NCBI RefSeq assembly: GCF_018555385.1
Contig: NZ_JAFEJS010000004.1
Location: forward strand, 1 to 64,000
Reading direction: 5' to 3'
Source of the DNA: Bifidobacterium santillanense
Lineage (GTDB): Bacteria > Actinomycetota > Actinomycetes > Actinomycetales > Bifidobacteriaceae
Length of the DNA stretch: 64,000 nt
Shown piece after piece: positions 1 to 64,000 of the stretch (position 1 is its first letter; each line of letters opens with the position of its first letter). Position numbers and translations under genes: made by a program. A model generated the notes under the pieces. The model saw only the letters and a list, made by a program, of their open reading frames with translations. It searched no databases and had not been told where the DNA came from.

Positions 1-1133
1 GTTCCGGCGAGGACGGTCGACACCCATTTGTGGACGTCGCCGGCGTTGAGGAACGGGACGGCGTTGACGAATCCGGGCGCGACGCCGAACGCGAGGTTCG
101 CGGCGCCGGGCTTGTCGACGAACGGGTCGGGCGAGACGGTCGCGATCCAGCCGGACGTGCCGAGGTTGATGTTGTACCGGCCGGGCCGGTCGGCGCCGCT
201 TGCGAACGTGGTGGCGCCCGCGTCGCCGATGCCGGCGAACACCGGGGTGCCGGGGGCGAGGCCGGTGAGGGCCGCGGCCTCCGGCGTCACCGCGCCGACG
301 ACGTCCTGCGGGCGGTGCAGTTCGGGCAGGAGATGTCCGATGCCTTCGGCGGCCTCGATGTTCCCGGTATCTTTGGCGCCCCTACGGCGGCCGGCGGCGT
401 CGGTCAGGCCGGCCGCGACGGCGTCGGCGGCGTCGAGAATCCCGGCATCCCATGCGCCCGAGCGGATGTCCATCGCACCGGCGGTCGAGCAGGCGGCCAC
501 GTCGCCGACGCAACGGCCCGTGAGCCGCGCGATGAGGTAGTCCTTCGAACTGATGAGCACGTGCGCGGTGCGGGCGAACGCCTCCGGCTCGTGCGCACGC
601 ATCCACATGAGCTTCGGGATCGGCAGGCAGCCCTCGAGCCGGTTGCCGACCACGTCGAGGAATCGGCGGGCGCCGTACGCTTCGGCGAGCGCCGCGGCCT
701 CGTCGCCCGCACGGCCGTCGGAGTAGAGGATCGCGTTGCGTACGGGGTTGAGGTCGGCGTCCAGGGCGATGAGGTCCTGCATCTGTCCGCTGAAGATGAT
801 GCCGGCGATGCGTCCCGCGCCGGCCTCGTCCGAGCGGTCGCCCGACTGCCCGGCCCCGCTCCCCCGGCCGTCACCGGCCGCCCGGAATCCCGGCTCGCTG
901 CCGGACGCCTCGTCCAGCATCCTGCGCGAGACGGCGGCGAACGCCCGCCACCACTGGTCGGGGTCCTGCTCGCGATACTCGTTGTCCGGACCGGCGAGGA
1001 TGAGATCGAGGTCCTCGCTCGCGCTGGCGACGATCGCGCCGTCGTCGCGCACGAGCGCGCCCTTCAACGCCGTGGTCCCCGAATCGAACACCGCCGCGTA
1101 GCGCGACGCACATCCCGTATCCATGCCGACCAT
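1..1133 (-). CDS. FGGY-family carbohydrate kinase, 3' part cut by window edge
   Basis: ATP-dependent sugar kinase of the FGGY (xylulokinase/gluconokinase) family; only about the first 377 codons are in the window and the C-terminal part lies beyond the left edge. Seen: an N-terminal phosphate-binding motif of the D-x-GTT type (AVFDSGTTALKGALV), the SGQMQDLIALD segment expected near the sugar site, and further on NLGTSGWI and GIGDAGATT, which match the conserved glycine-rich motifs of the second half of the fold. The start is ATG at 1133 or the in-frame ATG three codons later; neither has a strong ribosome binding site. The substrate cannot be read from the sequence. It is divergent from the transporter at 1402, and nothing else of its operon is visible. 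Confidence 0.82.
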   Translation of the reverse strand, partial: MVGMDTGCASRYAAVFDSGTTALKGALVRDDGAIVASASEDLDLILAGPDNEYREQDPDQWWRAFAAVSRRMLDEASGSEPGFRAAGDGRGSGAGQSGDRSDEAGAGRIAGIIFSGQMQDLIALDADLNPVRNAILYSDGRAGDEAAALAEAYGARRFLDVVGNRLEGCLPIPKLMWMRAHEPEAFARTAHVLISSKDYLIARLTGRCVGDVAACSTAGAMDIRSGAWDAGILDAADAVAAGLTDAAGRRRGAKDTGNIEAAEGIGHLLPELHRPQDVVGAVTPEAAALTGLAPGTPVFAGIGDAGATTFASGADRPGRYNINLGTSGWIATVSPDPFVDKPGAANLAFGVAPGFVNAVPFLNAGDVHKWVSTVLAG

Positions 1134-1401
1134 CGTAGCCCGGATCGAAGCCGGACGAACACATCCGAGGGGACGGTGCCGGGTGGGTGGACCGGTCGGA
1201 GCCCCGATCAATATCCGCCGCGACCGGACCGTCCCCGGCCAGCCGACTTCCCGGATGGTTCCCTCGGAGGGCGCCCGCGGTCTCCTCCGCCGACCTTCCC
1301 ACGTTACGAAAGTGTTTCACATCGTGACCTTTTTCTCAGAACCGCAGAATGCGCTCGTAGAGTTCCGGCGTAGATCATGCAAGAGAGGAATGGTGATCTG
1401 A

Positions 1402-2454
1402 TTGGATAACGTGAAGAAATTCGCCGATTGGCTGACCAAGTGGTTCACGGCGATCGTGATCGTGTGGGCCGTGTTCAACTACTTCGTGCCGCAGACCTCG
1501 CTGTGGGGCAAGTCGTACACCGGATATCTGCTGGGCATCGTGCTGTTCGGCATGGGCCTGACCCTGTCGCTGGACGACTTCAAGCGCATTCTCACCCAGC
1601 CGCTGATGGTGATCGTCGGCACGGTCGCCCACTTCGTGATCATGCCGCTCATCGCCGTGGCGCTGTGCGCGATCTTCCACCTGTCCGGCCCGCTGGCCGT
1701 GGGCGTGATCCTCGTCGGCTGCTGCCCGTCCGGCACCTCGTCGAACGTGATGAGCTACCTGTCGCGCGGCGACGTGGCGCTCGACGTGTCCATCGGCATT
1801 CTCTCCACGCTGTGCGCGCCGTTCATGATCCCGCTGCTCATGCAGCTGCTCGCCTCGCAGTACGTGACCGTGCCGGCGCAGTCCCTGTTCCTCAACGCCG
1901 TCAAGGTGGTGCTCTTCCCGATCGCGCTCGGCGTGGCCTGCCACATGATCTTCGGCAAGAAGATCGAGAAGGTCACGGTCGCGCTGCCGATCGTCTCCCA
2001 GATCGCCATCCTGCTCATCATCGGCGTGGTGGTCGCGGCCAACGGCCCGAAGCTGTTCGCCCCGGCGTCGCTGCTCGCCATCCCGGTGGTCATGCTGCAC
2101 AACCTGTGCGGCTACGGCCTCGGCTTCGGATTCTCCAAGCTCATGTACAAGGTGTACCCGAAGGGCTTCAGGTACGCGCAGCAGAAGGCCATCACCTTCG
2201 AGGTGGGCATGCAGGACTCCGCGCTGGGCGCGACCCTCGCCCTGACCTCCTTCGCCGCGAACCCGCTGGCCGCCGTGCCGTCCACGTTCTTCAGCGTGTG
2301 GCACAACATCTCCGGCTCGATCCTGTCGAGCTGGTGGCGCAACCACGATGACCGCCACGCCATCGCCCACGATTCCGAGAACGGCGAGAAGGGCTCGGCC
2401 AAGGCCGCTGCCCCCGCCGCTCCGGTCGCCGTCGCCGCCAAGGTGGCCGCCTGA
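1402..2454 (+). CDS. Bile acid:sodium symporter (BASS) family transporter
   Basis: 350-residue integral membrane protein of the bile acid/sodium symporter family (YocS/P3 type), with about nine or ten hydrophobic helices between residues 12 and 305. Family marks include the GMGLTLSLDDF segment near residue 50, the CCPSGTSSNVMSYLSRGD crossover segment near residue 108, and EVGMQDSALG near residue 265. It probably moves an organic anion with sodium; bile acid is only the family name and is not shown here. The start is TTG at 1402, preceded by AGAGAGGA; the ATG at 1390 hits a stop after three codons. The tail after residue 315 is Ala/Pro/Lys-rich and likely cytoplasmic. It is a single gene ending at a strong shared terminator. 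Confidence 0.85.
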   Translation: MDNVKKFADWLTKWFTAIVIVWAVFNYFVPQTSLWGKSYTGYLLGIVLFGMGLTLSLDDFKRILTQPLMVIVGTVAHFVIMPLIAVALCAIFHLSGPLAVGVILVGCCPSGTSSNVMSYLSRGDVALDVSIGILSTLCAPFMIPLLMQLLASQYVTVPAQSLFLNAVKVVLFPIALGVACHMIFGKKIEKVTVALPIVSQIAILLIIGVVVAANGPKLFAPASLLAIPVVMLHNLCGYGLGFGFSKLMYKVYPKGFRYAQQKAITFEVGMQDSALGATLALTSFAANPLAAVPSTFFSVWHNISGSILSSWWRNHDDRHAIAHDSENGEKGSAKAAAPAAPVAVAAKVAA

Positions 2455-2496
2455 GGTTCGGACCTTCGCCCGCCCGTCATATGCATATATGCCATA

Positions 2497-2535
2497 GAGG
2501 CCGTTGCGATGCCCATGCGACATCGCAACGGCCTC
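2497..2535. terminator. Bidirectional hairpin terminator between converging genes
   Basis: Perfect 15-bp inverted repeat (2497-2511 and 2521-2535) with a 9-nt loop, between the ends of the symporter gene and the oleate hydratase gene. There is no long T run on either side, so it may also act mainly as an RNA 3' end stabiliser. Confidence 0.75.
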
Positions 2536-2559
2536 TCGTCGTATCCGCCGGCACGCGCG

Positions 2560-4437
2560 TCAGATCACGTGGTACTCCTTGAGCAGGGTGGCGATGTCGG
2601 TGCCGTCGAGCTTCTTGAGGACCTTGCCGAGGACCGCGCGCTCCACGAAGTTGAGCTTCATGTCCGTCACCGGAGCCCCATCGCGCAGCTTGACGGTCGC
2701 GTTGAGGAGGTTCCTCACGTCGTAGACGCTGCCCCACACCTCGGGCACGCCGCGGTCGACGTCGAGGAGCGTGTACACCGCCTCCATGCCGGTGCGCATC
2801 GAGTACTCGGTGGTGAAGATCGTGTCGCGCGGGGTCTCGGCGAACTGGCCGAGGAACGCGAAGTTCACGGCGCCGTCGGGCACGACGTCCGGGCGGTCGC
2901 CGGCGGCGCGCGGCATGAAGAACGCGGTGATGTACGGCATCATGACCGGCACGGTGTTGGCGTGGTTCTTGGCGAGCGCCTCGATCTTCTCGGTCGGCAC
3001 GCCCATGTGGTAGAGCCATTCGGAGCAGATCTCCTCGCCGGTGCATTCGGTCATCGGCTTCTTGACGTAGTCGCCGGGCTTGTCCGGGAACAGGCCGTAG
3101 ACCCACACGCACAGCTGGTCCTTGGGCTGGTCGCGGAACTGCTGCTGGCGGTTGAGGGTCCAGCTCATGAGCCAACTGGAGTCGGTGACGGTGACGATGC
3201 CGCCGGTGACGACCTTGCCGGAGAACGGGTCGCGCTTGCAGATGCGCTTGATGTACGGCGGGATCTCGCCGTCGAGCGTGGTGACGGTGGCGCTCATCCA
3301 CTTGGTGGCCTGCGGGTCGGAGCAGAACTTGTCCGGATGCCCGAAGCTCGGGTCCTGCCTGGCGATGCGGCGCCACATGTCCCAGCCGCCGCCGGGCTTC
3401 AAGTCCGGGTTCCACGGGGCGGGCGCATGCTGGGAGCCCATCGTGGAGTTCTCGACGCAGCCGCCGTTGGTGATGAACACGTAGTCGTCGGGCGTCAGAT
3501 CGATGGACGACTTCTCGCCCTCGTGGTCGACGTCGATGCGCACGGCGAGCTTTTTCACGTCGGAGCCGTACGGGTTGCGCTTGAACACGCCGGAGGTCGC
3601 CTGGATCTTCAGGATGGTGTCCTGGCCGACGCCGGTGCGCTCGCGCCTGGGGCCGTCGCCGCCGCCGATCGCGAACTCGACGTTCTCGACCTTGGTGTTG
3701 TAGTGGAACCGGACGCCGTGGGACTCCAGGTACCCCACCATCGGCAGGATCATCGACTCGTACTGGTTGTAGCGGGTGAAGCGCAGCGCGGAGAAGTCGG
3801 GAAGTCCGCCGATGTGGTGGATGTAGCGCTTGATGTACAGCTTCATCTCGAGCGCGGAGTGCCAGTTCTCGAACGCGAACATCGTGCGCCAGTACATCCA
3901 GAAGTTGGAGTTGAGGACCTCGTCGTCGAAGAAGTCGGTGATGGGCTTGTCGTAGAGCTCCTCGTCGGGCGTGAAGAAGAGCTTCATGATCTCCTGCGAC
4001 GCCTTGTCCGACAGGCCGAACTTGCCGTGGGTCTCGGCGTCGTGGCCGAGGTCCTTGGTGGCGCGGCACAGCGAGTAGTTCGGGTCCTCCTTGTTGAGCC
4101 AGTAGTACTCGTCGAGCACGGAGACGCTCGGGTCCTCGATGGACGGGATGGAGCGGAACAGGTCCCACATCACCTCGAAGTGGTTGTCCATCTCGCGGCC
4201 GCCGCGCATCACGTAGCCGAGTCCGGGGATCTCGGCGCCGTCGCACGCGCCGCCGGGGACCGGGTCCTTCTCGAGGATGTGGATGTGCTCGCCCGTCATC
4301 TGCGCGTCGCGCACGAGATAGCAGGCCGCGGACAGGGCCGCCAGTCCGGTGCCGATGATGTAGGCCGACTTGCCGTCGACGCCTTCGGGCTTCTTCGGGC
4401 GGGCGAACGCCTCGTAGTTGCCGTTGGAATAGTACAT
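2560..4437 (-). CDS. ohyA: Oleate hydratase (67 kDa myosin-cross-reactive antigen family)
   Basis: FAD-binding fatty acid hydratase that adds water to the cis-9 double bond of oleate/linoleate, giving 10-hydroxy fatty acids; in bifidobacteria this family is linked to tolerance of free fatty acids. Seen: the family's N-terminus MYYSNGNYEAFARPKKP, an FAD-binding glycine motif IIGTGLAALSAA around residue 27, the RGGREMDNHFE segment, and full family length (625 residues). The start is ATG 4437 because AAGGAGG lies just upstream; a longer frame from 4467 would translate through that ribosome binding site. Paired palindromes upstream suggest repression by a TetR- or MarR-type regulator. It is monocistronic and converges on the symporter gene. 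Confidence 0.95.
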   Translation of the reverse strand: MYYSNGNYEAFARPKKPEGVDGKSAYIIGTGLAALSAACYLVRDAQMTGEHIHILEKDPVPGGACDGAEIPGLGYVMRGGREMDNHFEVMWDLFRSIPSIEDPSVSVLDEYYWLNKEDPNYSLCRATKDLGHDAETHGKFGLSDKASQEIMKLFFTPDEELYDKPITDFFDDEVLNSNFWMYWRTMFAFENWHSALEMKLYIKRYIHHIGGLPDFSALRFTRYNQYESMILPMVGYLESHGVRFHYNTKVENVEFAIGGGDGPRRERTGVGQDTILKIQATSGVFKRNPYGSDVKKLAVRIDVDHEGEKSSIDLTPDDYVFITNGGCVENSTMGSQHAPAPWNPDLKPGGGWDMWRRIARQDPSFGHPDKFCSDPQATKWMSATVTTLDGEIPPYIKRICKRDPFSGKVVTGGIVTVTDSSWLMSWTLNRQQQFRDQPKDQLCVWVYGLFPDKPGDYVKKPMTECTGEEICSEWLYHMGVPTEKIEALAKNHANTVPVMMPYITAFFMPRAAGDRPDVVPDGAVNFAFLGQFAETPRDTIFTTEYSMRTGMEAVYTLLDVDRGVPEVWGSVYDVRNLLNATVKLRDGAPVTDMKLNFVERAVLGKVLKKLDGTDIATLLKEYHVI

Positions 4438-4459
4438 GCTCCGCCTCCTTGGGGATAAT

Positions 4460-4498
4460 GTTGACATACTGTCAACTTTTCTTAATGGACATAATGTC
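4460..4498. promoter_or_regulatory. Paired palindromic operators upstream of oleate hydratase
   Basis: Two palindromes sharing the core GACATAmTGTC: a 17-bp one at 4460-4476 (GTTGACATACTGTCAAC) and an 11-bp one at 4488-4498 (GACATAATGTC). Their centres are 25 bp apart and 31-56 bp upstream of the start codon. The left palindrome contains TTGACA on the coding strand. The layout fits two dimers of a TetR- or MarR-like repressor; no such gene is in the window. Confidence 0.55.
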
Positions 4499-4578
4499 GC
4501 ATTTCCCTCTCTCCCGCCATAGACACTACGCCGAGTTTTGCGGAATATCCACGGCGATTCCCCGAGAGCCCGACGGGA

Positions 4579-5499
4579 TCAGATGTTGCCGCGCACGTGC
4601 TGGTCGGCCCAGGACTGCGAGTGCGTGAACGTCTCCGGGTTCGCGCTCACGTTGCCGTGCGGGTCGTCGAGCGCGTCGACGGCGGCGAGTTCGGCGTCGG
4701 TCAGGTCGAATCCGCCGACGGCGAGGTTCTGGCGCATGCGTTCGGCGTGCTTCGACTTGGGGATGACGATGCGTCCCTCCTGCGTATGCCAGCGCAGCAC
4801 CGCCTGCGCCGGGGTGACGCCGTGCGCCCGCGCGGCCGCCTCGACCGGCTCCGACGCGATGTCCCCGCCGTGGCCCAGCGGGCTGTACGCCTCGACGGCG
4901 ATGCCGTGGCGCGCGCAGAAGTCGCGCACGCCCGGCTGGCTGAAGCGCGGGTGCGCCTCGATCTGGTCGACGGCCGGCGCCTCGCCGGAGTCGTCGATGA
5001 TCGCGCGCAGGTGGGCGGGCAGGAAGTTGCTCACGCCGGGCACGCGGATCGCGCCCTCGTCGCGCAGCCTGAGCAGCGCGCGCCACGTCTCGCGGTAGAA
5101 GCCGGCGGCGGGGAACGGCCAGTGGATGAGGTACATGTCGACGACGTCGACCTTGAGCCTGCGCCGGGACTCGTCGAACGCGACCATCGCCGAATCGTAG
5201 CCCTGATCGCAGTTGCGCAGCTTGGTGGTCACCCACACCTTGCCGGCCATGCCGGTGGCCTTCAGCGCGTCGCCCACCTGCTCCTCGTTGTAGTACGCGG
5301 CGGCCGTGTCGATGTGGCGGTAGCCGATCTCCAGCGCCTCCTCGACGGCGCGCTGCGTGTCCTCCGGCGGGATCTGGAACGTTCCGAATCCGATCTGCGG
5401 GATCACCGTGCGGTTCGCGTCGTGCAGTTCGATCCCCGGCGAGCGCAGCGGCTCCCCCGCGCGCTCCCGCCGCTCCTCCGTCTGGTTCCGTCCACTCAT
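4579..5499 (-). CDS. Aldo/keto reductase
   Basis: NADPH-dependent aldo/keto reductase of the 2,5-diketo-D-gluconate reductase type (306 residues). Seen: IPQIGFGTFQIP at the first barrel strand, GYRHIDTAAAYYNEEQVG with the catalytic Asp and Tyr, VWVTTKL with the catalytic Lys, DMYLIHWP with the catalytic His, VSNF, and the cofactor phosphate-binding segment IVIPKSKHAERMRQN near the C-terminus. All four catalytic residues (D, Y, K, H) are present, so it should be active; the physiological carbonyl substrate is unknown. ATG 5499 is chosen because AAGGAGG precedes it; the longer frame from 5538 spans that site. No operon partner. Confidence 0.9.
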   Translation of the reverse strand: MSGRNQTEERRERAGEPLRSPGIELHDANRTVIPQIGFGTFQIPPEDTQRAVEEALEIGYRHIDTAAAYYNEEQVGDALKATGMAGKVWVTTKLRNCDQGYDSAMVAFDESRRRLKVDVVDMYLIHWPFPAAGFYRETWRALLRLRDEGAIRVPGVSNFLPAHLRAIIDDSGEAPAVDQIEAHPRFSQPGVRDFCARHGIAVEAYSPLGHGGDIASEPVEAAARAHGVTPAQAVLRWHTQEGRIVIPKSKHAERMRQNLAVGGFDLTDAELAAVDALDDPHGNVSANPETFTHSQSWADQHVRGNI

Positions 5500-5771
5500 G
5501 TCGGGTCCTCCTTCGAACGGGTCTTCGTCCGTTCTCATGGTAGGACGTTCCCTCCGGCGGCGGATCGTTCCGTCCGGCGAGCCGCGCGGGGCCGATCAGC
5601 GGAACCCCGGACGCGCGAAACGCCGGGCGGAAACGGCTATCCGTTTCACCGGAAAGCGACTACAACGGAAGACAGCCGGGGAATTCCGAGGGCGGGGTTC
5701 CTGAAACAACCGGTCCGACGGCCCGCGACGAGGTGCGACCGCCGGCCGGAGCAGCCGAAGGAGCTGAGATC

Positions 5772-5987
5772 ATGACCGATATGCTTGATGAGAAGGAACT
5801 GGACGAGAAGCTGGCCGCCGCGCAGACCATCGACCAGGTCATGGAGATCGCCAAGGAGGCCGGCCATCCGCTGACCTACGAGGAGGCGGACGCGTTCTTC
5901 GGCCGCATCGAGCAGGCCAAGTCCGACACCGCCGAGCTGGTCGGCGACTCGGTCAAGGTCGAGGCCGAGAAGGAATTCGGCATCTGA
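5772..5987 (+). CDS. Small acidic protein resembling a Nif11-type leader peptide
   Basis: 71-residue acidic protein; start ATG 5772 has AAGGAG upstream, while the longer frame from 5733 has none. The helical core (EKLAAAQTIDQVMEIAKEAG followed by HPLTYEEADAFF) resembles Nif11-type leader domains, whose signature is ...IAKEAG-x(3)-T-x-EEA.... Nif11 leaders normally precede a short C-terminal core modified into a peptide natural product, but here the tail is VKVEAEKEFGI, with no Gly-Gly cleavage site, no Cys and few Ser/Thr, and no modification enzyme is nearby. It may therefore be a stand-alone small protein that shares only the fold. A strong hairpin follows. Confidence 0.6.
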   Translation: MTDMLDEKELDEKLAAAQTIDQVMEIAKEAGHPLTYEEADAFFGRIEQAKSDTAELVGDSVKVEAEKEFGI

Positions 5988-6040
5988 CGAACGCACATCC
6001 GGAACGCCGCAACGCGGCGAACGGAAAGGCATGCAGACGC

Positions 6041-6083
6041 ATGAGTGAGGCGTCCGGCCGCAATGGTCGGACGCCTCACTCAT
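6041..6083. terminator. Hairpin terminator, 16-bp perfect stem
   Basis: Arms 6041-6056 and 6068-6083 pair perfectly with an 11-nt loop. It lies between the small leader-like gene and the converging ECF gene and can end both transcripts. Confidence 0.75.
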
Positions 6084-6139
6084 GCCGGACGCGGTCCGCG
6101 GCGGAATCGCCCCGCGGTCCGGGACGGGTGCGGGCCCGA

Positions 6140-6811
6140 TCAGGCGGTCGGACGCTGCGCCTTGAGCAGCGCGCGGCCGGAGGCGAGACGGTCGAGCACG
6201 CCGGTCCTCGCCAGCCCCAGCATCAGGAACCACGGCATCACGCCGCTGAGCAGCGCGCCGCCGGTCAGCTCGGAGATCAGGTGGACGATGCCGCGGGGGC
6301 TGACGATCGAGACGCCCTGGTAGCGGAAGAACAGCAGGTAGAGGCCGTATTCGAGCGCGACGAGCAGTCCCGAGGCGATGGAGATCGGCAGGTTGAAGCG
6401 GCGGTAGCGGGTCAGCGCGAACGGGATCTCGGCGAACAGGCCCTGCAGCAGGGCGGAGACGAACACGAAGCCGATGCCGAACTGGCTGCCGATCACGGTC
6501 TCGACGAGCGTGCCGACGACGTTGACGTACATCGCGGCGCCCGGCTTGCGCAGCACGAGCAGCGCCAGCGTGCCGGAGAAGTACCACATCGCGTGCGTCA
6601 CGGACGCCAGTCCCGGCAGGACCGCGCCGAGGACCGAGGAGATCGGCATGTAGGCGAAGTTGAAGCCCCAGAAGATCACGCCGCAGGCCACGCCGAGCGT
6701 AGCCCCGACGGCGATGTCGAGCGGGCGCCACTTGAGGTTGACGGCGCCGGAAGCATTGGAATTGAAGGAATCGCTGGATTGCGATGACGGACGGTTGGCG
6801 TTTGCGGACAT
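6140..6811 (-). CDS. ECF transporter S component, YkoE type (thiamine precursor uptake)
   Basis: Substrate-binding membrane subunit of an energy-coupling-factor vitamin transporter, most like YkoE, the hydroxymethylpyrimidine/thiamine-precursor S component. 223 residues with about five or six membrane segments (residues 35-200) after a Ser/Asn-rich N-terminus. Typical segments are ATLGVACGVIFWGFNF at the first helix and FAEIPFALTRYRRFNLP in the middle. Start ATG 6811 has GGGGAG upstream. The T and A subunits normally encoded with ykoE (YkoC, YkoD) are absent here, so it must use subunits encoded elsewhere. No thiamine riboswitch was recognised in the 170 bases before it. Confidence 0.8.
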   Translation of the reverse strand: MSANANRPSSQSSDSFNSNASGAVNLKWRPLDIAVGATLGVACGVIFWGFNFAYMPISSVLGAVLPGLASVTHAMWYFSGTLALLVLRKPGAAMYVNVVGTLVETVIGSQFGIGFVFVSALLQGLFAEIPFALTRYRRFNLPISIASGLLVALEYGLYLLFFRYQGVSIVSPRGIVHLISELTGGALLSGVMPWFLMLGLARTGVLDRLASGRALLKAQRPTA

Positions 6812-6983
6812 GGTTCTCCCCTGCCGGTTACGGCCGCGCACAGTGATACGAACGACGACGCTCCTTGACCTGCGCGGCTCGGGCGGGAACGCCGCACGCC
6901 AGTATACGGACGTTTCGCACGATTGTGTAACGGGAATTCGCGCGGCGGGCCATGGTTCACGGCTGGAAGTACCCTAAGGGATT

Positions 6984-8420
6984 ATGAAGCTTACCGACAT
7001 TTCCCCCGCAATCGCACTGACGCCGCTCGACGGCCGTTACCACTCCGCCACCGCCCCGCTCGTCGAGTACCTCAGCGAGCCGGCCCTGAACCGCGAGCGC
7101 ATGCGCGTCGAGGTCGAATGGATGATCCTCCTGGCCAACGGCTTCGAGGGCAACGGCAACCAGCCGATCATCGACGGCGTCACCCCGTTCACCGAGGACG
7201 AGAAGGCGTTCCTGCGCGCGATCCCCGAGGACTTCGGCGCCGAGGGCATCAAGGCGCACGCCGCGCACGAGGCCGTCACCCACCACGACGTGAAGGCCGT
7301 GGAGTACTACATCGACGACCAGATCGACAAGGCCCCGGCCGATCTGGCGAACATCAACGACCGCCTCAAGACGCTCGTCCACTTCGCCTGCACGTCCGAG
7401 GACATCAACAACCTGTCGATCGCCCGCTGCGTGAAGAACGCGATGGAGCAGGTCTGGACCCCGGCGTTCGAGGAGATCATCGATCATCTCGCGGCCAAGG
7501 CCGACGAGTTCCGCGACATGCCGCTGCTGTCCCTCACCCACGGCCAGCCGGCCACGCCGACCACGCTCGGCAAGGAGCTCGCCGTCTACGTCTACCGCCT
7601 GAACCGCCAGCTCAAGCACCTCACGGCGCAGGAGTACCTGGGCAAGATCAACGGCGCGACCGGCACGTTCGGCGCGCATCTGGCCGCCTGCCCGGACGTC
7701 GACTGGATCGCCGTCTCCCGCGAGTTCGTCACCAACCGCATGGGCCTGACCTGGAACCCGCTGACCACGCAGATCGAATCCCACGACTGGCAGGCCGAGC
7801 TGTACTCGACCGTCTCCCACGCCAACCGCATCATGCACAACCTGTGCGTGGACGTGTGGATGTACATCTCCCGCGGCGTGTTCGCTCAGGTCCCGGTCAA
7901 GGGCGCGACCGGCTCCTCCACGATGCCGCACAAGGTCAACCCGATCCGCTTCGAGAACGCGGAGGCCAACTTCGAGCTGTCCTGCTCGCTGCTGGACACC
8001 CTGTCCGCCACGCTGGTGGAGTCCCGCTGGCAGCGCGATCTGACCGATTCGACCACGCAGCGCAACATCGGCTCCGCGCTCGGCTACTCGCTGCTGGCCC
8101 TGCACAACCTGATGGGGGGCCTGAAGTCCATCCACCCGAACGAGCACGTCATCGCGCACGAGCTCGACACCAACTGGGAGGTCCTCGGCGAGCCGATCCA
8201 GACCGCGATGCGCGCCTGCGAGCTGCGCGGCCTGCCGGGCATGGACAAGCCGTACGAGAAGGTCAAGGAGCTCATGCGCGGCCACGAGATCAACCAGGCG
8301 CAGGTCGAGGCGTTCATCGACCAGCAGTCCTTCGATCCGGAGACCGCCGCCCGTCTGAAGGCCCTCACGCCCGCCACGTACACGGGCGTTGCCTCCAAGC
8401 TGGTCGACTTCGACCGCTGA
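6984..8420 (+). CDS. purB: Adenylosuccinate lyase
   Basis: Cytosolic lyase that removes fumarate from SAICAR and from adenylosuccinate in purine synthesis. 478 residues, close to the E. coli-type PurB length. Seen: LTPLDGRYHSATAPL at the N-terminus, CTSEDINNLS, THGQPATPTTLGKEL with the catalytic His, and the fumarase/aspartase superfamily signature GSSTMPHKVNPIRFEN with the catalytic Ser near residue 310. It is a single gene here, with a modest hairpin at 8436-8462 before the next coding region. Confidence 0.97.
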   Translation: MKLTDISPAIALTPLDGRYHSATAPLVEYLSEPALNRERMRVEVEWMILLANGFEGNGNQPIIDGVTPFTEDEKAFLRAIPEDFGAEGIKAHAAHEAVTHHDVKAVEYYIDDQIDKAPADLANINDRLKTLVHFACTSEDINNLSIARCVKNAMEQVWTPAFEEIIDHLAAKADEFRDMPLLSLTHGQPATPTTLGKELAVYVYRLNRQLKHLTAQEYLGKINGATGTFGAHLAACPDVDWIAVSREFVTNRMGLTWNPLTTQIESHDWQAELYSTVSHANRIMHNLCVDVWMYISRGVFAQVPVKGATGSSTMPHKVNPIRFENAEANFELSCSLLDTLSATLVESRWQRDLTDSTTQRNIGSALGYSLLALHNLMGGLKSIHPNEHVIAHELDTNWEVLGEPIQTAMRACELRGLPGMDKPYEKVKELMRGHEINQAQVEAFIDQQSFDPETAARLKALTPATYTGVASKLVDFDR

Positions 8421-8435
8421 GTCGAGCGCTCCGGA

Positions 8436-8462
8436 CGGCCCCGAACGATTTTCGAGGGGCCG
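8436..8462 (+). terminator. Possible terminator after purB
   Basis: 7-bp GC stem (8436-8442 with 8456-8462) around a T-rich loop. It has no T run after it, so termination is uncertain. Confidence 0.35.
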
Positions 8463-8522
8463 CCCGGTTCCGACAACCCATACCCCATATTCTCCCGTTT
8501 TTCGATGCGTAACGAGGTTTCG

Positions 8523-11102
8523 ATGACCGATTCGACGCATGCGACCGAAACCGGCGACGCTGGCGAGAAGACCGCCACGTCGCCGGTTTCGCGTTCCGCG
8601 CATATTCCGAAGCACAAATCCCCGGAGCCCGTCGTCCCCGACGACTCCCCCACGATCGCCATCGATCTCGACGAGACGCCCGGCGACCCGGCGAACCCGC
8701 GCATCGACGACGTGCCGCCGAAGCGCATCCACGACTTCGGCGACCTGCTGCACGCGGCCGCCGCGGTGCTGCTCGCCGCCGTGGCGATGCTGTCGGCCAC
8801 GTATCTGAGCGGCTTCGTCACCGGCGTCGAGTCCGACGCGCACACGGCCGGCCAGGCCCTCAACTGGATGGTCGACCTGCCCACGTCGATGCTCCAGCAG
8901 CTCGCCATCGTCACCATCGTCGTGATGGCGATCGCGCAGCTGCTGCTCAGCCGGGAGTGGCTGCAGGCCGCACTGTCGATCCTCGCGCTGTTCGGCGGCA
9001 TGGCCGCGGCGTGGGGCGTCTCGCTGGCCGTCTCGTCGATCGACAACGCGACGATGATCTCCGCGCTCGGCTCGGCGAGCACGACGGTCGGCATGCGTCT
9101 GCTGCCCGACTTCTACGCGGGGGCCGGGGCCCTGCTGACCGTGGCGGGCCCGCGCCGCACGCGCTCGATGGTCAAATGGGGATGGAACATCCTCTACATC
9201 GTGGCGGCGGTGCTCATCCTCCTGTCGGTCAACTCGGTGGCCGGCGTGCTCGTCTCATTCGCCGCCGGCCGGCTCGTCGGCATGCTGCTGCGCTTCGGCA
9301 TCGGCACGAAGAACCAGGGCACCTGGGGCGCGGATCTCGTCCAGGCGCTGGGCGGCATCGGCCTGCGCATCACGTCGCTCGAACGCCGCATGGACTCCGA
9401 TCCGTCGTCGCACGGGCCGCTCACGACCACGCTGGACGACGACCTGGTCGAGGGGTCGCGCGTGTACGACGCGCGCGACGACCGCGGCCGCCGGTTCGTC
9501 GTCTCCGCGCTCGACAGCCAGGTGCACACCGCCGGCTACGTGCGCCAGCTGTGGCAGTGGATCCGCTTCACCGGCGTCTCGATGCGCCGCGACCGCTCCC
9601 CGCGCGAGGCCACGCAGCATCATCTGGCGATGGTCCTGGGCCTGAGGAACGCGGGCCTGCCCACGCCGCACGTCTACGGCGTGGCCGACACCGGCGAGAC
9701 GTCGGTCCTCGTGCTGCAGGGCAACGACGCGATGCGCGAATGCAACCTCAACACGCTCTCCGACGCCGACGCGACCGCGCTGATGCGCTACCTGTCCGTC
9801 GCGAACCGCCGCGGCTACACGCACCGGCGCATCACCCCGGACACGCTGGCGCGCCTCGAATCGGGCACGCCGATCATCGCCGGATGGCAGAACGGCGACG
9901 ACGCGAGCGCCGCCCCGAACGTGGCGCTCGACCAGGTCCAGCTGCTCGCGCTGCTCACCGTCCTCATCGGCCCGGAGCGCGCCGTCGCCGCGGGGCGCAG
10001 GGTGTGGGGCGACGACGTGATGATCGCGCTCGCCCCGTTCGTGCAGAAGGCGGCGGTCCCGGCCGGCACGCGCGCCCTGCCCGGCTGGGACAAGCACGTG
10101 ATGGACGATCTGCGCGCCCGCGTGCGCGCGCTCGCCCCGGAGGAGACCGCGCAGGCGATGGAACCGGTGAAGCTCACGCGCTTCTCGCCGCGCTCCTTCA
10201 TCGGCACGGTGCTGCTCATGGTCGCGGTCGTCGTCGTGTTCACGCAGCTCAAGCCCAACGAGGTGATCGCGGCCGTCAGGAACGCCAACCCGGTGATGGC
10301 GCTCGCCTGCCTCGTCTTCGAGTTCCTCGCGATCCTCGGCTCGGCGATCGAGCTGGGCGCGTTCATCGAACGGGACAAGCGCCGTCCGGTCGGCATCTTC
10401 ATGTCGCAGGTGGCGCAGGGCTTCGCGGTCGTCTCGATGCCCGCGGGCGTGGGACCGGCGTTCGTGAACCTCCAGTTCCTGCGCAAGGCCGGATACCGCA
10501 ACACGACCGCCACGGCGATCATGACCGCGGTGATGGCCGTCTACTACGGCGGCACCGTGATCATGCTGGTGCTGATCGGCCTGTTCACCGGCTCCGACGC
10601 ACTGAGCACGATGATCCCGACCAACACGCTCATCACCGTCGTCGGCGTCGTGCTCATGGCGCTGGCGATCGCGATGATGATCCCGCCGGTGCGGCATCTG
10701 GCGGCCGAACGGCTGCTGCCGCTCGCCAAGGCGTACGCGCGCCAGCTGATCGACGTGCTCACCAACCCCAAGGAGCTCACGTTCAGCGTGCTCGGCATGC
10801 TGCTGCTCAACGTGGCCACGGGTCTGGAGTTCTGGGCGGCGCTGCTCGCGTTCGGCCAGATGACCAACCCGTTCGAGACGCTGTTCATCTTCCTGCTGGC
10901 CAACGCGATCGGCTCGGCCGTGCCCACCCCGGGCGGTCTGGGCGGCGTGGAGGCGGCGCTGACGTTCTCGTTCGGTGCGGCCGGAGTCCCGGCCGGCGTG
11001 GCCCTGTCCGCGACGCTGCTGTACCGCGCGCTCTTCTACTGGCTCAGGATCCCGCTCGGCGCCGCGGCGATGAAGTGGCTCGACAAGCGCAACATGGTGT
11101 GA
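8523..11102 (+). CDS. Large membrane protein: flippase-like (UPF0104/LPG synthase TM) domain fused to a pseudokinase-like domain
   Basis: 859 residues in three parts. An acidic N-terminus leads into about six membrane helices (residues ~75-265). A soluble centre (~290-470) resembles an aminoglycoside-phosphotransferase/protein-kinase fold: RVYDARDDRGRRFVVSAL looks like the nucleotide strand and THRRITPDTLARLESGTP sits where the catalytic loop H-x-D-x-x-x-x-N would be, but the catalytic Asp and the DFG motif are missing. The C-terminal ~300 residues form the UPF0104 domain found in MprF, with the typical PTPGGLGGVEAAL near residue 805. The likely role is lipid or glycolipid translocation in the cell envelope. 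Start ATG 8523 follows AACGAGG; ATG 8505 is an in-frame alternative. No close neighbours hint at the substrate. Confidence 0.75.
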   Translation: MTDSTHATETGDAGEKTATSPVSRSAHIPKHKSPEPVVPDDSPTIAIDLDETPGDPANPRIDDVPPKRIHDFGDLLHAAAAVLLAAVAMLSATYLSGFVTGVESDAHTAGQALNWMVDLPTSMLQQLAIVTIVVMAIAQLLLSREWLQAALSILALFGGMAAAWGVSLAVSSIDNATMISALGSASTTVGMRLLPDFYAGAGALLTVAGPRRTRSMVKWGWNILYIVAAVLILLSVNSVAGVLVSFAAGRLVGMLLRFGIGTKNQGTWGADLVQALGGIGLRITSLERRMDSDPSSHGPLTTTLDDDLVEGSRVYDARDDRGRRFVVSALDSQVHTAGYVRQLWQWIRFTGVSMRRDRSPREATQHHLAMVLGLRNAGLPTPHVYGVADTGETSVLVLQGNDAMRECNLNTLSDADATALMRYLSVANRRGYTHRRITPDTLARLESGTPIIAGWQNGDDASAAPNVALDQVQLLALLTVLIGPERAVAAGRRVWGDDVMIALAPFVQKAAVPAGTRALPGWDKHVMDDLRARVRALAPEETAQAMEPVKLTRFSPRSFIGTVLLMVAVVVVFTQLKPNEVIAAVRNANPVMALACLVFEFLAILGSAIELGAFIERDKRRPVGIFMSQVAQGFAVVSMPAGVGPAFVNLQFLRKAGYRNTTATAIMTAVMAVYYGGTVIMLVLIGLFTGSDALSTMIPTNTLITVVGVVLMALAIAMMIPPVRHLAAERLLPLAKAYARQLIDVLTNPKELTFSVLGMLLLNVATGLEFWAALLAFGQMTNPFETLFIFLLANAIGSAVPTPGGLGGVEAALTFSFGAAGVPAGVALSATLLYRALFYWLRIPLGAAAMKWLDKRNMV

Positions 11103-11322
11103 GAAACGGCCATATTCCAACGATTTTCACGCTTTTCCCATCGAATACACACGAAATATTCACATTCCGGTGGATCCGTCCCGCCCGTCGCGCGTTTTGC
11201 GATCGAAAACCCGTAAAAACGTTGGAAAATGCGGCATCAGGGCACATCATGCGCTATCATCATTCATGACAAACAACGGACCGGCAGTGAGTAGCCGATC
11301 CCCGGACAAAGAAGGATGCTTT

Positions 11323-11607
11323 ATGGCATACAACAAGTCTGATCTCGTCTCGAAGATCGCTCAGAAGTCCAACCTGACCAAGGCTCAGGCTGAGGCCGCT
11401 GTCAACGCCTTCCAGGATGTGTTCGTCGAGGCCATGCAGTCCGGCGAGGGCCTGAAGCTCACCGGTCTGTTCTCCGCGGAGCGCGTCAAGCGCGCCGCCC
11501 GCACCGGCCGCAACCCGCGCACCGGCGAGACCATCGAGATCCCCGCCACCTACGGCGTGCGCATCTCCGCCGGCTCCCTGCTCAAGAAGGCCGTCACCAA
11601 CAACTGA
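11323..11607 (+). CDS. hup: DNA-binding protein HU
   Basis: 94-residue nucleoid protein that binds and bends DNA as a dimer. Seen: the N-terminal helix pair (MAYNKSDLVSKIAQKS, LTKAQAEAAVNAF) and the DNA-contacting arm with GRNPRTGETIEIPA, the HU signature including the intercalating Pro. Start ATG 11323 has GAAGGA upstream. Codon use is strongly biased to C-ending codons, as expected for a highly expressed gene. It stands alone, with its own 220-nt upstream region and a strong intrinsic terminator. Confidence 0.97.
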   Translation: MAYNKSDLVSKIAQKSNLTKAQAEAAVNAFQDVFVEAMQSGEGLKLTGLFSAERVKRAARTGRNPRTGETIEIPATYGVRISAGSLLKKAVTNN

Positions 11608-11650
11608 TGTTGGCTGCGCCGGCGGGAGCATCCGACCGGCCGCGATACGA

Positions 11651-11675
11651 ACAAACCCCGACCTCAGGTCGGGGT
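11651..11675 (+). terminator. Rho-independent terminator of hup
   Basis: Stem AAACCCCGACC/GGTCGGGGTTT (11651-11661 and 11665-11675) with loop TCA, followed by TTCGTTT. It can also serve the converging pafA transcript. Confidence 0.88.
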
Positions 11676-11705
11676 TTTCGTTTATGGCCGTGACCGCCCG
11701 CGGCT

Positions 11706-13154
11706 TCAGGCCATGGATTCCATCAGGGCCATGTACTCCGGGGTCGGATCGGCGGCGAAGGGGTCGAGGAGGACCGCCTCGCGGCGCACCGGCGAGGAAA
11801 CCACGAACGTGGTCCAGTCGCAGGAGAACTGCGCGCCGGAGTCGAGCGCCCGACGCACGAACGCGCCGCGCAGGGCCGCACGGGTGTCGGCCGGAGGCGT
11901 GTGCCGCGCGGCGGAGACGGCCGCGGCGTCGAGGCGCTCCTCGAGGCTCCCGTGCGCGACGAGCGAGGCGTAGAGCCTCCCGTTGGCGACGTCGTGGTAG
12001 TCGAGCTCCATGCGTTCGAGCTGCGCGAACGTCAGGTCGGGGCGGCGACGGCGCATCGCCTCGGCGAGGCGGTACTTGGCGGCCCAGTCGACGCGGGTCG
12101 CGAGCGCCGCGAAATCGCGGCGTCCCAGCGCGTTCAGCGCCCAGCGCCAGTCGGCCAGGACGTCTTCGACCGAGGTGAGCGGCAGGGTCGCGTTCAGCTC
12201 ACTCCGATGCGTTTCGACGAACGACGAGACGATATCGAGGTAGCGGCGCTGCATCGCGAGCGCGCCGACGGGATCATCGGCATCGTCTGCTCCCCCGTCG
12301 AGCCAGCGGCTCACGGCGCGGTTCGCGGCGGCCGGATCGTCGAACGCGAGGTCCTCGAACCCGCTCGGCGCCCCGCGGCGCACGGCGTCCTCGATCACGC
12401 ACAGCACGAGGTGCGTGACGGCGAGCTTCATCCACGTGGCCCACTGGGAGCGGTTGGAGTCGCCGATGATGACGTGCAGACGGCGGAACGCGTCCGGGTC
12501 GGCGTGCGGCTCGTCGCGCGTGTTGACCATCGGGCGCGAGCGCGTGGTCGCCGAGGAGACGGCCTCGTCGAGGAAGTCGGCACGCTGGGTGATCTGGAAC
12601 CCGTCGGGCGTGAAGCGGCCCGCGCCGGTGTAGAGCTGCCGGGTGATGAGGAACGGCAGCAACTGACGCTCGATCGTCTCCAACGGCACGGCGCGGCGCA
12701 CGAGGTAGTTCTCGTGGCAGCCGAACGCATGGCCGGCGGAGTCGACGTTGTTCTTGAACACGTGGATCGTCGCGCCCTCGCCGTGGACGGCGCGCAGCCG
12801 CTCCTGCGCCCCGGCGGCCAGGGAGGCCATGATGCGCTCGCCCGCGGCATCGGCGGCGAGCGCCTCCATCGGGTCGCGCGCCTCGGCCGTCGCGTACTCG
12901 GGGTGCGAGCCGACGTCGAGGTAGAGGCGCGAGCCGTTGTCGAGGTACGTGTTGGTGGACCGGGCGCGGGAGACGACCGGCTGGAACATCGTCATCGCGA
13001 CCTGTCCGGCGTCGATCGGCCGGTCCGCGCCGGTGACGGCCACACCGTACTCGGTCTCGACGCCGAAGATGCGCTGGAAGCCGTTCAGCTCGGCCGCGGG
13101 CGTGGCTCCCGACTCGTGCAGGGCGCGGGTGCCGCTGTCTCGCAGCTGCGGCAT
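11706..13154 (-). CDS. pafA: Pup--protein ligase PafA
   Basis: Ligase of the carboxylate-amine/glutamine-synthetase-like fold that uses ATP to join the C-terminal glutamate of Pup to lysines of target proteins. 482 residues. Seen: RIFGVETEYGV with the metal-binding Glu, LDNGSRLYLDVGSHPEYATAE with the catalytic Asp, VFKNNVDSAGHAFGCHENY, and IIGDSNRSQWATWMK. Start ATG 13154 overlaps the TGA of pup (TGATG), implying translational coupling; a GTG one codon upstream is also possible. It is the last gene of the pup-pafA pair. The adjacent 20S proteasome genes seen in mycobacteria are absent. Confidence 0.95.
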   Translation of the reverse strand: MPQLRDSGTRALHESGATPAAELNGFQRIFGVETEYGVAVTGADRPIDAGQVAMTMFQPVVSRARSTNTYLDNGSRLYLDVGSHPEYATAEARDPMEALAADAAGERIMASLAAGAQERLRAVHGEGATIHVFKNNVDSAGHAFGCHENYLVRRAVPLETIERQLLPFLITRQLYTGAGRFTPDGFQITQRADFLDEAVSSATTRSRPMVNTRDEPHADPDAFRRLHVIIGDSNRSQWATWMKLAVTHLVLCVIEDAVRRGAPSGFEDLAFDDPAAANRAVSRWLDGGADDADDPVGALAMQRRYLDIVSSFVETHRSELNATLPLTSVEDVLADWRWALNALGRRDFAALATRVDWAAKYRLAEAMRRRRPDLTFAQLERMELDYHDVANGRLYASLVAHGSLEERLDAAAVSAARHTPPADTRAALRGAFVRRALDSGAQFSCDWTTFVVSSPVRREAVLLDPFAADPTPEYMALMESMA

Positions 13155-13351
13155 CACTCGCCGCCCTTCTGCACGAAGCTCTTGACGTATTCCTCGGCGT
13201 TGGTCTCCAGCGTGGACTCGATGTCGTCGAGCACCGAGTCGAGCACGTCGAACTGGGCGTCCGACTCGGCGCCGGCCTGCGTGGTCTCGAGCGGCGCGTC
13301 CTGCGATTCGGTCTGCGACTGCTGTTGCGGCTGTTCGAACTGCTGCGGCAT
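13154..13351 (-). CDS. pup: Prokaryotic ubiquitin-like protein Pup
   Basis: 65-residue intrinsically disordered modifier. The N-terminus is Gln/Glu-rich, the middle (residues 35-60) is the helix-forming segment that binds the coiled coil of the ARC/Mpa ATPase, and the end is SFVQKGGE. Because it ends in Glu, not Gln, it is ready for ligation and needs no deamidation by Dop; Dop would then act only as depupylase. Start ATG 13351 has AAGGAGG upstream; the longer frame to 13429 crosses a terminator hairpin. Its stop overlaps the start of pafA. Confidence 0.95.
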
Positions 13352-13397
13352 GATGGTTCCTCCTTGGTTTCCGCCTGACTCCCCTACGATACGCGAA

Positions 13398-13423
13398 GGC
13401 CCCGGGAGTCTCATCCCGGGGCC
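13398..13423 (-). terminator. Hairpin between the IMPase-like gene and pup
   Basis: Perfect 10-bp GC stem (13398-13407 with 13414-13423) and a 6-nt loop. It separates the ARC-dop-IMPase transcript from pup-pafA, so pup probably has its own promoter in the roughly 45 bases before its start. Confidence 0.65.
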
Positions 13424-13460
13424 CGTCATGCGGCCTTGCGGCCGTTCGTCGCGCGAGAGC

Positions 13461-14309
13461 TCACTCCTGCGCGAGGTAGGGCTTGAGCTCGCGGTCGATC
13501 ATGCCGTTGGTGCACAGCACGTCGTTGTTCTGGCGCCAGTGGATGCCGTTGCCGTTCCAGCGGCGCAACGTGCCCTGGGCCTCCCAGACGACGATCGCGC
13601 CGGCGGAGATCGCGGGCACGTCCCACTCGTGCAGCATCGGCTCGAAGTACGCGTCGTACGTGCCGTCGGCCACCTTGCACAGGTCGAGCGAGACCGGGCC
13701 GACGCGCTTGATGTCGGCGAGGTTGCCCTCGGCGAGCGCGGACACGGTCCGCAGCGCGCGCCCGGATTCGCTCGGCACGTAGGACATGCCGAAGCTCACG
13801 ACGGCGCCGTCGAGCGAGGAGGTCATCGACGGGACGACCTTCTCGCGCTTCTCGCCGACCGTGGTGTTGCGGATGCGCAGCGCGCCGGCGCCGCGGGCGG
13901 CCAGATAGGTCTCGCCCAGGGCAGGGGCGTGCACGACGCCGAGGATCGGCTGGGCGGAGCCCTCCTCGTTGAACTCGAACAGGGAGACCGTGATCGCCCA
14001 TTCGCTCATGTTGCGGATGTAGTTGATGGCGCCGTCGATCTTGCCGACGCACCAGTAGCGCTGGCCGGGGCGGGACTTCGCCGGGCGGGTCTGCCAGAAG
14101 CCGTCGAAGTGCTCCATGTCGGCGAGGCGGCCGGAGATGTAGCGCAGCAGTCGGCCGTCGACGTCCACGTTGAACTGCTCGGTGGGGTTCTCACGGGAGA
14201 TGATCATGTTGTGCGGGGCCATCTGGTCCTGCAGGGCGTGCTTGCCGGCCGCCTGAACGATTTGGGCGACCTTCATCGCGAGTTCGCGCAGATTCTCTTG
14301 TTGTGCCAT
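13461..14309 (-). CDS. Inositol monophosphatase family protein
   Basis: 282-residue member of the Mg-dependent IMPase/FBPase superfamily. Seen: [11 protein letters not shown], equivalent to the metal-binding DPIDGT-x-N motif but with the first Asp replaced, and [19 protein letters not shown], the C-terminal W-D-x-A-A motif that also binds metal. The substitution in the first motif (VGKIDGA for I-D-P-I-D-G-T) makes substrate and activity uncertain. It sits 58 bases after dop and before pup, within the pupylation cluster, in the same orientation; whether it has any link to pupylation is unknown. Starts with MAQQEN; the upstream ribosome binding site (GGCT) is weak. Confidence 0.8.
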
Positions 14310-14367
14310 AGCCTCCGATTTTATCCGCTGTGGTCATGGAAGCGCAATCGGCGAGGACGGGCGCGGC

Positions 14368-16023
14368 TCAGCGCCTCCGCGACGCGAGCTCGCCGACCGC
14401 CTCGGCGGCGGTCGAGGCGCGGGCGACGACCTCCTCGACGTTCTCCCTGCGGAAGGCGAGCGGGTCGGACATGTCGAGGCTGACGAGGTCGCCGGGGCGC
14501 ACGCTCGTCGACTCGGCGGCGGACGAGTTGCCGTACGTGTCGGCGAACTCGTCCTCGCCGGCGGCGCGTGGCGTGCGCACGGTCAGGTGCGACCAGCTGG
14601 CGGCGACGACGTCGGACGGGAACGTGCGCACGATCGCGGCGCGCAGCCAGGCGCGCGTCGTCTCGGGCGGTTCGGCGGCGGCGTGCGCGAGCCGTTCGTC
14701 GTCGACGAGGCGTTCGGCGCGGCCGGCGGCGGCGAGCTTGGCGAACACGGACTTCGCCGGGTCGAGCGCCGCCCAGGACAGGTCGAGCGCGGCCAGACGC
14801 GGGTCGCTCCACGCGGCGCCGCCGAGCTTGCGGCGCAGACGCTCCATGAGCTGCCACTTGAGGAGCCATTCGACGCGCCCGGCCTCGGCCGTCATCGTCA
14901 GGCGCGCGTCGTCGTCGGCGTGGCGGATGGCGGCGACGTCGGCGAGCGCCTGTCCCCACATGGCCATCACGTTGCGGGTCTGGCGGTCCTCCCATGCGGG
15001 CTCGCCCTTGGTGTCGGTGCCGAGGGTCGCGGCGGCGACCTCGTAGACGGCGCGGCGCAGTTCGATCTGCATGAGCCACGCGTTGGTCTCGCCGCCGGTT
15101 TCGAGCTTGAGGGGCGCGGCGAGGGTCAGGTCGTGGGAGACCTCGTGCACGGCCCCGACCGGGTCGGCGAGCTGGAGGCGGCCGAGCAGCGCGTGCAGAT
15201 CGTAGCCGGCGCCCTCGGCGTGCTCGAGGGCCCACAGCAGCATCGAGGTGACGCCGAGCTTGAGGACCTGGGGCGTGTCCATGCGGTTCGCGTCGCCGAC
15301 GATGACGTGCAGGCGGCGCCTGTCGTCCGTCGAATGCGATTCGTCGCGCGTGTTGATGATGGGCCGGTCGAACGTGGTCTGCAGGCCGATTTTCGCGTGG
15401 ATGTAGTCGGCGCGCTGGCTGAGCTGGTAGCCGGCGGTCTCGCTTTTCTCGCCGATGCCGACGCGGCCGGAGCCGGCCCAGATCTGGCGGGAGATGAAGT
15501 GCGCGGTCATCAGGGCGGCTACGTCGGCGAACGGGACGGCGCGGTCCATCATGTAGTTCTCGTGCGTGCCCCAGCTGGATCCCTTGCCGTCCACGTTGTT
15601 GCGGTGCAGCACGATCGGATGGCCGGCCTGCACGCTCGCGGCGCGGGCGGCGGCGAGCATGAGCCGGTCGCCGGCGTGGTCGTAGGCGACGGCGTCGAAC
15701 GGGTCGGTCGTCTCCGGGGCCGAGTACTCGGGGTGCGCGTGGTCGACGTAGATGCGTCCGCCGTTGGGCGCGATCACGTTGGTGATGTTGAGCTGGGGCG
15801 AGTCGGTGAGCATCTCGGGGCGGGCGGCGGCGCGGTCGAGACGCGTGCCGCGCGCGTCGTTGACCGGGTCCTCCTGCCGGTAGTCCCAGCGGATGTGGCG
15901 GGTGGCGTCGTTCGCCGCCGCCCCCACCACGTCGAAGCTCAGCTTGACCGGCTGGTAGTACGCCACGCCCGGCTGCGAGACCGCGTACTCGGTCTCCGTC
16001 CCCATCACTCGTCGAACACTCAT
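14368..16023 (-). CDS. dop: Deamidase/depupylase Dop
   Basis: Paralogue of PafA that hydrolyses the Pup-lysine isopeptide bond (and deamidates Pup-Gln where present). 551 residues, slightly long for the family. Seen: VRRVMGTETEYAVS at the N-terminus, RIYVDHAHPEYSAPET with the catalytic Asp, LHRNNVDGKGSSWGTHENY, and VIVGDANRMDTPQVLK. Since the Pup encoded here already ends in Glu, depupylation is its likely only reaction. It begins 46 bases after the ARC stop, in an operon ARC-dop-IMPase. Confidence 0.95.
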   Translation of the reverse strand: MSVRRVMGTETEYAVSQPGVAYYQPVKLSFDVVGAAANDATRHIRWDYRQEDPVNDARGTRLDRAAARPEMLTDSPQLNITNVIAPNGGRIYVDHAHPEYSAPETTDPFDAVAYDHAGDRLMLAAARAASVQAGHPIVLHRNNVDGKGSSWGTHENYMMDRAVPFADVAALMTAHFISRQIWAGSGRVGIGEKSETAGYQLSQRADYIHAKIGLQTTFDRPIINTRDESHSTDDRRRLHVIVGDANRMDTPQVLKLGVTSMLLWALEHAEGAGYDLHALLGRLQLADPVGAVHEVSHDLTLAAPLKLETGGETNAWLMQIELRRAVYEVAAATLGTDTKGEPAWEDRQTRNVMAMWGQALADVAAIRHADDDARLTMTAEAGRVEWLLKWQLMERLRRKLGGAAWSDPRLAALDLSWAALDPAKSVFAKLAAAGRAERLVDDERLAHAAAEPPETTRAWLRAAIVRTFPSDVVAASWSHLTVRTPRAAGEDEFADTYGNSSAAESTSVRPGDLVSLDMSDPLAFRRENVEEVVARASTAAEAVGELASRRR

Positions 16024-16069
16024 GGCTCACCATGATAGCCGGCCGGACGGGTGAGGGAAGGCCGACAGC

Positions 16070-17614
16070 TCAGCGCCCGGCGGGGCGGATGGCGACGACG
16101 CGGCCGGCGTCGAAGCCGTTGACGCGCGCCCACTGGACCGGGTCGGCGTCGAGCAGCGAGTCGCGGGTCTCCGCGTACTCGTCCTCGACGGCGCGGGCCA
16201 GCATGTCCACGTCGAGGGCCACGTCACGGCCGCCGGTGATCGAGGCCTTGACCGCGTACGTCTTCGCGCGGTCGACGATGTTCTTGAGCGAGGCGCCCGA
16301 GATCACGTCGGCCAGGAACAGCGCGTCCCACGCGCCGTTCTCGCCGCGCACGTCCGCCAGATGACGCCGTTCGGAGCGCGTGTAGATGTCGCGCACGAGC
16401 ACGCTCGTGAGTGCGTCCGCGTCGAGCCCCGCCTGCAGCGGCAGGTCGTCGGTCAGGTAGTGGCGCACGATCGCGGCCGCGGCCTCGCCGTCCGGCCGGT
16501 CGATGCGGATCTTCACGTCGAGGCGGCCCGGGCGCAGCACGGCCGGGTCGATCATGTCCACGCGGTTCGACGCGCCGATCACCATCACGTTGCCGATCGA
16601 CTCGACGCCGTCCAGCTCCGCGAGGAACTGCGGCACGATCGTCGTCTCCACGTCCGACGAGACGCCGGAGCCGCGGGTCCTCAGCAGCGAGTCCATCTCG
16701 TCGATGAACACGATGACGGGACGGCCGTCGGCGGCGCGCTCGCGGGCGCGCTGGAAGATGAGGCGGATGAGTCTCTCGGACTCGCCGACGAACTTGTTGA
16801 GCAGCTCCGGGCCCTTGACCGACAGGAACACGCCTTTGCCGCCCATGCCCGACCCCTCGGCGAGCGCGTGCGCGACCGCCTTGGCGATGAGCGTCTTGCC
16901 GTTGCCGGGAGGACCGTACAGCAGCACGCCCTTCGGCGGCGTCAGGTCGTAGCGTTCGAACAGCTCGCGATGCAGGAACGGCAGCTGCACCGCATCCCTG
17001 ATGCGTTCGATCTGGTCGTCGAGGCCGCCGATGTCGGCGAAGTCGACGTCCGGGGTCTCCTCGAGCACGAGGTCGGCGTCGTCCTCGCGCGGCAGCACCT
17101 CGAGCGCGAGGCGGCCGGACGGGTCGACGATCACGCGATCGCCCTTGTCGAACCGTGCGGAGGCGAGCGCGGAGGCGCGGCGCACGACGGTCGGGTTGCC
17201 ACCGCCGTCCGCGACGACGAGACGGCCGTCGGCGAGCGCCCGGGCGACGACGCGCACCGATCCGACGGCGTCCGTGTCGCGCTGCTCGACGAGGACCATC
17301 TTCTCGTTGAGCAGGACGGTCCGGCCCGCGGCCAGGCGCGAGGCGTTGAGCGAGGCGGCGACCGGCACGATCAGGCGGCGGCCGCCGGCGATCACCTCGG
17401 CGGACGCGTGGGTCACGCCGAGGTCGTCGGTGTGCGTGGAGTCGACCTTGACCATCGTGGCGAAGGTCATCGGCGGCTGGGCGAGCTGCGCCAGCTGCGA
17501 CTTGGCCTTCGTCAGCTCCTTGCCGGCGCGGGTGAGCGCCTCGGCCAGCGCGTGGTTCTTGGCCATGAGCCGGTCGTTGAGCGCCGCCAGATCCTCGCTC
17601 GTCCCCTGCGTCAT
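16070..17614 (-). CDS. arc: AAA ATPase forming ring-shaped complexes (ARC/Mpa homologue)
   Basis: Hexameric AAA+ unfoldase that recognises Pup. 514 residues: an N-terminal coiled coil (residues ~5-45) that docks Pup, two OB-fold segments (~50-200), and the AAA module with Walker A GPPGNGKT near residue 232 and Walker B VIVFIDEMDSL. The end of the protein, GRVVAIRPAGR, has no GQYL-type proteasome-docking tail. In proteasome-lacking actinobacteria this ATPase is thought to unfold pupylated proteins without a 20S core. GAAAGGA precedes the start ATG at 17614. Confidence 0.93.
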   Translation of the reverse strand: MTQGTSEDLAALNDRLMAKNHALAEALTRAGKELTKAKSQLAQLAQPPMTFATMVKVDSTHTDDLGVTHASAEVIAGGRRLIVPVAASLNASRLAAGRTVLLNEKMVLVEQRDTDAVGSVRVVARALADGRLVVADGGGNPTVVRRASALASARFDKGDRVIVDPSGRLALEVLPREDDADLVLEETPDVDFADIGGLDDQIERIRDAVQLPFLHRELFERYDLTPPKGVLLYGPPGNGKTLIAKAVAHALAEGSGMGGKGVFLSVKGPELLNKFVGESERLIRLIFQRARERAADGRPVIVFIDEMDSLLRTRGSGVSSDVETTIVPQFLAELDGVESIGNVMVIGASNRVDMIDPAVLRPGRLDVKIRIDRPDGEAAAAIVRHYLTDDLPLQAGLDADALTSVLVRDIYTRSERRHLADVRGENGAWDALFLADVISGASLKNIVDRAKTYAVKASITGGRDVALDVDMLARAVEDEYAETRDSLLDADPVQWARVNGFDAGRVVAIRPAGR

Positions 17615-17632
17615 GCGGATCGGTCCTTTCCT

Positions 17633-18361
17633 CTACTGCTGCTTCCTGTTGCGTACCACTGTACGGACCTTGCGCGCGGCGAACACGACGATGACCACGA
17701 TGAAGGCGACGATGACGACGTCCTCGAACACGTTGAGGTAGCCGAGGATCGAGCACCAGCCCTCGCCGAGGAAGTATCCGGTGGATACGAGGATCGTGTT
17801 CCACACGGCCGAGCCGAGCAGCGTCCAGCCGGTGAACTGCGCGAAGTTCATCCCGTTGAATCCGGCGGGGATGGAGATGAGCGAGCGCACGACGGGGATG
17901 ACGCGGCCGAGGAGCACGCTCCACGTGCCGTAGCGGGTGAACCAGTCGTTGGCCTTGTCGACGTCGCGGCGGCTCACGCCGGGGATCACGTCGGCGGCCC
18001 GGTGGATGCGGTGCAGGCCCACCCAGCGGGAGATGCCGTAGAGCGCCCACGCGCCGGCGAGCGAGCCGAACGTGGCCCACAGAATCGCTTCGACGAGGCC
18101 GAACGAGCCGCGCGAGGCGGTGAAACCGGCCAGCGGCAGGATCACCTCGGAGGGGATCGGCGGGAAGATCGATTCAAGGGCGATGGCGAGCGCGACCCCG
18201 AGGCCGCCGACCGTCTCCATCAGGGAGACGAGCCAGTCGGTGATGGTCTGGATGAGGCCGCCGTCGCCGGTCGTGCAGACGGGGGCGGCGGCGGTGTTCG
18301 CGGCGGCGAGGGTCAGGGTGTTCGTGGCGTCGGAGATGGCGTCGAAAATCATAAAGGGCAT
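17633..18361 (-). CDS. DedA family membrane protein
   Basis: 242-residue polytopic protein of the DedA (SNARE-associated) family, thought to move or scramble phospholipids or undecaprenyl phosphate. Seen: the ESIFPPIPSEVILPLAG signature near residue 64, and RVIPVVRSLISIPAGFNGMN, which contains the conserved charged pair of the family; four or five membrane helices and a basic tail. Start ATG 18361 is chosen; a TTG at 18382 and an ATG at 18352 are possible, and no start has a good ribosome binding site. It is 18 bases before ARC in the same direction, so it may head that operon. It is divergent from serB. Confidence 0.88.
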   Translation of the reverse strand: MPFMIFDAISDATNTLTLAAANTAAAPVCTTGDGGLIQTITDWLVSLMETVGGLGVALAIALESIFPPIPSEVILPLAGFTASRGSFGLVEAILWATFGSLAGAWALYGISRWVGLHRIHRAADVIPGVSRRDVDKANDWFTRYGTWSVLLGRVIPVVRSLISIPAGFNGMNFAQFTGWTLLGSAVWNTILVSTGYFLGEGWCSILGYLNVFEDVVIVAFIVVIVVFAARKVRTVVRNRKQQ

Positions 18362-18390
18362 TGTCCCAAGGTTTTTCGACAATCGGAACC

Positions 18391-19089
18391 ATGATTCAGG
18401 AACATGCGCAATCCCTTGACGAGTTCGACGACACCGTCGGGCTTCCCGCCCCCACGCTCGCGAAGCCGGGCCTGCTGGTGATGGACGTGGACTCCACGCT
18501 GATCGACGAGGAGGTCATCGACGAGCTCGGCGAGGCGGCGGGCGCCGGCGAGGAGATCGCCGCGGTGACCGAGCGCGCGATGCGCGGCGAGCTCGAGTTC
18601 TGCGACGCGCTGCGCGCCCGCGTGGCGCTGTTGAAGGGGTTGCCGGTCTCCGTATTCGACGAGGTGCACGACAAGCTGCACTTCACGAACGGCGCGCTGG
18701 AGCTCATCGACACGCTGCACGCGCACGGCTGGAAGGTGGGCGTCGTCTCCGGCGGTTTCCACGAGGTCGTGGACCGCTTGGCCGAGGAGGCCCACATCGA
18801 CCACTGGCTCGCGAATCGTCTCGAGGTCGAGGACGGGCGTCTGACCGGCAAGGTCATCGGCGAGATCGTGTGCAAGACCGTCAAGCTGCACGCGCTGCGC
18901 GAGTGGGCGAGGCGCGACGGCCTCGACATGGCGCAGACCGTCGCGGTCGGCGACGGCGCGAACGACATCCCGATGATCCAGGCCGCGGGCCTGGGCATCG
19001 CGTTCTGTGCCAAGCCCAAGACCCAGCTCGCCGCCCCCGAGTCGATCAACGAGCGCGACCTGACGAAGGTCCTCGACTTCCTGCGCTGA
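18391..19089 (+). CDS. serB: Phosphoserine phosphatase
   Basis: HAD-superfamily phosphatase making L-serine from phosphoserine in the last step of serine synthesis. 232 residues. Seen: motif I LLVMDVDSTLIDEE with the nucleophile Asp, motif II VVSGGFHEV, and motif III/IV VGDGANDIPMIQAAGLGIAF. There is no N-terminal ACT domain, only a ~25-residue lead. The start is ATG 18391; the ORF opens at 18361 but has no better start. It converges on fmt with an 11-base gap and no obvious terminator. Confidence 0.95.
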   Translation: MIQEHAQSLDEFDDTVGLPAPTLAKPGLLVMDVDSTLIDEEVIDELGEAAGAGEEIAAVTERAMRGELEFCDALRARVALLKGLPVSVFDEVHDKLHFTNGALELIDTLHAHGWKVGVVSGGFHEVVDRLAEEAHIDHWLANRLEVEDGRLTGKVIGEIVCKTVKLHALREWARRDGLDMAQTVAVGDGANDIPMIQAAGLGIAFCAKPKTQLAAPESINERDLTKVLDFLR

Positions 19090-19099
19090 GCGCCGACCG

Positions 19100-20059
19100 T
19101 CAGGCGAGATGCGCGCCGGGGGCGAGGCGGGCGCCTCGGGCCCAGTCGGCGGCGCGCATGGCCTTCTTGCCCTGCGCCTTGACCTCGATGAGCTCCAGCG
19201 GCGTGGTGCCGGTGCCGACCCACACGTTGCGCTTGCCGGCCTTCAGTTCGCCGGGGGCGAGTCCGGCCGGGGCGTCGGGGTCCGCGGGGGCCGCGGCGAG
19301 CACGTGCAGGGTCAGGGGCTTCGCGCCGTCCTCATCGTCCGCGTGCAGTTCGCACCAGGCGCCGGGCGCGGGGGTGCAGGCGCGAATCTGGCGGTCGATC
19401 GCCTCGACGGGGGCCGCGAAGTCGATGCGCGCGTCCTCGACGGTGATCTTGTGCGCGTACTCGAACTCGCCCTCGGGCTGCGGGGTGAACACGGCGGTGC
19501 CCTCCCCCACGCTCGCGAGCGCGTCCACGTACATCGGCGCGCCCTCGACGGCGAGGCGGTCGAGCAGTTCGCCGGAGGTCTCGCGGCCGGTGAGTTCGAC
19601 GCTCATCGTGGCGATGACCGGGCCGTCGTCGAGTCCCTCGCCGACCTTGAACACGTCGGCGCCGGTGACCTTGTCCCCGGCCCAGATGGAGCGCTGCACG
19701 GGGGCCGCGCCGCGCCAGGCGGGCAGGTTGGAGAAGTGCAGGTTGTACCAGCCGAGCGGCACCGCGTCGAGCACGGCCTTGGGCAGGATGTTGCCGTAGG
19801 CGATGACGGCGGCGATGTCGACGTCGAGGCCCTTGAGTTCGTCCACAAAGCCCGGGTCGCGCGGCTTCGCGTCGATGACCGGGATGCCGAGCTCGAGGGC
19901 GGCGGCCTTGACCGGGCTCGGGGTGAGCTTCCGTCCGCGGCCGGTGGGCGCGTCGGGGCGGGTGAGCACGGCCCTGACCTCGAAGCGCGGGTCGGCGGCG
20001 AACGCCTTGAGGGACGGCACGGCGACGTCGGGGGTTCCTGCGAACAGCAGTTTGAGCAT
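19100..20059 (-). CDS. fmt: Methionyl-tRNA formyltransferase
   Basis: Formylates initiator Met-tRNA using 10-formyl-tetrahydrofolate. 319 residues. Seen: [14 protein letters not shown] at the N-terminus, the catalytic stretch [20 protein letters not shown] (Asn/His), then [16 protein letters not shown], and a C-terminal OB-like domain. The start is ATG 20059, preceded by GAAGGAGAG; the longer frame up to 20182 runs through a terminator hairpin. It is the last gene of the rpoZ-metK-priA-HAD-fmt block, all on the minus strand. Confidence 0.97.
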
Positions 20060-20147
20060 GGTTTGGGGTTCTCTCCTTCTAGGGGTTCCTGTGGATTTCC
20101 GCGAGATCGGGCATGTGCCGCCCGGGATGCGCGCACGCGAGCGGAGG

Positions 20148-20169
20148 CCCCGCATCGATTGATGCGGGG
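20148..20169 (-). terminator. Hairpin between HAD gene and fmt
   Basis: 9-bp stem CCCCGCATC/GATGCGGGG with loop GATT. It probably reduces read-through from the HAD gene into fmt. Confidence 0.6.
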
Positions 20170-20210
20170 TGGTCATGGTCATGCATACGCGGACGACGGC
20201 CCGACGACCG

Positions 20211-20924
20211 TCACTCGACGCTCTGCACGTCGGGGATGTTCACGCCGGCGGCGATGAGCAGCTCGCGCAGTTTGACCGGGTCCTTGAAACGCACGCCGCG
20301 GATGCCGGCCGCGTTCGCACCGACGATGTTCATCGCCTTGTCGTCGATGAACACGGCGCCGTCGGCGCTGATGCCGAACTCCTGCAGGGCGCGCTCGTAG
20401 ATGTCCTTGTGCGGCTTGCGCAGCCTGACGTATCCGGAGACGACCTTGCCGTCGAGCTCGCCCAGGATCGGCGTGGCCTTCTCGGCGATCGGGAACAGCT
20501 CCTTCTCCCAGTTGGACAGGCCCCACACGCCGATGCCGGCGGCCTTGAGGTCGTTGATGAGCACGCGCGCGCCGGGCACGACGCCGACGAGCGAGTCCTC
20601 GAAGTTGTCGAGGTAGTACCGGAGCATGTCGGCCCACTTGTCGCCGCTGTGCTCGCGCATCCACGCGACGCCCTCCTCGGGGGTGGCGCCGCCGTCCATC
20701 CGGTCGTTGGCGTCGTAGAAGCGGGAGACGTCGTTGTCGAGGAAGCGGTCGATGGTCGCCTGGTCGTAGCGCGGGATGAGCACCGCGGCCGGATCCCAGT
20801 AGATGAGCACGTTGCCGAAGTCGAAGATGACGTCGGTGATCGGCTTGCCCGCGTTCGCCGCGGCCTCGCCGTCCGACACCAGCACGTCGTAGTCCATGTC
20901 CGGCTCCCCTGGCCAACCCTTCAT
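20211..20924 (-). CDS. HAD family hydrolase
   Basis: 237-residue HAD-superfamily phosphatase, YihX/epoxide-hydrolase-N like. Seen: [14 protein letters not shown] (motif I with Asp-x-Gly in place of the usual second Asp), [10 protein letters not shown] (motif II), and [16 protein letters not shown] followed by [14 protein letters not shown] (motifs III/IV). Glycine at the second position of motif I (D-F-G) is known in this subgroup. The substrate is unknown. Start ATG 20924 follows GGAGGA; a longer frame to 20984 exists but has no such signal. It lies between priA and fmt. Confidence 0.85.
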
Positions 20925-21015
20925 CGCGGTCCTCCGTTTCCTTGGTGATTGCGGACGCTCGCGCCCGCGTTTTTCCGCCATCATGTTCCCATGCGTGCGG
21001 GACGGGAGGACCGGG

Positions 21016-23460
21016 TCAGATGAGGTCCTTGCGGTCGAGCTGGAAGCGCAGCTCGCCGCCCTCGCGCGCGGCGACGTGGCGCGCGACCTCGCGCCGGAGC
21101 CGCGCGGCGAGCTCCTCGCGCCTCGCGTGAGGCACGCGCACGACGGCGCGCACGCGGTCGGCGGTGATCTCCAGCTCGCGCGCGTCCACGGTGCGCGGCT
21201 GCGGGATCGGCACGGGGCCGAGCACGCCGGGTATCGCGCCGGAGCCGTCGGCGTCGCCGGGCATCGGGCACATCGCCATGTCGCCGTCCAGCGCGCCGAT
21301 CGCCCTGAGCGCGCGCATCACGGCGTCGCGCCGACCCCACACGCAGGCGACGGCGACGGCCGGCGGCATGCCGGTCTCGAGTCGTTCGGCGAGCTCGCGC
21401 GAGGCGAGCAGCGAGGAGTCCCACAGCATCAGCGACTGGGCGATGGCCGGGTCGGTCTCGCCCAGCAGCAGCGCCTGGCCGCCGGCCGTGCGCGGCGCGC
21501 ACAGGGCGACGACGCGCATCCACGCGGCGAGCGTGTCCACGCGCGCGTCGAGGCCCGGCGCGTACAGGCTGGTCCACGCGTCGAGGATCGCGACGGCCGC
21601 GTAGGACGTGTACCGCGCGGCGGGGTCGTCCGGTCCCGGCCCCGCGACGGCGAATCCGTCCGGGGAGGTCCGGGGCCGGACCGCGGCGGCGGGGACGTCG
21701 TCCGCCGGGGACGCCCCTGTCCGATCCGCGGGCGTCGCCCGCACGCGCGGCTCGGCGCCGGGGGTCGCGATGACGATGACCGGCCGACGCTCGATCTCGT
21801 CGATGACGCCGTGCGGCTGGCTGGGGCTGGACAGCAGCGTCGGCACGCCGCGGAACAGGCCGCGCAGCTCGTCGGCGGTGCCGGCCGCGCCGACGCGCAC
21901 GACGCGCAGGCGGTCGCCGTGGCAGTGCGGGCACGTCCAGTTCGACGCGGCCGCGCCGCACCAGCGGCATCGGGGCACGGCCGCGCCGCGCACGCGTTGC
22001 AGCGGGCCGGTGCACTTGCGGCACCGCGCCTGGCGCAGGCACTTGGGGTTGGCGCAGCTCAGCGCCTCGGCCACGCCGTCGGCGGGGATGGAGAAGAGGA
22101 CCGGGCCTCCGGTGAGCAGCGCGGAGCGGATGTTGGCGACGGCGGTGTGCGGCACGCGCGCGCCGATCGACGGGTCGGCGAGGCGCGCGAGCTCCTCGCG
22201 GTTGAGCCATCGGACCCACGGTGAGGCGTCCCTGAGCACGCCGGGCAGCGGGCGGATGGCCGTGGCCGGCCCGCTCACCGCGTCCGACGGCCGCGACGCC
22301 GCGACGCCCGGCAGCCCCGCGACCTCCATCTGGCTCAGGGGGCTGCGGGCGTTGGCGAGCGCGACGAACACGCCCCCATGCGCCTCGGCGCGCAGCCGCA
22401 GCACGCCGCGCGCGTGGGCGTAGGGCATCATGCCGTCGGCCTGCTGGTAGGCGATGTCGTCCATGATCGCGAAGAGCCCGGGGCCGTCGACCGGCGCGTA
22501 CATGGCGGCGCGCGGGCCGATCACGCACCGCACCTGTCCGGTGGCGACGGCGAGGTAGGCGCGGTAGCGGTCGATCGGCGGGGTCTCGGCGCTCAGGACC
22601 GCCACGTCGCCGGTCCATCCGCCGGTGCCGGAGCGGCCCGGCCCGAACGGCGTCAGGCCGAGCGCGCCGAGGGAGTCGAGCACGTCGCGGGTCTCGCGCA
22701 TGCCGGGCAGGACGACGACGGCCGTGCGTCCGGCGGCGAGCGCCTCGGCGGCCATCCAGGCGAGCGCCTCGGCGGCCCGGCCGACGCCGGGCAGCGGGTC
22801 GAGCGCGAACGCGCGGAACGCGGAGCCGTGCAGCGCGCCCTGCAGGTCGCGAAGGTTCCGGTCGTACATGCCGGCGAGGCGTGCGAACCGCGCGGCGAGC
22901 CGGTCGGCGGGAGCGGATGCGGCCCGGCCGGTCGACGGACCCGACGGCGCGGCCGCGTCCCCCTCGATGCCGGACGCGCCGGCCGGACGGCCGCCGCGCG
23001 CGAATCCGGCGACGAGACGCTGCTCCTTCTCGACCTTGGCGACGCGCGGGGGCACTGCGAGGCGCAGGATGTTGGCGCGCGTGCCGCCGTACGCGTCGGC
23101 GATCAGGGCGATGTCGCGGCGCATCGAGGCGGGCACGAGCACGTCGTCGCCGAGCACGCGTTCGAGGTAGCGCAGGGACGAGGCGGGGGTGTCGGAGGCG
23201 GCGGCGCGCTCCCAGATGACGCCGTTGACGCGCCGGCCGCCGAAGCGGACGCGCACGAGTGCCCCGGGACGGGCGGCCTCGGACTGTCTCTCGTCGATGA
23301 GGTAGTCGAAGGTCTGCCCCAGGTGCGTGGCCTGCACGTCGAGCACGACGCGGGCGATGGGGTCGCGGCCGGCGGGGGTGTGCGCGGCCGGCGCGCGCTT
23401 GCGCCGTCTGCGGGGGGCGAGCCCGTCGAGCGTCAGCTGCTCCGCGTCCATGTCAGTCAT
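21016..23460 (-). CDS. priA: Probable replication restart protein PriA, helicase motifs lost
   Basis: Primosomal protein N' homologue, about 814 residues. The N-terminal 3'-DNA-binding domain is clear (ARVVLDVQATHLGQTFDYLI, PGALVRVRFGGRRVNGVIWE). The zinc-binding region is intact (CANPKCLRQARCRKC, then CRWCG and CPHCH). However, where PriA should have Walker A GVTGSGKT there is LDPLPGVGRAAEALAW, and the DEEH box is MDDIAYQQ. Such ATPase-less PriA proteins are known in actinobacteria and probably act as DNA-binding loading factors, not helicases. Start chosen among ATGs at 23469, 23460 and 23451; none has a ribosome binding site, and the metK terminator ends only 12-20 bases upstream. Confidence 0.85.
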   Translation of the reverse strand: MTDMDAEQLTLDGLAPRRRRKRAPAAHTPAGRDPIARVVLDVQATHLGQTFDYLIDERQSEAARPGALVRVRFGGRRVNGVIWERAAASDTPASSLRYLERVLGDDVLVPASMRRDIALIADAYGGTRANILRLAVPPRVAKVEKEQRLVAGFARGGRPAGASGIEGDAAAPSGPSTGRAASAPADRLAARFARLAGMYDRNLRDLQGALHGSAFRAFALDPLPGVGRAAEALAWMAAEALAAGRTAVVVLPGMRETRDVLDSLGALGLTPFGPGRSGTGGWTGDVAVLSAETPPIDRYRAYLAVATGQVRCVIGPRAAMYAPVDGPGLFAIMDDIAYQQADGMMPYAHARGVLRLRAEAHGGVFVALANARSPLSQMEVAGLPGVAASRPSDAVSGPATAIRPLPGVLRDASPWVRWLNREELARLADPSIGARVPHTAVANIRSALLTGGPVLFSIPADGVAEALSCANPKCLRQARCRKCTGPLQRVRGAAVPRCRWCGAAASNWTCPHCHGDRLRVVRVGAAGTADELRGLFRGVPTLLSSPSQPHGVIDEIERRPVIVIATPGAEPRVRATPADRTGASPADDVPAAAVRPRTSPDGFAVAGPGPDDPAARYTSYAAVAILDAWTSLYAPGLDARVDTLAAWMRVVALCAPRTAGGQALLLGETDPAIAQSLMLWDSSLLASRELAERLETGMPPAVAVACVWGRRDAVMRALRAIGALDGDMAMCPMPGDADGSGAIPGVLGPVPIPQPRTVDARELEITADRVRAVVRVPHARREELAARLRREVARHVAAREGGELRFQLDRKDLI

Positions 23461-23481
23461 GGGACCCATGGTAGCGGGTAT

Positions 23482-23512
23482 GAAAAAAGGACCGGTGCAT
23501 ATGCACCGGTCC
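23482..23512 (-). terminator. Rho-independent terminator of metK
   Basis: A 24-bp perfect palindrome (23489-23512, core GGACCGGTGC/GCACCGGTCC), followed on the minus strand by TTTTTT (23488-23482). It sits between metK and priA, so priA needs its own promoter or depends on read-through. Confidence 0.88.
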
Positions 23513-23594
23513 GTTCCGTACGCTTCCGTACGAGGCGGGCCGTCCTCGGCCCATCCGACGGGTTTTCCCTCGGCGGGCGGAGCCCGGGGAAGGC

Positions 23595-24824
23595 TCAGGC
23601 GAGTTCGGCGATGGCGGCCTTGAGCTCGTCGACCCTGTTGGTCGCCTCCCACGGGAAGTCGACGTCGGTGCGGCCGAAGTGGCCGTAGGCGGCGGTCTTC
23701 GCGTAGATCGGGCGCTTGAGGTCGAGCTCGTCGATGATCGCGGCGGGGCGCAGGTCGAAGACCCTGCGCACGGCCTGCTGGATCTGCTCGCGGGTCACGC
23801 CGCCGATCTCGGTGCCGAACGTCTCGACGTTGATGGACACCGGGTCGGCCACGCCGATCGCGTACGCGACCTGCACCTCGACGCGGTGCGCGAGGCCCGC
23901 GGCGACGATGTTCTTGGCCACCCAGCGGGTGGCGTACGCGGCGGAGCGGTCGACCTTGGACGGGTCCTTGCCGCTGAACGCGCCGCCGCCGTGGTGGGCG
24001 GCGCCGCCGTACGTGTCAACGATGATCTTGCGGCCGGTCAGGCCCGCGTCGGCCGCCGGGCCGCCGAGGATGAACGAGCCGGTCGGGTTGACGAGCTGGC
24101 GGTAGTCGTCGTGCTTCAGCGTGTCGCCGAGGACGGCGTCGAGCACCGGGTCGATGACGTGCTCCTTCAGCTCCTTCTCGAGCCACTCGTGGGTGGCCTC
24201 GGGGTCGTGCTGGGTGGAGATGAGGACGGTGTCGACGCGCAGCGGCCTGTTGTCCTCGTCGTATTCGATGGTGACCTGAGTCTTGCCGTCCGGGCGCAGG
24301 TGCGGCACCTCGCCGCTCTTGCGCACCTCGGCGAGGCGGTAGGCCAGGCGGTGGGCCAGATGCACCGGCAGCGGCATGAGCACGTCGGTCTCGTCGGTCG
24401 CGTAGCCGAACATGACGCCCTGGTCGCCGGCGCCCTGCGCCTCGTAGCGCTGCTCGCGGCTGGCGGCGGACTCCTCGGCCTCGCTCAGGCGGGAGACGCC
24501 CTGGTTGATCTCGGCGCTCTGGCCGGTGATGGCGACGATCACGCCGCAGGAGTCGGCGTCGAGGCCGACCTCGGACGAGGTGTAGCCGATGCGGCGCAGC
24601 GTCTCGCGCACCTTCGCCTGCACGTCCACGTAGCCTTCGGAGGTCACCTCGCCGAAGACGAGGAACACGCCGGTGGCGGCGGAGGTCTCGACCGCGACGT
24701 GGGACTGGGGGTCCTGGCGGAGCAGGTCGTCGAGGATCTCGTCGGAGATCTGGTCGCAGACCTTGTCGGGGTGGCCTTCGGTGACGGATTCGGCGGAGAT
24801 GAGCTTGCGCTCGTGGTTGGTCAT
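23595..24824 (-). CDS. metK: S-adenosylmethionine synthase
   Basis: Makes SAM from methionine and ATP as a tetramer with Mg and K. 409 residues. Seen: [20 protein letters not shown] with the ATP- and metal-binding residues, [11 protein letters not shown] (family signature), the P-loop-like [16 protein letters not shown], and [10 protein letters not shown] near the end. AAGAGGGATGAT precedes ATG 24824. The 290 bases upstream show no SAM riboswitch that I can recognise, only the terminator of rpoZ. Confidence 0.98.
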
Positions 24825-24952
24825 ATCATCCCTCTTTCGGACTTATCGCCCCGCCCGCGGTTCCGCCGCCGGCGAGGCACAATGATACGGAAAATGTTCT
24901 GTTGTGTAAGGACCGTCGGGCCGCACGCCGTACGAGCCGTGCGTCGCCATGC

Positions 24953-25001
24953 AAAAAGGCCCGTGCCTGATCCCTCGCTGATGAGGAGTCGGGCGCGAGC
25001 C
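24953..25001 (-). terminator. Terminator downstream of rpoZ
   Basis: On the minus strand an imperfect long hairpin (outer GCCCG/CGGGC, inner CCTC/GAGG) is followed by CTTTTTGC. The stretch 24825-25113 between metK and rpoZ holds this and no gene. Confidence 0.6.
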
Positions 25002-25113
25002 TACGTTGTTCGCTCCTGTCGTCCAGTTCTACCCGCCGGCGCGGGTCTCGGCAAGCGTGTCGCCGATTTCGGATCGACGATCTGCGTCACGTCGCGCCGG
25101 GGAGGACGGCGGA

Positions 25114-25428
25114 TCAGTTGCCTTCGGTCAGGTCGTCCTCGCCGAGGGTCTCCTCGAGCAGGCCGTCGTTGATCTCGCGGAAGGCGATGGACAGCGGCTT
25201 CTCGTTGTTCTGGTATTCGACGAGCGGGCCGACGTTCTGCAGCAGACCCTCGTTGAGCTGGGTGAAGTAGGAGTTGATCTGGCGGGCGCGCTTGGCGGCG
25301 AAGATCGCCAGGGCGTACTTGGAATCGGCGTGCTCCATGAGCTCGTCGATCGACGGGCTGGCCAGACCGTCCGGGGTGGGCTTGGTGCCGAACTCCTCGC
25401 CGGCCTTCGGCTCGGTGTCATTTGCCAT
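25114..25428 (-). CDS. rpoZ: DNA-directed RNA polymerase omega subunit
   Basis: 104-residue omega subunit that helps assemble the beta' subunit. Seen: the conserved [20 protein letters not shown] helix and [15 protein letters not shown], the omega signature. The C-terminal acidic tail ([13 protein letters not shown]) is typical. Start ATG 25428 has GGAGATG upstream; the longer frame to 25485 does not. It is first in the rpoZ-metK-priA-HAD-fmt gene order common in bifidobacteria. Confidence 0.96.
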
Positions 25429-25561
25429 AATGGTGCATCTCCAAACATGCGGAAAAACTATCTCAACCGCAACGAGTATAGCCATATGCGAGGACGCGGG
25501 GAAGGGGCACGGAATCCCCTCCCCCGCGTCCCGCGCGTGGACCGGACCGGTCCGCGTGCGC

Positions 25562-26950
25562 TCACGCGGCGATCGGCAGGCGGCGTCCGTCGACGGTCAC
25601 GTCCGGCTCGGCGACCGTCACGCAGCCGTCGGTGAGGACGGCCGGGCGCTCGTCGGGGCGGATGGACTTCAGGCGGATGCGGCTCATGTCGAGCCCGCGC
25701 ACGTTGCGCAGGTCCATGAACGCGGTGCGCGACCAGTCGGGCCAGTAGTTCTCGCTGGACCTGACGTCCGGCTCGACGAGCTTGTCGACGAGCCTCGGGT
25801 ACTCGTCCAGCGGCGGGATGTCGGCGAGCTTGACGCCGCCGATGAACGTGTAACGCACGTCGGTCAGGGTCACGTCCTCGATGGGGTGGCCGTCGGCGGC
25901 GTCGAAGCGGAAGCCGGCGAAGCGCGGCTCGCCCATCACGTCGTCGGTGAAGCGGCGGTGGACGTTCGCCATCTCCCCGCTGTCCGTGGCGGTGAGTCCC
26001 GTGATCGTGATGCGCTTGAGCTCGCCGATCTCGGGCATGCGGTCGAGCTCGACCGAGGTGCCGTAGTCGTCGAGCTCGAAGCGGTTGTTGAGGATCGCGA
26101 AGACCGGGCGGGTCACGTCGCGCATGACGATGTTGGAGAACGAGATGTCGCTGATCGTGCCGCCCTCGGTCGACTCGAGCTTGATGCCCTCGCGCCAGAC
26201 GCGTTCGAGCGTGCAGTTGGAGACGGTGACGTCGTGGATGTCGCCGATGGACTTGAGTCCGAAGCGCAGCCCCGCGCACACGCCGGAGAAGGCGCAGTTG
26301 GTCACGTGGACGTCGTGGACCGGACGGTCCTTGGAGCTGGCCTGCAGGCACAGGTTGTCGTCGGTGCCGCGCACGTAGCAGTCGGAGACGAACACGTGGG
26401 CGCAGCCGTCGAAGTCGAGGCCGTCGCCGTTGTAGCGCTTGTCGTTCTTGATGTCGACGCCGCGGATCCAGATGTACTCGCTGTCGAGGAACGCGGTGGT
26501 CCATGCGGCGGACTCGTACAGGCGCAGTCCCTCGAGGTGCACGTTGTGGCAGCGCAGCAGGCGGATCATCATCGGGCGGTAGATCGAGCCCTCGTTGGGG
26601 AAGGCGGTCGCGTTGCCGTCGATCCTGCCGCGTCCGACGATGGAGAAGTCGTGCTGATCCTCCGCGTAGATGAAGCAGCGGTCGAGCGCCTGCTCGTTGC
26701 GGTAGCGGTTGTGGTGCACGTCCGGCGCATAGTCGGCGATGTCCGGGCTCGCGAGCAGCGTGGCGGACGCGTCGATCTCGAACGTCACGTTGGACCTGAG
26801 CCGGATGGTGCCGGCGAGGTACGTGCCGTCGGACAGGAGTACGGTGCCGCCTCCGGCCGCCGAGCACAAATCGATGGCCTGCTGGATGGCGGGGGCGTCG
26901 TTGGTGGCGCCGTCGCCCTTCGCGCCGTGGGCGCGTACGTCGTAGAGCAT
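25562..26950 (-). CDS. GH28-like right-handed beta-helix glycoside hydrolase (polygalacturonase family)
   Basis: 462-residue pectin-lyase-fold protein without a signal peptide, hence cytoplasmic. It starts with [23 protein letters not shown] and [17 protein letters not shown], standard for GH28. Candidate catalytic acids are in [10 protein letters not shown] and [11 protein letters not shown]; the RIK motif is REGIKLES. The usual G-H-G is replaced by AGLRFG, so a substrate other than polygalacturonan is likely. Being intracellular, it should cut an imported oligosaccharide or glycoside. It is the last gene of an operon with a TIM-barrel isomerase, a DUF993 protein and an oxidoreductase. Start ATG 26950 follows AAGGGA. 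Confidence 0.82.
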
Positions 26951-27037
26951 TGCGTGGTCCCTTATCGTGGTTGCGTGTATGCGGTCATGCGTCCGTCGCA
27001 CGCGGATGGTCGGCCGCCGGGAGACCCGGCGTGGCGG

Positions 27038-27301
27038 TCACCTGCGGGCGTTGATGGACAGGTAGCGGCCGGTGCCGATGACGGAGGCGACGACGGCGAC
27101 GAGCATCACGAAGGCGCTCATCGCGGCGACTTGGAACACGCCGGCGATGACGCCCTCGGTCAGCGCGGCGGCGACGAGGCAGACGACGAGCGCGAGCACT
27201 ACGGCGGCGAGCACGTAGACGGCGTAGTCGCGGTCGGACGGCTTGGCGGCCTTGACGGAAGCGGCCTTGATGGTGGTCTTGGTGAGATGTGCGGTGGTCA
27301 T
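27038..27301 (-). CDS. Small two-helix membrane protein, unknown function
   Basis: 87 residues: a basic, Thr/Lys-rich cytoplasmic lead (residues 1-24), two hydrophobic helices (~26-48 and ~52-77), and a short basic end. GAAAGGAAACC precedes ATG 27301. I do not recognise the family. It lies between the TIM-barrel isomerase and the GH28 genes on the same strand, so it is probably co-transcribed and may be a membrane partner or an anchor. Confidence 0.65.
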   Translation of the reverse strand: MTTAHLTKTTIKAASVKAAKPSDRDYAVYVLAAVVLALVVCLVAAALTEGVIAGVFQVAAMSAFVMLVAVVASVIGTGRYLSINARR

Positions 27302-27362
27302 GATGGTTTCCTTTCAGGATGATTCGTGGTGAATCGATGTGTGGTGTTGGTTATGGTGCGGA

Positions 27363-27419
27363 TGTGTTGGGTTATGCGTGGTGTGTTGACTTGTGCGTGA
27401 TGTGTTGAGTTATGCGTGC
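27363..27419. repeat. Three tandem 19-bp repeats
   Basis: Units at 27363-27381, 27382-27400 and 27401-27419 share TGTGTTG-(3)-T-(A/G)-TGCGTG, with a degenerate fourth unit just before. They lie in the gap between the isomerase gene and the small membrane protein gene. Confidence 0.7.
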
Positions 27420-27459
27420 GTATGGCGGTCGGGGCCCGTCGCGGCCCCGGTCCGTCGGT

Positions 27460-28305
27460 TCAGCGGGCCGGCCAGTACGGCGCGACCTCCTTGTCGAAGG
27501 CGTCGGAGACCTTGGCGGCGACCTCGGCGAACGGGGTGTCCCAGACGGCCTGGTTGAAGATCTCGCATTCGATGTCGCCGCGCCATCCGGTGGCGGCGAC
27601 GGCCTCGGTGAGGGATCGGAAGTCGATGACGCCCTCGCCCATGTAGTGGCGCGACAGGAGCACGTCCTTCTCGAACGGGGTGCGGTAGTCGCACACCTGA
27701 TAGGTGGCGATGCGTCCCTCGCGCCCGGCGCGGGCGATGGAGTCGAGCACCTGCGGGTCCCAGAAGATGTGGAACGTGTCGACGGTCACGCCGACGGCCT
27801 TCGGGTCGAACGGCGCGGCGATGTCGAGCGCCTGGCCGAGCGTCGAGACGCAGGCGCGGTCGGTGCAGTACATCGGATGAAGCGGCTCGATGGCGAGCGT
27901 GACGCCGGCGTCGAGCGCGTCCTGCTGGAGCTCGTCGAGCGCGTCGGCGATGCGTCCGCGGGCGCCGATGAGGTCCTTGGAACCCTCGGGCAGGCCGCCG
28001 ACGACGAGGACGAGGACCTTGCAGCCGAACGCGGCGGTCTCCTCGATGAGCTTGCGGTTGTCGTCGATGGAGGCGCGGCGGGCGGGACCCTCGGGCATGG
28101 TGAAGAAGCCGCCGCGGCACATGGTGGAGACCCTGAGGCCCGAGTCGGCGACCATCTTGACGGCGGTGTCGAGCCCGACGGCCTCGACCGGCTCGCGCCA
28201 CAAGCCGACGCTGCGGTATCCGGCGGCGGTGAGGGTGTCGAGGGTCTGCTTCAAGTCGGCGTGTTTGATCGTCGCCTGGTTCATCGAGAGGATCGGATTG
28301 GTCAT
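27460..28305 (-). CDS. Sugar phosphate isomerase/epimerase family TIM-barrel protein
   Basis: 281-residue xylose-isomerase-like TIM barrel (AP endonuclease 2 superfamily). Metal-ligand candidates follow the family pattern: Glu in TLAIEPLHPMY (~residue 140), Asp and His in GVTVDTFHIFWDP (~175), and Glu in IECEIFNQ (~245). Enzymes of this group isomerise or epimerise sugars or keto-sugars, or act on 3-keto-glycosides. Its operon partners, a Gfo/Idh/MocA oxidoreductase and a DUF993 protein, favour a keto-sugar intermediate. Start ATG 28305 is preceded by AAGGAC; the longer frame to 28395 is not supported. Confidence 0.85.
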   Translation of the reverse strand: MTNPILSMNQATIKHADLKQTLDTLTAAGYRSVGLWREPVEAVGLDTAVKMVADSGLRVSTMCRGGFFTMPEGPARRASIDDNRKLIEETAAFGCKVLVLVVGGLPEGSKDLIGARGRIADALDELQQDALDAGVTLAIEPLHPMYCTDRACVSTLGQALDIAAPFDPKAVGVTVDTFHIFWDPQVLDSIARAGREGRIATYQVCDYRTPFEKDVLLSRHYMGEGVIDFRSLTEAVAATGWRGDIECEIFNQAVWDTPFAEVAAKVSDAFDKEVAPYWPAR

Positions 28306-28401
28306 GGTGGATGCTGTCCTTAGATTGCGGGGATTGCGAAGGTACGAGGGGTTGTCGCGTCCGCGGAGAAAAAGGGAAACGCGCGGACGCGGCAAGTGTG
28401 G

Positions 28402-29625
28402 CTATCGGCTGATGCCGTTGATCGCGAGGTACGCGTTCCAGCGTTCGGCGGCGAGCTCGGGGTGCTCGAAGGCGCCGCAGGCGTTGGCGAGCTCGACCAC
28501 GCGGCTCAGGTTCGGCAGGCTGCGGGCGGACTGGAGGCCACCGACCATCTGGAAGGCGTCCTGGTGGCCGTTGAGCCAGCTCATGAACGCGACGGAGGTC
28601 TTGTAGAACTCGGTCGGGTGGACGAAGACCTGCTGGGCGAGCGCCTGGGTGGGCTCGAGGATGCGCAGGTACTCCGCCTCGTCGCCGCGGTCGAGCGCCT
28701 GGATGGCGGCGGAGGCGTGCGGGGCGAGCACGGAGAACGCGCCGAGCAGCGCGTTGGAGTGCATGACCGCGCGGCCGCCGTGCTTCGGGTCGTCCTGCTC
28801 GGAGTCCCTGATGAGGTCGACGTAGTGGAAATCGTCGCCGGTGAGCATCATCGTGCCCTCCGGCAGCATCGCGCGCATGTAGCGCTCCGATGCGGCGTCG
28901 AGCAGCGACATCTTGACGCCGCGCACCTTGCCCGGGTTGTGCTCGATGATGGTCAGCACGGTGCGGGAGGCCTCGCGCCAGTCGGCCGAACCGAAGTAGC
29001 CGTGCAGCTGCGCGTCGAACACCTCGCCGAGCCAGTGCAGGATGACCGGGCTCTTGGCGGCGCCGATGACCTCGTCGTAGACCTTGATGTAGTCGGCCGG
29101 GCTCTTGGCGGTGCGGCACAGGTGGCGCGAGCACATGATGACCGGGCCGTCGCCGGCGGACTCGCATACGTCGAGCTGCTCGAGGTACGCCGAAACGATC
29201 TGGCCGAGCGTGTAGTCGCCGCCCTGCCTGAGCTGGTCGGTGTTGACGCCCACGGACACGAGGTCGGCGACCGAACGGCCCCAGCCCTCCCTGGCGGCGT
29301 ACTCCCTGGCGGCGGCGCCGGAGCGGCGCATGAGCTCGGCCGTGGCGGCCCAGTCCATGCCGAGGTTGCGCTGGGCGGTGTCCATGCAGTCGGCCACGCC
29401 CAGACCCCACGACCACACCATGCGGCGGAAGCCGATGGTGGCGTCCCAGTCGACCTCGGCCGGGCGTCCCGGGGTGTTGTCGGCCCATGCGAGCGGCACG
29501 ACGTGCGCGGCCGCGTAGGCGACGCGGGACTTCAGGGGCGCGGTCGGCTTGGCGAACGCCGGCGCCGGACGGGCCTCGATGCGGCCCGTGTTGCCCTGCT
29601 CATCGATCAACGTGAACGAAGTCAT
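28402..29625 (-). CDS. DUF993 family protein (dihydrodipicolinate synthase-like fold)
   Basis: 407 residues. The sequence matches the actinobacterial DUF993 family, distantly related to dihydrodipicolinate synthase/N-acetylneuraminate lyase class I aldolases. A Schiff-base lysine candidate is in KVRGVKMSLLD (about residue 238), followed by TGDDFHYVDL and PTEFYKTSVAFMSWLNGHQD. No reaction is assigned; an aldol or retro-aldol step on a keto-sugar acid is the natural guess. It is 53 bases after the oxidoreductase and 96 before the isomerase. Start ATG 29625. A longer frame reaching 30762 is only a shadow of the oxidoreductase gene. Confidence 0.85.
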   Translation of the reverse strand: MTSFTLIDEQGNTGRIEARPAPAFAKPTAPLKSRVAYAAAHVVPLAWADNTPGRPAEVDWDATIGFRRMVWSWGLGVADCMDTAQRNLGMDWAATAELMRRSGAAAREYAAREGWGRSVADLVSVGVNTDQLRQGGDYTLGQIVSAYLEQLDVCESAGDGPVIMCSRHLCRTAKSPADYIKVYDEVIGAAKSPVILHWLGEVFDAQLHGYFGSADWREASRTVLTIIEHNPGKVRGVKMSLLDAASERYMRAMLPEGTMMLTGDDFHYVDLIRDSEQDDPKHGGRAVMHSNALLGAFSVLAPHASAAIQALDRGDEAEYLRILEPTQALAQQVFVHPTEFYKTSVAFMSWLNGHQDAFQMVGGLQSARSLPNLSRVVELANACGAFEHPELAAERWNAYLAINGISR

Positions 29626-29678
29626 CTGTGCTCTTGCCTTTCGATTCGATGGATTCGCTGTCCCGGTGTCCCCGCCGC

Positions 29679-30830
29679 TCAGTAGCGTCCCTCGGGCACC
29701 TGGATCTTCATGCCCTTGGCGGCGGACTCGTAGCCAAGCTCGGCCAGACGCACGCCGCGGGCGCCGGAGGCGAAGTCGTACGGGTAATCGGTGCCTTCGG
29801 CGAGGGAGCGGATGTACTCCTCCCACTGGGCCTTGAAGCCGTTCTCGTAGGTCTCGTCGGTGCCGATCTCCTGCCAGCCGGCCATGTAGTCGTGCGGGTC
29901 CGGCACGTCCGGGTTCCAGAAGGCCTTCGGGGTGACGTCGCGCACCTGGATCTCGGCGCCGAACAGGCCGACGACCGCGGAGCCACGCGTGCCGTCGATC
30001 TGGAACTCGAGCAGCTCGTTGCGGTAGACGCGGGTGTTCCACGAGGAGTTCATCTGCACGGTGATGCCGTTCTCCAGCTCGAAGATCGCGTAGGCGGCGT
30101 CCTCGGCGGTGGCCTTGTAGGTCTGGCCCTTCTCGTCGACGCGCTCGGGGATCTCGGTCTTGGCCTCGGCGTAGACGGTCCTGATCTTGCCGAACAGCCC
30201 CTCGATCACGTAGTTCCAGTGCGGGAACATGTCGGAGATCATGCCGCCGCCGAGCTCCTTCTTGTAGTTCCAGCTGGGGCGCTGGGACTCGCGCCAGTCG
30301 CCCTCGAAGACCCAGTAGCCGAACTCGCCGTGGACGGACAGGATGCGGCCGAAGAAGCCGGACCTGATCAGGCGGCGCAGCTTGAGGAGGCCGGGCAGGA
30401 ACAGCTTGTCGTGCACGACGCCGGTCTTGACGCCCTTGGCCTCGGCCAGACGCACCAGCTCGCAGGCGTCCTCGTAGGTCTCGGCGAGCGGCTTCTCGGT
30501 GTAGATGTCCTTGCCGGCGGCGATGGCCTTCTTCAGGGAGTTCACGCGCGCGGAGGTGACGAGGAAGTCGGCGTACAGCGGGTAGTTCGGGTCGGCGAGC
30601 ACCGAGTCGAGGTCGGTGGTGTACTTGAGGCCGCCGTGCTTCTCGGAGGCCTCCTTGAGCTTGGACTCGTGGCGGCCGACCAGGATCGGGTCGAGCTGGA
30701 CGCGCGATCCGTCCGACAGCTCCACACCGCCCTGCTCGATGATCGGCAGGATGGAGCGGCACAGGTGCTGTCGGTAGCCCATGCGGCCGGTCGCGCCGTT
30801 GAGGATCACTCCGATGGTCTTGTCTGCCAT
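29679..30830 (-). CDS. Gfo/Idh/MocA family oxidoreductase
   Basis: 383-residue NAD(P)-dependent sugar dehydrogenase of the glucose-fructose oxidoreductase family. Seen: a modified Rossmann motif VILNGATGRMGYRQH, the diagnostic GKDIYTEKPLAE with the EKP triad near residue 113, and a C-terminal beta-sheet domain with the HWNYVIEGLFGK segment (GGGMISDMFPHW) carrying the catalytic-site His. It probably oxidises a sugar, often at C3, as the first step of the operon's pathway. It is the first gene of the operon 29679-25562, behind a LacI-type operator at 30906-30921. GAAAGG precedes ATG 30830. Confidence 0.9.
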   Translation of the reverse strand: MADKTIGVILNGATGRMGYRQHLCRSILPIIEQGGVELSDGSRVQLDPILVGRHESKLKEASEKHGGLKYTTDLDSVLADPNYPLYADFLVTSARVNSLKKAIAAGKDIYTEKPLAETYEDACELVRLAEAKGVKTGVVHDKLFLPGLLKLRRLIRSGFFGRILSVHGEFGYWVFEGDWRESQRPSWNYKKELGGGMISDMFPHWNYVIEGLFGKIRTVYAEAKTEIPERVDEKGQTYKATAEDAAYAIFELENGITVQMNSSWNTRVYRNELLEFQIDGTRGSAVVGLFGAEIQVRDVTPKAFWNPDVPDPHDYMAGWQEIGTDETYENGFKAQWEEYIRSLAEGTDYPYDFASGARGVRLAELGYESAAKGMKIQVPEGRY

Positions 30831-30905
30831 GTTCTTTCGTTTCCTTTCGTTGATTGCGGCTTTGCAGTCACGCTTGCGTTGTTCTCGGTTCGTGCTTATC
30901 TTATT

Positions 30906-30921
30906 TGGTAAGCGCTTTCCA
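30906..30921. promoter_or_regulatory. LacI-type operator TGGTAAGCGCTTTCCA
   Basis: Near-palindrome with the central CG expected for LacI-family repressors, 76 bases upstream of the oxidoreductase start. The same 14-mer in reverse orientation (GGAAAGCGCTTACC) is at 50531-50544 before the solute-binding protein gene. Confidence 0.65.
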
Positions 30922-31084
30922 TTGATTTGCACTATACACCACCCACACCCGTGGCGCAAATCACACGAAACGCCGCAAAACAAGCAAAATGGCCACCTAT
31001 AGTCGTAACCACAAAACGGTAAACGATTTCTTTTTGTGGGACGAATCAACAGAGGACACCTCAGGCGGCCAAGGAGGAACGGAC

Positions 31085-31771
31085 ATGCCCTACATCATCA
31101 AGCGCCTGATATGCTTCCTTGCCGGAATCGCCATCGAGTCCTTCGGCATCGCGCTCATCACAAAGAGCAACCTCGGCACCTCGCCGATCTCGAGCATCGC
31201 GTGGGTGGCGACCCTCCGCTTCCCGCAGATCAGCTTCGGCGTCACCACGTTCGTGGTGAACGTGATCTTCGTCCTCATCGAGGTGATCCTGCTGCGGCGC
31301 GACTTCCACGCCTTCCAGTACCTGCAGCTGGCGGTCACGTTCTGGTTCGCCGCCGTGCTCGACGCGAGCATGACCCTGCTGGGATGGTTCAACCCGGACA
31401 CGTGGTGGGCGCGTGGCGCGGGCCTGCTGCTCGGCTGCGCGATCCTGGCGCTCGGCATCTGCATGGAGGTCTCACCGGCCCTCATCATGGTGCCCGGCGA
31501 GGGCATCGTCAACGCGTTCGCCAAGGTGACCAAGGTGCGCTTCGGCACGGTCAAGGTGTGCTTCGACGTCTCCCTGATCATCATCGCGGGCGTGCTCTCA
31601 TTCGTCTTCTTCGGCCGGATCAACGGCCTCGGCGTGGGCACGGTCGTCGCCGCGGTCATCACCGGCCAGATCGTCAACCTCATCAACCGCCACGTCCGCT
31701 TCGTCGGCCCGCCGGTCAGGGACGTCAAGGGCGTGGAGCACGCCAAGGAGCCGGTCAAGCAGGCCGCGTGA
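31085..31771 (+). CDS. YitT/YczE/YyaS-like integral membrane protein
   Basis: 228 residues with five predicted helices; the N-terminal pattern FLAGIAIESFGIALITKSNLGTSP and FGVTTFVVNVIFVLIEVIL is the YczE/YyaS family hallmark (conserved Gly and LGTSP). The function of this family is unsettled; membrane transport or a regulatory role has been proposed. Start ATG 31085 has a perfect AAGGAGG; the frame opens at 30989 without one. It is divergent from the oxidoreductase operon and shares the operator-containing intergenic region, so it may supply uptake for that pathway. Confidence 0.82.
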   Translation: MPYIIKRLICFLAGIAIESFGIALITKSNLGTSPISSIAWVATLRFPQISFGVTTFVVNVIFVLIEVILLRRDFHAFQYLQLAVTFWFAAVLDASMTLLGWFNPDTWWARGAGLLLGCAILALGICMEVSPALIMVPGEGIVNAFAKVTKVRFGTVKVCFDVSLIIIAGVLSFVFFGRINGLGVGTVVAAVITGQIVNLINRHVRFVGPPVRDVKGVEHAKEPVKQAA

Positions 31772-31797
31772 GGCCGTCGGGCCGATCATCACGAAGA

Positions 31798-31830
31798 GAA
31801 GGGCGGATCGTTCCGGGCGATCCGCCCTTC
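31798..31830. terminator. Bidirectional terminator, 13-bp perfect stem
   Basis: Arms 31798-31810 and 31818-31830 with a 7-nt loop, followed by TTCGTTC on the plus strand and TTCTCTTCG on the minus strand. It lies between converging genes. Confidence 0.8.
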
Positions 31831-31859
31831 CTTCGTTCGGCCGGGTCTGCGCATCGGGC

Positions 31860-32897
31860 TCACCATGGCACGTATTCGGTCTCGGAGTCGCGCAGGCGCG
31901 GCTGCCCCTCGACCACCTCGACGCGCGGCTGGGGCGCGTCGGCGCCGTCGCGCCTGGCCTTCACCTGCTCGTAGAGCATGCGGAAGGCCCGCTCCCCCAT
32001 CTCGCGGAAGTTCTGGCTGTAGCTCGTCAGGGCCGGGCTCCACAGGGGCCCGAAGTTCTGGTCGTCGAAGCCGACCACGCTCACGTCGTCGGGCACCTGG
32101 CGCCCGACCTCGCGCAGCCCCTTGATCACGCCGATCGCGGTCTCGTCGTTGCCGGCGAACACGGCGGTCACGTCGTCGCGCTTGCCGAGCCGGCGTCCGG
32201 CCTCGACCGCCTCCTCGAGGTCGGTGGACGAGACGACGATCGGCTCGTGGATCGCGGCACCGCGCTCCTCGAGGGCGTCGCGCCAGCCGTTGGTGCGCGT
32301 GTTGTCGGTCGGGCCGGCCGCGCGCGCCACATGGAACACGGTCTCGTGCCTGAGGTCGAGCAGGTGCATCGTCATCCAGCGCCCGCCCTCGCGCTCGGCG
32401 TTGACGACCTGGTAGTCGCCGTCGCCGAAGCTGCCGCCGACGACGACGATCGGCAGGTCCTTGGGGATGTAGTCGAGCGCCCTGATGCCGGCCCGGTCGT
32501 ACTCGTAGACGACGGCGCCGGCCGGACGGATGGACAGGCCCATCCGCACGCGCTGCTCGACCGAGTCCATGTCGGCCTCGTCGAGCGAGACGATGTTGAG
32601 CAGGAAGCGGCGGCGGCGGGCGGCGGCCTCGACGCCGTGGTTCGTGGCGGACGTGGAGAACGCGGACGGGTTGGCGGCGAAGACGACCACCGAGTCCATC
32701 TCCCGGTTGGACAGGGCGCGGGCGACGACGCTCGGCTCGTAGCCGAGCTGCTTGATGGCCTTGGCGATGCGCCCGCGCTTGTCCTCGGCGATGCGCGCGG
32801 TGCCGTTGAGGTAGCGCGAGACGGTCGGCGCGGACACCCCGGCGAGACGCGCGACGTCCTTGATCACCGGCCGGGAGTGCCCCGTGCTTCTCGCCAT
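31860..32897 (-). CDS. LacI family transcriptional regulator
   Basis: 345 residues: N-terminal HTH (VIKDVARLAGVSAPTVSRYL) and hinge helix (PSVVARALSN), then a periplasmic-binding-protein-like effector domain ending VVGFDDQNFGPLWSPALTSY. The start is ATG 32897, with AAGGAGACG eight bases upstream; the frame continues to 33368 but without a start signal. It is well placed to control both the DUF993 operon/YczE gene on one side and the twin small proteins on the other, whose promoters carry LacI-type operators. The effector is unknown. Confidence 0.9.
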   Translation of the reverse strand: MARSTGHSRPVIKDVARLAGVSAPTVSRYLNGTARIAEDKRGRIAKAIKQLGYEPSVVARALSNREMDSVVVFAANPSAFSTSATNHGVEAAARRRRFLLNIVSLDEADMDSVEQRVRMGLSIRPAGAVVYEYDRAGIRALDYIPKDLPIVVVGGSFGDGDYQVVNAEREGGRWMTMHLLDLRHETVFHVARAAGPTDNTRTNGWRDALEERGAAIHEPIVVSSTDLEEAVEAGRRLGKRDDVTAVFAGNDETAIGVIKGLREVGRQVPDDVSVVGFDDQNFGPLWSPALTSYSQNFREMGERAFRMLYEQVKARRDGADAPQPRVEVVEGQPRLRDSETEYVPW

Positions 32898-33278
32898 CCG
32901 TCGTCTCCTTGTCGATTCCGTCCCGCCACCGGCCGTCCGTCGCCGGTCGCGCACCGATACATGGCCCATTACTACCACGCGCGTCGCCCATACGCCCCGC
33001 GGCATGCGATCTTCGTTCCGTCCGCCGAAGGCGAAACCATCCGCCGCCGAGGCCGCAGGACCGGACTGCCCCGCACGGTTCGGCACCCGCACGGCTTGTC
33101 TCCTCCCGAATCCGCCCTCGGGCCCCGGAGCGACACGCCGGGTCGACCGCACGCGGGCGCGCGGCGGTGCGGGCCCCCGAGAACGGCGGAATACCGGGCC
33201 TTCCGCAACCCTCCACGTCGCCCGTCGGACACGCGGACGGTGGCCCGCCCGCGGCCCGGGCAATATCCGCGTGCTACT
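32898..33278. other. Gene-free stretch upstream of LacI
   Basis: About 380 bases with no open frame showing coding character and no recognised RNA. Only the leader of the LacI gene can be placed here. Confidence 0.5.
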
Positions 33279-33320
33279 ATCGAACCGGTTCGATGCACGT
33301 CGGATCAAAATCGGTTTCAG
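33279..33320. promoter_or_regulatory. Two LacI-type operators
   Basis: 33279-33294 is a perfect 16-bp palindrome, ATCGAACCGGTTCGAT. 33307-33320 is AAAATCGGTTTCAG, close to the canonical GAAAnCGnTTTC box. They are 163-178 and 137-150 bases upstream of the first small-protein gene and may allow looping with the site at 33384. Confidence 0.6.
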
Positions 33321-33355
33321 ACCGAGGGAAGAAACGCCGAACGCGTGATTTCCTC

Positions 33356-33397
33356 TTGCGCACGTCACTCATGCGCGTTACTATGAAATCGGTTTCA
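33356..33397 (+). promoter_or_regulatory. Promoter with overlapping LacI operator for the small-protein genes
   Basis: A -35-like TTGCGC (33356-33361), a 17-nt spacer and a -10-like TACTAT (33379-33384), immediately followed by the operator TGAAATCGGTTTCA (33384-33397), which would cover the transcription start. This is a textbook repressible arrangement. Confidence 0.6.
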
Positions 33398-33456
33398 GAA
33401 AGAAGCCAAGATAACAAATCGAAGTCGCAAGGCTTTGAGCAACGAAAGGACATACC

Positions 33457-33591
33457 ATGTCGTTCAAGGATTCCATGCTGCGCGGTCTCGCTATGTACGG
33501 TGCCAGCTCGATGGCCAAGAGCGGTTACGCCAACTCCAAGGTGATGCTCGACATCATCAACGACGCTCGTTCCGACGAGTCCGCCCGCTGA
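33457..33591 (+). CDS. Small protein, 44 residues, first of a tandem pair
   Basis: Encodes a 44-residue protein starting MSFKDSMLRGLAMYG and ending DARSDESAR. Start ATG 33457 has GAAAGGA eight bases upstream. It shares MSFKDSM-x-RGLAMYG, then A-x-x-GYANSKVM-x-DIINDA with the gene 145 bases downstream. The N-terminal half can form an amphipathic helix with four Met. I do not recognise a named family. Codon choice is strongly C-ending, like highly expressed genes. The promoter is LacI-controlled. A hairpin (33604-33636) after the stop may set its mRNA 3' end. Confidence 0.8.
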   Translation: MSFKDSMLRGLAMYGASSMAKSGYANSKVMLDIINDARSDESAR

Positions 33592-33603
33592 ATTTGACTC
33601 TTC

Positions 33604-33636
33604 GCGGGGTCGATGGAGCGTAGCGCTCTCCCCCGC
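33604..33636 (+). terminator. Hairpin after the first small-protein gene
   Basis: Outer stem GCGGGG/CCCCGC and inner stem GAGCG/CGCTC. It has no T run, so it may be an attenuator or stability element rather than a full terminator. Confidence 0.4.
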
Positions 33637-33735
33637 CGACTGAGGGACGCGGCCCGACGAATCGCCGCTCCCACCCGATAATCCAACACAACAAACGTCG
33701 ACGGGCACGCCCGTCATACCGAAAGGAAGTTCATT

Positions 33736-33864
33736 ATGTCGTTCAAGGATTCCATGATGCGCGGTCTGGCCATGTACGGTGTCAACGCGATGGCTCAGAA
33801 CGGTTACGCCAACTCCAAGGTGATGGCCGACATCATCAACGACGCCGACAAGCTCACCCGCTGA
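33736..33864 (+). CDS. Small protein, 42 residues, second of a tandem pair
   Basis: Encodes a 42-residue protein starting MSFKDSMMRGLAMYG and ending NDADKLTR. Start ATG 33736 has GAAAGGAAG nearby. It is about 70% identical to the first copy, and DNA identity is high in the first 45 bases (MSFKDSM...AMYG) and in the GYANSKVM block, while the tail differs. The pair is therefore a tandem duplication under selection at the protein level. The strong terminator at 33909 closes the unit. Function unknown; a small regulator or peptide signal is possible. Confidence 0.8.
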   Translation: MSFKDSMMRGLAMYGVNAMAQNGYANSKVMADIINDADKLTR

Positions 33865-33908
33865 ACGATCGGATGAGTCACACTCACCGATCTCGGCATC
33901 TGCATCGC

Positions 33909-33947
33909 ACGGTACTTCGCGGATAACCTCCGCGGGGTCCCGTTTTT
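33909..33947 (+). terminator. Intrinsic terminator of the small-protein unit
   Basis: Long stem (ACGG..ACTTCGCGGA with TCCGCGGGGT..CCGT, two G-T pairs) around TAACC, followed by TTTTC. Confidence 0.8.
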
Positions 33948-34033
33948 CGTTGCCTCACGGCTCATCCGCAACGGCATCCCGATTTTCCCGCGAGCACCGC
34001 ACCCCCTTCGCCATCGCCGCTCATGTACCGTGA

Positions 34034-34246
34034 GCGGCCGTGCGCACCTATGCGCCCGGCATCCTCGGCATGGACGTGGAGCTGCCGGCGACCGACGAGT
34101 ACGTGGCGATCGGCGCGGCCCGTCAGGCGGCCTGGGTGCTCTCCGGCGAGGCGGAGCCGCCGGCGTGGCCCCTCGTCATCGAGGAGACGCTGACCGGCGA
34201 TCCGACCCCGGAGGTCTACGAGCAGTACCGCCGATACCGGGGCTGA
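34034..34246 (+). pseudogene. xylB: 3' remnant of a xylulokinase gene
   Basis: About 70 codons ending at a TGA. The translation VRTYAPGILGMDVELPATDE followed by YVAIGAARQAAWVLSGEAEP matches the C-terminal end of xylulokinases (the ...EYVALGAARQAAW... block). There is a stop directly upstream (34031) and no N-terminal part, so the gene is a truncated relic. It lies beside a xylA-like remnant and a ROK regulator, indicating a lost xylose locus. Confidence 0.75.
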
Positions 34247-34261
34247 CGTTCCAACATCACC

Positions 34262-34318
34262 ATGGGCGTACGTTCCCCGTGGCCACGGACGATGAGGCCA
34301 CGGGGAACGTACGCCCAT
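34262..34318. repeat. Inverted repeat, 23-bp perfect arms
   Basis: Arms 34262-34284 and 34296-34318 with an 11-nt loop. The arm core GGCCACGGGGAACGTACGC recurs a third time at 34482-34500. It has no T run and does not look like a normal terminator. Confidence 0.8.
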
Positions 34319-34356
34319 TCGTTGTCACAGTACGGTTTCCGTGGTTTGAACGGACC

Positions 34357-34409
34357 AACCCCCGGTTTTCGTATGCTGGGTGCCGGTCAGCATACGAAAA
34401 CCGGGGGTT
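34357..34409. repeat. Inverted repeat, 22-bp perfect arms
   Basis: Arms 34357-34378 and 34388-34409 with a 9-nt loop; the arm contains AACCCCCGGTTTTCGTATGC. It is unrelated in sequence to the repeat at 34262. Confidence 0.8.
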
Positions 34410-34429
34410 CGACGAGGATGGCCACCGGC

Positions 34430-34500
34430 GACGTACGCCAGGACGGGCCCGGCGTACGGAATATGGGGTCTGTGCCATGGAGGCCACGGGGAACGTACGC
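34430..34500. repeat. Third palindromic segment with a copy of the 34262 arm
   Basis: A CGTACGCC/GGCGTACG inverted repeat near 34431-34458 is followed by GGCCACGGGGAACGTACGC at 34482-34500. With the two elements before it, this makes a 240-bp palindrome-rich stretch; 34247-34629 holds no gene. Confidence 0.6.
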
Positions 34501-34629
34501 ACATACGGGAAATCCCGTCCGCGGATGACGAGTGCCGCGGGCGGGATCGCCCATGATGGAAGGAAACGGGTCGGGGACCGGACCGACGCCCCCGACCGTC
34601 ACCGTAAATGACGGATCCGGGTGCCGAGG

Positions 34630-34791
34630 TCACGCCTCGGCGAGGGCGTCGACGATGTAGTTGTTGATCGTCGCCTTGACGGACTCGAGGTGGTCGGACC
34701 TGGTGGCGGCGATGAGTTCGGCCTGCGGCTTGTCGAGCGAGTAGGCCTCGAGGCTGGCGAGGGTGGCGGCGCCGGAGACCCCGCCAAACCG
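34630..34791 (-). pseudogene. xylA: 3' remnant, probably of xylose isomerase
   Basis: About 50 codons in frame to a TGA at 34630-34632: [20 protein letters not shown], then [20 protein letters not shown] and AEA. This resembles the C-terminal end of bifidobacterial xylose isomerase as I remember it. No coding sequence for the rest of the enzyme is present; upstream the frame changes character (PFLPVRFGG). The identity is inferred from the short tail and the neighbouring xylB remnant and ROK regulator. Confidence 0.55.
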
Positions 34792-34836
34792 GACCGGCAG
34801 GAACGGTATCCCCGGATGGCGGCCATCGCATCGCCG

Positions 34837-36063
34837 TCAGACCGTCATGAACGGCAGCGGCCCGCGCATCAGGCGGCTCAGGCCCATCACCGCGGCGCCG
34901 CGCAGCGCCGGATGGTCGGTGACGGGCGCCCGCAGCACGCGCACATGGACGCTCTCGCGCGCCAGGATCTGCGACTGTATGCGCTCGCGCAGCCCCTCGA
35001 CCATCGCGTCGCCGAATTCGGCGAGCAGCCCGCCGATGACGATGCGCTCCACATCGACGATGTTCACCACGCTCGTCAGCGCCGAGGCCAGCGCGGCGGT
35101 CGCCCGTTCGACCGCGAGTGCCGTCTCGGCGTCTCCGTCGCGCCACGCCTCGATCAGCCGCGGCGTGAGCGCGGTGTCCGTGGCGTCGCACTCATCGGCG
35201 AGCCCCGACTCGACCATCAGCGCGCGACGCCCGGCGTACATCTCGAGGCAGCCGTGGCGACCGCAGCGGCACCGCGCGCCCTGCATGTCGACGCACACGT
35301 GGCCGATCTCGCCGGCGAACCCGTGGTCGCCCCGGACGACCTGCCCCTCGCGCACGTACGCGCCGCCGATGCCGATGTCGGTGGAGACGTAGACGAACGA
35401 GTCGGCGGGCCCGAGCGGCCAGTCGCCGTCGTCGCGCTGCGCGGCGTAGCCAGGGATCTGCGCGATGGCGGCGAGGGTCGCCTCGTTCTCCGCGTTCGCG
35501 CCGAGGCGGGAGAACACGTCGTACCGGTCGAGGGAGACGTCCCTCCAGCCGAGGTTGCGCGCGGCGAGCAGCGTGTTGCCGTTGGTCACGAGGCCGGGCA
35601 GGGCGAGTTCGGCACCGGCGACCGTGTAGCCGCGCGCGGCGAGCCGCTCCTCGGCGGGCCGCACCATGCGGTCGAGCTCGCCGAAGACGTCGTCGGGGGC
35701 CGTGCCGTCCATCGTGCGCTCGCGCCATCCGGAGTCGACGACGTCGCCGGTCAGGTCGAGCGCGACGTAGCCGAAGCCGTCGGTGTTGATCTGCATGCCG
35801 AGCCCGCACCAGCGCCCCGACGCGAACGCGAGCGGCGTCGACGGGCGGCCGTACGCGGCGCCGACGGCCGGTTCGAGCTGCCGGATCACGTGGTTCTTCA
35901 GGAGGATGTCGACGAGCAGCGTGATCGTCGCCTTGGTCAGGCCGGTCTCCTTGGCGAGGTCGGCGCGGCTCATCGGCTCGCGCGAGCGGGCCATCGCCGA
36001 GAGCACGACCGCCATGTTGTGGTTGCGCAGATCGTCCTGGTTGATCCTTCTGGCCACCGGCAT
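34837..36063 (-). CDS. ROK family transcriptional regulator (XylR/NagC type)
   Basis: 408 residues: N-terminal winged HTH (MSRADLAKETGLTKATITLL) and ROK sugar-binding domain with the zinc motif GHVCVDMQGARCRCGRHGCLE near residue 265 and the VSTDIGIGGAYV phosphate-loop region. Start ATG 36063 follows GGGAGG; a frame to 36120 lacks a signal. Its position next to xylA and xylB remnants suggests it was the xylose regulator of the lost locus. The gene itself is intact and may control genes elsewhere. Confidence 0.88.
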   Translation of the reverse strand: MPVARRINQDDLRNHNMAVVLSAMARSREPMSRADLAKETGLTKATITLLVDILLKNHVIRQLEPAVGAAYGRPSTPLAFASGRWCGLGMQINTDGFGYVALDLTGDVVDSGWRERTMDGTAPDDVFGELDRMVRPAEERLAARGYTVAGAELALPGLVTNGNTLLAARNLGWRDVSLDRYDVFSRLGANAENEATLAAIAQIPGYAAQRDDGDWPLGPADSFVYVSTDIGIGGAYVREGQVVRGDHGFAGEIGHVCVDMQGARCRCGRHGCLEMYAGRRALMVESGLADECDATDTALTPRLIEAWRDGDAETALAVERATAALASALTSVVNIVDVERIVIGGLLAEFGDAMVEGLRERIQSQILARESVHVRVLRAPVTDHPALRGAAVMGLSRLMRGPLPFMTV

Positions 36064-36200
36064 GACGCACCTCCCTTTTTCGTCTCGCGGCGGATTCCCG
36101 AGTCCCGCCGCGATGAACATCTCTCCCCGATTGTAAAGGCGATTGACGAAGTGCCGCGGCCAACGACGGCGCGGCCCCCCGAGCGCGCGGCCCGAGAGGC

Positions 36201-36296
36201 GTTCGCCGCGATGAACGGCTGCGCTGGCTGCACGATCCGGAGCACGTGAATCTCGTCGCCGAGTGGCGGCTCTTCATCGACCGCATCCTCACGTAG
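36201..36296 (+). pseudogene. Possible 3' gene remnant
   Basis: A frame ending in TAG at 36294-36296 reads VRRDERLRWLHDPEHVNLVA then EWRLFIDRILT, which has a protein-like composition and could be a regulator C-terminus. There is no start or upstream domain, so it is listed only as a possible relic. Confidence 0.25.
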
Positions 36297-36341
36297 GAAT
36301 CGAGCCGAAAGAATCGCCCCCATCAGCATCGTCGACGAACA

Positions 36342-37499
36342 TCATCTCGCCGCATTCATGCGGATGCAGGCGGCGTGCTCCCGCAGATAGCGGCGCAGAT
36401 ACGGGATCGCGAAATCGACTTTGCCGTAGCCCACGTCCCTGATGACCTGCGCGTCAATCAGACGCGTGCGATAGACGTTCGCATAGGCGACATCCTTGCC
36501 CATACGCTCGGCCACCGCGGACGTGGACGATGGACCATCATCCTGCGCCATCGCCAACAGATAGGTCTTGTCGATCGGCGACAGACCATCCAGCTCCGGC
36601 CCATGCACCGCGTCGCCGAGACGGTCGAGCGCGTTCGCCACACCGGCATCGGCATCGGCATCGCCGACCTCCATATGACCGCCCGTACCGCTCCCTCGTT
36701 GTCTGCGGTATGCGATGCGCCAGATGTGATAACCCACCAGTTGGATCATGAACGGATACCCTTGGGTCGCCTCGACCGCCTTGCGCAACGCCTCGCCACC
36801 GATGGACATGCCGGACCCGTCGAACGTGTCCACGAAGGCATCCTCCACCTCGTCGAGCGGAATGTCCCCAAGTCGCTCGGCCTGGGCGCGACGCAGGAAG
36901 GTCAGCACCTCGTCGTTGAGCCATTTCGACGCGATCGTCGGCAACCCCGCGAACACGAATGCAACATTCCGTTCCTCGCGGATGAGATGCTGCACCGCCG
37001 TGGCGATGGCGACCATGTCGTCGCGATCCGCCGCCTGCGCCTCGTCGATGGTGACCAACAGTCCCGCCTTGCGCCTCTCCAGCGCATCAAGACGCCTTCC
37101 CATCGCCTCGCGCAATGTCAGCGGCATTCGCCGTGAGGACACGCTCGCCTCGCCCAATGACACACCGCCAAGGCCGGCGAGCGAAACGGACGGCTTGAGC
37201 GAAAGGCTCATGGTGGGGCCATCCGGAGCAAGCCTGTCCAGCAGGCGTTGCGACAGACCATCCGAGGCGGTTTCGTCGACGACCTCCCATTTGCGCGCTT
37301 TGGCGATACGACCGAATTCCGTGAGAATGACGGTCTTGCCGACCCCACGGGCGCCGGTGACTCGCATGAGACGGCCGGGAGCGCCGGGACCGTCGTCCAG
37401 CCCCTCCTCGAAATCCTCGACGACGCCGTCGCGCCCGATCAACAGCGGAGGCATACGTCCAGCAGTCGGTTTGAATGGATTCGCCGTTCTCGCCACCAT
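36342..37499 (-). CDS. AAA ATPase with C-terminal winged helix, copy 1
   Basis: 385-residue ATP-binding protein of the ORC/STAND-like AAA group. Seen: Walker A TGARGVGKT near residue 49, Walker B GLLVTIDEAQ (~148), a sensor-type FVFAGLP (~183), and after ~300 a winged-helix-like domain. It is a paralogue of the gene at 40669 (same NPFKPTAG-x-MPP start, LIGR, GYPFMIQLVGY and the AIPYLRRYLRE end). The function is unknown; such proteins act as switches in plasmid, phage or stress systems. GAGAGGAG precedes ATG 37499. A 10-bp-period TATAAAA repeat lies 80-109 bases upstream. Confidence 0.8.
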   Translation of the reverse strand: MVARTANPFKPTAGRMPPLLIGRDGVVEDFEEGLDDGPGAPGRLMRVTGARGVGKTVILTEFGRIAKARKWEVVDETASDGLSQRLLDRLAPDGPTMSLSLKPSVSLAGLGGVSLGEASVSSRRMPLTLREAMGRRLDALERRKAGLLVTIDEAQAADRDDMVAIATAVQHLIREERNVAFVFAGLPTIASKWLNDEVLTFLRRAQAERLGDIPLDEVEDAFVDTFDGSGMSIGGEALRKAVEATQGYPFMIQLVGYHIWRIAYRRQRGSGTGGHMEVGDADADAGVANALDRLGDAVHGPELDGLSPIDKTYLLAMAQDDGPSSTSAVAERMGKDVAYANVYRTRLIDAQVIRDVGYGKVDFAIPYLRRYLREHAACIRMNAAR

Positions 37500-37578
37500 A
37501 TCCGACTCCTCTCACCGAATCCGCATCGATCGGGGATTCGGTTCCGCTCGTATCTCGACTATAAAGAATGAAAAGAAT

Positions 37579-37608
37579 TATAAAACATTATAAAAGAATA
37601 TAAAAGTT
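37579..37608. repeat. Three 10-bp phased AT-rich repeats upstream of ATPase copy 1
   Basis: TATAAAACAT, TATAAAAGAA and TATAAAAGTT in direct succession, with weaker units before them. One-turn spacing suggests cooperative protein binding on one DNA face. Confidence 0.65.
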
Positions 37609-37778
37609 AGAGGGGCATTGGCGCATACGGGAAAGGGCGAGGCTGTGCGAACCGATGGCGGTCAGCACGGCCTCACCCTACGGAGGAGAAGGAAAAGAAG
37701 TAGAGAAAAGTCAGACGATGCGGATGGTTCCGGCCGGCGTCCGCGGGATGGAGCCGGGGACGATGGCCGGAACCGGCG

Positions 37779-37872
37779 TCACTTCACCTTCTTGATGAAG
37801 AAGACGCAGACGGCGGCGGCGGTCAGGACGATGAAGCCCATCGGGAACAGGCCGCGGTAGCCGAACTCGCCA
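37779..37872 (-). pseudogene. 3' remnant of an MFS sugar transporter
   Basis: The last ~31 codons, FGYRGLFPMGFIVLTAAAV then CVFFIKKVK and stop, match the ends of the two intact MFS transporters of this window (FGYQGLFPMGFIILSLAAV and FGYAGLFPMGFIVLTLAAV). The frame upstream (to 37964) is unrelated. It is a relic of a third family member, left by deletion or recombination between copies. Confidence 0.8.
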
Positions 37873-37920
37873 ATCGCGGATATCCCCTCCCTCTGTCTCC
37901 ATGTGTCTTTCACGCTTTCA

Positions 37921-38047
37921 GCAAGCGTTTCCGTAGTATCGATAAATAATTTCCCATAATGCAATCCGCAAAGAACAGGAAATCAGCACCATTCAAGGAC
38001 TTATTTCACGCAAACGGTTGCGGCACGCCGGTGGTAAGCGCTTGCAA
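37921..38047 (+). promoter_or_regulatory. Cluster of LacI-type operators upstream of the MFS transporter
   Basis: Three sites: GCAAGCGTTTCC (37921-37932), the palindrome GCAAACGGTTGC (38010-38021) and TGGTAAGCGCTTGCAA (38032-38047). The last two are 22 bp apart centre to centre, about 160-180 bases before the transporter start, and are likely bound by the LacI encoded at 39562 or a global LacI protein. Confidence 0.6.
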
Positions 38048-38197
38048 ACAGAGTCGCGCAACAGTATCCTGTGGAACCAGTTACACCACAGCGACGCGAG
38101 CCACGGCGAAACGGCGAAGTTGGCCGCCATCCACCCGGAGGCGCCGCGTGGTACGACGCCTAACAATGAAGTGCACCCGCAAAGGAGCAACAGCAAC

Positions 38198-39454
38198 ATG
38201 AGCATCGCAATCGACGGCAAGGACCCCGCGGTCTTCGCCCCCAAGGACACGGGCAGGTTCCCGTGGCGCGCGTCCATCGGCCAGTTCTTCGGCACCATCG
38301 GCTGGTACGCGCCGTTCTTCGGCATCAGCGCCATCCTGCTGCCGGCCAAGATCGAGATGATCGACCCGGCCCAGAAGGTGAGCCTGGTCGCCAGCGCCAC
38401 CACCGTCACGATGGTCATCGCCATCTTCGCCGGCGTCATCTTCGGCGCCCTGTCCGACATGACCCGCTCGCGCTTCGGCGCCCGCTCCCCGTGGGTCGTC
38501 GGCGGCGGCATCGCCGCGACGATCTGCCTGATCGTCTTCGCCCTGTCGAACAACACCGTCGTCGCGATGGGCGCGTGGTTCCTCTACGTCGCCTGGTACA
38601 ACGCGATCATGGCCGCCGGCATGGCCTGGATGCCCGACCTGATCCCGGTCAAGTACCGCGGCTCGGCGTCCGCCATGTTCGGCGTCGCCACCGAGATCGG
38701 CCTCAACGGCGCGCAGTCGCTCGCCTCCCTGTTCATCACCAACGTGCCGCTCGGCGTGTTCATCCTCCTCATCGTCGCCGACGTGTGCCTGATCGCCGCC
38801 GTGATCATCTGCAAGGAGCCGTCCAACAAGGACGTGCCGCGCGAGAAGTTCACCCTCGCCGGATTCAAGAAGTTCATGCCGCCGCGCCACGCCGGCCGCG
38901 ACTACTGGTTCGCCGCGTTCGCCCGCATGATGTACATGATGCCCGGCGGCATCGGCACCTACCGCCTGTACACCCTGACCGACTACATGCACGTCTCCAA
39001 GGTCGAGGCCGCCGGCTGGATGAGCCTCATGGCCCTGCTGAGCCTGATCCTCGCGCTCGTCGCCGCCGCCATCTCCGGCCCGATCGCCGACAAGTTCCAC
39101 ACCATCAAGATCCCGTGCGTCATCGCCGTGTTCCTCGTGGGACTTCCCTGCTGGCTGCCGTTCTTCATCCCGACGCCGCTCATGTACACGATCTACGTCA
39201 TGCTCTCCGGCCTCGGCGGCGGCATCTTCGTCGCCCTCGACCAGGCGCTGATGACCTCCGTGCTGCCGAACCAGAAGGAGGCCGCGAAGGACCTCGCGTT
39301 CCTCAACGTGGCCGGCACCATCGGCCAGATGCTCGCCCCGCTCATCGCGGCCGCGGTCATCGGATTCTTCGGCTACCAGGGCCTGTTCCCGATGGGCTTC
39401 ATCATCCTCTCGCTCGCCGCCGTCTCCATCTTCGGCGTCAAGCGCGTGAAGTAA
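38198..39454 (+). CDS. MFS sugar transporter (SLC45/GPH-like)
   Basis: 418 residues with twelve predicted helices. Conserved segments: PKDTGRFPWRASIGQFFGTI, GWYAPFFGISAILLPAK, the loop GALSDMTRSRFGARSPWV between helices 2 and 3 (the MFS D-x-x-x-R-x-G-R-R-like motif), and LDQALMTSVLPNQKEAAKDL. It is a paralogue of the gene at 43295. The substrate is unknown, probably a di- or oligosaccharide given LacI control. ATG 38198 follows AAAGGAG; the frame opens earlier, at 38018, without a signal. It forms an operon with the LacI gene 107 bases downstream. Confidence 0.88.
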   Translation: MSIAIDGKDPAVFAPKDTGRFPWRASIGQFFGTIGWYAPFFGISAILLPAKIEMIDPAQKVSLVASATTVTMVIAIFAGVIFGALSDMTRSRFGARSPWVVGGGIAATICLIVFALSNNTVVAMGAWFLYVAWYNAIMAAGMAWMPDLIPVKYRGSASAMFGVATEIGLNGAQSLASLFITNVPLGVFILLIVADVCLIAAVIICKEPSNKDVPREKFTLAGFKKFMPPRHAGRDYWFAAFARMMYMMPGGIGTYRLYTLTDYMHVSKVEAAGWMSLMALLSLILALVAAAISGPIADKFHTIKIPCVIAVFLVGLPCWLPFFIPTPLMYTIYVMLSGLGGGIFVALDQALMTSVLPNQKEAAKDLAFLNVAGTIGQMLAPLIAAAVIGFFGYQGLFPMGFIILSLAAVSIFGVKRVK

Positions 39455-39561
39455 TCCACCCCCCTTCTTCTCCTTACCTCCTCCTCTCCGCCCGGGACGC
39501 GCGGCTTCGGCAGCACGCCCCGGGTTTTCCCGTATCCGCACCACCACCAAACAGGAGCGAT

Positions 39562-40665
39562 ATGACCGGCATCCCCACCCCAGGACCGCACGGCCGCGGC
39601 GGCGTCACCCTCAAGGACGTGGCGAAGGCCGCCGGCGTCTCCGTCTCCACCGCCTCGCGCGCGCTCGCCGGCAACACGATGATCGGCGCCGAGACCCGCG
39701 CCAGGGTCCTCAGAACGGCCCGGAGGCTCAACTACGTGGCCAACGGCCTCGCCCAGTCGATGGCGGGCGGCGGCATGCGCACGTTGGCGTTCATCACGAA
39801 CGCGTTCCTCGGCGAACCGTTCGCGCGCATCGCCTACGGCGTCGACGACGTCGCCCGGGAGAACCACGCCGTGCTGCTGACGAACTCCGCGCACGAGGAC
39901 ATGGCCGCCGAATGGGAGACGATCGCCCTGCTCGCCCGTCAGCGCGTGGCGGGCGTCCTGCTGGTCGGCTCGCGCACGACGAGCCCCGAGTACCGCACGC
40001 ATCTCGCCGCCTGCCGGGACCTGCTCGCCTCGGTCGGCGCGCGGCTGGTGATGTGCGGCAGTCCCCGGATCCCCGGTCTCGACGACATCCCGACCGTCGC
40101 CTACGAGCAGCGCGACGGGGCGCGGCGCGCGACCGAGGCGCTGCTTCAAGCAGGACACCGACGCATCGCCTTTCTCGGCTACGACGAGCGTTCGACCGCA
40201 CGCGAACGGTTCGCGGGATTCCGCGACGCGCTCGCCTCCGCGGGACTGTACGCCGACCCGCGCTCGGCGCTGGTGACACACTCGGACAACCGCGGGGCGG
40301 CGCTGGACGCCGCGGTGGGACGTCTACTGACGATGCCGGACGGAAGACGCCCGACGGCGGTCGTGTGCGTCACCGATTTCGCTGCCTATCGCGTGTATTC
40401 GGCGGCGCGGTCCCTCGGACTGCGCATCCCCGAGGACCTGTCGGTCACCGGATTCGACGACCTGTCCGGCGACGACGCGCTGCTGCCCCGTCTGAGCAGC
40501 GTGCGCGTCCCGTACGAGCGGATCGGCGAGCGCGCCGCCGCCCTTGCGCTGGACGCGCCGACGACGGGCAGCGACGATTCCAACGATTGCGGCGGCCGGA
40601 CCATCCACCCCGTCTTCCCGGTGGAGTTCGTCGCGCGCGAGTCGATCGCCCCGACGGCGGTATGA
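39562..40665 (+). CDS. LacI family transcriptional regulator
   Basis: 367 residues: HTH VTLKDVAKAAGVSVSTASRAL and hinge (NYVANGLAQSM), then the sugar-binding domain ending LSVTGFDDLSGDDALLPRLS. AGGAGCGAT precedes ATG 39562. It is downstream of the MFS transporter and likely controls it through the operators at 37921-38047. It converges on ATPase copy 2, whose stop is three bases away. Codons near the C-terminus are less biased than in the core. Confidence 0.9.
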   Translation: MTGIPTPGPHGRGGVTLKDVAKAAGVSVSTASRALAGNTMIGAETRARVLRTARRLNYVANGLAQSMAGGGMRTLAFITNAFLGEPFARIAYGVDDVARENHAVLLTNSAHEDMAAEWETIALLARQRVAGVLLVGSRTTSPEYRTHLAACRDLLASVGARLVMCGSPRIPGLDDIPTVAYEQRDGARRATEALLQAGHRRIAFLGYDERSTARERFAGFRDALASAGLYADPRSALVTHSDNRGAALDAAVGRLLTMPDGRRPTAVVCVTDFAAYRVYSAARSLGLRIPEDLSVTGFDDLSGDDALLPRLSSVRVPYERIGERAAALALDAPTTGSDDSNDCGGRTIHPVFPVEFVARESIAPTAV

Positions 40666-40668
40666 CGG

Positions 40669-41796
40669 TCACCGATTCGGGTCGGCAGCCGTGGAACGCA
40701 GATACTCGCGCAGGAACGGAATGGCGAAGTCGACTCGACCACGGGCCGGAGCCACGATGACGTGCTTGTCCAGCAGCCGCTGCCGGTAGATGTTGGCGTA
40801 ATCCATGCTCTCGTGCATGCGCGCGGCCACATCGGAAGACGATGAGGGACCATCATCGAGGGCCATCGCGCGCAGGTAGTCGACCGCCCTGCCGGACAGC
40901 TGTTTGACGACCGGAGCGCATACGCCCTCACCGAGTTTCGCACGGGCCTGCTCCACGCCGGCCTTCACGTCATCGGTCAGAATCGCGTTGCCGTGCGCAT
41001 GGCCGTCCGTCGACTCCCTGCGTCTGGCCCGGCGCCAGATGCTGTAGCCGACGAGCTGGATCATGTACGGGTAGCCGCCCGTGGCTCGCGTCGCCAGGTC
41101 GAGCGCCTCGTCATTGATGGCGACGCCGGCACCGCGAATCGTATCCGCGAGCGCCCTGCGGACGTCGTCAAGCGGTACATCGCCGAGTTCCTTGATGGAC
41201 GCACGACGCAGGAAGGTGAGCACCTTGGCGTTGAGCAGGTCGGAGACCAGGGATGGCAGGCCGGCGAAGACGAACGCCACGTCGGCGTTATCGCGCAGCA
41301 TGTGCTGGGCCGCGATCGCTATGGCGGTCATATCCTCCAACGAGGCGTCCTGGGTCTCGTCGATGGTGATCAGCAACCCACGACCTTTGCCCAAGGTCCG
41401 CAACCGCGCGGTCATCGCATCGCGCAACGTTGATGGACGAAGCGCCGGGACGATGCCGAACTCTCCGAGGGAGACGCCCATCACCGATGGTTTGATGGTC
41501 GCGCCTGCGATTCTGCTCGGTTCGGGAGCGATGCGGGCGATGAGTCTGTCGCATAGGCCGTCGGAGGCGGTCTCATCGATGACCTCCCAACGACGGCTGC
41601 GTGCGATCATGCCGAGCTCGGTGAGCATCACCGTCTTGCCGCTGCCACGCGGCCCGGTGATGAGCATCAGACGATCGGGGGCTCCCGGACCGTCATCCAG
41701 CCCCTCCCGGAAATCAAGGCTGACGGACTCACGGCCAATCAGCACCGGCGGCATGACGCCGGCGGTCGGCTTGAACGGATTCGCCGGAAACGACAT
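40669..41796 (-). CDS. AAA ATPase with C-terminal winged helix, copy 2
   Basis: 375-residue paralogue of the protein at 36342. Walker A TGPRGSGKT (~residue 50), Walker B GLLITIDETQD, sensor FVFAGLP, and the matching end AIPFLREYLRS. Both copies keep the NPFKPTAG..MPP..LIGR start and VIDETASDGL / VVDETASDGL block, but the middle linker differs, so they are diverged, not recent copies. Start ATG 41796 has GGGAGGGAG upstream. A 10-bp-period TATAGAA repeat lies 46-75 bases upstream, and the divergent gene is fic. Function unknown. Confidence 0.8.
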   Translation of the reverse strand: MSFPANPFKPTAGVMPPVLIGRESVSLDFREGLDDGPGAPDRLMLITGPRGSGKTVMLTELGMIARSRRWEVIDETASDGLCDRLIARIAPEPSRIAGATIKPSVMGVSLGEFGIVPALRPSTLRDAMTARLRTLGKGRGLLITIDETQDASLEDMTAIAIAAQHMLRDNADVAFVFAGLPSLVSDLLNAKVLTFLRRASIKELGDVPLDDVRRALADTIRGAGVAINDEALDLATRATGGYPYMIQLVGYSIWRRARRRESTDGHAHGNAILTDDVKAGVEQARAKLGEGVCAPVVKQLSGRAVDYLRAMALDDGPSSSSDVAARMHESMDYANIYRQRLLDKHVIVAPARGRVDFAIPFLREYLRSTAADPNR

Positions 41797-41841
41797 TGCG
41801 GCTCCCTCCCTCATGGCGCGACAACGAGACTGTTCTCTGAT

Positions 41842-41871
41842 TATAGAACGAATAGAAAATCTATAGAACAA
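41842..41871. repeat. Three 10-bp phased AT-rich repeats upstream of ATPase copy 2
   Basis: TATAGAACGA, ATAGAAAATC and TATAGAACAA in succession. It has the same architecture as at 37579 but with GAA where copy 1 has AAA, as if each ATPase had its own variant. Confidence 0.65.
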
Positions 41872-41929
41872 ACTAATGGCTAGGGCCAATGCCGCTTTTT
41901 ACAAGGTTAAGAGCCGATCTTAATGCATG

Positions 41930-41946
41930 AAATAGAACAAATAGAA
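41930..41946. repeat. Left 17-bp direct repeat flanking fic
   Basis: AAATAGAACAAATAGAA, identical to 43177-43193 just after the fic stop, and related to the TATAGAACAA units upstream of ATPase copy 2. Confidence 0.75.
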
Positions 41947-41994
41947 CATGCTCAGTATCATGTTTCGCGGCGCGGCGGGGACCGAAGTCCGGGC

Positions 41995-42070
41995 GTTTCT
42001 GCATCATCGTCATGTTTTCTGCATCATTTGATAGCATATGATGCAGAAAACATGACGATGATGCAGAAAC
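41995..42070. promoter_or_regulatory. Perfect 33-bp inverted repeat upstream of fic
   Basis: Arms 41995-42027 and 42038-42070 match over all 33 bases, with a 10-nt spacer. Each arm holds two copies of ATGATGCAGAAA or its complement about 21-23 bp apart, so there are four half-sites in all. It ends 13 bases before the fic start codon, so bound protein, or the hairpin in the mRNA, would block expression. Confidence 0.75.
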
Positions 42071-42083
42071 AAGGCAAGACACG

Positions 42084-43145
42084 ATGAAGCGCTTCGACTA
42101 CATCGCATCGGCGCGAGATCTGCTGACGCCGCGAACGACCAGCCTGCTCACGGCCATCCATGAAGCCAGGGGGCGTCAGAGCACGCAGGCATCGATACGC
42201 CCGGATATTCTCACGACATTGAGCGCGGTGGCGCGCGTGCAGAGCATCGACACCTCCAACCGCATCGAGGGCATCGCCACCAGCGACAAGCGGCTCGATG
42301 CAATCGTCGCGGAGAAGGTGGCCCCGCGCAACCGCGCCGAGGAGGAGATCGCCGGCTACCGCGACGTGCTCGCGGTCATCCATGAGAGCCACGACTACAT
42401 CCCACCCACTCCGAACGTCATCCTCCAACTGCATCGCGACCTGTTCCGGCACACCCCGCTGACCTTCGGCGGACGGTTCAAGGACACGGACAACGTCATC
42501 ATGGAACGCGATGCGAACGGAGACAACCACGTCCGGTTCGCGCCGCCCTCCGCGTTGGCCACGCCGGAACTGATGGGACGCATCTGCGACGCCTATGCCG
42601 ACGCCATCCATGACGGATATACCGATTCCCTGCTCGCCATCGCCATGTTCGTGCTCGACTTCACCTGCATCCACCCGTTCAACGACGGCAACGGACGCAT
42701 GCGCCGGCTGCTGACCCTGCTGCTGCTCTACCGCAACGGCTACCAGGTCGGCAAGTACATCAGTCTGGAGCATCTCATCGAACGGAGCAAGGACACCTAC
42801 TACGAGGCCCTGGCGGCGAGCACCGTCGGATGGAACGAGGGCGGGAACGACTACGCACCGTTCGCGAACTACCTGCTCGGCGTGATCCTCGCCGCATACC
42901 GCGAGTTCGATGCGCGGATCGCGGCCGTCACCACGTCGCCCGATGGGAAAAGACCGACCAAGACGGAGCGCATCGCCGCCCTGTTCGACGACACGCTCTC
43001 GCCGATGTCCAAGGCGGACATCCTCGCCAGACTGCCCGACATCAGCGCCACCACCGTCGAGCGCACGCTCAGGGCCCTGCAGGACGACGGCACCATCGTC
43101 AAGATCGGCGCAGGCCGAAGCACCCGATACGTCAGAAGACGCTGA
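42084..43145 (+). CDS. Fic family AMP-transferase-like protein with C-terminal winged helix
   Basis: 353 residues. The Fic motif is intact, CIHPFNDGNGRMRRLL near residue 195 (H-P-F-x-D-G-N-G-R), so it can transfer AMP or a related group. An N-terminal inhibitory helix motif (S/T)xxxE(G/N) is present as SNRIEG near residue 58, making it an auto-inhibited (class II) Fic protein. The last ~60 residues (SKADILARLPDISATTVERTL, then RALQDDG) form a winged helix that could bind the large inverted repeat just upstream. The ribosome binding site (AAGGCAAG) is modest. It is flanked by identical 17-bp direct repeats. Confidence 0.9.
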   Translation: MKRFDYIASARDLLTPRTTSLLTAIHEARGRQSTQASIRPDILTTLSAVARVQSIDTSNRIEGIATSDKRLDAIVAEKVAPRNRAEEEIAGYRDVLAVIHESHDYIPPTPNVILQLHRDLFRHTPLTFGGRFKDTDNVIMERDANGDNHVRFAPPSALATPELMGRICDAYADAIHDGYTDSLLAIAMFVLDFTCIHPFNDGNGRMRRLLTLLLLYRNGYQVGKYISLEHLIERSKDTYYEALAASTVGWNEGGNDYAPFANYLLGVILAAYREFDARIAAVTTSPDGKRPTKTERIAALFDDTLSPMSKADILARLPDISATTVERTLRALQDDGTIVKIGAGRSTRYVRRR

Positions 43146-43176
43146 CCGCCCCAGCCGAGGGTTGGGCGCGGCGGAA

Positions 43177-43193
43177 AATAGAACAAATAGAAA
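43177..43193. repeat. Right 17-bp direct repeat flanking fic
   Basis: Second copy of AAATAGAACAAATAGAA, 31 bases after the fic stop. Confidence 0.75.
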
Positions 43194-43294
43194 CGAGGCC
43201 CATACCCCGCAAGCCATTCGCGCGGGGTATGGGCCTTCTTAATCATGGGTTCTCGTCCAGCGTCGATGAAGCCGGACGACGAAGACGACGGACG

Positions 43295-44566
43295 CTACTT
43301 GATCCTCTTGATGCCGAAGATGGAGACGGCGGCGAGGGTCAGGACGATGAAGCCCATCGGGAACAGGCCGGCGTAGCCGAACGCCTTGAGCACGGCGAAG
43401 GCGAGCAGCGGGGCGAGCAGCTGGCCGACGGTGCCGGCGGCGTTGAGGAACGCGAGGTCCTTGGCGGCGTTCTCGTTGTTCGGCAGCACGGAGGTCATCA
43501 GCGCCTGGTCGAGGGAGATGAAGATGCCACCGCCGAGGCCGGAGAACGCGACGTAGATCGTATACATCAGCGGGTTCGGGATGAAGAACGGCAGCCAGCA
43601 CGGGATGCCGACGGCGAACACGGCCAGGGCGCACGGAATCTTGATGGTCTTGAAGAAGTCCGCAAGCGGGCCGGCGATGGCGGCGGAGATGACCGCGAGG
43701 ATGAGGTTCAGGAGGGCCATGAAGCTCATCCACTTCGCGGCGTCGGCGTCGGACTGGTGCATGTAGTCGGTCAGCGTGAACAGACGGTAGGTGCCGATGC
43801 CGCCGGGCATCATGAACATGAAGCGGGCGAAGGCGGCGAACCAGTAGTCGCGGCCGGCATGCATCGGGGGCAGGAAGTCCCTGAACTTGGAGACGTCGAA
43901 CCTGCCGCGCGGCTTGCCGAGGTTGGACGGCTCCCTGCACACGACGACGGCAATGAACAGCAGGACGTCGGAGATGACGAGCAGGATGAACACGCCGGTG
44001 GGCACGTTGGTGATGAACAGCGAACCGAGGGACTGCGCGCCGTTGAGGCCGATCTGGGTGGCGACGCCGAAGATGGCGGAGGCGGAGCCGCGGTACTTGA
44101 CCGGGATGAGGTCAGGCATCCACGCCATGCCGGCGGACATGATCGCGTTGTAGCAGATCACGTAGAAGAACCACGCGCACATGACGACGACGATGTTGCC
44201 ACTCAGCGCGAAAACGAGCAGGCCGATGGTGCCGAAGATTGCGCCGAGGATGACCCACGGCGAACGGCCGCCCCAGCGGGTGCGGGTCATATCGGACAGG
44301 GCGCCGAAGATGATGCCCGCGAAGATCGCGATGAACATGGCGACCGTGGTGCTCTGCGCCAGCAGGTCGGCCTTCTGGTCGGGCGCCACCTGCGCCAGCT
44401 TGGCCGGCAGCAGGGCGGCGGAGATGCCGAAGAACGGCGCGTACCAGCCGATGGTGGCGAAGAACTGCGCCATCGACGGGCGCCAGGGGAATTTGCCCGT
44501 GTCCTTCGGGCCTTGGACGGCGGTCTGGTCCGCCGACGCAATCGGCGTTGCTGCCTGCTCGCTCAT
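43295..44566 (-). CDS. MFS sugar transporter, second copy of the family
   Basis: 423 residues with twelve helices, closely similar to the protein at 38198: PKDTGKFPWRPSMAQFFATI, GWYAPFFGISAALLPAK, the loop GALSDMTRTRWGGRSPWV, and LDQALMTSVLPNNENAAKDL. Substrate unknown. CAAAGGAG precedes ATG 44566. Upstream are two different LacI-type operators (44683-44695 and 44716-44728), shared in sequence with the ABC operon at 50 kb, so it is likely expressed together with that locus. It converges on fic. Confidence 0.88.
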   Translation of the reverse strand: MSEQAATPIASADQTAVQGPKDTGKFPWRPSMAQFFATIGWYAPFFGISAALLPAKLAQVAPDQKADLLAQSTTVAMFIAIFAGIIFGALSDMTRTRWGGRSPWVILGAIFGTIGLLVFALSGNIVVVMCAWFFYVICYNAIMSAGMAWMPDLIPVKYRGSASAIFGVATQIGLNGAQSLGSLFITNVPTGVFILLVISDVLLFIAVVVCREPSNLGKPRGRFDVSKFRDFLPPMHAGRDYWFAAFARFMFMMPGGIGTYRLFTLTDYMHQSDADAAKWMSFMALLNLILAVISAAIAGPLADFFKTIKIPCALAVFAVGIPCWLPFFIPNPLMYTIYVAFSGLGGGIFISLDQALMTSVLPNNENAAKDLAFLNAAGTVGQLLAPLLAFAVLKAFGYAGLFPMGFIVLTLAAVSIFGIKRIK

Positions 44567-44682
44567 GGTTCGCTCCTTTGCCTCGCGGACGGTCCCGTCG
44601 TTCCTCGACTTGGTGTTCCGTCCGCGATGGGATACTGATTTGTGTTGTTTGCGAGTCGGCGCATCCCGTTCCACTTCGTTAC

Positions 44683-44728
44683 GGTAAGCGCTTTCTTGAA
44701 ATGAATATATCACAAGAAACTAGTTACA
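44683..44728 (-). promoter_or_regulatory. Two LacI-type operators upstream of the second MFS transporter
   Basis: GGTAAGCGCTTTC at 44683-44695, like those at 30906 and 50531, and GAAACTAGTTACA at 44716-44728, the same box as 50437-50450. They are 117-162 bases before the start. Confidence 0.65.
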
Positions 44729-44815
44729 TCACCGGCGTTTCTTAAATCTACCAATCAACAACACCTCAGAACCGACCGAAACCTTTATCGATATAAGGAA
44801 AAGGCTTACGCCAAA

Positions 44816-44834
44816 TGCGGCCAACACGGCCGCA
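44816..44834 (-). terminator. Short hairpin after LacI 44844
   Basis: TGCGGCC/GGCCGCA stem with a 5-nt loop, followed on the minus strand by TTTGG. A weak terminator. Confidence 0.45.
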
Positions 44835-44843
44835 CGGAGGAAA

Positions 44844-45980
44844 TCACATGGGAGATGAAGCCGGACCCGTGGAGGCGCGCACGACCGGCTCCGCGGGGAT
44901 CATCACGTCGCGGGTGCCGTCGAGTCCGATGCGCACGGCCGTGGCGCCCATATCGGCGAACGGGACGTGCACGGTGGTCAACGGCACGATGAGGTCGCCG
45001 GCGAAGGGCATGTCGTCGAATCCGGCAACCGAGACGTCCTCCGGCACGCGTATGCCCTGAGAACGCAGCGCGTTGATCGCGTCGAGCGCGGCCACATCGG
45101 TCACACCCATCACGGCGGTGAACGGGAGACCGGGTTCGCCGCCACGCCCCTCCGCGACGGGACGCTCCCCCGCACGCCACCGGGCGACGATGGCCGCGAC
45201 GTCCTTGTCCCGGTCGCCCTCGAACGGCAGGTCGGACGTGAAGTCGTGCGCGACGCCGGCCTCGTCCAGCGCCCTGAGGAATCCCTGATATCGAGCCATG
45301 AACACCGGGGATTGCCTGCGCACCCCGACGTAGAGGATGTCGCGGTGGCCCAGGGACAGCAGATACCTCGCCATCTCGTACGAACCTTGTTCGTTGGCGT
45401 AGTCGACGACGCCGATGCCGTCCGGCAATTCCAGCCGGGGTCTGGCGAGGGCGACCAGCGAGGTGCCCATCGAGGCGAACCGGTCGACGTACCCGCCGAG
45501 TTCGGCGTCCGTGATGGACCCCTCGTCGTCGTCGGCGACGATGACGGCCACGCGCGGACGCTGCGCGAGCAGGTCGGTGAGCACGGCGTTGGCGTCGACG
45601 TGGGCGCCTCCGGTGGCGATGAGACGGAACGTCATGCCGCGGCGCACCGCCTCGTCGGCCACGGCGCCGGCCATCTCGCTGTAGGTGCCGCCGGTGATCG
45701 AGCGCATGACCAGCGTGACGGAGTTGGGCGGGGTCGTCAGGGCCCTCGCGTGCGCGTTGGGCACGTAGCCGAGCTCCTTGACAGCCCGTTCGACCTTCGC
45801 GCGCGTCTCGTCGGACACCTTCGCGTTGCCGCGCATCACGCGCGAGACGGTGGCCACGGACACGCCGGCCGCGGCGGCGATGTCGCGGATGTTGGCGCGT
45901 GCGGTCTTGGCGGGTCCCTTGCGGCCGGAGGTATGAACGGCCGCGGATTCGACCCCGGCGACGGATTCAACAGCTGTCAT
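44844..45980 (-). CDS. LacI family transcriptional regulator
   Basis: 378 residues with a ~30-residue lead before the HTH (NIRDIAAAAGVSVATVSRVM) and hinge (PNAHARALTTP); the effector domain ends DVSVAGFDDMPFAGDLIVPL. GGAG lies eight bases before ATG 45980; the ATG at 45992 and the frame to 46055 are alternatives. A TGTAACTGCTTTCA box 54 bases upstream matches boxes before the ABC operon (50437) and the second MFS gene (44716), so this is the best candidate for their shared regulator and for autoregulation. It is last in the locus after the esterase, separated by a hairpin. Confidence 0.9.
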   Translation of the reverse strand: MTAVESVAGVESAAVHTSGRKGPAKTARANIRDIAAAAGVSVATVSRVMRGNAKVSDETRAKVERAVKELGYVPNAHARALTTPPNSVTLVMRSITGGTYSEMAGAVADEAVRRGMTFRLIATGGAHVDANAVLTDLLAQRPRVAVIVADDDEGSITDAELGGYVDRFASMGTSLVALARPRLELPDGIGVVDYANEQGSYEMARYLLSLGHRDILYVGVRRQSPVFMARYQGFLRALDEAGVAHDFTSDLPFEGDRDKDVAAIVARWRAGERPVAEGRGGEPGLPFTAVMGVTDVAALDAINALRSQGIRVPEDVSVAGFDDMPFAGDLIVPLTTVHVPFADMGATAVRIGLDGTRDVMIPAEPVVRASTGPASSPM

Positions 45981-46033
45981 GACACACTCCATATCCACAC
46001 ACCACAGCTCGTTCGATCGGATATCGGGTGTGC

Positions 46034-46047
46034 TGTAACTGCTTTCA
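46034..46047 (-). promoter_or_regulatory. Operator TGTAACTGCTTTCA upstream of LacI
   Basis: Differs at two positions from TGTAACTAGTTTCA at 50437-50450. Likely an autoregulatory site. Confidence 0.6.
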
Positions 46048-46065
46048 TCGTACATGGATACGACG

Positions 46066-46087
46066 AGGGGCGGCCGAAGCCGCCCCT
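46066..46087 (-). terminator. Hairpin with TTCG loop after the esterase gene
   Basis: Stem AGGGGCGGC/GCCGCCCCT; on the coding strand the loop is the stable TTCG. It has no T run. Confidence 0.6.
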
Positions 46088-46121
46088 GAAATGAACATCG
46101 GGCCGTCCACCCGGACGAGAC

Positions 46122-46937
46122 TCACGCGGAGAGCGCGGTGGAGACGAGCTTGAGCTCGGCCTCGGCGTTCTCGTAGAGACCGCGGCAGACGGCCCAGCTG
46201 ACGACCTCGTCGACGAAGCGGACCGGATCCTCGAGGAACATGAAGTGGCCGTGGCCGCCGGACCAGATCTCCACGTCCCTCGTGCCGGAGGAGCGCTCGA
46301 AGTCGGCTCGGGCGGGGGTCGTGTAGATGCCGAGCACGGGCTTGGTGCGCCGCCTCATCAGCGCGACGGCCGGTTCGCGGTTGCCGAACGACCCGGGCAG
46401 CATGTACTCGGATTCGAAGTAGTCGGCGAGCGCCTTCGCGTTCGAGCGGCGGATGTCCGCGACGACCGCCTCGCGCGCATCGTCCGGCGTGAACTTCGAG
46501 AACGCGCCCTGGATGAAGTCCTCGATGGTGCCGTACGCGTCGGCCCTGAGCCTGGCGAGCATGGCGGGCTGGCCCGCGATCTCGGCGGATTCGGCGCCGA
46601 GGGCCGGGTCGAGCACGACCTCGCCGGCGACGAGCTCCGGATGATGCGTGTGGACGTACAGGGTGAGCTGGCCGCCCATCGAGTGGCCGATGAGGAGGGC
46701 CTTCTCCCCCGCCGGCACGTTGAGGCGGATGAAGGCGGCGAGGTCCTCGGCGGCGGACGGGATGTCCCAGCCATCCGGCTGCGCGGCGCCGGCCGCGGTC
46801 TCGTCCCTCCGCACGCCGTGACCGGGCAGGGTGTAGGGCAGGACGGTCCAGTCGTCCGGCCACGGGATGAAGTTCCATACGCGCGGCGAGCCGGCCCAGC
46901 CATGGACCAGAACCGTATACACGTGCTGAGCACTCAT
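46122..46937 (-). CDS. Alpha/beta hydrolase (esterase-like)
   Basis: 271 residues of the alpha/beta hydrolase fold. Seen: the oxyanion segment VLVHGWAGSPRVW at the N-terminus, the nucleophile elbow LIGHSMGGQL with Ser near residue 90, and a late GGHGHFMFLEDP with the catalytic His. No signal peptide, so it is cytoplasmic. In an operon after two ABC permeases it may remove acyl groups (for example acetyl) from imported oligosaccharides, which is inference only. AGAAAGGTAG precedes ATG 46937. Confidence 0.85.
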   Translation of the reverse strand: MSAQHVYTVLVHGWAGSPRVWNFIPWPDDWTVLPYTLPGHGVRRDETAAGAAQPDGWDIPSAAEDLAAFIRLNVPAGEKALLIGHSMGGQLTLYVHTHHPELVAGEVVLDPALGAESAEIAGQPAMLARLRADAYGTIEDFIQGAFSKFTPDDAREAVVADIRRSNAKALADYFESEYMLPGSFGNREPAVALMRRRTKPVLGIYTTPARADFERSSGTRDVEIWSGGHGHFMFLEDPVRFVDEVVSWAVCRGLYENAEAELKLVSTALSA

Positions 46938-47010
46938 GATGATTGTCTACCTTTCTATGGAATCGGCCGGCGGCATGCCACCGGCCGCCTGTTCGGCCAC
47001 CTCCGACGGA

Positions 47011-47898
47011 TCAGCCCTTGACGCCGCCGAGTGCGACGCCGGACTTCCAGAAGCGCTGCATCGCGATCATGACCACGGCCAGCGGGATGATCGAGAGCAC
47101 CGCTCCGGCCAGGGCGATCGTGGTCGGATCGAACAGCGAGGACTGCTTGGTCTGCATGAAGCTGTAGAGGCCGAGGGACAGGGTCCACTTGTCGGCGCCG
47201 CGCAGCATCGTGATCGGCAGGTAGAAGTTGTTCCACTGGAGCACGAACGTGAGGATGAAGATGGTCGCGGCCGGCGTGGGCAGCAGCGGCAGGACGATCT
47301 TGCGGAAGATGTGGAACTCGCCGGCGCCGTCGACGCGGGCGGCCTCGAGCAGCTCGTCCGGCACCGCGCCGTCGATGTACTCCTTGGCGAGATACACGTC
47401 GAACGCGTTGACGAAGGACGGGATGAGCACGGCCCAGACGGTGTTGGTCAGGTGGAGGCCGGAGAACAGCAGGTAGAGCGGCAGGGTGAGCAGCGCGGTC
47501 GGCACGAGGAAGGACGACATGACGAGGCCCATCTCGATGGCCTTGCCGCGGAACTGGAACTTGCTCAGGGAGTAGCCGGCGGCGATGGAGATGACCATGC
47601 ACACCAGGGAGCCCACGCCCGCGTAGAGGATCGAGTTGAGCATCCACTTGAAGAAGATGCCGTTCTCGTAGATGAACAGCTGCCGGAAGTTCTCGATCAG
47701 GTGGTTCTCCCTGCCGAACCACAGGCCGTTGGTGTTGTAGAGCTCGACGCGGCTCTTGGTGACGGACACGACCAGCCACCACAGCGGGGCGATCGAGTAG
47801 AACGTGAAGACGGCCAGGGCGATGAGGATGCCCGGACGGCTCCACTTGGACTTCGGCTTGTTGGCGCCGTACTTGGGGGTCATGGCTGCGGTGCTCAT
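47011..47898 (-). CDS. Carbohydrate ABC transporter permease (MalG type)
   Basis: 295 residues, six membrane helices. The cytoplasmic EAA loop that docks on the ATPase is present, LLEAARVDGAGEFHIFRKIVLP near residue 190. It pairs with the MalF-type permease just upstream (one base between its stop and this start) and the solute-binding protein at 49074. No ATPase gene is nearby, as usual for bifidobacterial CUT1 systems that share an MsmK-type ATPase. Confidence 0.93.
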   Translation of the reverse strand: MSTAAMTPKYGANKPKSKWSRPGILIALAVFTFYSIAPLWWLVVSVTKSRVELYNTNGLWFGRENHLIENFRQLFIYENGIFFKWMLNSILYAGVGSLVCMVISIAAGYSLSKFQFRGKAIEMGLVMSSFLVPTALLTLPLYLLFSGLHLTNTVWAVLIPSFVNAFDVYLAKEYIDGAVPDELLEAARVDGAGEFHIFRKIVLPLLPTPAATIFILTFVLQWNNFYLPITMLRGADKWTLSLGLYSFMQTKQSSLFDPTTIALAGAVLSIIPLAVVMIAMQRFWKSGVALGGVKG

Positions 47899-47899
47899 G

Positions 47900-48907
47900 T
47901 CACTTGCCCTTCCTGTTGGTCACGCCGTAGACGATGGCGGAGAGGATCGCGATGACGATGGCGAGGACCACCGACAGGGCGGCCGCGTAGTTGTAGTCGC
48001 CGCCGGCGGAGAACGTGTAGTTGTAGATGGTCATGATCGGGGTGAAGTTCGCGGTGACGGTCTCGGGGGACGCGGAGCGGAACAGCAGCTGCTGGTCGAA
48101 CAGCTGGAGCATGCCGATCATGGAGAGCAGGCCGGTCAGCAGCAGGGTGCCGCGGACCATCGGGATCTTGATGGTCCAGGCGATGCGGAACTCGCCGGCG
48201 CCGTCGACCTTGGCGCTCTCGTACAGGGACGGGTCGATGGAGGTCAGGGAGCCGTAGAGGATCAGCATGTTGAAGCCGATGTTGATCCAGATGAGCAGGT
48301 TGGCCATCGAGACCCACAGCATCTGCGGGCTGAAGAAGTTGACCTGGAGCCCGAAGACCGCGAAGAACTTCTTCAACGGGCCGATGTCCGGGGAGTACAG
48401 GTAGACCCACACGAGCGTGGAGACGATGGACGGGACCATGTACGGCACGAGCAGCAGGAAGCGGTAAGCCTTCTTCGCACTGCGGCGGGCGGCGTCGAGC
48501 AGCAGCGCCTCGACGAGCGCGAAGATCATGATGAGCGGCGTCACCACGCAGGTGAACAGGGCGGTGCGGCCCATGCCGGTCCAGAAGTCGGCGTCCTTGA
48601 AGACGCGTGCGTACTGGGACAGACCCGCGAACGAAATGGTCGCCGTCCCGATGCCGAGCCCGCTGGACTTCTTGATGAACAGGCTCTCCCAGATGGCGTA
48701 GACGAACGGGATGATGAACGAGAAGAGGAAGAGGGCGAAGAAGGGACGGCCGAACAGGGCGCCCTTCAATCCGAGCCGCTTCTTCCAGACGGGAGTGTCG
48801 TTGACCTTCACTCCCGAGGAATCGGCGGGTGCCTGGGCTGCCAGGCGGTCACGGCCCGAGACGCGCGTCCTGGCGGCGGTCTTGGCCGAAGCGCTGATTG
48901 CACTCAC
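47900..48907 (-). CDS. Sugar ABC transporter permease (MalF type)
   Basis: About 335 residues; a basic cytoplasmic lead of ~50 residues, then six helices and the EAA loop YESAKVDGAGEFRIAWTIKIP near residue 235. Start: GTG 48907 has GGAG six bases upstream; ATG 48919 in the same frame is an alternative but has no ribosome binding site, and the frame to 49018 runs into the hairpin after the binding-protein gene. Partner of the permease at 47011. Confidence 0.92.
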   Translation of the reverse strand: MSAISASAKTAARTRVSGRDRLAAQAPADSSGVKVNDTPVWKKRLGLKGALFGRPFFALFLFSFIIPFVYAIWESLFIKKSSGLGIGTATISFAGLSQYARVFKDADFWTGMGRTALFTCVVTPLIMIFALVEALLLDAARRSAKKAYRFLLLVPYMVPSIVSTLVWVYLYSPDIGPLKKFFAVFGLQVNFFSPQMLWVSMANLLIWINIGFNMLILYGSLTSIDPSLYESAKVDGAGEFRIAWTIKIPMVRGTLLLTGLLSMIGMLQLFDQQLLFRSASPETVTANFTPIMTIYNYTFSAGGDYNYAAALSVVLAIVIAILSAIVYGVTNRKGK

Positions 48908-48997
48908 GATGAACTCCATTGTTTGATTGGCTGATGATTGACGAGGTGACCACCGAGGACCATCGGCGGTCGGAGCATCACGGGCTCGGGAACGGGA

Positions 48998-49030
48998 CGG
49001 CCCCCTCCCCCGTGACATGGAGGGGAGCCG
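48998..49030 (-). terminator. Hairpin between binding protein and permease genes
   Basis: Imperfect 11-bp GC stem (CGGCCCCCTCC with GGAGGGGAGCCG). Such a hairpin after the first gene often raises binding-protein mRNA over permease mRNA. Confidence 0.5.
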
Positions 49031-49073
49031 TCTAGGGACGTATGCGCAGCGGGATGCGCGGGGACCAGCCGAA

Positions 49074-50402
49074 TCAGGCGGCCTCGGCGTTGATGCCCTT
49101 CTGCTTGAGGTCGTTGAGCGTCCACTTCTGCAGGTAGTCGAGCATCTGCTCGCCGGTGGTCTGCTTGTTGAGGAACTTCGCCCACTGGTCCTGCATCTGC
49201 TTGTACATCGAGGACCAGTTCACACCGGTGGAGTACGGGGCAACGGAATCGGCGGCGTCCTTGACGACGGTCTCGGCCTGGGGCTTGTCCTTGAGGAGCT
49301 TGTCGGGCAGGGACGCGGAGACGTAGGGAGCCGAATCCTTCAGCGCCGGGAAGGCGCCGGAACCCTTGGTGGAATCGGCGGCGATCTTCAGGGCGGTCGG
49401 ATCGGTGGCAAGCCAGGTGGCGAAGGTCACGGCAGCCTGCGGGTTCTTGGCGCCCTTCGGAATGGCGTAGCCCTGGGCGTTCAGCGGGGCGACCAGCTTG
49501 GAGTCGGCGGATTCCTTCGGCCAGTCGACGGCCACCCAATCACCGAGCGACTTCTGGAAGTTGGCCTGATAGGCGGACAGCTGCCACGTCGAAGTGCCGA
49601 TCATCGCCAGATCGCCGGACTGGAAGAACTGCATCAGGGCGTCCCACTCGATGAACGTCTTCTGGCTGAACATGTCGTTGTCGACAATCTGCTGCAGATA
49701 GTTCACGGCCTTCTTGGACTCGGGACCGTTGATGTCGATGACCCACTTGTCGCCCTTGACCTGGTACCACTTGGCGCCGAACTGCTGGGCGGTGAGCACA
49801 AGCATGGCCGGATCCTCGCCCGCCATGTTGAAGATCTTGATGTTCGGGTTCTTGGCCTTCAGGTCCTTGCCGGCCTGGATGAACTCGTCCCAGGTGGTCG
49901 GGACCTTCACGCCGTTGTCGTCAAAGGTCTTCTGGTTGGCGATCATGAACTGCGGGGAGGACTTGTACGGGATGACGGCCAGCTGGTCGCCGACCTTGAA
50001 CGAGTTCACGACGTTCGGGTTCAGCTTGGACAGGTCCGGCTTGTACTGATTGACGTCCTGGATGGTGCCGTCCGCCAGCAGGGAGATCGTTGAATCCATA
50101 TCGGCCTCGAACAGGTCCGGGACCCCGGAACCGGCCTTGACCGTGTTGACCAGCGACTCCTCGGCCTTGGTGTTGGACGCCTGCTTCTTGTAGACGACCT
50201 TGATCTTGTCCTGGGACTTGTTGAAGGCGTCGGCCTGCTCCTTCTGACCTTGATCGTAGCCCCACCACTCGATGGTGGTGACCCCATTGGAATCGGTGGA
50301 ACCATTGGCGGAGGAGTTCCCGCAGGCGGCGAGCGGAACCAGCATGCCCACGGCGGCCGCGGCGTCGACGGCGACCTTTGCCCAACGACGCGAAACGTTC
50401 AT
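49074..50402 (-). CDS. ABC transporter sugar-binding lipoprotein
   Basis: 442-residue extracellular solute-binding protein (CUT1 family). The signal peptide ends in the lipobox LAACGN, with the lipid-modified Cys near residue 27. The mature part starts VTTIEWWGYDQGQKEQADAF, typical of sugar-binding proteins. Aromatic-rich segments (EWDALMQFFQ, WKWT-like C-terminus) would stack on sugar rings. AAGGAAGG precedes ATG 50402. First gene of the operon with both permeases and the esterase, behind two operator types. Confidence 0.95.
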   Translation of the reverse strand: MNVSRRWAKVAVDAAAAVGMLVPLAACGNSSANGSTDSNGVTTIEWWGYDQGQKEQADAFNKSQDKIKVVYKKQASNTKAEESLVNTVKAGSGVPDLFEADMDSTISLLADGTIQDVNQYKPDLSKLNPNVVNSFKVGDQLAVIPYKSSPQFMIANQKTFDDNGVKVPTTWDEFIQAGKDLKAKNPNIKIFNMAGEDPAMLVLTAQQFGAKWYQVKGDKWVIDINGPESKKAVNYLQQIVDNDMFSQKTFIEWDALMQFFQSGDLAMIGTSTWQLSAYQANFQKSLGDWVAVDWPKESADSKLVAPLNAQGYAIPKGAKNPQAAVTFATWLATDPTALKIAADSTKGSGAFPALKDSAPYVSASLPDKLLKDKPQAETVVKDAADSVAPYSTGVNWSSMYKQMQDQWAKFLNKQTTGEQMLDYLQKWTLNDLKQKGINAEAA

Positions 50403-50436
50403 CTTTGACCTTCCTTAGTACTTCATAGTACTGCTC

Positions 50437-50544
50437 TGTAACTAGTTTCATTTCTGAAACACCTTGAGCATAACACAGCCAGGGAAACCGCGCCACAGCA
50501 ATGATGATACTGGTTACAGCATCTTTGTTGGGAAAGCGCTTACC
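50437..50544 (-). promoter_or_regulatory. Operator region of the ABC transporter operon
   Basis: TGTAACTAGTTTCA at 50437-50450 (35 bases before the start), a half-matching ACTGGTTACAG near 50509, and the palindrome GGAAAGCGCTTACC at 50531-50544. The two box types suggest joint control by the local LacI (44844) and a second, perhaps global, LacI protein. Confidence 0.65.
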
Positions 50545-50933
50545 ACAAGGGTTGTTTACGTAACCACATTATCGATAAAACTTCTGTCCCCGGGCGTGTC
50601 GCGAGCGGCGAACCGGCTTGACCACCACACCAACGGGCAGATGCACGACCACGCCGAACATAGCGCCTGCACGATAATCCGGAAAAACGTGACGAATCAT
50701 GCCGAAAAACAAGAAAAACGTGACGAAAAGTGACGGAATAATCCGAAAAAGCGACGAGGACACTATTCAGGACGATGTCGCCGCGAGCGGCATGGTCATG
50801 CGCCCGCCGTCGTCCATGATCACACTCCCACGCCCCGGGCGTCCGACCGACTCGATGCCGTTCGCGGTGGGCTCAAGCACACCGGAACGTCCCATCAGCG
50901 CCCGACGGCGATTTCGGTTGCGGGCCACCCCAT
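50545..50933. other. Gene-free stretch
   Basis: About 390 bases between the operator region and the LacI remnant. There are short frames on both strands, none with a start signal or recognisable translation. Confidence 0.45.
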
Positions 50934-51103
50934 AGCAGGTCTCGACAAGGGTAACGGTCGGAGCGGAGTCGTCGCTCGGCGAGCGGGCGGCGCGCATGTG
51001 CTTCGAGCCGGACGTGCTCGAGCGCGACGACATGCACGTCACGTTCGCCTCGAAGCTCGTCCTGCGCGACTCGGTCGGCCCGGTGCCTGCGGTCGCGGCC
51101 TGA
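50934..51103 (+). pseudogene. 3' remnant of a LacI family regulator gene
   Basis: 56 codons after an in-frame TAG read QVSTRVTVGAESSLGERAAR then MCFEPDVLERDDMHVTFASK and LVLRDSVGP, ending at TGA 51101. The pattern (LG..A......, ...V.FA..LV.RDSVGP) is the end of a LacI effector domain. The HTH and most of the protein are missing. Confidence 0.7.
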
Positions 51104-51134
51104 CGTCCGGAATCACCGACCGATTTCCGGCGGA

Positions 51135-51270
51135 ACGGGTCACACCATAAGCCAGCGGGTCAAACCATAAGTCAGAGATGGCATGGGTTTATGGTTTATC
51201 CCGTTTCGGAGTGGGTAAACGGGTCAAACCATAAACCTCCATCGTCGCCGACTTATGGTTTGACCCGTTT
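51135..51270. repeat. Five copies of a 15-18-bp motif in mixed orientation
   Basis: ACGGGTCAnACCATAA-type copies start at 51135, 51155 and 51219 (plus strand) and at 51189 and 51252 (reverse complement). Spacing is irregular (about 20-35 bp), and the central copy is degenerate. Confidence 0.75.
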
Positions 51271-51320
51271 CACTTGCGTTTCGACTCCCGCTTACGTCTC
51301 GCCCCACCGGAAGAACGACG

Positions 51321-51360
51321 ATGGCCCGTCGGACGCGTTGCAACACGTCCGGCGGGCCAT
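51321..51360. repeat. 40-bp near-perfect palindrome
   Basis: Begins ATGGCCCG and ends CGGGCCAT, centred on GTTGCAAC; only two symmetric position pairs differ. It could form a cruciform or a strong RNA hairpin. Confidence 0.7.
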
Positions 51361-51397
51361 GCGCCGTGATGCGAAGGAAAAGGTCACGCCGCACGGG

Positions 51398-51436
51398 GGT
51401 CGGTCCGTATGGGGCCGGCCCATAGGAGGACCGACC
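51398..51436. repeat. Nested hairpin
   Basis: Outer arms GGTCGGTCC (51398-51406) and GGACCGACC (51428-51436), inner arms ATGGG/CCCAT. It may be the 3' end of a small RNA or a spacer element; 51104-51565 contains no gene. Confidence 0.6.
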
Positions 51437-51565
51437 GCACGGATCGGACGCACGGCATGGGGAACAAGAAAACAGACGAGATCGGCGTTCGGGTGTCCGT
51501 CCCGCCGGTCCGCGGCACGCTGTCGACGCCTGCGGAACGACGGGACGGACGCGCACGTCACGCGA

Positions 51566-52453
51566 TCACAGCTGGGATTCGGCCGGCAAGGCCTCGATGG
51601 CCTTGCCGGCGGCCTTGAGGGCCTCCTCGAGCGGCTCGACCTGCGGGTACCAGCGGCGCTCCCACTCGAGGGAGAGCGGGCCGGTGTAGCCGCCGTCCTT
51701 GAGGAGCTTGCAGCATTCGGCCAGCGGGACGCGGCCGGTGCCCTGCAGCACCGGGGTCTGGTCGCCGGGGAACGCGCAGTCCTTGATCTGCACGACGCCG
51801 CGACCGCCCACGAGGTAGGGCTTCAAATACTCGAAGGTCGTGGCCGGGGCCTCGCCGACGCGCCACGGGTGGGCGAGATCCCAGATGGAGCCGACCCGGT
51901 TGCCGGGCGCGATCTTATCGAGGTAGTAGTGGATGATTGCGTTGCGCTCGCCGTTGGTGTGGCTGTCGTGCGTCTCGATGAGCGGCTGGACGCCGAGCTT
52001 GTCGGCGGTCGGCAGGGCGCGGGCGATGATCTCGGCGCCGCGCTTGGAGACACCGGCGAGGTTCATGCCCTTGGGCAGGACCATGCCCGGCAGGCGGTCC
52101 GGATCCCAGCTGGGCTCGAGCGGGGCGGTCGGGAAGACGCGCACGTACCTGGCGCCGAGCACGTCGGCCATGTGCAGGCAGTGCTCGAGGCTCTCGACCA
52201 GCTCGTCCTCCTCGCGGTCGGTGTTGCACACCTGCACGCGCGAGTCGACGGCGAAGATCGAGACGCCGGCCTTCTCCGCGAGCTCGTCGCGCATCGCCTT
52301 GAGCTCGTCGTCGGTGGAGGCCATCGTGAACTTCATCTCGTCGCCGACGGCGACCTCGATCTTCGTCACGCCGGTGGCGGTGAAGGTCTTGGCGAGCTCG
52401 TCCATCGAATCGTACGGTGCGCCGAGGGTCGACGCGGCCAGTTCCCATGTCAT
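51566..52453 (-). CDS. Sugar phosphate isomerase/epimerase family TIM-barrel protein
   Basis: 295 residues. Xylose-isomerase-like barrel with the expected metal ligands: Glu in QPLIETHDSHTN (~residue 160), Asp and His in GSIWDLAHPWR (~190), and Glu in LSLEWERRWYP (~265). It is distinct from the similar protein at 27460. It is the last gene of an operon with GH43, GH36 and glycerate kinase, so it may handle a released uncommon sugar or a hydroxypyruvate-type compound. CGAAAGGAAC precedes ATG 52453. Confidence 0.87.
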   Translation of the reverse strand: MTWELAASTLGAPYDSMDELAKTFTATGVTKIEVAVGDEMKFTMASTDDELKAMRDELAEKAGVSIFAVDSRVQVCNTDREEDELVESLEHCLHMADVLGARYVRVFPTAPLEPSWDPDRLPGMVLPKGMNLAGVSKRGAEIIARALPTADKLGVQPLIETHDSHTNGERNAIIHYYLDKIAPGNRVGSIWDLAHPWRVGEAPATTFEYLKPYLVGGRGVVQIKDCAFPGDQTPVLQGTGRVPLAECCKLLKDGGYTGPLSLEWERRWYPQVEPLEEALKAAGKAIEALPAESQL

Positions 52454-52488
52454 GGTTGATGTTCCTTTCGTTGTTGTTTGCTAAGTGC

Positions 52489-54150
52489 TCAGTGCCGTTC
52501 GCGGTAGTCGAAGTACTGGAAGTCGGCGTGCGAGCGGTGCGCGTCCATGTCCTGCGAGCAGATGCCCACCATGCCGCCGGTGAACGCGCAGCCCTTGATC
52601 GTGCGCTCGACGTAGTCGTCGCTGATGTGGTCGGCCGGCTGGGCGCCGCCGATCGCCTTCCACAGGACGTTGTCGGCGTGCATGTCCGGGCCCTGCGCGA
52701 AGTGGAAGTGCGCCTTGTCGTGGCGGACCTCCACACGGATGCGCACCGGGCCGTCCTCGAGCGCGATCGCCTCGGAGCCGTATTCGAGGTTCTCGTGGTC
52801 GCAGCGCAGCACCTGGATGATGCGCCTGTCGGTGCCCTCGGTGTCGAAGGAGACGTACGCGTAGATCCAGTTCTGCGTGTCGTAGTAGAGGATCAGGCCG
52901 GCCATCTGCTGGTAGTTGGTCGGGTCGAAATCGAGCACGGTCTCCGCGTCGAAGTCGTACGCCTCCCAACGGCGGGCGAACAGCGTCTGGTGGTGCTGCG
53001 AGCGCAGCGACTGGGCGCCATAGATGCGCAACCAGCCCGGGCGGGCGGTGAGCGAGTAGTCCTTCTCGGCCGTCAGCGCCCCGCGCAGGGTCTTGAGGCT
53101 CGGCGGGATGGCCGGATCGGTCACGGAAGTAAGAGGCGCGTCGGCCTGCGCGGCGCGGTCCACCTCGAACTCGACGCGTTCGGAGTGTTCGGTCCTCTGC
53201 ACGACGCCCTGCGCGATCTTCGGCGCCGGGACCTTCAGGTCCGGGCTGATCGTGTTGTTGACGAGGCGCGGCCAGCCGTCCTCGGTCCAGTGGATCTTCT
53301 GGATGCCGGTCTCGCGGCCGAGCGTGCAGTTGCCGCGTTCGGTCAACGGGCGGCCGCAGATCTGCGTGATGTACCATTCGTCGCCGATCTCAAGGAAGCA
53401 GCAGTGGCCGGACCTCTGCAGCGGGTTGCCCGGCTCGTCGCGGGTCGTCAGCAGCGGCGTGTACGGCGAATCCTCGAACGGCCCCTCGAGCGAGCGGGCG
53501 CGGGCCACGGTGGCGGCGTGCATGTAGCCGGTGCCGCCGGCCGCGCACAGGAGGTAGTACCAGCCGTCCTTCTTGAGGATCTGCGGGCCCTCGCACACGC
53601 CGAGCTTGGTGCCCTTGTAGAAGTGCTTGCGCTCGCCGATCAGCTGCATGGTCTTCGGGTCGAACTCCTGGATGACGGTGCCGGCGAACAGCTCGTGGCC
53701 CGGACGGTAGTCGTAGAGCATGTTGAGGAACCACTTGCGGCCGTCGTCGTCGTGGAAGATGGCCGGGTCGAAGCCGGAGGCGGTCAGGAAGTGCGGTTCG
53801 CTCCACGGGCCGGTGATGTCCGGCGCGGTGATGACGTAGTTGAGGGTGTCCTTGAACGGCGCGTAGGTCTTGACGTCCGTGTAGACGAGCCAGAACTTCC
53901 CGTCGGCGTAGCTCAGGTGCGGCGCCCACAGGGATCCGGAGTCGTAGTTGCCGTGGAGGTCGACCTGCGATTCGCGGTTGACGGGGGCGGCGACCCACTC
54001 CCAGTTGACGAGGTCCTTGGAGTGGTAGATGTCGATGCCCGGCCACCATTCGAAGGTGGAGACGGCGATGTAGTAGTCGTCGCCGACGCGCAGGGCGCTC
54101 GAATCCGGGTGGAAGCCCGGCAGGATCGGGTTGGTGATCATCGTGGTCAT
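52489..54150 (-). CDS. Glycoside hydrolase family 43 (beta-xylosidase/arabinofuranosidase type)
   Basis: 553-residue intracellular enzyme: an N-terminal five-bladed propeller (residues ~5-310) and a C-terminal concanavalin-like sheet domain (~340-550), the layout of GH43 beta-xylosidases. Catalytic residues are visible: the base Asp in LPGFHPDSS (~15), the pKa-modulating Asp in GFDPAIFHDDDG (~130), and the acid Glu in GVCEGPQILKK (~190). It removes xylose or arabinose from imported oligosaccharides. AAGGAG precedes ATG 54150; an overlapping longer frame to 54738 is a shadow of the GH36 gene. Operon partner of GH36. Confidence 0.93.
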   Translation of the reverse strand: MTTMITNPILPGFHPDSSALRVGDDYYIAVSTFEWWPGIDIYHSKDLVNWEWVAAPVNRESQVDLHGNYDSGSLWAPHLSYADGKFWLVYTDVKTYAPFKDTLNYVITAPDITGPWSEPHFLTASGFDPAIFHDDDGRKWFLNMLYDYRPGHELFAGTVIQEFDPKTMQLIGERKHFYKGTKLGVCEGPQILKKDGWYYLLCAAGGTGYMHAATVARARSLEGPFEDSPYTPLLTTRDEPGNPLQRSGHCCFLEIGDEWYITQICGRPLTERGNCTLGRETGIQKIHWTEDGWPRLVNNTISPDLKVPAPKIAQGVVQRTEHSERVEFEVDRAAQADAPLTSVTDPAIPPSLKTLRGALTAEKDYSLTARPGWLRIYGAQSLRSQHHQTLFARRWEAYDFDAETVLDFDPTNYQQMAGLILYYDTQNWIYAYVSFDTEGTDRRIIQVLRCDHENLEYGSEAIALEDGPVRIRVEVRHDKAHFHFAQGPDMHADNVLWKAIGGAQPADHISDDYVERTIKGCAFTGGMVGICSQDMDAHRSHADFQYFDYRERH

Positions 54151-54197
54151 TGGTGTGTGGCTCCTTGTATGTAGGTATCCCGTCGTTGCGTATCGCG

Positions 54198-56330
54198 TCA
54201 TTCGCCGAGGATGACGGCGACGCCGTCGAAGTCCGTCAGGCCGTCGATCCTGAGCGTGCCGTCGGCGTAGGAGAGCTCGAGTCCGGGGCGGTGGAACGCG
54301 GCGGCGATCGGCGCATCCTTCGCGAAGCCCTCGACCGGAATCTCGACGTGCTCGGGCGCGTCGTGGAACGTGTGCAGCACGACGAGCGCGCGTCCGTCGG
54401 CGCCCTCCGCGCCGCGCGAGCCGTCGCGCACGATGGCCTGCCAGCCGCGCGGGTGGGCGTAGCTGGCGACGTGCGGGCCGGCCCAGTGGCTCTCGCCGCG
54501 GTCGATGATCGGCGCGGCCTTGCGGTAGAACGCGACGCCCTCGGTGATGATCTCCTCCTTGCGCCCGGCGAACGCGGTCGCGTCGCCGCTGAAGCAGAGG
54601 CGCCCCAGCAGACCGGAGCAGATCTGGTAGTAGAGCTTGTCGGCCGGGGCCTCCTGGCGCACCACGGCCCAGATCTGGGACTGGCGCGGCAGGATCATGC
54701 GGTGCATGTTGCCGGCGACGATCGGGATGTAGTCGCATTCGTGGCAGTCGGAGAAGCTGGCCATCGCGCCGATGGTCATGAAGCTCTGCACGAGGCGGTG
54801 GCCGCCGGACGCGCAGATTTCGATCATGAGGTCGGGCAGCTCCTCGCGGATGCGGCGGAAGAACGCCTGCGACGCCCGGATCTGGTCGTACAGCCCCTCC
54901 CCCAGCGAGGCGTCCGGGTTCCCCGGGGTCTCGCAGCCGATGCCGATGGTGTCGTTGTAGTCGACCTTCATGTAGTCAAAGCCGTTGTCCTTGAGGAAGT
55001 CGATGACCTTGCGGGCGAGGTATTCGCGCACCTCGGGGTTCCTCATGTCCCACCAGCGGCGGTTGCCGGAGGTGATCGGCACGCCGTCGCGCTTCAACAG
55101 CCATTCGGCCTTGTCGAAGCAGTCGGGCTCCTCGCGGCCGGCGATCTCGAACTCGAACCAGATCCCGGCCTTGAGGCCCGCCTCGTGGATTTTGTCGACG
55201 ACCGGCCTCATGCCGTTCGGGAACGCCTTCCCGCTGACCTCCCACTTGCCGAAGCGGCTGGCGGCCTCGAACGCCTGGTCGTCGAACCAGCCGGCGTCGA
55301 TGACGAAGTATTCGACGCCGAGCTTCCTGACGACGTCGAGCTGCTTCAGGACGCTCGCTTCGGTGGGCTGGCCCCACGTCGAGCAGAACTCGTTGAAGAT
55401 GATCGGCAGGTGGCCCTCGCTCTCCGGGACCTTGAGGTCCTTCCTCACGTTGCCGGCGAGCGCCTGCGCGGCCTCGTCGACGCCGCCGTCGACGACGGTG
55501 ACGACCGCGTACGGCGCGTCGAAGCGTTCGCCGGGGGCGAGCATCTTCGTCCACTGGCCGAATTCGCGGTCGGCGATGCCGCCGGAGAGTGACAGGCCGT
55601 CGTCGCGGCGGTACGCCTCGATCTGCCAGCTGGAGGCGTGGGTGGTGGCCGCGGCCCAGGTGACGCCGGCGCGCGTGTCGGTGAGCCCGACGAACGGCAC
55701 CCATTCGCGCACCGGGAAGCTGCCGATCGAGCCGAAGCGCACGGAGTTGGCGGAGAACCTCTGCCAGCTGGGTTCGAGCTCGAGGTCCTCGACGGGCTGC
55801 GAGAGGAGGCGGCCCTCGGCGCTCCACGTGCTGCGCATGCGGTGCAGGACGAGGTTCTCCGGGTCGAGGCCCTGTTCGAACGGCGAGAGCGAGCCGAGCG
55901 TGAAGCTGGAGAGCATCTCGAGGGTGACCGGCTTGTCGGAGTCGTTGACGACGGACGTGCGGACCTCGGCGGCGCGGCTCTTCGGGGTGAGGGAGAGCGT
56001 GTGATCGTAGTGGAGGCCGCGGTCGTCGTTCACGCGCGTGGTCACGGTGATGTCGCCGGTGCGGTCGGCCTTGATGACCGGGTCCTCGTAGGTCATGTGG
56101 TCGGTGACGGTCTTGGCGTTCCTCATGGTGCGGCCCTGGCTGAAGCCGAACGGGTAGTCGTCGCCGACGATCTTGGCCTGGACGAGCGGTTCGGCGGCGC
56201 AGTCGTCGCGCGTGAGTTCCCCCGCGTGGTCGGTGGGCGTCAGGACCAGTTCGACGACGCCGGTCTCGTCGTCCCTGCGGTAGACGGCGGTGAGGTTCGC
56301 GACGGTCACGGTGCGCAGTGTGGTTCGCAT
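54198..56330 (-). CDS. Glycoside hydrolase family 36 (alpha-galactosidase type)
   Basis: 710 residues, close to the family's usual ~700-730. Cytoplasmic. An N-terminal beta-sandwich is followed by a TIM barrel with EYFVIDAGWFDD, GIWFEFEIAGREEP, the nucleophile Asp in GFDYMKVDYNDT (~residue 450), the CASGG segment in LMIEICASGGHRLVQ, and the acid/base Asp in SDCHECDYIP (~520). It hydrolyses terminal alpha-galactosides (raffinose-type or others). It starts 25 bases after the glycerate kinase stop, same strand. AAGGAAGGAAC precedes ATG 56330. Confidence 0.93.
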   Translation of the reverse strand: MRTTLRTVTVANLTAVYRRDDETGVVELVLTPTDHAGELTRDDCAAEPLVQAKIVGDDYPFGFSQGRTMRNAKTVTDHMTYEDPVIKADRTGDITVTTRVNDDRGLHYDHTLSLTPKSRAAEVRTSVVNDSDKPVTLEMLSSFTLGSLSPFEQGLDPENLVLHRMRSTWSAEGRLLSQPVEDLELEPSWQRFSANSVRFGSIGSFPVREWVPFVGLTDTRAGVTWAAATTHASSWQIEAYRRDDGLSLSGGIADREFGQWTKMLAPGERFDAPYAVVTVVDGGVDEAAQALAGNVRKDLKVPESEGHLPIIFNEFCSTWGQPTEASVLKQLDVVRKLGVEYFVIDAGWFDDQAFEAASRFGKWEVSGKAFPNGMRPVVDKIHEAGLKAGIWFEFEIAGREEPDCFDKAEWLLKRDGVPITSGNRRWWDMRNPEVREYLARKVIDFLKDNGFDYMKVDYNDTIGIGCETPGNPDASLGEGLYDQIRASQAFFRRIREELPDLMIEICASGGHRLVQSFMTIGAMASFSDCHECDYIPIVAGNMHRMILPRQSQIWAVVRQEAPADKLYYQICSGLLGRLCFSGDATAFAGRKEEIITEGVAFYRKAAPIIDRGESHWAGPHVASYAHPRGWQAIVRDGSRGAEGADGRALVVLHTFHDAPEHVEIPVEGFAKDAPIAAAFHRPGLELSYADGTLRIDGLTDFDGVAVILGE

Positions 56331-56355
56331 GATGCGGTTGTTCCTTCCTTGGTCC

Positions 56356-57501
56356 TCAGTGCATCGTCGCGCCGAGCGCCAGCGTGCGCGCGACCTGTTC
56401 GGCGGTGAACGCGACGTTGTCGGCGGCGTGCTTCAGGAGGTCGTCGAGCGTGGCGGCGCCGGGGGCGATGCCGAAGACCGCGTCGATGCCGACGGCGTGC
56501 AGTTCGCCGATGCCTCTGCCGATGTGTCCGGCGATGGCGATGACGGGCTTGCCGTGCCTCTTGGCGGTCCTGGCCACGCCGGCCGGGGTCTTGCCGAACT
56601 TGGTCTGGAAGTCGATGGAGCCCTCGCCGGTGAGCACGACGTCGGCCCACCGGGCGGCCTCGTCGAGGCCGGACTGCTCGATGACGAGGTCGATGCCGGG
56701 CATGAAGCGCGCGTGCAGGAACGAGAGCATCGCGGCGCCGATGCCGCCGGCGGCGCCCGCGCCGGGGCGGTCGGCGATGCGCACGTCGAGCTGGCGTTCG
56801 ACGACGATGGCGAAGCGGGTGAGCGCCTTGTCGAGCAAGGCGACGTCGTCGGGCGAGGCGCCCTTCTGCGGGCCGAACACGGCGCTGGCGCCGTTCGGAC
56901 CGGTCAGCGGGTTGGTCACGTCGCAGGCGGCGACGATCTCGACGTCCTTGAGGCGTGCGTCGAGACCGGTCAGATCGATGTGGTCGATTCCGGCGAGGAC
57001 CGCGCCGCCGGGGGCGAGCTCCCGGCCGTAGCCGTCGAGCAGCTTCGCCCCCAACGCCTGGAGGATGCCTGCGCCGGCGTCGTTGGTGGCGGAGCCGCCG
57101 AGCCCGACGAGGATGCGCTTGGCGCCCGCGTCGAGGGCGGCGCGGATGAGTTCGCCGGTGCCGTACGAGGAAGCGACGAGCGGGTCGCGCTCTTCCGGCT
57201 TCAGCAGTGCGAGACCGCTCGCCTCGGCCGTTTCGACCACGGCGGTCGAGCCGTCGCCGAGCAGCCCGAAGGTGGCCCTGACCGGGCGTCCGAGCGGGTC
57301 GTGGGCGTCGATGGTGTGCATGGTGCCGCCGGTCGCGTCGACGAGCGCGCGGGTGGTGCCCTCGCCGCCGTCGGCCATCGGCAGGCATCGGACCTCGGCC
57401 TCGGGGTCCGCGTTCTTGATCCCCCGGGCCATCGCCTGCGCCGCCTCCATGGCGGTCAGGCTCTCCTTGAACGAGTCGGGGGCGCATAGGTATCGCGTCA
57501 T
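56356..57501 (-). CDS. Glycerate kinase (GlxK/GarK family)
   Basis: 381 residues. Phosphorylates D-glycerate with ATP. Seen: CAPDSFKESLTAMEAAQAMA at the N-terminus, LPMADGGEGTTRALVDATGG, VGLGGSATNDAGAGILQALG, and LTGEGSIDFQTKFGKTPAGV, all diagnostic. It is the first gene of the operon with GH36, GH43 and isomerase, which is unusual for an oligosaccharide operon. An operator GGAAAACGCTTACC lies 33 bases upstream of ATG 57501. An ATG at 57513 is an alternative start. Confidence 0.93.
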   Translation of the reverse strand: MTRYLCAPDSFKESLTAMEAAQAMARGIKNADPEAEVRCLPMADGGEGTTRALVDATGGTMHTIDAHDPLGRPVRATFGLLGDGSTAVVETAEASGLALLKPEERDPLVASSYGTGELIRAALDAGAKRILVGLGGSATNDAGAGILQALGAKLLDGYGRELAPGGAVLAGIDHIDLTGLDARLKDVEIVAACDVTNPLTGPNGASAVFGPQKGASPDDVALLDKALTRFAIVVERQLDVRIADRPGAGAAGGIGAAMLSFLHARFMPGIDLVIEQSGLDEAARWADVVLTGEGSIDFQTKFGKTPAGVARTAKRHGKPVIAIAGHIGRGIGELHAVGIDAVFGIAPGAATLDDLLKHAADNVAFTAEQVARTLALGATMH

Positions 57502-57533
57502 GCATCCCAGCATACCCCGCGACACGCCGGAAC

Positions 57534-57668
57534 GGAAAACGCTTACCGTATTTTCTTGAGAAACACCCTTCCGGATTTCGAGCAATTCGTTCCGTTTTCG
57601 CGCGTCGTTGCTCGCATTCGGCGATAAGCCGGTCTATTATTGCGGTAAACGGTTAAGAGCGTTTTCCA
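57534..57668. promoter_or_regulatory. Divergent operator region between glycerate kinase and LacI genes
   Basis: Three LacI-type boxes: GGAAAACGCTTACC (57534-57547), GGTAAACGGTTAAG (57644-57657) and AAGAGCGTTTTCCA (57655-57668). The first can repress the glycerate kinase-GH36-GH43-isomerase operon, the others the LacI gene at 57758. Confidence 0.65.
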
Positions 57669-57757
57669 TATCGCGCGTCCACACATCGCGGGCCGCGCGT
57701 CCATGGAGGACGGCGGGGAGCGCTCACGGAACAACAGAATCGGACCGGCAGGGAATC

Positions 57758-58861
57758 ATGGCAGTTCAGAACGACAAGGACAAGGCGCAGTCGCCCGCGA
57801 CGCTGATGGACGTCGCCCGCGAGGCCAACGTCTCCATCGCCACCGCATCCCGCGTGCTCAACGGCAGCACGCGCAAGGTGCGCAACCAATCGTACGTGAA
57901 GGTGATGGAGGCCGCCACCAAGCTCAACTACCGGCCCAACGCCTACGCGCAGGCCGTCGCCAAGGGCACGGCGCCGAACATCGTCCTGCTCGTCTCTGAC
58001 ATCTCCGACCCGTACTTCGCGGCCGTCTCGCAGGGCGTGGTCAAGGCCGCGGCCGAACGCGGCATCTCCGTGACCATCGGCGTGGCCGCCACCCCGCACG
58101 AGGAGCTCGAGGCCGTGCGCAAGGCCACCGCCACCCGCCCGCGCGGCATCATCATCTCGGAGAGCGAATACGTCAACGCGCCCGAACGCGACGACCTGAC
58201 GAACGAGCTTCGGCAGTACGAGTCGACCGGCGGACGCGCGGTGTTCATCCTCAACCGCAACCTGCCGTTCCCGGCCGTGGACGTGGCCAATGACGTCGGC
58301 GCCCGCGCCGTCGCCAAGCTCATCGTCGACTCGGGCTACTCGCGGCCCGTGATCCTCAGGGGCGACGAGACGCACCGCTCGTCGCACGAGCGTCTGACGG
58401 CCGTGCGCGAGGTGTTCGCCGACGCCGGCATCGAGATCGACCCGCGCGCCGTCGCCAACGGCAAGTTCAGCCGCACCGAGGGCTACGCGGCCATCATGCA
58501 GATGGCGCGCTCGGGGCTGCTCAAGCCCGGCGACGAGGCGCTGTACGACGGGCGAGGCATCGACTCGGTCGTCGCCCTGAACGACGTCATGGCGATCGGC
58601 GCGATGACGGCTCTGCGCGCCAACGGCATCGAGCCGGGCGAGGACGTGGGCGTCACCGGATTCGGCGACATCCCCTACTCGGCGGACGTGTACCCGCCGC
58701 TGACGACCGTCCATCTGCCGCTCGACCAGATGGGGCAGGCCGCGGTCGACGCCATCCTCGCCAAGCGCGACGAGGCGGCGGACGGCGGGTCCGCCAACCG
58801 CCTGATCTACGTGCAGAGCGCGCCCGACGTGGTCCTGCGCGGCTCCCTGCCGCGGCGGTAG
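57758..58861 (+). CDS. LacI family transcriptional regulator
   Basis: 367 residues: HTH LMDVAREANVSIATASRVLN, hinge NYRPNAYAQAVAKG, and a sugar-binding domain ending VGVTGFGDIPYSADVYPPLT. GGGAatc precedes ATG 57758; the frame opens at 57608. It is divergent from the glycerate kinase operon and likely its repressor, and autoregulated via boxes 90-115 bases upstream. It converges on the bacteriocin-locus permease with a seven-base gap. Confidence 0.92.
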   Translation: MAVQNDKDKAQSPATLMDVAREANVSIATASRVLNGSTRKVRNQSYVKVMEAATKLNYRPNAYAQAVAKGTAPNIVLLVSDISDPYFAAVSQGVVKAAAERGISVTIGVAATPHEELEAVRKATATRPRGIIISESEYVNAPERDDLTNELRQYESTGGRAVFILNRNLPFPAVDVANDVGARAVAKLIVDSGYSRPVILRGDETHRSSHERLTAVREVFADAGIEIDPRAVANGKFSRTEGYAAIMQMARSGLLKPGDEALYDGRGIDSVVALNDVMAIGAMTALRANGIEPGEDVGVTGFGDIPYSADVYPPLTTVHLPLDQMGQAAVDAILAKRDEAADGGSANRLIYVQSAPDVVLRGSLPRR

Positions 58862-58868
58862 GGGCGAC

Positions 58869-59978
58869 TCACCTATCCCGGAAGTAGGCGAATAGTCGGC
58901 TCTCCCGCACCGTCAGCACGACGATCGCGGTGCCGAGCAGCACGCCGCAGCATCCGGCCAATGGGATGCGCGTCAGGGTCGCGAACATCATCATCCCGTC
59001 CGACGCCCCCGCTCCGTCAACCGCATAGGCGAGGACCGGAGCGGTCACCGTGCATCCGGCCGCAAGGGCGATTCCCGATTCAATCAGACACTGCGCGAGC
59101 AGACCGGTCTTCGGGTATCCCGCGTGCAGGGCGCTGGCGAGCTCCAGCCGCCGCGCATACGTGAGCGCCCATCCCGACAGCACGCCGAGCGCGAGCATGG
59201 CCGCCGGCGCCCATGATGTAAGCCGCGCATGATAGCCGGCCGCATCGGGAGGCGTGCTTCCCAGCGTGGTGTTGAGCTGCCGCACCTGCGGCCGGTCGTC
59301 GTCCGACGACGCCGCACTCCGAACGGTCAGGTAGAGCAGCGATTCGATGTCGTCCGGGACGGGCCACGCGCGCACGAGACATGTATCGAACGCGCTGTCC
59401 GAGGAGACCTCGCTCAGAACCGCGTATTCGAAGTCGTTCTGTCTGCCGTCATCCGGATAGGCGTAGATGCCGGCGATGCGCACCGTTCCGCCGTTCGCCA
59501 GTCGCTGCATGCTGCCGGCCTCGGTGCCGAGCGCATCGGCGGCCTCGCGCGACAGGATAACGCTGCCGTTCGCCGCGTCGTCCTGTCGCGCCGTCGCCCC
59601 GGTCATGCCCAACGCCTGCGCCGCATGTGGGGTCGTCTCATATTCGGGGATGCCTGATGACGGCAGCGTGGCGAACGTCAGCTTCCGGCCCAGCAGTCGC
59701 ACGGCCCCGGCGGCACGCACGCCGCTCACCTGTCCGAGACGCTCGCACGCCTGTCCGTCGATTCCGCCCGGTGCGGAGATCAGGTACGTGGACGCGCCGG
59801 AGGAGACCCACCGATCGGCTTGCGCAATCGATGCGTCGATCTGGGTGTAGTCGGCGAGCGCACAGCCTCCGGCGCACAGCGCGAAGGCCAGCGCGCAGCA
59901 GCAGATGCGGCTGGTGCCGCTGATCACGTTGCGCCACGCCTCGCGCAGGATGGCGTCGAATCGCATCGGCGATGTCAT
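58869..59978 (-). CDS. FtsX-like ABC transporter permease of the bacteriocin locus
   Basis: 369 residues. One N-terminal helix (~20-42) after MRFDAILREAWRNVISG, a large extracellular domain (~45-260), and three C-terminal helices (~270-360), the MacB/FtsX permease layout. ILSREAADALG is typical of MacB-type periplasmic parts. Start ATG 59978 overlaps the ATPase stop (ATGA). With the ATPase it probably exports the bacteriocin or protects the producer (immunity). Confidence 0.85.
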   Translation of the reverse strand: MTSPMRFDAILREAWRNVISGTSRICCCALAFALCAGGCALADYTQIDASIAQADRWVSSGASTYLISAPGGIDGQACERLGQVSGVRAAGAVRLLGRKLTFATLPSSGIPEYETTPHAAQALGMTGATARQDDAANGSVILSREAADALGTEAGSMQRLANGGTVRIAGIYAYPDDGRQNDFEYAVLSEVSSDSAFDTCLVRAWPVPDDIESLLYLTVRSAASSDDDRPQVRQLNTTLGSTPPDAAGYHARLTSWAPAAMLALGVLSGWALTYARRLELASALHAGYPKTGLLAQCLIESGIALAAGCTVTAPVLAYAVDGAGASDGMMMFATLTRIPLAGCCGVLLGTAIVVLTVRESRLFAYFRDR

Positions 59979-60646
59979 TGGTAGTCCTTCAGGTCGATGA
60001 CGTCGGTCGCGGCGTCGCGCGTCCGTTCGTCGTGTGTGGCGACGACCACGATCACGCCGGCCGACGACAGCGCGCCCAGATGACGGTTGACGGTCCGGGC
60101 CATATGCATATCGAGCTGCGCAGTGGGCTCGTCGACCAGCAGCAGGCCGGCGTGCGTGGCGATGCCGCGGGCGAGCATCAGACGCTCGGCCTCGCCGCCG
60201 GACAGGTCGCGGAACGGTCGGTCGCCCTGCTGTTCGAGGCCGAATCTCGCCAGCAGCTCGTCGGCGCGCCGGTCGGCCTCGTTTGGGGCGAGCCCCTGCG
60301 CGAGAAGCGGCAGCGCAACATGGTCGCGCGCGGTCCGCCTCGCCACGCCCTGCGGATTCTGAAACACCCATGTGACCTTGTCGATGTCGGTCCGTTCGAC
60401 GCTGCCTTCGGCGGGCGCGCACCATCCGGCCATGATGGACAGCAGCGTGCTCTTGCCCGAACCGGACGGACCGACCAGGGCGTACACGTGTCCCGGCAGC
60501 AACGTCATGGTCATGCCACGGAACAGGTCGTGCGGGCCGTGGAATCCGTGGCCGACGTCACGCAGGACGACGCGCGGTTCACGGGGGTCCCGCATGTCGT
60601 CGGCGTCGGCCATGACGGCCGTGTCTGCGATGTCGCGCGTCAGCAT
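59975..60646 (-). CDS. ABC transporter ATP-binding protein of the bacteriocin locus
   Basis: 223 residues of the LolD/MacB type. Walker A LVGPSGSGKSTLLSI (~residue 48), Q-loop WVFQNPQG, signature LSGGEAERLML (~130), Walker B GLLLVDEPTAQLD, and the switch His in VATHDERT. Start ATG 60646 follows GGGGAG; it overlaps the adaptor's end by seven bases, and its stop overlaps the permease start (ATGA). The frame to 60823 is a shadow. Confidence 0.92.
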   Translation of the reverse strand: MLTRDIADTAVMADADDMRDPREPRVVLRDVGHGFHGPHDLFRGMTMTLLPGHVYALVGPSGSGKSTLLSIMAGWCAPAEGSVERTDIDKVTWVFQNPQGVARRTARDHVALPLLAQGLAPNEADRRADELLARFGLEQQGDRPFRDLSGGEAERLMLARGIATHAGLLLVDEPTAQLDMHMARTVNRHLGALSSAGVIVVVATHDERTRDAATDVIDLKDYQ

Positions 60647-61869
60647 GTCCGGCTCCCCGCCGGTTCGGCGAGCACCCGGCCGAGCCGGCCATTTCCGGCC
60701 ACGGTCACCTTGGTTTTGCCGAGTTCGGAGGCGACGATCGTGACATGTCGGTTCTTCCCGTCGGAGACCACGCAGCCGCCCGTACCGTTGAGTCCGTAGA
60801 TCGAGGACGGCGGGACGTCCCATACGGTGACGGGGTGTTGCAGTCGGCTTGTGAGCGTCACGGTGACGGTAGCGGAAGGCGCCGTTGCCGTGGTCTGCGA
60901 GTCGGAGGAACCGCCGTCCACGGTAGCCCCGCCGGAATCGGCGCCGGATTCGCCGGATGACGATGCCGAGGAGTCGGACGAGCCGGAGCCCGACGTCGCG
61001 GAGGACGCCGCCGACCGGTATGCGTCGCTGCCGACGATGGCCGCGATGACGGACGGGTCGCGAAGTGCGATCGCCCCCGCCCCGTCCGCGGCGGGCAGAT
61101 CGTATGGCTGATCGTCGACGACCAGCACACGCTTGCCGGTCACGGTCTCATCGGACGGCGCCGCGACCGTGGCCCGCGCGGGTTGAGTGCGTACCGTCAT
61201 CATGGCGCCGCCGGCCGCGATCGTGGATCCCTTGGCCGTCTGGCAGGAAACGAGCGTCGCGGACGGAGCATCGAGCCAGACGAACGATTCCGGGGTGATG
61301 GTCCAGCCGTCGGCCGCGTCGACCTGCGCGGCGCCGACCTTGCCGGCGGCACGATTGAACGCCGTGATCGTGTTCCACGTCACCATGTTGCCGTTCGGGG
61401 CCGCGTATCCCAACGTGCGCAGGGCATCGTTGAGCGATCGTGCGTCGTCGCCCTTCACACCGGACGTCAGATCGCGGTACGGCGGGGTGTCCGTGGCCAG
61501 CGCCAGCAGCGGTACGCCGTCGACGGACACGAAGCTCGTGCCCGAGGCGATGGTCGCTCCGGCGGTGCAGTCGATCGACGTGACCACTCCGGATGTCGGG
61601 AACGTCACGTTCTGGCCGGAGCCGGGGGTGACGGTCACCTTGACATCGCGCGAGTCGTCGTACGATTCGCTGGACGCGCGGACCGCGACGGCGTGCACGG
61701 ACGTGCTGTCCAGTTCCCCGGGCGTGGGCTCGGGTGAGATCAGGAACGCCGCGCACGCGCCCGACGCGATCAGGACCACGGCGAGCAGCGCCCTCACCGA
61801 CCAGACGACGCCGTTGCCGTTCGCGCGGATGCGGAAGCGGCGCGACGGCCACGAATGATTGACGCTCAT
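60640..61869 (-). CDS. Membrane-anchored adaptor with peptidoglycan-binding-like segment, bacteriocin locus
   Basis: 409 residues: basic N-terminus, one membrane anchor (~20-42), then extracellular. Residues ~85-130 look like the biotinyl-lipoyl half of HlyD/MacA adaptors (GVVTSIDCTAGATIASGTSF). GDDARSLNDALRTLGYAAPN resembles a peptidoglycan-binding-1 domain. A Ser/Gly-rich linker (~305-335) precedes the last part. It overlaps the lipoprotein gene stop (ATGA) and the ATPase start, so lipoprotein-adaptor-ATPase-permease is one tightly coupled operon. Confidence 0.8.
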   Translation of the reverse strand: MSVNHSWPSRRFRIRANGNGVVWSVRALLAVVLIASGACAAFLISPEPTPGELDSTSVHAVAVRASSESYDDSRDVKVTVTPGSGQNVTFPTSGVVTSIDCTAGATIASGTSFVSVDGVPLLALATDTPPYRDLTSGVKGDDARSLNDALRTLGYAAPNGNMVTWNTITAFNRAAGKVGAAQVDAADGWTITPESFVWLDAPSATLVSCQTAKGSTIAAGGAMMTVRTQPARATVAAPSDETVTGKRVLVVDDQPYDLPAADGAGAIALRDPSVIAAIVGSDAYRSAASSATSGSGSSDSSASSSGESGADSGGATVDGGSSDSQTTATAPSATVTVTLTSRLQHPVTVWDVPPSSIYGLNGTGGCVVSDGKNRHVTIVASELGKTKVTVAGNGRLGRVLAEPAGSRTC

Positions 61870-62519
61870 TGCAGATCCATCGGATTGACTTCGCACTCAT
61901 GGAATTGCTGCTGCTTATCCGGCATCTTCTCCATGAGCTTCGCGTATTCCTCGTCGTCGTTCATCAGTTGCTTATAGTCCTTGACGGTCATGGACTTGTC
62001 GACGAGGTTGTGCTTCTTCAGGCAATCCACGATCTTTCCGTCGAACGCATCGGCGCTGATGTTGTTGGGGTTCGTGCTGATTTGCTGGTACAAGGGCATG
62101 AGATTGTCGTATCCCGTCGTCGTATCACAGTATTCCCTTGCGTTGTTCGCCTCATCGGCGGACATGTTGTTATCGATCATGGAGGTATGGACTTCAGATG
62201 AGGCGTCCAGATGGTTAGTGAGCTTCAGCCCCTTGCTTGCGAGGCACTGCGCATACGTCGTCTCGAATTCGGAGATCTCGGCCTTGGTGATCCCGCCGTC
62301 CTTGAGGATCTTCTTCACCAAATCGCTCTTGGTGCCGTCATACGCTTTGCGAAATTGCGATGCGTAAATACCTCTGAAAGAAGTTCCATCAGAAGTGGAA
62401 ATTTCGTTAGATGAATTGCCAGCATTTTTTTGCTCAGATGAAACAGTGTAGCCGCAACCAGAAACGGAAAAAAATGAAAAACAAAGAATCAAGGCCGCTA
62501 TGACAAATCGACGAGACAT
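61866..62519 (-). CDS. Lipoprotein of the bacteriocin locus
   Basis: 217 residues with signal peptide RRFVIAALILCFSFFSVSGC (lipobox VSGC). The mature part is Lys/Asp-rich and helical with four further Cys (QCLASKG, EYCDTT, DCLKKH, HECEV). No named family recognised. Base composition is AT-richer than the surroundings. AGAGGATAAG precedes ATG 62519. Its place directly after the bacteriocin and coupled to the ABC genes suggests an immunity protein or an accessory to export. Confidence 0.78.
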   Translation of the reverse strand: MSRRFVIAALILCFSFFSVSGCGYTVSSEQKNAGNSSNEISTSDGTSFRGIYASQFRKAYDGTKSDLVKKILKDGGITKAEISEFETTYAQCLASKGLKLTNHLDASSEVHTSMIDNNMSADEANNAREYCDTTTGYDNLMPLYQQISTNPNNISADAFDGKIVDCLKKHNLVDKSMTVKDYKQLMNDDEEYAKLMEKMPDKQQQFHECEVNPMDLQ

Positions 62520-62543
62520 GGTCTTATCCTCTAATATGTTGTG

Positions 62544-62577
62544 GCTGTTGTCTATATCGATTGATATAGACAACAGC
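62544..62577. repeat. Perfect 15-bp inverted repeat between bacteriocin and lipoprotein genes
   Basis: Arms 62544-62558 and 62563-62577 with a 4-nt loop. AT-rich, no T run on the coding strand. Likely an attenuator or mRNA-stabilising hairpin that raises the level of the bacteriocin mRNA over the export genes. Confidence 0.7.
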
Positions 62578-62583
62578 TACTCG

Positions 62584-62982
62584 TTAATTATTTTTACCCC
62601 AGAAGGCATCGCAAGTACTGAAAATAGGTCCCGTCTCCGAGATATACGCCCATTGTCCGGCCGGTGCAGTACCGGTTGCCGATTTGCCACCAATGGAGAC
62701 GGAGGCCCAATGATAAACCTTATTATTCTTGTAGTGTGAATAGCATACTTTCTCTCCACGCGTGATGTAACTACCATAAACCCATGTACCACCGCCTACT
62801 ATTCTAGTGGTTCGGAGAATCGGATTGGTGTCGTCAACAGTAAATTTTCCTTCTGGAACATTTGCTACCATGCCAGAATCTACATCGTCACCATAGTCCT
62901 CTGCTTGCGCGGTGACCGCCCCGACAGATGAGGTAATGGCCAGCAGTGCTGCCAACATAAAGGAAACTGTTTTCTTGCTCAT
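62584..62982 (-). CDS. Lactococcin-972-like bacteriocin precursor
   Basis: 132 residues with a Sec signal peptide cut after VTAQA (residue 27). The C-terminal ~70 residues start VGGGTWVYG and continue with CYSHYKNNKVYHWASVSIGG and AGQWAYISETGP, the pattern of lactococcin 972 (G-G-G-x-W-x-x-G; SxYxxxxxxHxASV; A-x-A-x-A). A 35-residue acidic stretch lies between signal and core, so a further cut may occur. Two Cys may form a disulfide, unlike the prototype. Lactococcin 972 binds lipid II and blocks septum formation. AAGGAG precedes ATG 62982. Confidence 0.85.
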   Translation of the reverse strand: MSKKTVSFMLAALLAITSSVGAVTAQAEDYGDDVDSGMVANVPEGKFTVDDTNPILRTTRIVGGGTWVYGSYITRGEKVCYSHYKNNKVYHWASVSIGGKSATGTAPAGQWAYISETGPIFSTCDAFWGKNN

Positions 62983-63113
62983 TAGATATTCTCCTTGATC
63001 GCTACGCTCGCGATCTGATGATTATTGTGCTAGCCAAAGAGGCACGGACGCCAGCTTGTGCCGGACGCTGACCGGCATGAGATTCGAAGCGGTGAATAAT
63101 GGGGGTTATGACT

Positions 63114-63737
63114 ATGAACGATACGCCGCGGATCCGCATGGCGGTGCTGGACAACGATCTGTTGTCGCTGAAGATGTTCCGGATGCTGCTACAGCGGCAC
63201 GGGGCGTTCGACTTCCTGTGGGACACCCGGTTCCCGGCGGTCGCCGTCCAGTCCTGCATCGACCGGGTCAGCAGACCGGACGTACTACTCGTCGACATGG
63301 CGTTGGACGGCACCACCGGCATCGATGTCTGCCATCGCATCCGACAGGCTGTTCCCGACGTACGATTCGTCGGCGTCACCGCATACGACCCGGCCCCGTA
63401 CGACGATCGGGAGCATCGCGACGACCTGTACGCCATCGTCAGAAAGGACGACTTCACCGGCCTTCCGCGGACGATCGTCGACGCGTACCGAGCCGGATCG
63501 CTCGCGTCGCCGGACGACGACGCATCCGACGACGCGACGCGCCATGAGCTGTCCCCGCGCGAGCTGGAGGTTCTGGGGCATTACGCGGACGGGCGCACGA
63601 CGAGGGAGATCATGGATCTCATGGGATTGTCCAAAAGCACCCTCTGGTCGTACGAATCCCGGGCACTGAGCAAACTGGGCGCCCGCAACCGCATTGAGGC
63701 CGTGGCCAAGTGCGTCCGCCTGCATCTGCTGCCATGA
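63114..63737 (+). CDS. LuxR-type response regulator
   Basis: 207 residues: receiver domain with acidic pocket in MAVLDNDLLS, the phospho-acceptor Asp in VLLVDMALDGTTGIDV (~residue 57), and KDD in the Lys position; C-terminal HTH LSPRELEVLGHYADGRTTRE then IMDLMGLSKSTLWSYESRAL. Start: ATG 63114 has GGGGG eight bases upstream; ATGs at 63108 and 63099 are in frame. It is divergent from the bacteriocin gene and followed by a probable histidine kinase, so it likely controls bacteriocin production. Confidence 0.9.
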   Translation: MNDTPRIRMAVLDNDLLSLKMFRMLLQRHGAFDFLWDTRFPAVAVQSCIDRVSRPDVLLVDMALDGTTGIDVCHRIRQAVPDVRFVGVTAYDPAPYDDREHRDDLYAIVRKDDFTGLPRTIVDAYRAGSLASPDDDASDDATRHELSPRELEVLGHYADGRTTREIMDLMGLSKSTLWSYESRALSKLGARNRIEAVAKCVRLHLLP

Positions 63738-63753
63738 CGGCCGGGAGCCGAAC

Positions 63754-64000
63754 GTGAACGCCATCCGTCCTCATCTTCCGTTCTTCGGAAGGACCATATC
63801 CATATCCCCGTGGATGCCTCGCGCAATAGCGATGCTGCTGTCGGCTGCGCCCTCGCTGTACGCCGCGATCTCGCAAATCGCGCGCACCGGTTCTTTTCTC
63901 GCCCTGAGCTCCGTCACGCCGCTGCTGATCGGCGCGGCGGTCACGGTGTGGCGAGTGCGTGCGGGCGCGTTGCTGCTTACGGCGCTCTGGGTCACGATCA
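63754..64000 (+). CDS. Membrane protein, probably sensor histidine kinase, cut by window edge
   Basis: GTG start at 63754 with GGAG seven bases upstream, 16 bases after the response regulator stop. The 82 visible residues hold two or three hydrophobic helices (PRAIAMLLSAAPSLYAAI, SVTPLLIGAAVTVW, ALLLTALWVT), as in NarL-type sensor kinases. The kinase core would lie beyond the right edge, so the function is inferred from context. Confidence 0.65.
   Translation, partial: MNAIRPHLPFFGRTISISPWMPRAIAMLLSAAPSLYAAISQIARTGSFLALSSVTPLLIGAAVTVWRVRAGALLLTALWVTI

Follow-up and report, generated by a model that had tools for sequence, protein, structure and literature searches.

A family of unnamed small proteins in Bifidobacterium with an apparently dedicated LacI-family repressor

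In the gut, bifidobacteria are among the major users of carbohydrates, and descriptions of how they regulate sugar use deal mainly with transcription factors that act on catabolic genes. In the bifidobacterial LacI regulons, including that of AraQ, as far as they are set out in the two reconstructions considered here, a LacI-family regulator acts through a palindromic operator and the regulon is mostly local (PMC4746261, PMC6882875). Two small proteins from other bacteria offer a further point of comparison. SgrT of Escherichia coli (43 aa) is described as being encoded in the SgrS RNA, targeting the linker of EIICB-Glc and down-regulating PtsG glucose transport (PMC3901232). VcdP, the 29-aa protein of VcdRP in Vibrio cholerae, is described as binding citrate synthase, being repressed by CRP and being encoded on a base-pairing RNA (PMC8672173).

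The locus examined here lies in the window, by which we mean the whole stretch of 64,000 nucleotides of Bifidobacterium santillanense DNA that was analyzed, and consists of two tandem genes for small proteins, which we call type A, next to a divergent LacI gene (Table 1). The pair resembles SgrT in size, in a sugar-linked control and in a proposed action on carbohydrate handling, but SgrT lies within the SgrS RNA, whereas the genes in the window stand in tandem under a putative LacI control; no sequence relation was found, and the window genes were without a match in Pfam, NCBIfam or Rfam that would place them with SgrT. VcdP provides the mechanism proposed here, that of a carbon-regulated microprotein with a metabolic partner, but it is CRP-repressed and carried on a base-pairing RNA, whereas the window pair would be under LacI. 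We take SgrT and VcdP as working analogues and claim membership in neither. The window repressor has in common with the bifidobacterial LacI regulons a LacI-family regulator, a palindromic operator and a mostly local regulon; in contrast to those regulons, which in the cited accounts control catabolic and central-metabolism genes, it seemingly controls microprotein genes only.

Table 1. Features of the small-protein locus in the window
Feature	Position	Strand	Basis
Divergent LacI-family repressor, 345 aa	31860..32897	-	Pfam; ortholog in all 23 type A genomes and in none of the other 89
Second palindrome TCGAACCGGTTCGA, 104 bp upstream of operator	33280..33293	.	Palindrome scan
Third, weaker site CAAAATCGGTTTCA with 3 mismatches; L039 and L040 alone have a similar one	33306..33319	.	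Alignment, by eye
Conserved box GAAACGCCGA, upstream of -35	33331..33340	+	Alignment
Promoter: TTGCGC (33356-33361), 17 nt, TACTAT (33379-33384)	33356..33384	+	20/20 aligned units keep CTTG, TA.T.T
Operator TGAAATCGGTTTCA, one mismatch to TGAAACCGGTTTCA	33384..33397	.	Palindrome scan, alignment
Leader hairpin of gene 1, 8 pairs, loop GCAA	33419..33438	+	Folding, stem search
Small protein gene 1, 44 aa, type A	33457..33591	+	ORF list, homologue search
Hairpin before gene 2 ribosome-binding site, GACGGG-CACG-CCCGTC	33700..33715	+	Folding, stem search
Small protein gene 2, 42 aa, type A	33736..33864	+	ORF list, homologue search
Intrinsic terminator, stem 33914-33938 plus T run	33914..33948	+	Terminator scan

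An earlier note, made from the letters of this DNA, had described the two genes as tandem paralogs of 44 and 42 residues, and the coordinates, the ATG starts, the ribosome-binding sites (of GAAAGGA type for both genes) and the shared motifs that it quoted were all confirmed. The two genes are 89% identical in DNA over their first 37 codons, with eight nonsynonymous and four synonymous differences. The DNA between them had been called unrelated, which nearly holds for the sequence, as the -100 to -19 segments of the two genes share 55% aligned identity against 48 +/- 2.8% for shuffled sequences and are thus nearly unrelated; a hairpin is still present before the gene 2 ribosome-binding site, however. 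The same note regarded the genes as missed by gene calling, and this was only partly right, since several relatives are carried by NCBI as hypothetical proteins. Both open reading frames are almost certainly real protein genes, and they would encode small cytoplasmic proteins of a still unnamed family.

With the 42-aa protein as query, type A relatives were recovered from 23 of 112 genomes of the genus, with best E values per genome between 2e-23 and 7e-11; the next genome reached only 0.0135. A profile search added all nine genomes of a sister genus (G152-G160), with up to eight matches each, so that homologues with the same length and start are conserved beyond this strain in both genera. 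A named scan returned 31 loci, every one of them with a Bifidobacterium title, and the hosts include B. rousetti, B. callitrichos, B. aesculapii, B. stellenboschense, B. tissieri and B. vansinderenii. This spread over the genus and the sister genus led us to reject chance open reading frames or a single-strain artefact. A wider actinobacterial family was likewise rejected: among 396 genomes sampled across the phylum, a sample that rare relatives could escape, the source genome itself gave the one match.

Selection was assessed in a subset of all hits, comprising 86 copies in 40 stretches (39 fetched plus the window) with 76 distinct proteins. Among these, 251 pairs had the same length and at least 60% identity, and three that were identical in DNA were set aside. 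The comparison of synonymous and nonsynonymous changes, which the earlier note had named as a check, came out on the side of protein genes, with pS exceeding pN in 223 of the 248 remaining, non-independent pairs; pS was not above pN in the other 25, and a few close pairs differ by nonsynonymous changes only. Eight pairs with identical proteins, again non-independent, carry 26 synonymous changes between them. Over 238 pairs, which are non-independent and partly distant, dN/dS has a median of 0.48. At the level of codon comparisons, these data show purifying selection on the type A proteins.

The type A proteins share a basic C-terminal residue: 73 of the 76 distinct proteins end in Arg and the other three in Lys, whereas Arg is the last residue in 15.6% of 416 longer proteins used for comparison. 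NNY codons end in C in 88% of cases, against 78% in neighbouring genes. An AlphaFold model built with 40 sequences consists of one low-confidence helix (pLDDT 67.7, pTM 0.26), and the C-terminal half is mildly amphipathic by its hydrophobic moment (z 1.56). An N-terminal amphipathic helix was considered and is unsupported, with a z of -0.09 for that half. These features bear on the idea that the genes encode a membrane-active or extracellular peptide, such as a bacteriocin, signal or surfactant, switched on by a sugar. Bacteriocin arrays consist of many diverging copies, as do the type A sets of single genomes, and the proteins are small, helical and carry a mean net charge of +1.4. Their mean hydrophobicity is low (0.12), however, N-terminal amphipathicity is absent, and in the neighbourhood clusters no gene for export, immunity or processing is found repeatedly around the units. 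A peptide of this kind seems unlikely.

Reference collections returned little for these proteins. At E values up to 1, no match was obtained for both window proteins in Pfam, for seven small proteins in NCBIfam, for six proteins in PADLOC or for the family profile in the PDB, in which there is no solved relative. The best PHROGs values were not significant (0.022 for a type C protein, a further small-protein group discussed below, and 0.36 for gene 1), and phage and plasmid records held no match to the small proteins. A phage, plasmid or defence origin was rejected on these grounds. A description of the family was not found in the open-licence PMC literature.

Upstream of the pair, the well-formed repressible promoter claimed in the earlier note was borne out by comparison, since none of the 20 units aligned, out of 24 in the genus, departs from CTTG at -35, TA.T.T at -10 or the operator core. 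In the window the -10 element abuts the operator; a simple sigma-70 consensus scan of the window unit called no promoter. TGAAACCGGTTTCA is positioned 70-82 nt before the start of the leading gene in 24 of 24 genus units, with one mismatch in the window. The upstream palindrome is found within one mismatch in 17 of the 24 units, 101-104 bp away, and is missing in seven. No AraQ-type TGTGAGCGCTCACA site turned up at this unit when the 330 nt in front of each gene were scanned for palindromes. The strong terminator described after gene 2 is present, and each sequence-level element of the proposed single repressible transcription unit beside a LacI gene was confirmed and is conserved across species. 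Separately, the GAAACGCCGA box is nearly invariant in the 20 aligned units; it is perhaps an activator site.

The repressor contains the LacI helix-turn-helix domain (PF00356) and a sugar-binding-like domain (PF13377). The LacI character and the adjacency asserted for a sugar LacI gene next door are borne out, and the sensing of a sugar may be inferred from its family and neighbours. At a cut-off of at least 70% identity, all 23 genus genomes with type A have an ortholog and none of the 89 others does, a co-occurrence with a probability of 2e-24 if genomes were independent, a figure that shared ancestry inflates. Two of the 23 matches (G021, G071) contain an internal TAG. In 19 genomes the gene lies next to the type A unit in divergent orientation; it is 1.8 kb away in G044, 22 kb away in G017, and on a different contig from the type A unit in G059 and G097. 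The fact that LacI is unlinked or distant in some genomes indicates that more than linkage holds LacI and type A together. Given its complete co-occurrence with type A and an operator that is found almost solely at promoters of small-protein genes, the repressor seems to serve the microproteins specifically and not just to be their neighbour, and it very probably controls the window unit.

Tight repression, a two-part layout and a patchy distribution are also what a toxin, selfish or defence module would display, in which a small toxic protein is restrained by its repressor. The separation of LacI from the unit in three genomes and the scattering of sister-genus copies without a paired regulator do not fit this module, and neither do the lack of a PADLOC match, of any PHROGs match below E 0.02 and of matches in phage or plasmid records. 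We consider it highly improbable.

The distribution of operators is informative about the extent of the regulon. In the source genome, the window operator is the sole site with at most one mismatch to TGAAACCGGTTTCA. The 22 other type A genomes contain 27 exact sites, 25 of which precede small-protein genes (23 type A and two type C); one lies inside an aldo/keto reductase gene and one, G016:C27, is ambiguous, with the one frame tried giving no Pfam match. Eleven exact sites occur in six genus genomes without type A, where, among the sites inspected, they precede GH43, GH88/SDR and MFS genes among others, and TGAAACCGGTTTCA is therefore not reserved to microproteins genus-wide. Such placements before GH43, MFS and GH88/SDR genes were recorded at L122, L127, L131 and L132 (by Pfam for L122, L127 and L132, by eye for L131). 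Three of the genomes without type A that have exact sites (G009, G051, G111) encode LacI proteins 53-54% identical to that of the window, which are presumably paralogs with a catabolic job.

In the sister genus, 15 exact CGCCAGCGCTTGCG sites were found in the nine genomes. Thirteen precede type A units, including two that belong to a stretch repeated within a single assembly (G157), and two fall within coding sequence. With one mismatch allowed, CGCCAGCGCTTGCG falls to background (59 matches, against 75 for the reversed control). In a scan without a shuffle control, seven other copies lie behind TGAAACCGGTTTCA with at most one mismatch and some copies are without such a site, and three sister-genus copies lie behind TGTGAGCGCTAACA, which is close to TGTGAGCGCTCACA, the AraQ consensus as given in PMC4746261. 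A further palindrome, CCACGTCGACATGG, recurs upstream of some sister-genus copies (L062, L065, L066, L067).

The leaders of the small-protein genes tend to fold. The 46 nt before the ribosome-binding site are more stable than shuffled sequences, with a mean z of -2.8 in 35 genus copies and -1.7 in all 86, and 24 of the 35 genus copies have a stem of 6-9 pairs ending shortly before the ribosome-binding site. The 24 stems kept are those of the leading gene of 23 of the 24 units plus that of gene 2 in the window; 11 that were short, interrupted or mispaired were dropped. In 23 of the 24, the distance from the stem to AAAGG is 6-7 nt, and at least three pair types occur at each of the first eight stem positions. 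When the stems are registered from the ribosome-binding-site side, 185 of 188 cells are paired, a value without evidential weight because the stems were picked for pairing (one outer pair of L056 was left off). Support for the hairpin thus comes from the range of pair types and from its fixed spacing to the ribosome-binding site, and not from the pairing percentage. RNAalifold predicted no pairs in 18 leaders aligned by MAFFT, owing to stems of differing sequence and loop length that fall out of register in the alignment.

On this evidence a regulatory or dual-function RNA has to be weighed, i.e., a LacI-controlled hairpin transcript that acts by base pairing, with the open reading frames secondary or a second output. 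The frequency of the hairpins and the stability of the leaders are in its favour, as is that of the 556-nt transcript region, which folds better than shuffles (z -2.46). Conservation, however, sits in the proteins, and the hairpins conserve shape and not sequence; the stem of gene 2, for example, is unrelated in sequence to that of gene 1. In addition, many sister-genus copies are without a strong hairpin, the gene 1 hairpin is absent from the minimum-energy structure of the whole region, though present in the centroid, and Rfam has no known RNA element in 33200-34050. An RNA function of this type appears improbable, and the hairpin may instead protect the mRNA or aid its translation.

The explanation that we favour, plausible but tentative, is that the type A proteins are sugar-induced cytoplasmic microproteins that tune a protein of carbohydrate uptake or central metabolism and have their own LacI repressor. 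LacI would bind the site at -10/+1 and often a second site about 100 bp upstream, perhaps by looping, and would release the DNA once a carbohydrate or derivative binds. Derepression would yield a short, well-translated mRNA, and the helical proteins of about 40 residues would bind a protein that takes part in carbohydrate uptake or central carbon metabolism and modulate it, in analogy to SgrT acting on PtsG and VcdP on citrate synthase. A role of type A as a protein-binding metabolic regulator is a real possibility, still short of a probable one. Through paralogs that stand behind other LacI-type palindromes, further sugar signals may reach an output of the same kind.

Type A units recur near MFS transporters and sugar kinases. 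A fixed partner gene next door was sought among two neighbours and rejected, as both are enriched without being strict: a DUF6198 gene (at least 66% identity) is present in 12 of 23 type A genomes and 6 of 89 others, and an MFS gene in 7 of 23 and 4 of 89. Neither tracks the family as LacI does, and the partner is therefore probably a widely present protein.

Two further groups of small proteins were observed. Type B (MNKNxIFSAIKRGFE...) comprises 19 copies in 17 genomes at an E value of 2e-6 or better, with B. adolescentis and B. dentium among the named hosts, and its profile matches that of type A with an hhalign probability of 71% (E 3.8e-5). The two types are alike in profile, length, basic C-terminus and tandem pairs, which for type B were seen in two loci (L153, L154), but type B has a different N-terminus and different neighbourhoods, in which ROK genes recur. 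No LacI-type palindrome was noticed by eye at type B loci. Type C was found in four genomes; one copy, at a contig edge (L170), was not used. Its sequence similarity to type A is not significant, and it was rejected as a sequence homologue; the link between them is the same operator in G059 and G097 and, in G158, a place immediately downstream of a type A gene. At least one of the three types is present in 44 of 189 family genomes.

Type B is also relevant to the proposal that these are chaperone-like or ribosome- or enzyme-stabilising general-stress proteins, merely tuned by carbon supply. Helical proteins with a basic C-terminus and good expression features would suit such a function, as would the location of type B beside tRNA genes in seven of eight loci (L147-L154: four tRNAs for Gly, Cys, Val and Val in six, one tRNA in L151, none in L153) and near an FHA-domain gene in four (downstream in L148; by eye in L147, L153 and L154). 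The sugar-type operators and neighbours point to carbohydrate use instead, and we give the stress proposal little credence.

Together, the data describe a microprotein family that is real but still without a name and has an unusual repressor, apparently dedicated to it, and suggest an unexplored small-protein layer in bifidobacterial carbohydrate handling. A repressor with a microprotein pair as its sole evident output, multicopy paralogs behind several LacI-type palindromes and the relatives in B. adolescentis and B. dentium all point to a post-translational layer, which regulon reconstructions based on annotated genes may have overlooked. A wider reading, which we find rather doubtful, unites A, B and perhaps C in a superfamily of tandemly expanding, C-terminally basic microproteins of about 40 residues that dedicated or shared LacI-type operators would couple to sugar signals. 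On this reading, a transcription factor in the window's group would have the microprotein pair as its sole evident target, and the message "this sugar is present" would be relayed as a diffusible small protein that retunes carbohydrate transport or the bifid shunt after transcription.

Several minor observations complete the description of these loci. In L133, L134, L136 and L137 the type B genes have MFS transporter, dehydrogenase and ROK genes on one or both sides, and a hairpin before the ribosome-binding site was seen by eye in L133 and L134. Type C proteins of 38 aa are encoded directly behind TGAAACCGGTTTCA in L120 (4124-4240) and L121 (4098-4214), with an FGGY carbohydrate kinase next in L120. 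In the window, 34034-34243 is a C-terminal xylulokinase remnant (residues 440-509 of 509), 91% identical to the gene next to the small-protein unit in L040; the remainder of the gene was not found within the window. Between this remnant and a ROK gene, nested long inverted repeats were noticed by eye at 34262-34500.
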